From positions 1 to 20,810 of IMG/VR virus record IMGVR_UViG_3300033144_002376: 20,810 nt of DNA, one strand, 5' to 3'. A program made the position numbers and the translations under genes. Below are positions 1-20,810 of the stretch, piece after piece; the stretch's first letter is position 1, and each line of letters opens with the position of its first letter. The DNA comes from a virus. Under the pieces are notes generated by a model, which saw nothing but the letters and a program-made list of their open reading frames with translations, was not told where the DNA came from and made no database searches.

Positions 1-2
1 CC

Positions 3-353
3 TCTGGCACCATGGAAACCCAACTGAGACAATCCGGCACCGATTATCAGCTATTGATGCTGGTTACTGACGGTGATATAGATCTTCGCATTTACACCGG
101 AGGCGCGTTTGGCGGGACGATTATCAATGGATCACCAAGTGACATTGAGGACGGCGAAGACATGACGCAGATTTTCGATGGTGCAAATGCTAATGCGCTG
201 GTGGATGGGGCATCAATTGGGACCAGTTCTTCAGCGATACACCCGGCAAATACCGGAGTGATATTCAGTTCGTGGGTTAATGGGTCTGCCGCTGACGCCG
301 CCGAGTTCTGGCCCCTCTACATCGAAGACATCGGATTTATTCTACTAAGTTAG
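3..353 (+). CDS. C-terminal end of a probable virion structural protein (5' partial)
   Basis: The frame is open to the left edge of the window, so this is probably the end of a longer gene. The ATG at 12 has no Shine-Dalgarno site in front of it, which argues against a true start there. The visible 117 residues are acidic and rich in Gly, Ala, Ser and Asp, with alternating hydrophobic residues typical of beta-sandwich virion proteins. The last residues (EDIGFILLS) look like the closing strand of a lectin- or LamG-like beta sandwich, but this is only an impression. There is no membrane segment. The stop codon TAG overlaps the Shine-Dalgarno site of the next gene, so the two are probably translated together. 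A specific function cannot be assigned. Confidence 0.6.
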   Translation, partial: SGTMETQLRQSGTDYQLLMLVTDGDIDLRIYTGGAFGGTIINGSPSDIEDGEDMTQIFDGANANALVDGASIGTSSSAIHPANTGVIFSSWVNGSAADAAEFWPLYIEDIGFILLS

Positions 354-361
354 GAGATAAC

Positions 362-961
362 ATGAGCGACCTTTTTACCCTATGGGCAGTAACAACGACC
401 GGACGAGATCCGGATGACGACTTCGACATGGCTGAGACGGAGCTGCAGGTGCTTGAGGCTGACGTTGATCTCATGTACGGCCCACGGGGCTGGCGTGAGG
501 AAGACGGCGTTACAGGGCTTCCTGTGGGCGCTAAGGCGGTACTGGTCAAGGGCTGCGACATCATGGAGCAGGTCGAGATCAATCCCGGCCTGTATGGCTG
601 GAGCCAGCATCGGTCCATCCCGGATCCGAAGTTCCCAGCTATCACGATCTGGAAGTTCAAGGGAGACATTCCCGGCTTGACTCAGGTTGTGCAGCACAAT
701 GCGTACTTCCCGATTGCGGCAGAGGCCGGTGAGGGTGGGATGCTGCCACCGGCATGGGAGGATAGGACTGTCAACAGCCCGTTCCCCGTGGATGTGTTCG
801 CCACCCTGAAGACCAAGGTGGTTGGGGTGTGTGAGGCAGACCAGAAGCCTCTGGTCGCCGCCTGGTTCGATAACCTGATTGCTGAGTACACCAACCAGCT
901 GGACGAGTTCTCGCTCACGCCGAGACGATGGGATGTGGAGCTGGGGATTTACACGAGCTAG
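362..961 (+). CDS. Unrecognised phage protein, 199 aa
   Basis: The start ATG at 362 follows a clear AGGAG (352-356), which overlaps the upstream stop. The 199-residue product has no signal peptide, membrane segment or catalytic motif that I recognise. It is soluble-looking and mixed alpha/beta, with many Trp and Pro residues and two cysteines (in VKGCDIME and VGVCEADQ). The C-terminal third contains a helix-like stretch (FDNLIAEYTNQLDEF). It sits between a structural-like gene and the metallophosphoesterase/terminase pair, so a role in packaging or in the virion is possible, but position is the only support. It does not look like a small terminase subunit: no N-terminal helix-turn-helix is apparent. 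Confidence 0.75.
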   Translation: MSDLFTLWAVTTTGRDPDDDFDMAETELQVLEADVDLMYGPRGWREEDGVTGLPVGAKAVLVKGCDIMEQVEINPGLYGWSQHRSIPDPKFPAITIWKFKGDIPGLTQVVQHNAYFPIAAEAGEGGMLPPAWEDRTVNSPFPVDVFATLKTKVVGVCEADQKPLVAAWFDNLIAEYTNQLDEFSLTPRRWDVELGIYTS

Positions 962-975
962 AAGGAGGGGAGAGA

Positions 976-1851
976 GTGAGTAAGCAAGCGGAGCGCACAT
1001 GGCAGAAAGCAATAGTTCTGGGCGATATCCATATTCCGTACCACGATCCAGTGGCTCTGAATATGGTGTACGACTTCATCGAGGTCGAGGAGTTCGATTT
1101 GGTGATCCTGATCGGGGACATCGAGGCCTGCTACGAAATGAGCAAGTTTGCCAAGGACAAGGTGAGGGGAATCCACTTCGCGGACGAGGCGTTGATCGTC
1201 AAGGCAAATTTGCGCCAGCTGAGAAAATCGGTCGGCCCAGACGCTCGAATTGTCTACGTGTGCGGGAACCACGAGCACCGTCTGCAGAGCTTTCTGATGA
1301 AAGACGGGCGGGCTCTTCAGGGTGTCGAGGGGAATACAATCCCGGAAGTGTTCGGATTCAAGGAGTTTGGAATTCAGTGGGTGCCGTGCAACGCAGAGAA
1401 GTTTCACGATACCTACTGGCAGTTCGAAGGTTACGAGATTCTCTTCGGGCATTTCAACAGATTGGCGAAACACTCAGCGTACTGCGCCAAGAATATTGTG
1501 GACGACTATGGGATCTCCTTGATCCAGGGGCACGTCCATTCAATGGGGTTCCACGAAAGGAAGATGGAGAGAGGATACGTAGGTGGCTGGGAGAACGGAT
1601 GTCTGTGCGACCTGAACCCGATCTACATGAAACAGAAGAACTGGATGCAGGGATTCCACATCGTACACTTCGAGACGCCGGGCCGCTTCTTCGACGTGGA
1701 GGCGGTGCGGATTATCAATCATCAGTTCATGTACGGTGGCCAGCTCTGGCTGCCAAGCGGCGGAGGGAAGTCGGCTCCGTCAGTACAAACAGCGTCAAGG
1801 GTGGAGCTGATCACCTGGCTGGACAGGGCTAATGGAAGTACCGAGAGTTAA
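976..1851 (+). CDS. Calcineurin-like metallophosphoesterase
   Basis: The 291-residue protein carries the complete metal-binding motif set of the metallophosphoesterase superfamily: GDIH at residues 16-19, GD at 47-48, GNHEHR at 97-102, GH at 158-159 and GHVH at 185-188. The family uses two metal ions to hydrolyse phosphomono- or diesters, and phage members act on protein, nucleotide or nucleic-acid substrates; the substrate here cannot be told. I chose the GTG at 976 because AGGAGG (963-968) lies 7 bases ahead. An ATG at 928 would add 16 residues that overlap the upstream gene and has no comparable ribosome site. The gene overlaps the terminase nuclease gene by 20 bases, so the two are probably translationally coupled. 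Confidence 0.9.
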   Translation: MSKQAERTWQKAIVLGDIHIPYHDPVALNMVYDFIEVEEFDLVILIGDIEACYEMSKFAKDKVRGIHFADEALIVKANLRQLRKSVGPDARIVYVCGNHEHRLQSFLMKDGRALQGVEGNTIPEVFGFKEFGIQWVPCNAEKFHDTYWQFEGYEILFGHFNRLAKHSAYCAKNIVDDYGISLIQGHVHSMGFHERKMERGYVGGWENGCLCDLNPIYMKQKNWMQGFHIVHFETPGRFFDVEAVRIINHQFMYGGQLWLPSGGGKSAPSVQTASRVELITWLDRANGSTES

Positions 1852-2746
1852 AGTGTTGCGCGGCGAGGGCGATATTGCGATCGTCCCGATCCACTATTCC
1901 ATGGATCCTGAAAAGGATCTGGAGTGGTCGAGAAAGATGCGTGCACGCGGCATCGCCGATGACTGGGAGAAGGAGCTTGAGATAAACTTCGAGTCAGTCA
2001 TGGGCACCAGGTGCTTCGAGAACTTCAACATCGTCGCCAACACAGATCCGGACATCGCCTACAACCCACAGCTTCCCTTGCGCCTCGGCTGCGATTTCAA
2101 CGTACAGCCCATGGCATGGGTGATTGGGCAGATCCAGGCTAACGAGGAATTGCACCTGTTTGATGAGATTTACTGCAAGGAGGGGTCGACTGAGAAGTCC
2201 GTGGAGATTTTCCTGGATCGGTACGGGGATCACTACTGTGAAGTTTTCGTGTATGGCGATGCGAGCGGCGGGAACAGGTCAGCAAACAGCATTCAATCCA
2301 ACTACAAGATCATCAAGGACAGATTTCGCGGGATGCCATTCTCGGTGAGGATGCGTGTTCCGTCCAAGAATCCGTCCAATGTCAACCATGTGAACGCGCT
2401 CAACCAGAGGCTGCGGGACAAATTTGGCAACCCGCGCATCAAGATACATCCCACCGATTGCATGGAGTTGATCAGGGACATGACTCAGGTCGTCTGGGAG
2501 CCGGAGGGTAAGCACATCAAGAAGGTCCGCAGCAAGCCGGATAACCCATATTTCTGGAGGACCCACATGGCTGACGCTGTCATGGCGATTGTGTATCGTC
2601 ATTGGCCCGTGCGTGCTGAGGAGAATCGTAAATCTGAGGGGGAGAAAGAACATGACAAGAGGAAGAAAGAACGCCAGAACCGCAACAAGAAGAAGCGGTT
2701 GATTGGTGCCTTCCCGATGGCTGGAGCACGGCATGGTAGACGTTAA
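1832..2746 (+). CDS. terL: Terminase large subunit, nuclease domain only (ATPase half absent)
   Basis: The protein matches the C-terminal half of TerL, which cuts concatemeric DNA during packaging. Its RNase H-like nuclease shows the expected acidic residues: D88 in LGCDFN, D143 in VYGDASGG and D248 in THMADAV, with D111/E112 also near. Residues 15-65 (PIHYSMDPEKD, then DDWEKELEINFES) resemble the linker that normally joins ATPase and nuclease. No Walker A or Walker B precedes it, and at 304 residues it is well short of the usual 450-600. The frame upstream of 1832 is closed by stops and the metallophosphoesterase occupies that DNA in another frame, so the ATPase must be a separate gene outside the window or be missing. 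The tail (265-290) is Lys/Arg rich. It overlaps the portal gene by 14 bases. Confidence 0.85.
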   Translation: MEVPRVKVLRGEGDIAIVPIHYSMDPEKDLEWSRKMRARGIADDWEKELEINFESVMGTRCFENFNIVANTDPDIAYNPQLPLRLGCDFNVQPMAWVIGQIQANEELHLFDEIYCKEGSTEKSVEIFLDRYGDHYCEVFVYGDASGGNRSANSIQSNYKIIKDRFRGMPFSVRMRVPSKNPSNVNHVNALNQRLRDKFGNPRIKIHPTDCMELIRDMTQVVWEPEGKHIKKVRSKPDNPYFWRTHMADAVMAIVYRHWPVRAEENRKSEGEKEHDKRKKERQNRNKKKRLIGAFPMAGARHGRR

Positions 2747-4748
2747 CCAGATCGAGCAGCAGATGCTGGCGGCGCAGCAGCAGGATGGCGTGGCGAATGT
2801 CCAGTACAACGACGCCGCCCCGCTGGAGGCGCGTTTTGCTCCGGACCAGGATCTGCACAAGAAGATTCTCACCAAGCTCAAGTCAAGGCGTGAGTTCTCC
2901 CGAACCTTCACCCGTGATAGATGGGAAGAGTGGGACAGGGTGCGTGAGCACAACCGTATGTACATCGACCTCAACCGCTCCAAGCGCAGAGCTGATAGAA
3001 CCACCAACGTGAATGCAGTGGAGATGCCGTTCCAGGACGCCGTGGTCATCCCACTGTCCAAGGCAACACTCAGCGTGCTGCTGACTCAGGCCATGAGCAT
3101 CTATGGTGCCCGTGCCCCAATGGTCCAGATCGAGGCGTACAACGGGGATGACTACCTCAGCGCCAGACTCATGGAACAGGTGATTGCCTACGACATGATC
3201 CAGAGCAAGGCATTCAGCACTCTATACGCCGGGTTCTCTGAGGCGTTCCAGTTCGGTAATGGCTTCTTCTACGATAGCTGGGAGATCGAGAGCGGCGTTG
3301 GCTACAAGTTTGAATCGCTCGCACCAGAGGGAACACCGCCAGAGGTGGCGGCTGCGGTTCTTGGCCCGCTGGCATTCGAGCCCGTGCGCGTGCAGGGCGT
3401 CCAGCGTGAGTACCAGAGATGGCAGCCAATCAGTGCATACAATGCAAGACAGGATCCACGTGTGCCCCTATCGAAACTTGAGGATGGGGAATTCTTCGGC
3501 CACAAGTGGCGGACATCAAAGATGTCCCTACTGAAGAAGTCGGGAGAGAAGGGTCCGTACTTCAACATCGAGCACCTCAGCGAGCACGAGGTCATCAATA
3601 AGGATTTCGAGGACAAGGGTTACGATCCGGTCAACCCCGCTGAGCCTGCCGTGACCATGCACCACGAGAGCGGGAAGCAACCATGGCACAATATGGAGAC
3701 CATGGTGATCGAGCTGGTCCCATTCGATGAGGAGCTTGGCCCGAGCGAGGATCCTGAGAGATGGCTCTTCTGCTGGGCTGATGACAAGACGATCGTTCGG
3801 GCTCACCCGCTGGTCACCAGGCACCAGAACTTCCCGTACTCGGCGATTGAGCCTGACCCAGATTTCCACAGCACCTTCTCGCCGGGCGTTATCGAGAGTA
3901 TTGAGCCGATGCAGCGATTCATCAACTGGCTCTTCAACAGCCATGTTGAGAACATCACCACCGTGCTGAACAACCGGTATGCCTACTCGCCGTACTTCGT
4001 TGAGTCTTCGGACCTGGATTTCGGCGGGCCGGGGGAGAACGTGCGGATTACTCAGGAGGGTATCGATGCGCTCCTATCGGGAGAGATCCAGGACATCAGG
4101 CAGGTTCTGTTCCAGCTGCCAGCTCAGGATGTGACCGGGCCGACCTACATGAAAGCCGTCCAGTACGTGTACCAAATGGCGCAGGTTATGACCGGAGTCA
4201 ATGATCCGCTCTCGGGCATCCAGCTGCCCACAGAACGCTCCGCGACCGAGGTGAGTACCATCACCGCCCAGGCATCCCAGCGGACGGCTGTGGGGGTACG
4301 CCTGATGGACGAGAACGGCATCGAGCCACTGATCAAGAGATCGATATCAAACCGCCAGCAGTTTACGAGTATCGCGAGGTACTACCAGATCATTGGCGAT
4401 CTTGCAATGCAGTCCGGTATGGATTCCATCTTTGCCGGTCTTGAAGATCTACAGGGGGATTTTGTGTATAAGCCGGTTACCGGAATCTTGCCGGAAGACC
4501 CAGCCAGGTCAGCCACCACGTGGACCAATCTGATGGCCGCTGCCGGTCAACTGCCACAGCTGCAGGAGCCCGGACCAGACGGGCGGGTGCTGGACTTCCG
4601 TAGAGTGTTCGACACGATTGCAGAGAAGATGGGAGTAGCAAACATCGGTAGCTACTACATGGATGTGCAAGTCATGCCGGATGAGCAAGTAGATCAACAA
4701 GCACAGGCAGGCAACCTCGCGCCCATGGCGCTGCCACCGGGTGCGTAG
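2733..4748 (+). CDS. Portal protein (head-tail connector)
   Basis: This 671-residue protein forms the ring at the capsid vertex through which DNA enters and leaves. The assignment rests on its place between the terminase and scaffold/capsid genes, its length, which suits large podovirus portals, and its family-like patterns. These are an N-terminal helical region with VREHNRMY and SIYGARAP (about 70-135); a middle segment SIEPMQRFINWLFNSHVEN (about 387-410), typical of the long portal helix; and a region around PTERSATEVSTITAQASQR (about 495-515). The C-terminus is Gln/Ala rich. I chose the ATG at 2733 because GGAG (2723-2726) lies 6 bases ahead; a TTG at 2703 in the same frame has no such site. 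Confidence 0.85.
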   Translation: MVDVNQIEQQMLAAQQQDGVANVQYNDAAPLEARFAPDQDLHKKILTKLKSRREFSRTFTRDRWEEWDRVREHNRMYIDLNRSKRRADRTTNVNAVEMPFQDAVVIPLSKATLSVLLTQAMSIYGARAPMVQIEAYNGDDYLSARLMEQVIAYDMIQSKAFSTLYAGFSEAFQFGNGFFYDSWEIESGVGYKFESLAPEGTPPEVAAAVLGPLAFEPVRVQGVQREYQRWQPISAYNARQDPRVPLSKLEDGEFFGHKWRTSKMSLLKKSGEKGPYFNIEHLSEHEVINKDFEDKGYDPVNPAEPAVTMHHESGKQPWHNMETMVIELVPFDEELGPSEDPERWLFCWADDKTIVRAHPLVTRHQNFPYSAIEPDPDFHSTFSPGVIESIEPMQRFINWLFNSHVENITTVLNNRYAYSPYFVESSDLDFGGPGENVRITQEGIDALLSGEIQDIRQVLFQLPAQDVTGPTYMKAVQYVYQMAQVMTGVNDPLSGIQLPTERSATEVSTITAQASQRTAVGVRLMDENGIEPLIKRSISNRQQFTSIARYYQIIGDLAMQSGMDSIFAGLEDLQGDFVYKPVTGILPEDPARSATTWTNLMAAAGQLPQLQEPGPDGRVLDFRRVFDTIAEKMGVANIGSYYMDVQVMPDEQVDQQAQAGNLAPMALPPGA

Positions 4749-4756
4749 GGGCAGTC

Positions 4757-5107
4757 ATGGCGGAAGATCACGACATGAGAGTCGAGTGTGCGGGCGAGTT
4801 TGCTACGATCAAGGGGCAAATCCAGAGGGTGGCCAACGGAAGAGTTGATGCGATGGACCAGATCGGGAAGTTGACTGGTGCGATTGCTGGATATCAGACC
4901 GAAAACAGACTCGCACATGAAGATATCAAGACTGGCCTCAATGATCATCTCGTGCAAACCGAGGGCAGGCTGTCCACCCTTGAGGGTTCATCCAGATCAG
5001 CACATAAGAGGCTTGATTTTCTGCAGGGTAAATTCTGGTGGGCCATAGGTCTTATCGTGAGTGGGACTGTTGGCGCGGTGGTTACTCATGTGGCTGGAGT
5101 TTGGTAG
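4757..5107 (+). CDS. XhlA-like lysis membrane protein (candidate holin or holin accessory)
   Basis: This 116-residue protein has a soluble, heptad-rich N-terminal region (about 1-88) and one C-terminal membrane segment, from FWWAIGLI to HVAGVW (about 92-116). That layout, directly upstream of an amidase, is the layout of the haemolysin XhlA family, which acts with a holin and an amidase in phage lysis. The cysteine at residue 11 is not in a lipobox. The stop codon TAG shares its last base with the GTG start of the amidase, so the two are translationally coupled. A spanin is less likely because the membrane segment is C-terminal and there is no lipoprotein partner. Family assignment is by architecture and context. 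Confidence 0.65.
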   Translation: MAEDHDMRVECAGEFATIKGQIQRVANGRVDAMDQIGKLTGAIAGYQTENRLAHEDIKTGLNDHLVQTEGRLSTLEGSSRSAHKRLDFLQGKFWWAIGLIVSGTVGAVVTHVAGVW

Positions 5108-5673
5108 TGAAAGTAATGATTGATGCTGGCCACGGCGGGCGAGATAGCGGAGCTGTAGGCCCATCCGATATCCCCGAGAAGGACATCGCCCTCGTCGTGG
5201 CTCTTCAGCTTGGCGGGTGGCTGGCTCCAGGGGCGGATATCTCGTTCACTAGGGTAAGTGACCTATATATCCCCCTGGGAGATAGATGTACGTGGGCCAA
5301 CAATGAGGAGGTGGATTGCTTTATTTCGATCCACTGCAACGCAGCAGAAGACTCCAGGGCTAGCGGCTTTGAGTTCTTTACATCACCCGGCTTGACCAAT
5401 GCTGACTCATTGGCGAGTGGGATGTGGACGGCCTTCCGTTCCACCTTCCCGGCCATGAAGGGTCGGCTTGATACCAGCGATGGAGACGAGGATAAAGAGG
5501 CGCGATTCGCAGTCCTCGTAGGCACGAATATGCCAGCTGTGTTGGTCGAGCTGGGATTTATCACCAACCCGGATGAAGAGCGGTGGCTGTTGTCTCCAGC
5601 TGAACAGGCTAAGATGGTAGCTGCCCTCTCATCCGCAACCTACGATTGGGGGAGAGATAATGGGATTTCTTAA
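5107..5673 (+). CDS. N-acetylmuramoyl-L-alanine amidase (Amidase_3), endolysin
   Basis: The 188-residue enzyme should cut the amide bond between N-acetylmuramic acid and L-alanine in peptidoglycan during lysis. The Amidase_3 active-site set is complete: H9 in IDAGHGG, E24 in PEKDIAL and H76 in ISIHCNA as zinc ligands, and E148 in LVELGFITN as the catalytic glutamate. The protein is the catalytic domain alone, with no signal peptide and no separate cell-wall-binding domain, so export depends on a holin. I chose the GTG at 5107, with GGAG (5096-5099) 7 bases ahead. An in-frame ATG at 5038 would read through the membrane segment of the upstream gene in another frame and adds no family sequence. 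Confidence 0.93.
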   Translation: MKVMIDAGHGGRDSGAVGPSDIPEKDIALVVALQLGGWLAPGADISFTRVSDLYIPLGDRCTWANNEEVDCFISIHCNAAEDSRASGFEFFTSPGLTNADSLASGMWTAFRSTFPAMKGRLDTSDGDEDKEARFAVLVGTNMPAVLVELGFITNPDEERWLLSPAEQAKMVAALSSATYDWGRDNGIS

Positions 5674-6241
5674 AAAGATCGGGAAGGGGCTCAAGAAAGT
5701 GTTACCGCAAATTGCTGCGGTCGCACCGACAATCGCCACCGCACTCGGCGGGCCACTTGCTGGCACAGCTGCGGTGATGCTCAAGAGAGCACTCGGCAAG
5801 TCTGATGCAACTGATGACGAAGTTGCCCAGCTGATCCTTGGTGGCGATCCTGATGTGATGCTCAAGATAAAACAGGGTGAGCAAGACTTCAAGGTGAAGA
5901 TGCGAGAGTTGGACATCACCGAGAAGGAGCTTGAGGAAAAGGGTACCGACTCAGCCAGGAAGCGCCACGAGAAGGTCGAGGACAAAGAGCCAGCCAGGTT
6001 GACATACATGGCCATGGGGGGGCTCCTGTCTGTGGTGGTTGCGTTTGTGTTTATGCCAGAAATGACAGCAACCCAGGCGTACCTGTTCGGTGTTCTGACC
6101 GGTGGACTACTTGAGCTGGTCGGTAAATGCTACAACTTCTTCTTCGGCAGCTCGCAGGGCAGCAAGGTCAAGTCCGAGCATATCGCAGAGCAAATGGCCG
6201 GTCTGCGCCAGATGGCGAACGGGAAAGATGACCAGGAGTAG
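5660..6241 (+). CDS. Holin-like membrane protein (3TM-holin type)
   Basis: The 193-residue product has an amphipathic N-terminus (MGFLKKIGKGLKKVLP) followed by a moderately hydrophobic stretch (about 18-42), a charged heptad-like middle (about 65-110), and two strong membrane segments (about 114-132 and 139-161). The second ends in FFFGSSQGSKVKSE, a FGSS..S..K ending that I associate with 3TM-type phage holins such as those of gene transfer agents. A holin would permeabilise the inner membrane and let the amidase reach the wall. It starts 14 bases inside the amidase gene, so the three lysis genes form one coupled unit. Its N-terminus also resembles that of the protein at 19464-20141, so a virion-associated membrane role is a weaker alternative. 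Confidence 0.7.
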   Translation: MGFLKKIGKGLKKVLPQIAAVAPTIATALGGPLAGTAAVMLKRALGKSDATDDEVAQLILGGDPDVMLKIKQGEQDFKVKMRELDITEKELEEKGTDSARKRHEKVEDKEPARLTYMAMGGLLSVVVAFVFMPEMTATQAYLFGVLTGGLLELVGKCYNFFFGSSQGSKVKSEHIAEQMAGLRQMANGKDDQE

Positions 6242-6244
6242 GTC

Positions 6245-6619
6245 ATGCCACAGATAGAAGCGGAAATCGAGGCACTTGAACTTGAGCTAAACCTAATGGA
6301 GGAAACGGTTTTGACCGCCAAGGAAAGGGTGGCGGGAACCGATCCAGAGTGGGAGAAGCACAAGTCGGCGGCGCTAGAAAACATGTGCAAGCTGGTGCTC
6401 CAGTTCAAAATGGAGGATCCGCCGCACAAGGCAGTGGCGATCTTGAGTAGGATGTTTGTCGATGCGCGTGAAATTGTGCAACAGCGCAAGTTAATTCAGC
6501 AATTTGACGAAAAGCGAAAAAGGTTGCATACTCTCATGTCTAGGGAGGAGGCAAGAAAAAAAGCATTTGCTAAGGCTGGCGAGGCCGCTCAAAACCAGTC
6601 ATGGCGAGCAACAGCATAA
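6245..6619 (+). CDS. Small coiled-coil protein, unrecognised, 124 aa
   Basis: The ATG at 6245 follows a GGAG that overlaps the end of the preceding gene. The 124 residues are highly charged and predicted by eye to be almost all helical: an N-terminal coiled coil (about 3-32), a middle helical part (about 45-75) and a Lys/Arg-rich C-terminal helix (about 78-112). There is no signal peptide, membrane segment or helix-turn-helix that I can see. It lies between the holin-like gene and the scaffold gene. A small helical assembly factor would fit, but nothing in the sequence identifies it. A 101-base gap follows, one of the longest non-coding stretches in the window. Confidence 0.65.
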   Translation: MPQIEAEIEALELELNLMEETVLTAKERVAGTDPEWEKHKSAALENMCKLVLQFKMEDPPHKAVAILSRMFVDAREIVQQRKLIQQFDEKRKRLHTLMSREEARKKAFAKAGEAAQNQSWRATA

Positions 6620-6720
6620 CCGCCCCACTCGGCATGAGGGGCACGTGATAGCCGGTACCGAGAACCGGACCACACATAAACGCCGGGCCAACCCAATTCG
6701 GGAGCCTGGGGGAGGCAAAC
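6620..6720 (+). other. 101-bp intergenic gap before the scaffold gene
   Basis: No gene is seen here. The stretch holds two weak dyads: GCCCC (6622-6626) against GGGGC (6638-6642), and CCGGT (6652-6656) against ACCGG (6664-6668) with a 7-base loop. GGAGG (6711-6715) is the ribosome site of the scaffold gene. I find no convincing -10/-35 pair, so a promoter or processing site for the capsid module is possible but unsupported. Confidence 0.35.
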
Positions 6721-7839
6721 ATGGCGGAGGAAGAAGTTACGCAACCGGATCCGAGTGATGACGCTCTGGATCTCGATTCCTTTGGAGGGGACGGAACACC
6801 TGTCGGACTCGACGACGACGACGACAAGGATCCTGAAAGCCCCGCGCTAGAGGACGAGAAGCCAGAAGGAGAAAAAGCGGCAGCGGGCGACGAGGCCCAA
6901 GATGGTGAAGGAGCCACAGATCTGGACGATGACGGTGATATGGTGACGATTGGTGGAGAGAAGATCCCCATCAGCGACCTGACAACCGAACAAATCCGGA
7001 AAATGGCCACCCATGATTATCAGGTCGGTCGTTACCAAAAACTAGCTGACGATGCGCGAACAGAGGTGACGGATAGGGACGAGCGGATTGCTGCCCTGGA
7101 AGTCAAGAACCGAGAAGTCACTGATGAGTGGACTCGGTTCAAGATGAACCAGGAGGCAGCAGAACAGGCCGCACGGTCAAGTCCAACGCCACAAGCACCG
7201 CCTAGCACAGAACAGCTCAAGGGTGTCTTTGCTGGTCAGTTAAAGACCATGAAAGAGGCCGGGACAATTACCGAAGACGAGTATGATGAGCATCAGGGCT
7301 TGATTGCCAATTGGATGTATCGAGACTTGCAGCATCAGAATACTCTTCAAGAGGTAGCCAAGATCCTCGATGAAAGACTTCAAGTGCTTGAGGGGACAGT
7401 TCCGGAAACGGCACAGGCGGTCCATGAGCAAGAGGGCGAGCGCAGAGCCAGGCTAATTCAACAGGAGGCCGCATCTGTCGAGGGCTATGAAGCCCTAGCG
7501 GAGCCGGAGGAATGGGCCGGATTGATGGAGTTCATCCAGAGGAAAGTTTCAAACAGTCCGAAGGATAACGACGGTAATCCATTGTTTGACCCACTGTTCG
7601 ACGGAGAGACAATGCGGGAGCAGTATGATGCCAAAAATGGTGCTATCATGCGATCCGCACTAACGAAGAAAAAGGCGCAAGCTGAGGCTGATAAGAAGAA
7701 GGATGCCCTGAAGGGTACGGATGCCAAGAGCGGAGGCGGCGGGCAGATGAGACGTAAGCCCCCAGCCAAACAATCTGGCGACAGAACTCCTGAAGAGGAA
7801 GCCCTGTCGTTCAGTGATCCGATGATGGCAACCGGTTAG
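6721..7839 (+). CDS. Capsid scaffolding protein
   Basis: The 372-residue protein has the profile of a phage scaffold: an extremely acidic, disordered N-terminus (about 1-75, with a DDDDD run near residue 31), heptad-like helices in the middle (about 105-145 and 165-230), Gln/Glu-rich segments, and a basic low-complexity C-terminal part (about 310-355, with KKKDALKG and QMRRKPPAK). Scaffolds guide the capsid protein into a procapsid and bind it by a basic helical tail. Its place directly upstream of the capsid gene supports this. GGAGG (6711-6715) lies 5 bases before the ATG. The stop at 7837-7839 is only 6 bases from a hairpin that covers the capsid ribosome site. A protease-scaffold fusion is unlikely, as no protease motif is seen. 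Confidence 0.8.
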   Translation: MAEEEVTQPDPSDDALDLDSFGGDGTPVGLDDDDDKDPESPALEDEKPEGEKAAAGDEAQDGEGATDLDDDGDMVTIGGEKIPISDLTTEQIRKMATHDYQVGRYQKLADDARTEVTDRDERIAALEVKNREVTDEWTRFKMNQEAAEQAARSSPTPQAPPSTEQLKGVFAGQLKTMKEAGTITEDEYDEHQGLIANWMYRDLQHQNTLQEVAKILDERLQVLEGTVPETAQAVHEQEGERRARLIQQEAASVEGYEALAEPEEWAGLMEFIQRKVSNSPKDNDGNPLFDPLFDGETMREQYDAKNGAIMRSALTKKKAQAEADKKKDALKGTDAKSGGGGQMRRKPPAKQSGDRTPEEEALSFSDPMMATG

Positions 7840-7845
7840 GAGAGC

Positions 7846-7866
7846 ACCTCCGAATAAACTGGAGGT
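7846..7866 (+). promoter_or_regulatory. Hairpin burying the ribosome-binding site of the capsid gene
   Basis: ACCTCC (7846-7851) is a perfect complement of GGAGGT (7861-7866), with a 9-base loop. The 3' arm is the only strong Shine-Dalgarno sequence for the capsid ATG at 7876, 10 bases away. A ribosome ending scaffold translation at 7839 should cover the 5' arm and free the site, which would couple the two genes. The pairing is seen; the regulation is inferred. Confidence 0.5.
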
Positions 7867-7875
7867 ACTAGGCAA

Positions 7876-9129
7876 ATGGCCGAAGCAATTCTAAACATGC
7901 GCGGTACTGGATCGTTCAGTGCCAGTGAGCGCCCAACCAATTTCCGGGAGAAGATTCTCAGGGAGTATCCGGACGGACCAGCTCCGTTTATGATGATCCT
8001 TGGAATGCTCAAGTCCGAGGACGTGGACGATCCTAAGTTCACGAACTTCGAGCAGAGCTTCCCGGATCAGGTCCATGCTCTCCACGCCAGCCCGACTTCT
8101 CAGTCGTCCGAGTCTGAGTCTGATGGCGTAACCACTCACCGCCTGCTACGACTAGGGACAGGCGATTACACCAATCCTGATTATTACTTCAAGATTGGTC
8201 ACGTGATCCGCAATGAGCGCACTGAGGAGCAGTGCCTCGTTCGAGGAAAAGAGGGGACCAACGGCCTTCTCGTAACTCGTAACATCGGTGTATCGGCGTC
8301 TTACGGTGACAACTCGGGTACGGTGGGAACCGGCGTCGAGATGCTCGTAGGGGACGTCATCACCATTGTCGGATCGTCGCACGAGGAGGGGGCCGACACT
8401 CCAACAGCGATCCACTACCAGCCATCGACGGTATGGAACTTCATCGAGACTTTCCGTACTGCTCTGTCGATGACGGACGATGCGGCGCAGACTTACTACA
8501 GAACTGGTAAGATCGCTGACAATCTGAAGTTTGACGCGGCGATGGCCCACTCCATGGAAATCGAGAAGTCCATGTTCTTCGGAAAGCGTGAGCGCGTAAC
8601 TGGGGCGATTGATTCCCAGCCACAGCGTTTCATGGGTGGACTGAACTTCTTCCTATCCAGCAACGTACAGTCATTCTCGACTGGTCTGACCCGGAACACC
8701 TTCCTGGACTTCCTGCGCCCGATCTACACGGTGCCAGGCGGATCCCAGAACAAGGTTGCCTTCTGTGGTGCGACCGCTCTCGGGATCATGACAGAGTACG
8801 CGGAGGATCTAGGTCAGATCTTCCTGGAGCCAAAGGATAAGACCTATGGTCTCCAGATCCGTACTCTGGTCCACGCATGGGGCGAGCTGAAGCTGGTCAA
8901 CCACCCGCTTCTGTCCGAGCACCCAACCTGGACCAAGAACATGTACATCGTTGACACCCGCAACGTTCTGTATCGTTACCTGAAGGGCCGTGATACTCGG
9001 TTCCTCAGAGAGCGTCAGGGCAACGGCGAGGATCGCGTAACCCACGAGTTCATGACCAAGTGCTCGCTAGAGGTACGGCACGAGCGTACTCACGGGATCG
9101 CGACCGCCATCGATTCATTCTCAGGCTAG
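7876..9129 (+). CDS. Major capsid protein (HK97 fold, SU10-like)
   Basis: The 417-residue protein follows the scaffold gene and reads like the SU10-type major head proteins. Features include an N-terminal segment with REYPDGPAPFMMILGML (about 30-50), a beta-rich E-loop-like region (about 75-140), a helical part with ALSMTDDAAQTYYRTGKIA (about 195-215), and the C-terminal signature THEFMTKCSLEVRHERTHG (about 390-408), close to the usual ending of this family. HK97-fold subunits form the icosahedral or prolate shell. There is no N-terminal delta domain or protease gene nearby, so assembly should rely on the separate scaffold. The start is set by GGAGG (7861-7865), which lies inside a hairpin. 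Confidence 0.88.
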   Translation: MAEAILNMRGTGSFSASERPTNFREKILREYPDGPAPFMMILGMLKSEDVDDPKFTNFEQSFPDQVHALHASPTSQSSESESDGVTTHRLLRLGTGDYTNPDYYFKIGHVIRNERTEEQCLVRGKEGTNGLLVTRNIGVSASYGDNSGTVGTGVEMLVGDVITIVGSSHEEGADTPTAIHYQPSTVWNFIETFRTALSMTDDAAQTYYRTGKIADNLKFDAAMAHSMEIEKSMFFGKRERVTGAIDSQPQRFMGGLNFFLSSNVQSFSTGLTRNTFLDFLRPIYTVPGGSQNKVAFCGATALGIMTEYAEDLGQIFLEPKDKTYGLQIRTLVHAWGELKLVNHPLLSEHPTWTKNMYIVDTRNVLYRYLKGRDTRFLRERQGNGEDRVTHEFMTKCSLEVRHERTHGIATAIDSFSG

Positions 9130-9143
9130 TCATAACCGCCCAC

Positions 9144-9162
9144 GGGGGGGCTAACGCCCCCC
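9144..9162 (+). terminator. GC-rich hairpin after the capsid gene
   Basis: A perfect 7-bp stem, GGGGGGC (9145-9151) with GCCCCCC (9156-9162), closes a TAAC loop 15 bases after the capsid stop. The bases that follow contain few T residues, so this is a poor intrinsic terminator. It may slow polymerase, terminate partly, or protect the abundant capsid mRNA from 3' decay. Confidence 0.5.
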
Positions 9163-9190
9163 TTCGGGCCGTCCTATTTGGAGGTAGATT

Positions 9191-10348
9191 ATGGCTCTCA
9201 GTTACTCGAAGGTAAAGAATCTCAAGCGGATTCGGGGTATTGGCAAGTCCTATCTTGACATCACCCTGGACGCATCGTATGTCGATGGTGGGTGGCCGGT
9301 TACCGCCGCAGCAATCCAGGCGTACACAGGAATTAACAACTATATTTGGAAGCTCGATCCGCCAGCTAGCCGGGCTGGGTATCAGTTCGAGGGCGTGCCG
9401 GTTTCCGGTAACGCAAGCGCGAAGATCAAGGCCACTCTGAGCAATGTCTCGGAGAGCTTTAACGAGGCAGCCTGGGCTGAGTGGACACAGTACCCAGCGT
9501 ACACTGCGACAGAGCAGGCTTCCACTCTCGCCAAGGTCTATGATCTGAGTGCGGTCGAGTACCAGGATCTCGCCACATCGGACACTGGCGCTGCCTACGC
9601 AGCCGCCCTCCAGCTATTCCCGGACTCTCCGGCAGCTGGAGACTACGCACTCTTCGGAGCGGCAGTTCCGTTCGCACAGCTTGGACTCGACATGAGTGCC
9701 ACTGTGGCTGTGTACGACGCGGCAGCCGTTATTGGGTGGGACTACTGGGACGGTACAGCTTGGGCCGACCTTGATGCCTCGATCATCGATGACGGTTCTG
9801 GATCGACCGGGCAGACTGGCGACTATGCCTTTGAGCAGGACGGCGTTATCACGTTCGTTCCGCCACAGGACTGGGCAGCCAGCACTATTGACGGCCAGGC
9901 CGCGTACTGGATCAAGGCCACTGTCGAGACCAGCAAGGGTGCCAACATGACCACGGTTCCGTTGATGGCGACCGAGCACGACATCAACATCCCTGATACC
10001 GGGTACGTTCCAACTCACAACGGAACCATTGCCTCGGTCGAGATCAACGATGCCGCCGCGACCATTCACAGCGGGAACGACCTTGAGTTCCTGGTAATCA
10101 ACACCACTACCGGAGAAAGCTCCGAGGTTTTGGTTTTCGCCCAGGACACCAGAACCATGATCTGGCCTTTGGTGAATAAGATCGATGTCAGCATCGGCGA
10201 CAAGCTCGCTGTTGTTATCACAGTGGAGGATGGTACCAACGAGGCGGGGATCGTAACGCTCACTTTCCACTACTCAAGCGCCGAAGCACTGGCGGATGAC
10301 CCCGAGCTTGCGGGTATCGTGCTGAGATGTGAGGTAGCTGGGAGCTAG
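9191..10348 (+). CDS. Probable capsid decoration / virion surface protein
   Basis: This 385-residue protein directly follows the capsid gene behind a strong GGAGGT (9180-9185). It is nearly all beta, rich in Ala, Thr, Asp and Gly, and has only one cysteine near its end (LRCEVAGS). A segment at about 170-262 (AVYDAAAVIGWDYWDGTAWADL, read as two halves, then FVPPQDWAA and AAYWIKATV) matches a pattern common in phage baseplate and tail surface modules, so it may be an inserted surface domain. The C-terminal part (about 290-380) looks like a separate beta sandwich. Location next to the capsid gene and between two strong hairpins suggests high expression, as expected for a decoration protein. The exact role is inferred. 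Confidence 0.7.
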   Translation: MALSYSKVKNLKRIRGIGKSYLDITLDASYVDGGWPVTAAAIQAYTGINNYIWKLDPPASRAGYQFEGVPVSGNASAKIKATLSNVSESFNEAAWAEWTQYPAYTATEQASTLAKVYDLSAVEYQDLATSDTGAAYAAALQLFPDSPAAGDYALFGAAVPFAQLGLDMSATVAVYDAAAVIGWDYWDGTAWADLDASIIDDGSGSTGQTGDYAFEQDGVITFVPPQDWAASTIDGQAAYWIKATVETSKGANMTTVPLMATEHDINIPDTGYVPTHNGTIASVEINDAAATIHSGNDLEFLVINTTTGESSEVLVFAQDTRTMIWPLVNKIDVSIGDKLAVVITVEDGTNEAGIVTLTFHYSSAEALADDPELAGIVLRCEVAGS

Positions 10349-10367
10349 AGGTTTCTGTATTATCAAC

Positions 10368-10391
10368 GGGGGCGGGGATAACCTCGCCCCC
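10368..10391 (+). terminator. GC-rich hairpin after the decoration-type gene
   Basis: A 10-bp stem with one G-U pair joins 10368-10377 (five G, C, four G) to 10382-10391 (CCTCGCCCCC) around an ATAA loop, 19 bases after the upstream stop. The following ATTACTCATT is AT-rich but has no T run. It may act as a partial terminator or an mRNA stabiliser, like the hairpin after the capsid gene. Confidence 0.5.
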
Positions 10392-10415
10392 ATTACTCAT
10401 TGAGGGGAGTGACGC

Positions 10416-10982
10416 ATGGCTGAGGAAAAAACCTACCAATCCATCCACCCGAACAGGGCGATCGCCAAGTATGATGGGGTCATCAAGTTTGACCGGTATG
10501 GTCGTTTCACGACAGATGACGAGGAAGAGCAGGACATCATCGAAGGCCATAGCTGGTTCGGTGGGATCATCACGGAGGCGAAACCAGACCCGGCCCTGCC
10601 GCCGCAGGTGAAGATTGAGTACGACGACGAAGCTGCTCTCGCCAGGGCACACGCTGTAGCAGACAGGATCAAGAAGCCGGAGGCTGTTTCCGGGATGGCC
10701 GGGACCGATTTGAAACCAATTCAGAAGGATGAGCTGATTCATAATCCGGCGATGGCTGACCCAACCGTGCCGCCGCCGGAGCTGAAGGTAAGTCCTACGC
10801 CAGAGGCCGAGCCAGAGGTTGTGGAGTACCCAGCCAGGAACGCCATCAATCTCATGTCGAGGGACGCACTCGGTGACGTCATCGACCAGTACAACCTGGA
10901 CGTAGACAAGAACCTTGGATACAATGTGTTGAAGGCTGCGGTGAAGCACGGGGTGGAGAAGAGAGTTCTTGGCATGGAGTAG
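10416..10982 (+). CDS. Unrecognised virion-module protein with HeH/LEM-like C-terminus, 188 aa
   Basis: The protein has an N-terminal folded-looking region (about 5-75, with KYDGVIKFDRYGRF), a Pro/Glu/Ala-rich flexible linker (about 105-140), and a C-terminal helical segment (about 144-187, INLMSRDALGDVIDQYNLDV and onward). The C-terminal segment resembles the small helix-extended-helix (HeH/LEM) motifs that end many short phage head proteins placed between capsid and adaptor genes. That likeness is by eye and modest. A G-rich ribosome site (GAGGGGAG) precedes the ATG. The position suggests a minor head or neck component; no enzymatic motif is seen. Confidence 0.7.
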   Translation: MAEEKTYQSIHPNRAIAKYDGVIKFDRYGRFTTDDEEEQDIIEGHSWFGGIITEAKPDPALPPQVKIEYDDEAALARAHAVADRIKKPEAVSGMAGTDLKPIQKDELIHNPAMADPTVPPPELKVSPTPEAEPEVVEYPARNAINLMSRDALGDVIDQYNLDVDKNLGYNVLKAAVKHGVEKRVLGME

Positions 10983-10985
10983 CAG

Positions 10986-11768
10986 ATGGCCGTAGAAATC
11001 GTAAGCGATCTTGAAGAGCGCATTCGCCAGTGGACCACAAACCATAGCACAAAGGCACTTCCGGAGGAATACATCTGGGAGTTGATTGATGAGGTCATCG
11101 ACGACGTTTCGGATGTCTACGATCCGTACTACACGCTAGGGTTCGGCACTGCGACCAGAAGCTCGACCGAACACCGCATTAATGACCCGAGAACGCCCAC
11201 GCCGAAGGTGGCTGGGGTGATCGTCAACTCAGCCCAGGTTGAGGCCGGTGCTGTCCCAGACAATACAGAATACCTTCAAATGGTTCTATTCCCGAGCGGT
11301 CTTAGGCGTCGTCTTGATGTCTATTACGGTGGGCTCGGCGATGGCAACAAGCTCGGCGAGATCGGCTACGATGAGTTCAGGCGTCGTCAAAGTGAAGACG
11401 GGGGAGGGTTTGAGAGCGGTGTGGTTGGTGGGACTCCAACGCATTATGCGGAGTATGGCGAGGCATTCATGCTTCACCCGGCCCCGCCGTTTGCGCTTAC
11501 GATTACCTCCTACGGGACGTATAGGGCAGAGAGAATTTCCAGTGGCGGTGACACGAATCTGTGGATTACTGAAGCGCCAAATCTTCTAAGGTATGGCGTC
11601 ATGGAAAAGCTCCTGGACTACAACTTCGCCGAGGATGACATGGCTGCAGTGGCTAGCATTTCCAGGAAATTCAAGAGCGCGAGGACCAGTCTTCTTAGAA
11701 GAACCAGGGGGAGTAGCGGGAAGTCTGAGCGGAGCAAGATGCGCAAGTACGGCACGAGGAGAACATAA
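10986..11768 (+). CDS. Neck adaptor protein (SU10/gp6-like head-tail connector)
   Basis: The 260-residue product fits the adaptor that docks below the portal and joins it to the tail. It has an N-terminal helical region (about 5-45), a beta region ending in the pattern HYAEYGEAFMLHPAPP (about 153-168) followed by LTITSYGTYR, and then a helix after NLWITEAPNLLRYGVMEKLL (about 191-210). The order 'Y.....i.l.P.P....l...Y', then 'P.lL.yg...' is the usual signature of SU10-type adaptors. The C-terminus (about 225-260) is very basic, with many Arg and Ser residues. The gene starts 3 bases after the previous stop and its own stop shares a base with the next ATG. Confidence 0.72.
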   Translation: MAVEIVSDLEERIRQWTTNHSTKALPEEYIWELIDEVIDDVSDVYDPYYTLGFGTATRSSTEHRINDPRTPTPKVAGVIVNSAQVEAGAVPDNTEYLQMVLFPSGLRRRLDVYYGGLGDGNKLGEIGYDEFRRRQSEDGGGFESGVVGGTPTHYAEYGEAFMLHPAPPFALTITSYGTYRAERISSGGDTNLWITEAPNLLRYGVMEKLLDYNFAEDDMAAVASISRKFKSARTSLLRRTRGSSGKSERSKMRKYGTRRT

Positions 11769-12703
11769 TGGGTAATTTCAGCACCGATTCATTCCCGTCA
11801 TTGCGCTGGGTTGCGGCTGACGATCTTAGCAATCTGCCGGAGGCGATCCAGTCTATCGACGCATCCATTAGGAATGTCTTCGGATTTACCACCAGCTTGC
11901 TAACGAAGGCCATGGAGATCTCTGATGCGGGCGCGGTGAGGGTGGCGAACAGCCTTCAGATCGGGTCATCGGCAGAGCCGGTCATCGTCCAGATCAAGTC
12001 ATCCATTCCCGGAACTCCCGGAGCCGCAGAGGACACGGAACTCGTAACCCTCCAGGCCATCAGGAACCACGGGCTTATTGATCTAGCTACTGATATTGCT
12101 CAAGGCTCGGCCACGGATGGAGCCTTGCTCCAGATCATCAATGGCTCGATGTCATGGTGCACCGGTCAGTGGCGTGACCTAAGAGCGCCGCTCATTAGTC
12201 AGGCTTTCTCTGTAGGGTCAACCAGGATTGATTATGACTACGATGAGTGCGCCCTTGATTTCAACACCAACGCTAGATATGACGAAGAGCCGGTGTGTGT
12301 CACGTTCCAGCTGGACCATGATTACATTGAGGGATCAGACGTTCGTGTCCACCTGCACTGGATCCAGCAGGAGGCCAACGACCCCAACTGGCTTATCCAG
12401 TGGCGATGGATGAAGAACGGGGAGGCTGTGGGTTCCTGGACTCTGGCGATCCCTAGCGTGGTCCGAATGTTCACTTACTCATCAGGGGATTTCGGCCAGA
12501 TCACCAAGTTTGCAGACATCTCAGGCACTGGGGTCGGGATCAGTGACATGCTTCAGGTTCGCCTCTTCAGAGACTCAGCTAACACGAGCACGTTATTTGC
12601 CGGGGGCGATCCATACACAGTTGGAGCCCTTGGTGTAGAGCTGGACGTTCATGTCCAGGTCGAAACCCTCGGCTCAGTTAACGAGTACAGCAAAGATGGT
12701 TAG
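11768..12703 (+). CDS. Virion structural protein with C-terminal beta-sandwich domain
   Basis: The 311 residues fall into a helical N-terminus (about 1-60, with NLPEAIQSIDASIRNVFGFT), a linker with beta strands (about 60-135), and a C-terminal beta sandwich (about 150-311). The latter contains VRVHLHWIQQEAN (about 192-204) and IQWRWMKNG, a 'hlHW ... W.w.y..ng' pattern that recurs in phage virion proteins, and it ends in HVQVETLGSVNEY. This suggests a neck or tail accessory or adhesin-like module. The ATG is preceded by AGGAG. The next gene starts 8 bases before its stop. No catalytic residues are recognised. Confidence 0.7.
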   Translation: MGNFSTDSFPSLRWVAADDLSNLPEAIQSIDASIRNVFGFTTSLLTKAMEISDAGAVRVANSLQIGSSAEPVIVQIKSSIPGTPGAAEDTELVTLQAIRNHGLIDLATDIAQGSATDGALLQIINGSMSWCTGQWRDLRAPLISQAFSVGSTRIDYDYDECALDFNTNARYDEEPVCVTFQLDHDYIEGSDVRVHLHWIQQEANDPNWLIQWRWMKNGEAVGSWTLAIPSVVRMFTYSSGDFGQITKFADISGTGVGISDMLQVRLFRDSANTSTLFAGGDPYTVGALGVELDVHVQVETLGSVNEYSKDG

Positions 12704-14930
12704 ACGAGCACCCACTGTTCCGTTTCCGGCCCCGCAGGCTGGTGTGGTTGTATCTGAGCACCCGAAGAATGTCGGTGTGACCGGCCTTCGTAATGCCTTG
12801 AATGTGGTAGATCGCAACGGCATTCTTCAGGTACGAGACGGACAAGATCTCTTTGAGGTTCTGGAAGACACTGCCTCGGCGGACCCGGTTCTGGGCATTA
12901 TCTCGCTAGATGTACAGGATTACGGTGTTACTGAGGAGAATCGTCTCCATTACCTGACGGATGATGCATTCCAGTACAAGGACGACGGGACGTGGAAGAC
13001 CGCCTCAACCAAGACTGATGACTGGGGGACGGATCTGGTTGGTCCCAATGCTGCCGATGTTGCCGTTGTTACTGACAGGCTGCACGTTGAGTGGAAGAAC
13101 ACTATTCAGTGGGACGACATCGATGCCGAGTCCAGTGAGACGGCCAAATACCTAAGAATTGAGGTGGATTACGACGCCGGGGCTGGGATTGGCGGATCTT
13201 GGTCGGCCAAGCTGCATGTTTACTACGGGGCTGGTCCAAACTTTTCGGTTGACGCCAGCACGTTTACGATCAGCTCGGTTGATATGGTTGACACAGTGAT
13301 TGGTGGCGTTGGCTATCAATTTGATGATGGGGCCACACACTACAGTGGGGTTTTCATTGTCTGGGACAACAACGACATGGAGGATATCCGATATCGCCTC
13401 GGTGCCCCGACCGCCGGTGACGCTGAGTACAATCAGCTTATCGTGAATGGTGCCAGGTATGGCATGCCGAATGGTGGGAGCCTGTATGCTGGCCTGGACA
13501 GGGATGCCACGGCTCAATGGGCGGCGTGGGATTATGGGCAGGTGACGCATGTCATTGGTGCGGTCGGTGTTGATAAGGGCTACGTTTTTGAGTTCCATGA
13601 TTCTGCTGGTGCACTCGATACGAAGATTCAGGCGTGTGGCGAGCCTGGAGTTTGCCCGAAGGCTGAGTGTGTGGCGGTAGCTGGTCAGCGACTGGTTGCT
13701 GGGAATATTGCGTTCATTGATTCAGTCGAGACGATTGATAACATGGGCTGGGACACGATCAACGACGCAGTGGATTACGCTAGCTACCCCGATGGAATTA
13801 TCTATAGCGGAACTGTCCTGACCGGTGGTCACAAGACGTGGTACCCGACTGACATTATCCGCCTGGCCGATACGCCTGGCCAGATTAAGGCGGTCAAGGC
13901 CATGGGTATGATGATGGTCGCCGTCTACAAAACTGACGCTATTTACATTCTGGCTGTGCAGAGCGGGCTCGCGGCCTTCCGCCCGGATCTCCGAGCGACG
14001 GGGATCAAGGGTCCGGTTGGCAGGAATGCAGTAGCGGCGATCAGTGACAACTTGCACATCTACCTCGGGGAAGATGGCGGGTTGTACGTATTTGATGGAA
14101 GCACCCCCCGCAGCATCGGTGAGCAGTTCCGTGCTTGGATCGGGCGTGAGATGGATTCCGATTACTCCAATCGATCCTACCTCCATTTCGATTCCTTCAA
14201 GAATGAGCTTCACGTTTACTACCCACACAAGGGCAGCGGTGGCGTGGTCAGGCGTGGCTTGATCGTGTCAATGGACAAGCAACCGTACCGTGGGTGGTCG
14301 GTTGAGTATCCGGCTCGGGGGTATCACAGCGTATCGGCTGATGTGCAGGACATGGACCTACCGTGCATGGCGGCTCATTGGGAGTCTGGGCCAACCAGGT
14401 CCGGGGATATTATGGGCCACAGCTGGCCAGCAGCCGGAGTACCCGACGGCACAGACACCAGTTTGTACTCGGAGATCCTCTTTGGCACACAGTATGCAGC
14501 CGGGGATGCCCAGCTTCTCAAGCTCGTGGAGGGCAAGGATGATGGGCAGGATTCCACCGAGGGTCCAATCTATGTGCTAATGCGTTCCGGGCTGACGGAC
14601 TTTGGTGACCCAGAAAGGCAGAAGATCGCCCTTGAAATCGAGTGGCTATTTGATCGCGTCGTCTCGACTGAGGCATGTCCTTTGATTGCAAGACTTTATG
14701 GCGGTCAGACGAACACCGAGTATGAGCTGCTGGATACATGTACTGAAATTGATTTGACAGATTACCCACCATATGTAAGTGAATTTCGTGAGCAGTCACG
14801 ATATTTCGCATATGAGCTTGAATTTAACTGGTATTCTCCAAGACCTGGTGGGGTTGCACCCACGCCAAACTTTGATGGCGCTCTGGCCAGCATTGCCGGT
14901 GGTGGCAGAAGGCGACAAGTGAGTCCATGA
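12696..14930 (+). CDS. Tail nozzle / tail tubular B-like protein (beta-propeller type)
   Basis: This 744-residue protein has the plan of podovirus nozzle proteins, which form the end of the short tail and gate DNA exit. The N-terminus has the usual 'LRNALNVVDRNGILQVRDG' (about 31-49). Propeller-like blades follow: RLVAGNIAFIDS (about 332-343), IKAVKAMGMMMVAVYKTD then AIYIL (about 398-420), and AISDNLHIYLGEDGGLYVFDG (about 449-469, read in two parts). Between about 60 and 290 lies an extra beta region that may be an inserted domain. The ATG at 12696 is chosen because it fits the family N-terminus; an upstream ATG at 12651 would lie deep in the preceding gene. The ribosome site is weak, so coupling to the upstream gene is likely. 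Confidence 0.75.
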   Translation: MVRRAPTVPFPAPQAGVVVSEHPKNVGVTGLRNALNVVDRNGILQVRDGQDLFEVLEDTASADPVLGIISLDVQDYGVTEENRLHYLTDDAFQYKDDGTWKTASTKTDDWGTDLVGPNAADVAVVTDRLHVEWKNTIQWDDIDAESSETAKYLRIEVDYDAGAGIGGSWSAKLHVYYGAGPNFSVDASTFTISSVDMVDTVIGGVGYQFDDGATHYSGVFIVWDNNDMEDIRYRLGAPTAGDAEYNQLIVNGARYGMPNGGSLYAGLDRDATAQWAAWDYGQVTHVIGAVGVDKGYVFEFHDSAGALDTKIQACGEPGVCPKAECVAVAGQRLVAGNIAFIDSVETIDNMGWDTINDAVDYASYPDGIIYSGTVLTGGHKTWYPTDIIRLADTPGQIKAVKAMGMMMVAVYKTDAIYILAVQSGLAAFRPDLRATGIKGPVGRNAVAAISDNLHIYLGEDGGLYVFDGSTPRSIGEQFRAWIGREMDSDYSNRSYLHFDSFKNELHVYYPHKGSGGVVRRGLIVSMDKQPYRGWSVEYPARGYHSVSADVQDMDLPCMAAHWESGPTRSGDIMGHSWPAAGVPDGTDTSLYSEILFGTQYAAGDAQLLKLVEGKDDGQDSTEGPIYVLMRSGLTDFGDPERQKIALEIEWLFDRVVSTEACPLIARLYGGQTNTEYELLDTCTEIDLTDYPPYVSEFREQSRYFAYELEFNWYSPRPGGVAPTPNFDGALASIAGGGRRRQVSP

Positions 14931-16408
14931 TGAGTGACAAGTATCTTGAAGACCTGGCACTTCCGCCAGTGATGTCACTTCCACCTCAGCCTGCCAGCGA
15001 GGAAGATTTGCTTGAGTGGGCCAAGGAGCTGCACACCGTTCTGCAGAACACCTATCTTCCGCAGGCTGACCGCGTCGAGAACATGAACATGATGGATGAG
15101 GGGACGAAACGTAGGCCAGACTCGAAGGGAACCAGGCGATTCTTCTTTGATACCAAGCTCGGGATTCTCTTCTTTGACGTCAAGGTGTCCGGACAAGAGA
15201 CAGCTGACTGGACGCCGGTCGGCGGAGATGGAGCCTTCCTGCCGCTTTTGGGTGGGACGTTGACTGGTGATCTAATCCTATCTGCTGCAGACCTGTACCT
15301 GGACAATGACCAGTACATCTACGCTGACGAGGTCGGGGGCACGGTTCGCCAGCTTCTCGGGATTGATTCGAATGACATGGTGCAGCTCGGCGACGAGTCT
15401 CTGGACATGGAGATTAACGTAGCTGATGATCTGTTTATCATTGGCGGCAACGTTACCATTGACAATGCTGCCATCTTCCAAGCGAAAGGCTCCGGTGGAG
15501 ATCCCGAGATTCTCATGTACTTGGATGGGGCGGACAATGTTCGGATCGGCAATGCGGGCTTCCCGCTTTATATTCGAGGAACATCGCTTGAGGATTTCCC
15601 GATTGTTGCCAACAACTTTCAAGTTGAGGCGTGGAATGACGCTGGTGATGTTGCGTATGACGTGGTGAGGTTTTCTTCTAGCGATGAATTCGTCTGGGGA
15701 GATCTCGGTGCCCATTCCACGTTCCATGTAGATACTGAGCTGGAGATCGTCGGCGGGAACATGGTCATCGGGAACAACGCGGTCTATGCCAGCAAGACGG
15801 CTGGCGGAGCCCAGGTTGATTTGCTTCTATTTGACGGCTCAACCAGGGTCTGGGTTGGACACGCATCGTACCCCATGAATATCCTCGGTGACGAGATCGA
15901 CACGATTCCTCCACTCAATAACAACCTACCGCTTAAGGGTCTCAAAGCTGGCAGCGGATCATACAACATTTGCAAGCTCAATGCGGATGATGATGTGGAG
16001 ATCGGGGACGATGCCACTGACATGTACCTTGCTTGTAACCAGGGTGTACTCGTTAGCGGGTTTGCAATTGCCATGGAGCACAACAACTCGTTTCTCCGTG
16101 GCTATTTGACTGGTGCTTCCTTCGTTGATTTGATCGGAGTTGATGGATCAGACGTGGTCGTCATCGGCAATGCCACCCAAGTCTCCCGCCTGAAAACGGA
16201 AGACTATCTTGAGTTTACGTTTGGCGGGGCCGGAGACGATGTTCAATTCCTTGGCTTCTTGGGTGGAAGCGATGCATCGTTCCCGGCGGGGCCAACCACA
16301 TCCCAGCTTCCGAACGATAAAGATTTCTGCATCTGGGAGAATACAACAACTCACGTGCATAAGTGGTATATTAACCATGGTGGATCGATCGAGAGCATTG
16401 GAGTTTAA
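14927..16408 (+). CDS. Tail fibre protein with six ~51-residue repeats
   Basis: The 493-residue protein starts at ATG 14927, overlapping the nozzle stop by 4 bases. Residues 1-110 hold a helical N-terminus (about 23-48) and a short beta unit (FFFDTKLGILFFDV), likely the tail attachment part. From about 110 to 420 there are six repeats ending in V.(L/I/W/V)G(D/N/H), with the key glycines at residues 155, 208, 258, 311, 360 and 414. Alternate repeats resemble each other most, giving a double unit of about 103 residues. Such repeats build trimeric beta-rich fibre shafts. The end (about 425-493) is a separate small beta region, with HVHKWYINHGGS near the C-terminus. No chaperone or lyase motif is seen. 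The likely role is receptor contact. Confidence 0.78.
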   Translation: MMSDKYLEDLALPPVMSLPPQPASEEDLLEWAKELHTVLQNTYLPQADRVENMNMMDEGTKRRPDSKGTRRFFFDTKLGILFFDVKVSGQETADWTPVGGDGAFLPLLGGTLTGDLILSAADLYLDNDQYIYADEVGGTVRQLLGIDSNDMVQLGDESLDMEINVADDLFIIGGNVTIDNAAIFQAKGSGGDPEILMYLDGADNVRIGNAGFPLYIRGTSLEDFPIVANNFQVEAWNDAGDVAYDVVRFSSSDEFVWGDLGAHSTFHVDTELEIVGGNMVIGNNAVYASKTAGGAQVDLLLFDGSTRVWVGHASYPMNILGDEIDTIPPLNNNLPLKGLKAGSGSYNICKLNADDDVEIGDDATDMYLACNQGVLVSGFAIAMEHNNSFLRGYLTGASFVDLIGVDGSDVVVIGNATQVSRLKTEDYLEFTFGGAGDDVQFLGFLGGSDASFPAGPTTSQLPNDKDFCIWENTTTHVHKWYINHGGSIESIGV

Positions 16409-16417
16409 GGAGGAAAC

Positions 16418-17101
16418 ATGAAGAAGATTCTTGGACTGCTGGCCCTTGTGTTGCTGCTGGCTGTACCAGTAGCTGGACAAGATGAGGAACTGTTGTGCGT
16501 AACGGTTCCGCAGGAACTAACCTACTGGGACTGGGGAGGAGACGCCCCTGGTCCGCACGCAATCCGCTCCTATCTGTACCCAGGCAATGAAGATGAGGGG
16601 AGATCCGGGTACGATAGCTATGCACCGTGGCGTTCGCAGAATCCAACCGAAGCATACTGGCTGATTGGCGAACTTGACTTCCTGATGTGTGATCCAAATG
16701 TACCGGATGTACCAATGGCTCACATTGTATACGACACATTTGCCATGAGATCATGCATTACTTCACCAATCGGTTGTCCCCTGGAGGATTGCGATAGGGT
16801 GTGCACGGGGCAATACCCGAGACCAATTGGGCCAATCAGCTACTATGTTGATTGGGACAATGAGTTTCAGTCTTACATTGACTACGCCCAGATGTGGGAG
16901 AGCGAGGACATTGTATTCGAGGCACTCGTTCTCCAGCTGAGCAATGGGCGGGCCTATCACTATAGCGGCAACTTCGACAGGGATGAAGACGGGAACTGCG
17001 AGTTCAGTGCCACTCATACATTGTGGGTCTACAAGATCGACCAGCTTGGTGGCATGAAGCTGCATAACCCGCCACGTAAAGTGGATGGAAGGAGCAGATA
17101 A
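16418..17101 (+). CDS. Exported cysteine-rich protein of unknown function, 227 aa
   Basis: The start is set by AAGGAGG (16407-16413), the longest Shine-Dalgarno match in the window. The N-terminus is a textbook Sec signal peptide: KK, then a Leu/Ala/Val core (residues 4-16) and PVAGQ, with cleavage likely after A19 or G20. There is no lipobox, so it is not a lipoprotein. The mature part has seven cysteines (C27, then LMCDP, RSCIT, IGCPL, EDCDR, RVCTG and GNCEF), four of them clustered at about 112-130, and many Trp and Tyr residues. It is probably exported and disulfide-bonded. It lies between the tail fibre and internal virion genes, so superinfection exclusion, envelope modification or a late host-surface role are options; none is shown by the sequence. 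Confidence 0.75.
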   Translation: MKKILGLLALVLLLAVPVAGQDEELLCVTVPQELTYWDWGGDAPGPHAIRSYLYPGNEDEGRSGYDSYAPWRSQNPTEAYWLIGELDFLMCDPNVPDVPMAHIVYDTFAMRSCITSPIGCPLEDCDRVCTGQYPRPIGPISYYVDWDNEFQSYIDYAQMWESEDIVFEALVLQLSNGRAYHYSGNFDRDEDGNCEFSATHTLWVYKIDQLGGMKLHNPPRKVDGRSR

Positions 17102-17283
17102 TGGAACTTGCTGAGTTGGAGAAGCGGAGAGACGAGTTGATTAAAATCGTTCAGGCCCAGACGGCCAAGGCGGAAGAAATCAAAACGGCAGCTCTAATTA
17201 ACAGAGGCAGACTCGAAGAAATTCTGATGCAGATTACGGTCGAGCACGCAACTGGGCCGAGATTGGTGGAGGGGGACGAATAG
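17101..17283 (+). CDS. Small coiled-coil protein, 60 aa
   Basis: The ATG shares its first base with the TAA stop of the exported-protein gene, and the GGAAGGAGC just upstream supplies a ribosome site. The 60 residues are mostly one charged helix (about 2-47) with heptad spacing of Leu, Ile and Ala, followed by a short acidic end. No membrane segment is present. Its stop is immediately followed by the ATG of the GNAT-fold gene. The function is unknown; a small oligomeric virion or assembly factor is possible. The tight coupling on both sides supports it as a real gene. Confidence 0.6.
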   Translation: MELAELEKRRDELIKIVQAQTAKAEEIKTAALINRGRLEEILMQITVEHATGPRLVEGDE

Positions 17284-17778
17284 ATGTACGCAGAGATTGT
17301 ACATTTTGCGTATAATAACTGCCACACACTGGGCGGTCCGGTATTGCACCGGGCTGCTAAGTTCGCTGTGGACAATGACTTGGACTCAAACCCGGAGATC
17401 CTATGGCACACGCTCGCCTCCCAAATGGCAGCACAAAACCCGGACACAGTTGTTATTGCTGCAGTCGATGGGAAGAAAGTGGCTGGCCACCTAGTGGCTC
17501 GTGCCGTAAACTACGATGGGAATGTGAGCGTCATGATCACCCAACTCCAGATCGATTCGAAGATGAGGGAGGATCGAGAGGAGACGATGGCGATGGGCTG
17601 GGCCAAACTGGAGGAGTGGGCCAAGTCGATCAACGCGAAGAATATCCGCTGCTGGGCTATGAACGAAAAGGTAGCGAACCTCTTTGAGAGGTTCGGCCTG
17701 GTAGATAAGGGCTATGTCCTGATGGAGATCGGAGTTTCCAACTCCGAGGATGAGGACGGGGTGCCCGAGGAGAATTAG
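17284..17778 (+). CDS. GNAT-fold protein, acetyl-CoA loop apparently degenerate
   Basis: The 164-residue protein follows the GNAT acetyltransferase plan: strands at about 55-61 and 65-74 (VIAAVDGKKVAGHLVAR), a long strand at about 82-91 (SVMITQLQID), a helix at about 98-116 (EETMAMGWAKLEEWAKSI), a strand at 120-125, then NEKVANLFERFGLVDKGYVLM (about 127-147, in two parts), where GNATs have their final helix and strand. The usual Q/R-x-x-G-x-G/A loop after the long strand reads SKMREDREETM and has no glycines, so acetyl-CoA binding may be lost. GNAT-like proteins occur among podovirus internal virion proteins; I recall T7 gp13 being placed in this fold group. The position before internal virion genes fits that idea. 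Confidence 0.75.
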   Translation: MYAEIVHFAYNNCHTLGGPVLHRAAKFAVDNDLDSNPEILWHTLASQMAAQNPDTVVIAAVDGKKVAGHLVARAVNYDGNVSVMITQLQIDSKMREDREETMAMGWAKLEEWAKSINAKNIRCWAMNEKVANLFERFGLVDKGYVLMEIGVSNSEDEDGVPEEN

Positions 17779-17779
17779 C

Positions 17780-19210
17780 ATGGCGGGTGGCGGCGGCAGC
17801 GGAACAAGTACAACTAGTGCGTCATTGCCTCCTGAGCTGAGATCGCTATACAGAAATGTATCGAACCAGCTCATTGGTGGCATGAATCAGAACCCAATCA
17901 CTGACTTCAATGAGATGGATCCGCGTCAGATCGCTGGCGTTGACCCACTTCAGCAGGAAGCCTACGACAACGTAAGCCAGCTCTTTGGTGGTCAATCCGA
18001 GTCACTTGCATCGGCACAAGATATGGCCGCTCGCCTCGGCAACCAGCAGCCCTGGGGAGGAACTGACCTTGGTGGGGTGGGCGGTCTTTCCGATGTCGAT
18101 ATCCCGGCTTATCAGGGCGGGGGCGGGCCTGGCGGACAGGGAGGACTGCCACCAAGAGAGGATCCGTTCCAGGGGCAGGGCCGAGAGTCTGGCTTCCAGC
18201 TCCCAGGCCGTGAGAATCTAGCCAGGGATACAACTGCTCAGATCAACATGCCGGGACAGCCGGGACAGGTAGCAGGCCCGGAGAACGTCGACAGCGCCCT
18301 ACAGAATATCGACTTTGGTTCTCACCCTGCTCTCCAGTCAGCCATGAAAGCGTTCCAGGCGTCAGCGATGCCGGGGATTGCCAACTCAATGGCTGCGGCT
18401 GGTCTATCCAGGAGTGGTGCTTCCGGTAAGGCTGTGGCTGATGCCAAGGCTCAGATTGCGCTGCCCGTGATGCAGCAGTTGATGGGTTTGTCGGTGCAGG
18501 AGCGCGGCCAGGACATCGGGCAGGAGCAGTTCGGGTCACAGTTCGGGCTCAACCAGCGTGGTCAGGATATCGGCATGCGATCCGGCGACATCAACGCCAT
18601 GCTTGGACAGCGTGGACAGGACATCCAGTCCGACATCTCTCAGCGAGGGCAGGATGTGCAGTCATTGCTCGGGCAAAGAGGACAGGATATCAGTGGCACG
18701 CTGGGCGCACGTGGGCAGGATGTAGCCCAGAGGGGACAGGATCTCCAGGGTGACATCGCTGCACGTGGACAGGACGTGGGGCAGCGTGGACAAGATGTCC
18801 AGAGCCTGATTCAAAGCATGGGGCTTGGGCTCCAGGCGAGAGGACAGGATATCAACGCGATGATAGCTGGCAGGGGACAGGATCTCGGTGCGCGTGGGCA
18901 GGACATTGGTGCTATCCTACAGCAGGGTGGGCAGGACCTGGGCGCGAGAGGACAGGATATCGGCGCTACCCAAGCTGGCATGGCTGGTATGATGGGTGTG
19001 GACCAAGCGGAACTGAATCAGTTGCTTGCCGGGCTTAGCCAGGGTGGGCAGTTTGGTGGCTTGTTCCGTGGCATTGATCAGGCGGGGACGGACGCTGAGT
19101 TCGACGAGGAGAACCGTCAGTACAACATGGCGCGTGAACTACTGCTCGCTCCTCTCGGTGGCATTAACTCACAGGTTGGCAGCTCGACCGTCACAAAGGA
19201 AGGTAAGTAA
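17780..19210 (+). CDS. Internal virion-type protein with RGQD repeat helix, 476 aa
   Basis: The ATG at 17780 follows the GNAT stop by 1 base, with GAGGAG ahead; an ATG at 17750 in the same frame lies inside the GNAT gene. Residues 1-90 include a Gly/Ser-rich start and a helical region with RSLYRNVSNQLIGGM. Residues 90-180 are Gly/Pro/Gln rich and probably disordered. Residues 180-240 are helical (LQSAMKAFQASAMPGIANS, then VADAKAQIALPVMQQL). Residues 241-396 carry fourteen copies of (R/G)GQD(I/V/L) spaced by 7, 11 or 18 residues. The C-terminus holds a Gly-rich link and a last helix. Composition and place suggest an ejected or core protein; no enzymatic motif is seen. Confidence 0.75.
   Translation: MAGGGGSGTSTTSASLPPELRSLYRNVSNQLIGGMNQNPITDFNEMDPRQIAGVDPLQQEAYDNVSQLFGGQSESLASAQDMAARLGNQQPWGGTDLGGVGGLSDVDIPAYQGGGGPGGQGGLPPREDPFQGQGRESGFQLPGRENLARDTTAQINMPGQPGQVAGPENVDSALQNIDFGSHPALQSAMKAFQASAMPGIANSMAAAGLSRSGASGKAVADAKAQIALPVMQQLMGLSVQERGQDIGQEQFGSQFGLNQRGQDIGMRSGDINAMLGQRGQDIQSDISQRGQDVQSLLGQRGQDISGTLGARGQDVAQRGQDLQGDIAARGQDVGQRGQDVQSLIQSMGLGLQARGQDINAMIAGRGQDLGARGQDIGAILQQGGQDLGARGQDIGATQAGMAGMMGVDQAELNQLLAGLSQGGQFGGLFRGIDQAGTDAEFDEENRQYNMARELLLAPLGGINSQVGSSTVTKEGK
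18500..18967 (+). repeat. In-gene repeat encoding 14 copies of (R/G)GQD(I/V/L)
   Basis: Degenerate DNA repeats of the type CG(T/A/C)GG(A/G/C)CAGGA(T/C)(A/G)T encode 13 RGQD and one GGQD. Distances between successive first residues are 18, 18, 11, 11, 11, 7, 11, 7, 18, 11, 7, 11 and 7 residues. Third codon positions vary between copies while the peptide is kept, so the repeat is held by protein selection and is not a recent DNA duplication. Confidence 0.9.
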
Positions 19211-19464
19211 TGGCTGGTCTAAGAGCGAAGAAGTTCAAGAAGAAAGTCAAAGAAGGAGCGATGCGGGGGCTGGCCCATGCGGTCGGGGCTGGTCCGCTCT
19301 ATGAGGCTGGCCAGAAAGTGAAGAAGGATCTGGCCGGTGCTGGTAAGCCTAAGCCCAAGAAGGAAACCAGAGAAGAGCTGCTCCAGCGGGGCAAGAGGGA
19401 TATGGATCGCATCCAGGAGCGCCTGGACCTTGAGGATCAGTTCGATATCAAACGGGGGAAGTAA
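19210..19464 (+). CDS. Small, very basic protein, 84 aa
   Basis: The ATG shares its first base with the TAA stop of the repeat-protein gene, and AAGGAAGG lies just ahead. The first 20 residues are dense in Lys and Arg (LRAKKFKKKVKEGAMRG), the middle has a Lys/Pro/Gly linker (KPKPKKE), and the end is a charged helix (about 55-78). No membrane segment or known domain is recognised. It could bind DNA or the acidic virion interior, but that is inferred from charge alone. Its own stop shares a base with the next ATG, so it belongs to the same translation-coupled set. Confidence 0.7.
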   Translation: MAGLRAKKFKKKVKEGAMRGLAHAVGAGPLYEAGQKVKKDLAGAGKPKPKKETREELLQRGKRDMDRIQERLDLEDQFDIKRGK

Positions 19465-20141
19465 TGGGATTCTTCGATGACCTGGGCAGGTTCAGTGGGA
19501 TCGGAATGCTGAAGGATCCCAAGAGGCTCCTGCAGCTGGCTAAGATGGCTGCTCCGATCGCCGCTACTGCGGTTGGTGGACCATTGGCTGGTATCGCAAC
19601 CGGTGCTGCCGTCGGTGGTGGTAGTTCGGCTGCCAAGGGCGGGGGTCTCAAGGATATCGCATTGCAGGCTGCCATTGGTGGCGGCACGTCAGCTCTCGGT
19701 GCTGGTGCTGGCAAGGCGCTCGGCGGGCTGGCCCAGGAGGGTGGCAAGCTGGCTGCGAGCAAGGGTGTCCAGACAGCAGCCGAGAAGGGGCTCAGCCTTG
19801 GCTTGGAGCAGGAGCTGGCGCGTAAGGGCACTGAGCTTGGGGTTGGCGCAGCCACTGGAGCAGGTGAGGGACTGGCGGCTGGCGCAAAGCTCGGCCTGAA
19901 GAACGCGCCAAGGTTCATGGAGCAGGCCGGGAACGTGGCGGATAAGGCAGCAAGCCAGGTCCGGTTCATGGAGCATATGCAGGAGCTTGGCGGGGCTGGC
20001 ATAGATGCCGCAGCCGAGGCCGGAGATCGCAAGAAACAGGCGGCAGCACTGAGACAACAGGCGAACTTTGCTAGAATGTCCTCAGTGCCGCAGGGCCAGC
20101 AGTACGGCGTAGAACCTTGGGTTCCGGGTCACTTGAGATAG
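19464..20141 (+). CDS. Gly/Ala-rich probable internal virion protein, 225 aa
   Basis: The start ATG overlaps the upstream TAA by one base, and GGGG at 19455-19458 is a weak ribosome site. The N-terminus is amphipathic (MGFFDDLGRFSGIGM), followed by APIAATAVGGPLAG and long Gly/Ala stretches (about 30-145) that could be membrane-active. From about 145 to 210 it becomes helical and charged (QAGNVADKAASQVRFMEHMQ, then RKKQAAALRQQANF). Such composition is common in podovirus ejection proteins, which leave the capsid and insert in the host envelope. Its N-terminal 45 residues resemble those of the holin-like protein at 5660-6241. No specific family is recognised. Confidence 0.7.
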   Translation: MGFFDDLGRFSGIGMLKDPKRLLQLAKMAAPIAATAVGGPLAGIATGAAVGGGSSAAKGGGLKDIALQAAIGGGTSALGAGAGKALGGLAQEGGKLAASKGVQTAAEKGLSLGLEQELARKGTELGVGAATGAGEGLAAGAKLGLKNAPRFMEQAGNVADKAASQVRFMEHMQELGGAGIDAAAEAGDRKKQAAALRQQANFARMSSVPQGQQYGVEPWVPGHLR

Positions 20142-20150
20142 GGGGCATTG

Positions 20151-20810
20151 ATGGCAAATCCACTCGGCGTTAAATGGTCAGAACTCGCGATTCCAGGAGG
20201 ACTGGCCCTACTCGGTTCAAGGAGTCGCGGTGCGGGCCGTGGGGTTATGCTTGGGCTAAGCGCGTATGACGTTCTCAAAAAACACCAGAAAGACCCAGAA
20301 GAGATCGCAGCCGCGCAGAAATTGAGCGAGCATTTCTCCCAGCGAGCGGAGGAGCTACGCTCCGAGCAAACAACCCAGGCCCGTGGCCGCGCTATTGAAG
20401 ATGTGCAGGAGACTGGACACTATGGATTCTTCAAGGAGGCCGGGCCGAAGATGGCCGACCCAACCTTGATCAGTCAGGAGCTGGGGAAGACCATCCAATC
20501 CCCCGATGTCGAGAATTTGCAGGGTGCGGATGCAGTAAGAGTATCGGAGCAGTTCGGGCTAGGGCTTGACGAGGCGGGCAAGTTGCCGTCAGCACGGACT
20601 GGTGGATTCCAGCGTGGGATCGCAGAGGTGCAGGATGTAGACTTCGAGGCCATGGTCCAGGACGAGGCTGAGCGTGAGGCTGAGATCCTCCCGGAGATGG
20701 ATCAGTCAGACATCAGGTTTAACGAGGTCATGTCTGAGCTTGCTGGTGTGAACCCGGCGTCAGCTGGGTACCTAGCTGGGCAGTTTGAATCGCAGGAGAC
20801 GAAGGACCGG
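20151..20810 (+). CDS. Probable internal virion protein, 3' partial
   Basis: The frame runs from ATG 20151 to the window end without a stop (220 residues seen). A run of G (20141-20145) five bases ahead can serve as ribosome site. The N-terminus has a short hydrophobic stretch (LAIPGGLALLGS, about 12-23) and an Arg/Gly patch; the rest is charged, Glu/Gln/Ala rich and largely helical (about 45-90 and 160-205). No lysozyme, transglycosylase or protease motif appears in the visible part, though such domains may follow downstream, as large ejection proteins often carry them. The gene continues the series of low-complexity virion genes. Confidence 0.7.
   Translation, partial: MANPLGVKWSELAIPGGLALLGSRSRGAGRGVMLGLSAYDVLKKHQKDPEEIAAAQKLSEHFSQRAEELRSEQTTQARGRAIEDVQETGHYGFFKEAGPKMADPTLISQELGKTIQSPDVENLQGADAVRVSEQFGLGLDEAGKLPSARTGGFQRGIAEVQDVDFEAMVQDEAEREAEILPEMDQSDIRFNEVMSELAGVNPASAGYLAGQFESQETKDR

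Follow-up and report, generated by a model that had tools for sequence, protein, structure and literature searches.

RGQD repeats spaced by 7, 11, or 18 residues in a viral protein proposed to form a DNA-ejection tube

The stretch of DNA analyzed here, hereafter the window, is 20,810 bases long and spans a whole virus record; it is probably a fragment because its relatives are 63-65 kb. One of its genes encodes a protein in which the tetrapeptide RGQD recurs at a few fixed distances. What holds the copies at these distances, and what would a protein built in this way do for the virus? The features that bear on these questions are collected in Table 1.

Table 1. Coordinates of the RGQD protein, its parts, and other features in the window
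Feature	Position	Strand	Basis
Calcineurin-like phosphoesterase, near left end of late gene region	928-1851		PF00149
SU10-type portal	2703-4748		PF23899/PF17236 pair of SU10-type portal and capsid
N-acetylmuramoyl-L-alanine amidase, own gene between portal and capsid genes	5038-5673		PF01520
SU10-type major capsid protein	7876-9129		PF23899/PF17236 pair of SU10-type portal and capsid
Gene with weak tail-fiber match	14927-16408		phrog_37013
GNAT-like acetyltransferase, directly 5' of RGQD gene	17284-17778		phrog_1249, E 4e-4
RGQD protein, proposed ejection-tube protein, 476 aa	17780..19210	+	ORF; homologues 43-50% identical
Conserved segment just 5' of array, IDF..HPALQSAM..F...PGIANSMAAAGLSRSG...QIALPVMQQL, residues 177-234	18308..18481	+	Many invariant columns of alignments A1 and A2
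RGQD array, 13 exact copies, spacings 7/11/18	18503..18958	+	Sequence count
Predicted single alpha-helix, residues 254-404 of 476-aa protein, ~226 Å	18539..18991	+	AlphaFold2 on alignment A2
Conserved C-terminal segment 3' of array, AGM.GM ... RQYN.AR.LL..PLG...SQVGS.T	18974..19207	+	Invariant columns from residue 399 on
Small basic protein, 84 aa	19210..19464	+	ORF directly 3' of RGQD gene; no family match
Gly/Ala-rich protein with hydrophobic stretches, 225 aa, candidate membrane-active ejection protein	19464..20141	+	Similar ORF in relatives; no family match
Start of further protein, cut at contig end	20148..20810	+	398-428 aa ORF at equivalent place in relatives

The array and its predicted helix

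The array extends from the first R to the last D over aa 242-393 of the 476-aa protein, or aa 252-403 if translation starts at an in-frame ATG at 17750, which makes the protein 10 aa longer (486 aa). The 12 intervals among the 13 exact copies (18, 18, 11, 11, 11, 7, 11, 7, 18, 11, 7, and 18 residues) take only the three values that a sequence-only reading of this DNA had given. That reading had counted thirteen spacings, which is right if a GGQD at aa 393 is taken as a 14th copy that splits the last 18 into 11 + 7, but not for exact RGQD; similarly, an RSGD at aa 277 divides another 18 as 7 + 11 (both positions in the 486-aa reading). Given its amino acid composition, the 162-residue array should contain ~0.06 RGQD by chance. 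Across the 13 copies, five Arg codons, four Gly codons, and both Asp codons are used, giving nine distinct 12-mers, and TRF found no DNA tandem repeat in the window. Based on this codon diversity and the result with TRF, recent DNA duplication does not account for the spacing; the amino acid pattern is old or selected.

The window protein had no match in Pfam, PHROG, or the PDB and none in GenBank phages by tblastn. A search of viral contigs for close relatives of the protein and a search of genome contigs with alignment A1 also gave no match.

Using alignment A2, which holds only 4 sequences and is to be read with the caveat that single-chain helices are easily over-predicted, AlphaFold2 modeled a single helix (length reckoned at 1.5 Å per residue) that covers nearly the whole array with pLDDT values of ~85-94 over residues 271-390, while the remainder of the protein was mostly of low confidence. 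This agrees with the earlier suggestion of one helix of ~150 residues. Disorder or beta structure of the array, which that reading had named as the opposing outcomes, was not supported, as the model gave a helix instead. A Foldseek search of the model against the PDB returned nothing, which is uninformative for one long helix.

At 3.61 residues per turn, the hydrophobic moment of the array is 0.76 compared with a mean of 0.21 and a maximum of 0.64 in shuffles, and the resultants of the Arg and Asp stripes are 0.95 and 0.94, respectively. Relative to a hydrophobic face made of I/L/V, the mean Gly lies 62 degrees to one side and the mean Arg 68 degrees to the other, with the mean Asp at -124 and the mean Gln at +129 degrees. 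Arg and Asp each form a tight stripe, but a charged stripe is only part of the picture, the helix being clearly amphipathic with an I/L/V stripe between its R and G sides. From this geometry, we infer that neighboring helices could pack with the Arg of one lying over the Gly groove of the other.

Recurrence of the 7/11 spacing in phage proteins

An alignment-based search identified three loci (L238, L239, and L240) on 63-65 kb contigs; two relatives found by a motif search (L017 and L174) lie on two of the same contigs. The proteins of the three loci are 43-50% identical to the window RGQD protein and are conserved in the segments flanking the array on both sides, while their arrays are shorter, with 4-6 RGQ[DN] copies. 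The spacings are 7, 11, and 18, and a lone 25 in L239 equals 7 + 18 by way of an RGQT copy; homologues departing from 7/11/18, the outcome named beforehand as evidence against the pattern, did not occur among these three. As read from the sequence of L240, RQQD and REQD precede the array at spacings of 7 and 11. These copies are in register, and glycine, which had been taken as a constant of every repeat, is therefore not obligatory. It may, as the sequence-only reading suggests, allow unfolding during ejection. We note that the N-terminal module is encoded by a separate adjacent ORF in L238 (6998-7549 and 7559-8620) and L239 (6998-7564 and 7574-8641).

DNA patterns for RGQD pairs 7 and 11 residues apart matched 117 and at least 120 viral contigs, respectively. 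Each of these searches fixed one spacing and left the others free, and the free spacings in the proteins found were 7, 11, 18, 29, 36, and further combinations of 7 and 11. With the array masked and at an E value of 1e-4, 226 phage proteins fell into 37 groups that are dissimilar outside the array, although distant relationships may exist between groups, and all their spacings were sums of 7 and 11. An open-gap scan (7 to 17 residues) returned in-frame gaps of 7 (14 cases), 11 (9 cases), and 14 (2 cases), of which a few 7/11 matches look spurious (L227 and L222) and some come from near-duplicate contigs; by inspection, the four other gaps (9, 16, 17, and 17) sit in wrong-frame or repetitive ORFs. 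In 130 nonredundant proteins, 47 of 50 one-mismatch copies, which were used in no search, were in register (i.e., 7, 11, 14, or 18 residues from the nearest exact copy) compared with 1.9 expected from shuffles.

An undistorted alpha-helix has 3.6 residues per turn. The longest arrays of 25 groups together contain 84 heptads and 100 hendecads, corresponding to 3.607 residues per turn, and a straight helix is implied by this mean across groups. The window array averages 3.610, in line with the nearly straight helix of the sequence-only reading.

Among the other carriers, L016 (2229-7088, minus strand) encodes a 1620-aa phage protein with 24 RGQD, mostly spaced by 18, after a long Pro/Gly-rich N-terminal part. 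Using tblastn in phages, the RGQD proteins of L146 and L042 had no match and that of L097 matched one hypothetical protein. Among the open-access papers that the literature search covered, none described an RGQD motif in phages.

The largest group (163 proteins) includes P22 gp20, which contains ARGQN-7-RGQD-11-RGQD and is encoded between genes 7 and 16. According to a review, gp20 is ejected and probably extends the channel across the envelope (PMC8954989). Its homologue Sf6 gp12 forms a decameric mushroom-shaped particle with a channel in vitro and has a predicted coiled coil at 222-293 that connects to the stem, and this stem can accommodate the phiX174 H tube (PMC4755594); the RGQ motifs of gp12 at 220 and 227 coincide with the start of this coiled coil. 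In 12 gp20 homologues (P22, Sf6, and ten identified by tblastn regardless of motif), at least one RGQ[DN] copy is present in 10, and where there are several, the spacings are only 7, 11, or 18. The motif is not indispensable, since those of SEN22 and APSE-2 lack RGQ[DN] and those of HK620 and Emek have a single copy each. For a gp20-like protein (L012; 32 sequences), AlphaFold2 gave a helical array region at low confidence (pLDDT ~42-47). The same protein served as a control for the gp20 family profiles phrog_917 and phrog_2534: it matches phrog_917 at 4e-192, while neither the window protein nor that of L238 matched any PHROG family. Hence, the profile test did not place the window protein in the gp20 family.

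Gene neighborhood and other explanations

In L238, L239, and L240, the RGQD gene is followed by a Gly/Ala-rich ORF of 206-247 aa resembling the 225-aa one in the window, an ORF of 398-428 aa, and a giant ORF. The latter is ~2972 aa in G001 (L243, 2481-11408), 3826 aa in G003 (L245, 312-11792), and at least 1718 aa in L239. The ~2972-aa and 3826-aa ORFs had no Pfam or PHROG match, and the 3826-aa one also had none in the PDB; they are similar in size to the N4 virion RNA polymerase, and no such domain was found in them. The peptidoglycan-cleaving SLT lytic transglycosylase domain PF01464 is absent in G001-G003, the three relatives, and an M15 peptidase is encoded by a separate gene in L238 (6149-6511). 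In podovirus ejection cassettes, one protein commonly, but not always, has a domain that cleaves peptidoglycan. A 164-aa ORF similar to the GNAT-like gene of the window lies 5' of the RGQD gene in L240 (1558-2052).

Set against the P22 order gp7-gp20-gp16, the window has the RGQD gene, the 84-aa gene, the 225-aa Gly-rich gene, and the cut ORF, with no gp7 or gp16 profile match, and the window protein and the downstream genes tested showed no relation to known ejection proteins in Pfam, PHROG, or the PDB. By its order and gene sizes, the row in the relatives is a putative ejection cassette. In L127, the gene for a 395-aa RGQD protein that matched no PHROG family is flanked by the genes for a phrog_598 "DNA ejection" protein and for a protein of 633 aa, an arrangement that matches the P22 7-20-16 order. 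In L097, an SLT transglycosylase-like gene precedes the RGQD gene, and the array region of the protein weakly matches phrog_7725 "virion structural protein."

A long helix could also serve elsewhere in a virion. An array acting as the coiled-coil shaft of an external part (tail needle, tail fiber, or decoration) instead of an ejected tube would fit the commonness of long helices in needles and fibers and the gene with the weak tail-fiber match, which ends ~1.4 kb 5' of the RGQD gene. We regard this as unlikely, because P22 gp20, the known carrier of the rule, is ejected, the independent RGQD groups L127 and L097 adjoin ejection or lysis-type genes, and the downstream row of the relatives ends in a giant ORF, unlike a fiber operon. 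Many scaffolds are helical as well, and the phrog_7725 match in L097 would agree with an internal scaffold, head-assembly protein, or non-conduit spacer, in which the 7/11 spacing would keep one face for binding the portal or a head protein. Yet, scaffold genes usually lie between those for portal and capsid, whereas the RGQD gene is ~8.7 kb 3' of the capsid gene, and P22, whose gp20 shares the rule, has a different protein as its scaffold; we consider such a role quite improbable.

Finally, the repeat could have arisen incidentally when units of 21 and 33 bp were duplicated as in a minisatellite, its spacing having no structural meaning. The varying array length among homologues and the long run of 18-residue units in L016 point in this direction, but codon usage, the TRF result, the same two spacings in 37 groups, the degenerate copies still in register, and the mean pitch all argue against it, and this explanation is disfavored to the point of being very improbable.

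The proposed tube and known ejection systems

The reading that we favor, and hold to be fairly probable, is that the array is a long straight amphipathic helix, that the protein carrying it serves a short-tailed phage as an ejection (pilot) protein, and that the array forms the wall of a trans-periplasmic DNA-ejection tube. Ejection, oligomerization, tube formation, and DNA conduction are inferred by analogy, the model following the proposals for P22 gp20 and Sf6 gp12 and the structure of the phiX174 H tube (PMC8954989, PMC4755594, and PMC7354561). A 7-residue repeat would add 2 turns to the helix and an 11-residue repeat 3 turns, so that R, G, Q, D, and the I/L/V after them would each keep their own face. 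Several helices could then pack in parallel, with contacts through their I/L/V, G, and R faces, and build an alpha-helical tube; this tube would assemble outside the virion and conduct DNA across the periplasm. Heptads and hendecads offset each other to give 3.61 residues per turn; the wall of the tube would therefore be almost without supercoil, and units could be gained or lost without breaking register, altering the length of the tube. Because the 7/11 rule is also found in P22 gp20 and in dozens of unlike proteins from uncultivated phages, some of which occupy the DNA-ejection gene slot, it is probably a marker for the wall of a tube through which phage DNA enters the cell.

More tentatively, and with some doubt, RGQD 7/11 arrays may be a portable tube-wall module shared, by exchange or convergence, by many dissimilar phage ejection proteins, in which the number of units would set the length of an unsupercoiled tube, much as a ruler fitted to the host envelope would. 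Few phage proteins diverge as strongly as those for ejection, many of which carry the annotation "hypothetical." The rule offers a signature for detecting putative tube proteins that profiles miss (37 groups, including the window and L127 proteins) and a testable geometric model of P22-type tubes, with straight helices, constant faces, and a length adjustable in register.

Among known systems, P22 gp20 and Sf6 gp12 share RGQ[DN] spaced by 7 and 11 with the window protein, and gp20 is close to it in size (471 versus 476 aa) and is likewise encoded in a virion-gene neighborhood, in a short-tailed phage. In contrast, the gp20 family has mostly 1-4 copies and none in 2 of the 12 homologues, the N- and C-terminal parts of gp20 are unrelated to those of the window protein by PHROG models, and a gp16-like gene directly follows gp20, whereas the 84-aa and 225-aa genes follow the RGQD gene. 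T7 gp15, the tunnel protein of the T7 ejectosome, would share with the window protein the functional slot proposed for the latter in the ejection cassette of a short-tailed phage, but it has 747 aa, and the window protein gives no profile match. Five ejection proteins are released by the short-tailed phage SU10 (Kuravirus; PMC9509320). Its portal and capsid types are those of the window (PF23899 and PF17236); among its ejection proteins gp20-24, SU10 gp20 has transglycosylase activity, in contrast to the lack of an SLT domain in the three relatives. The pilot protein H of phiX174, an unrelated ssDNA phage, forms a decameric DNA tube from a single long R/Q-rich helix that mixes hendecads and heptads, with Gln, Asn, and Arg making up most of the lumen lining (PMC7354561). 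It differs from the window protein in having a block of 3 hendecads followed by 11 heptads and no RGQD. A continuous helix of 7- and 11-residue units is what the AlphaFold2 model predicts for residues 254-404, and a DNA-conduit role for the window protein is suggested by analogy with H.
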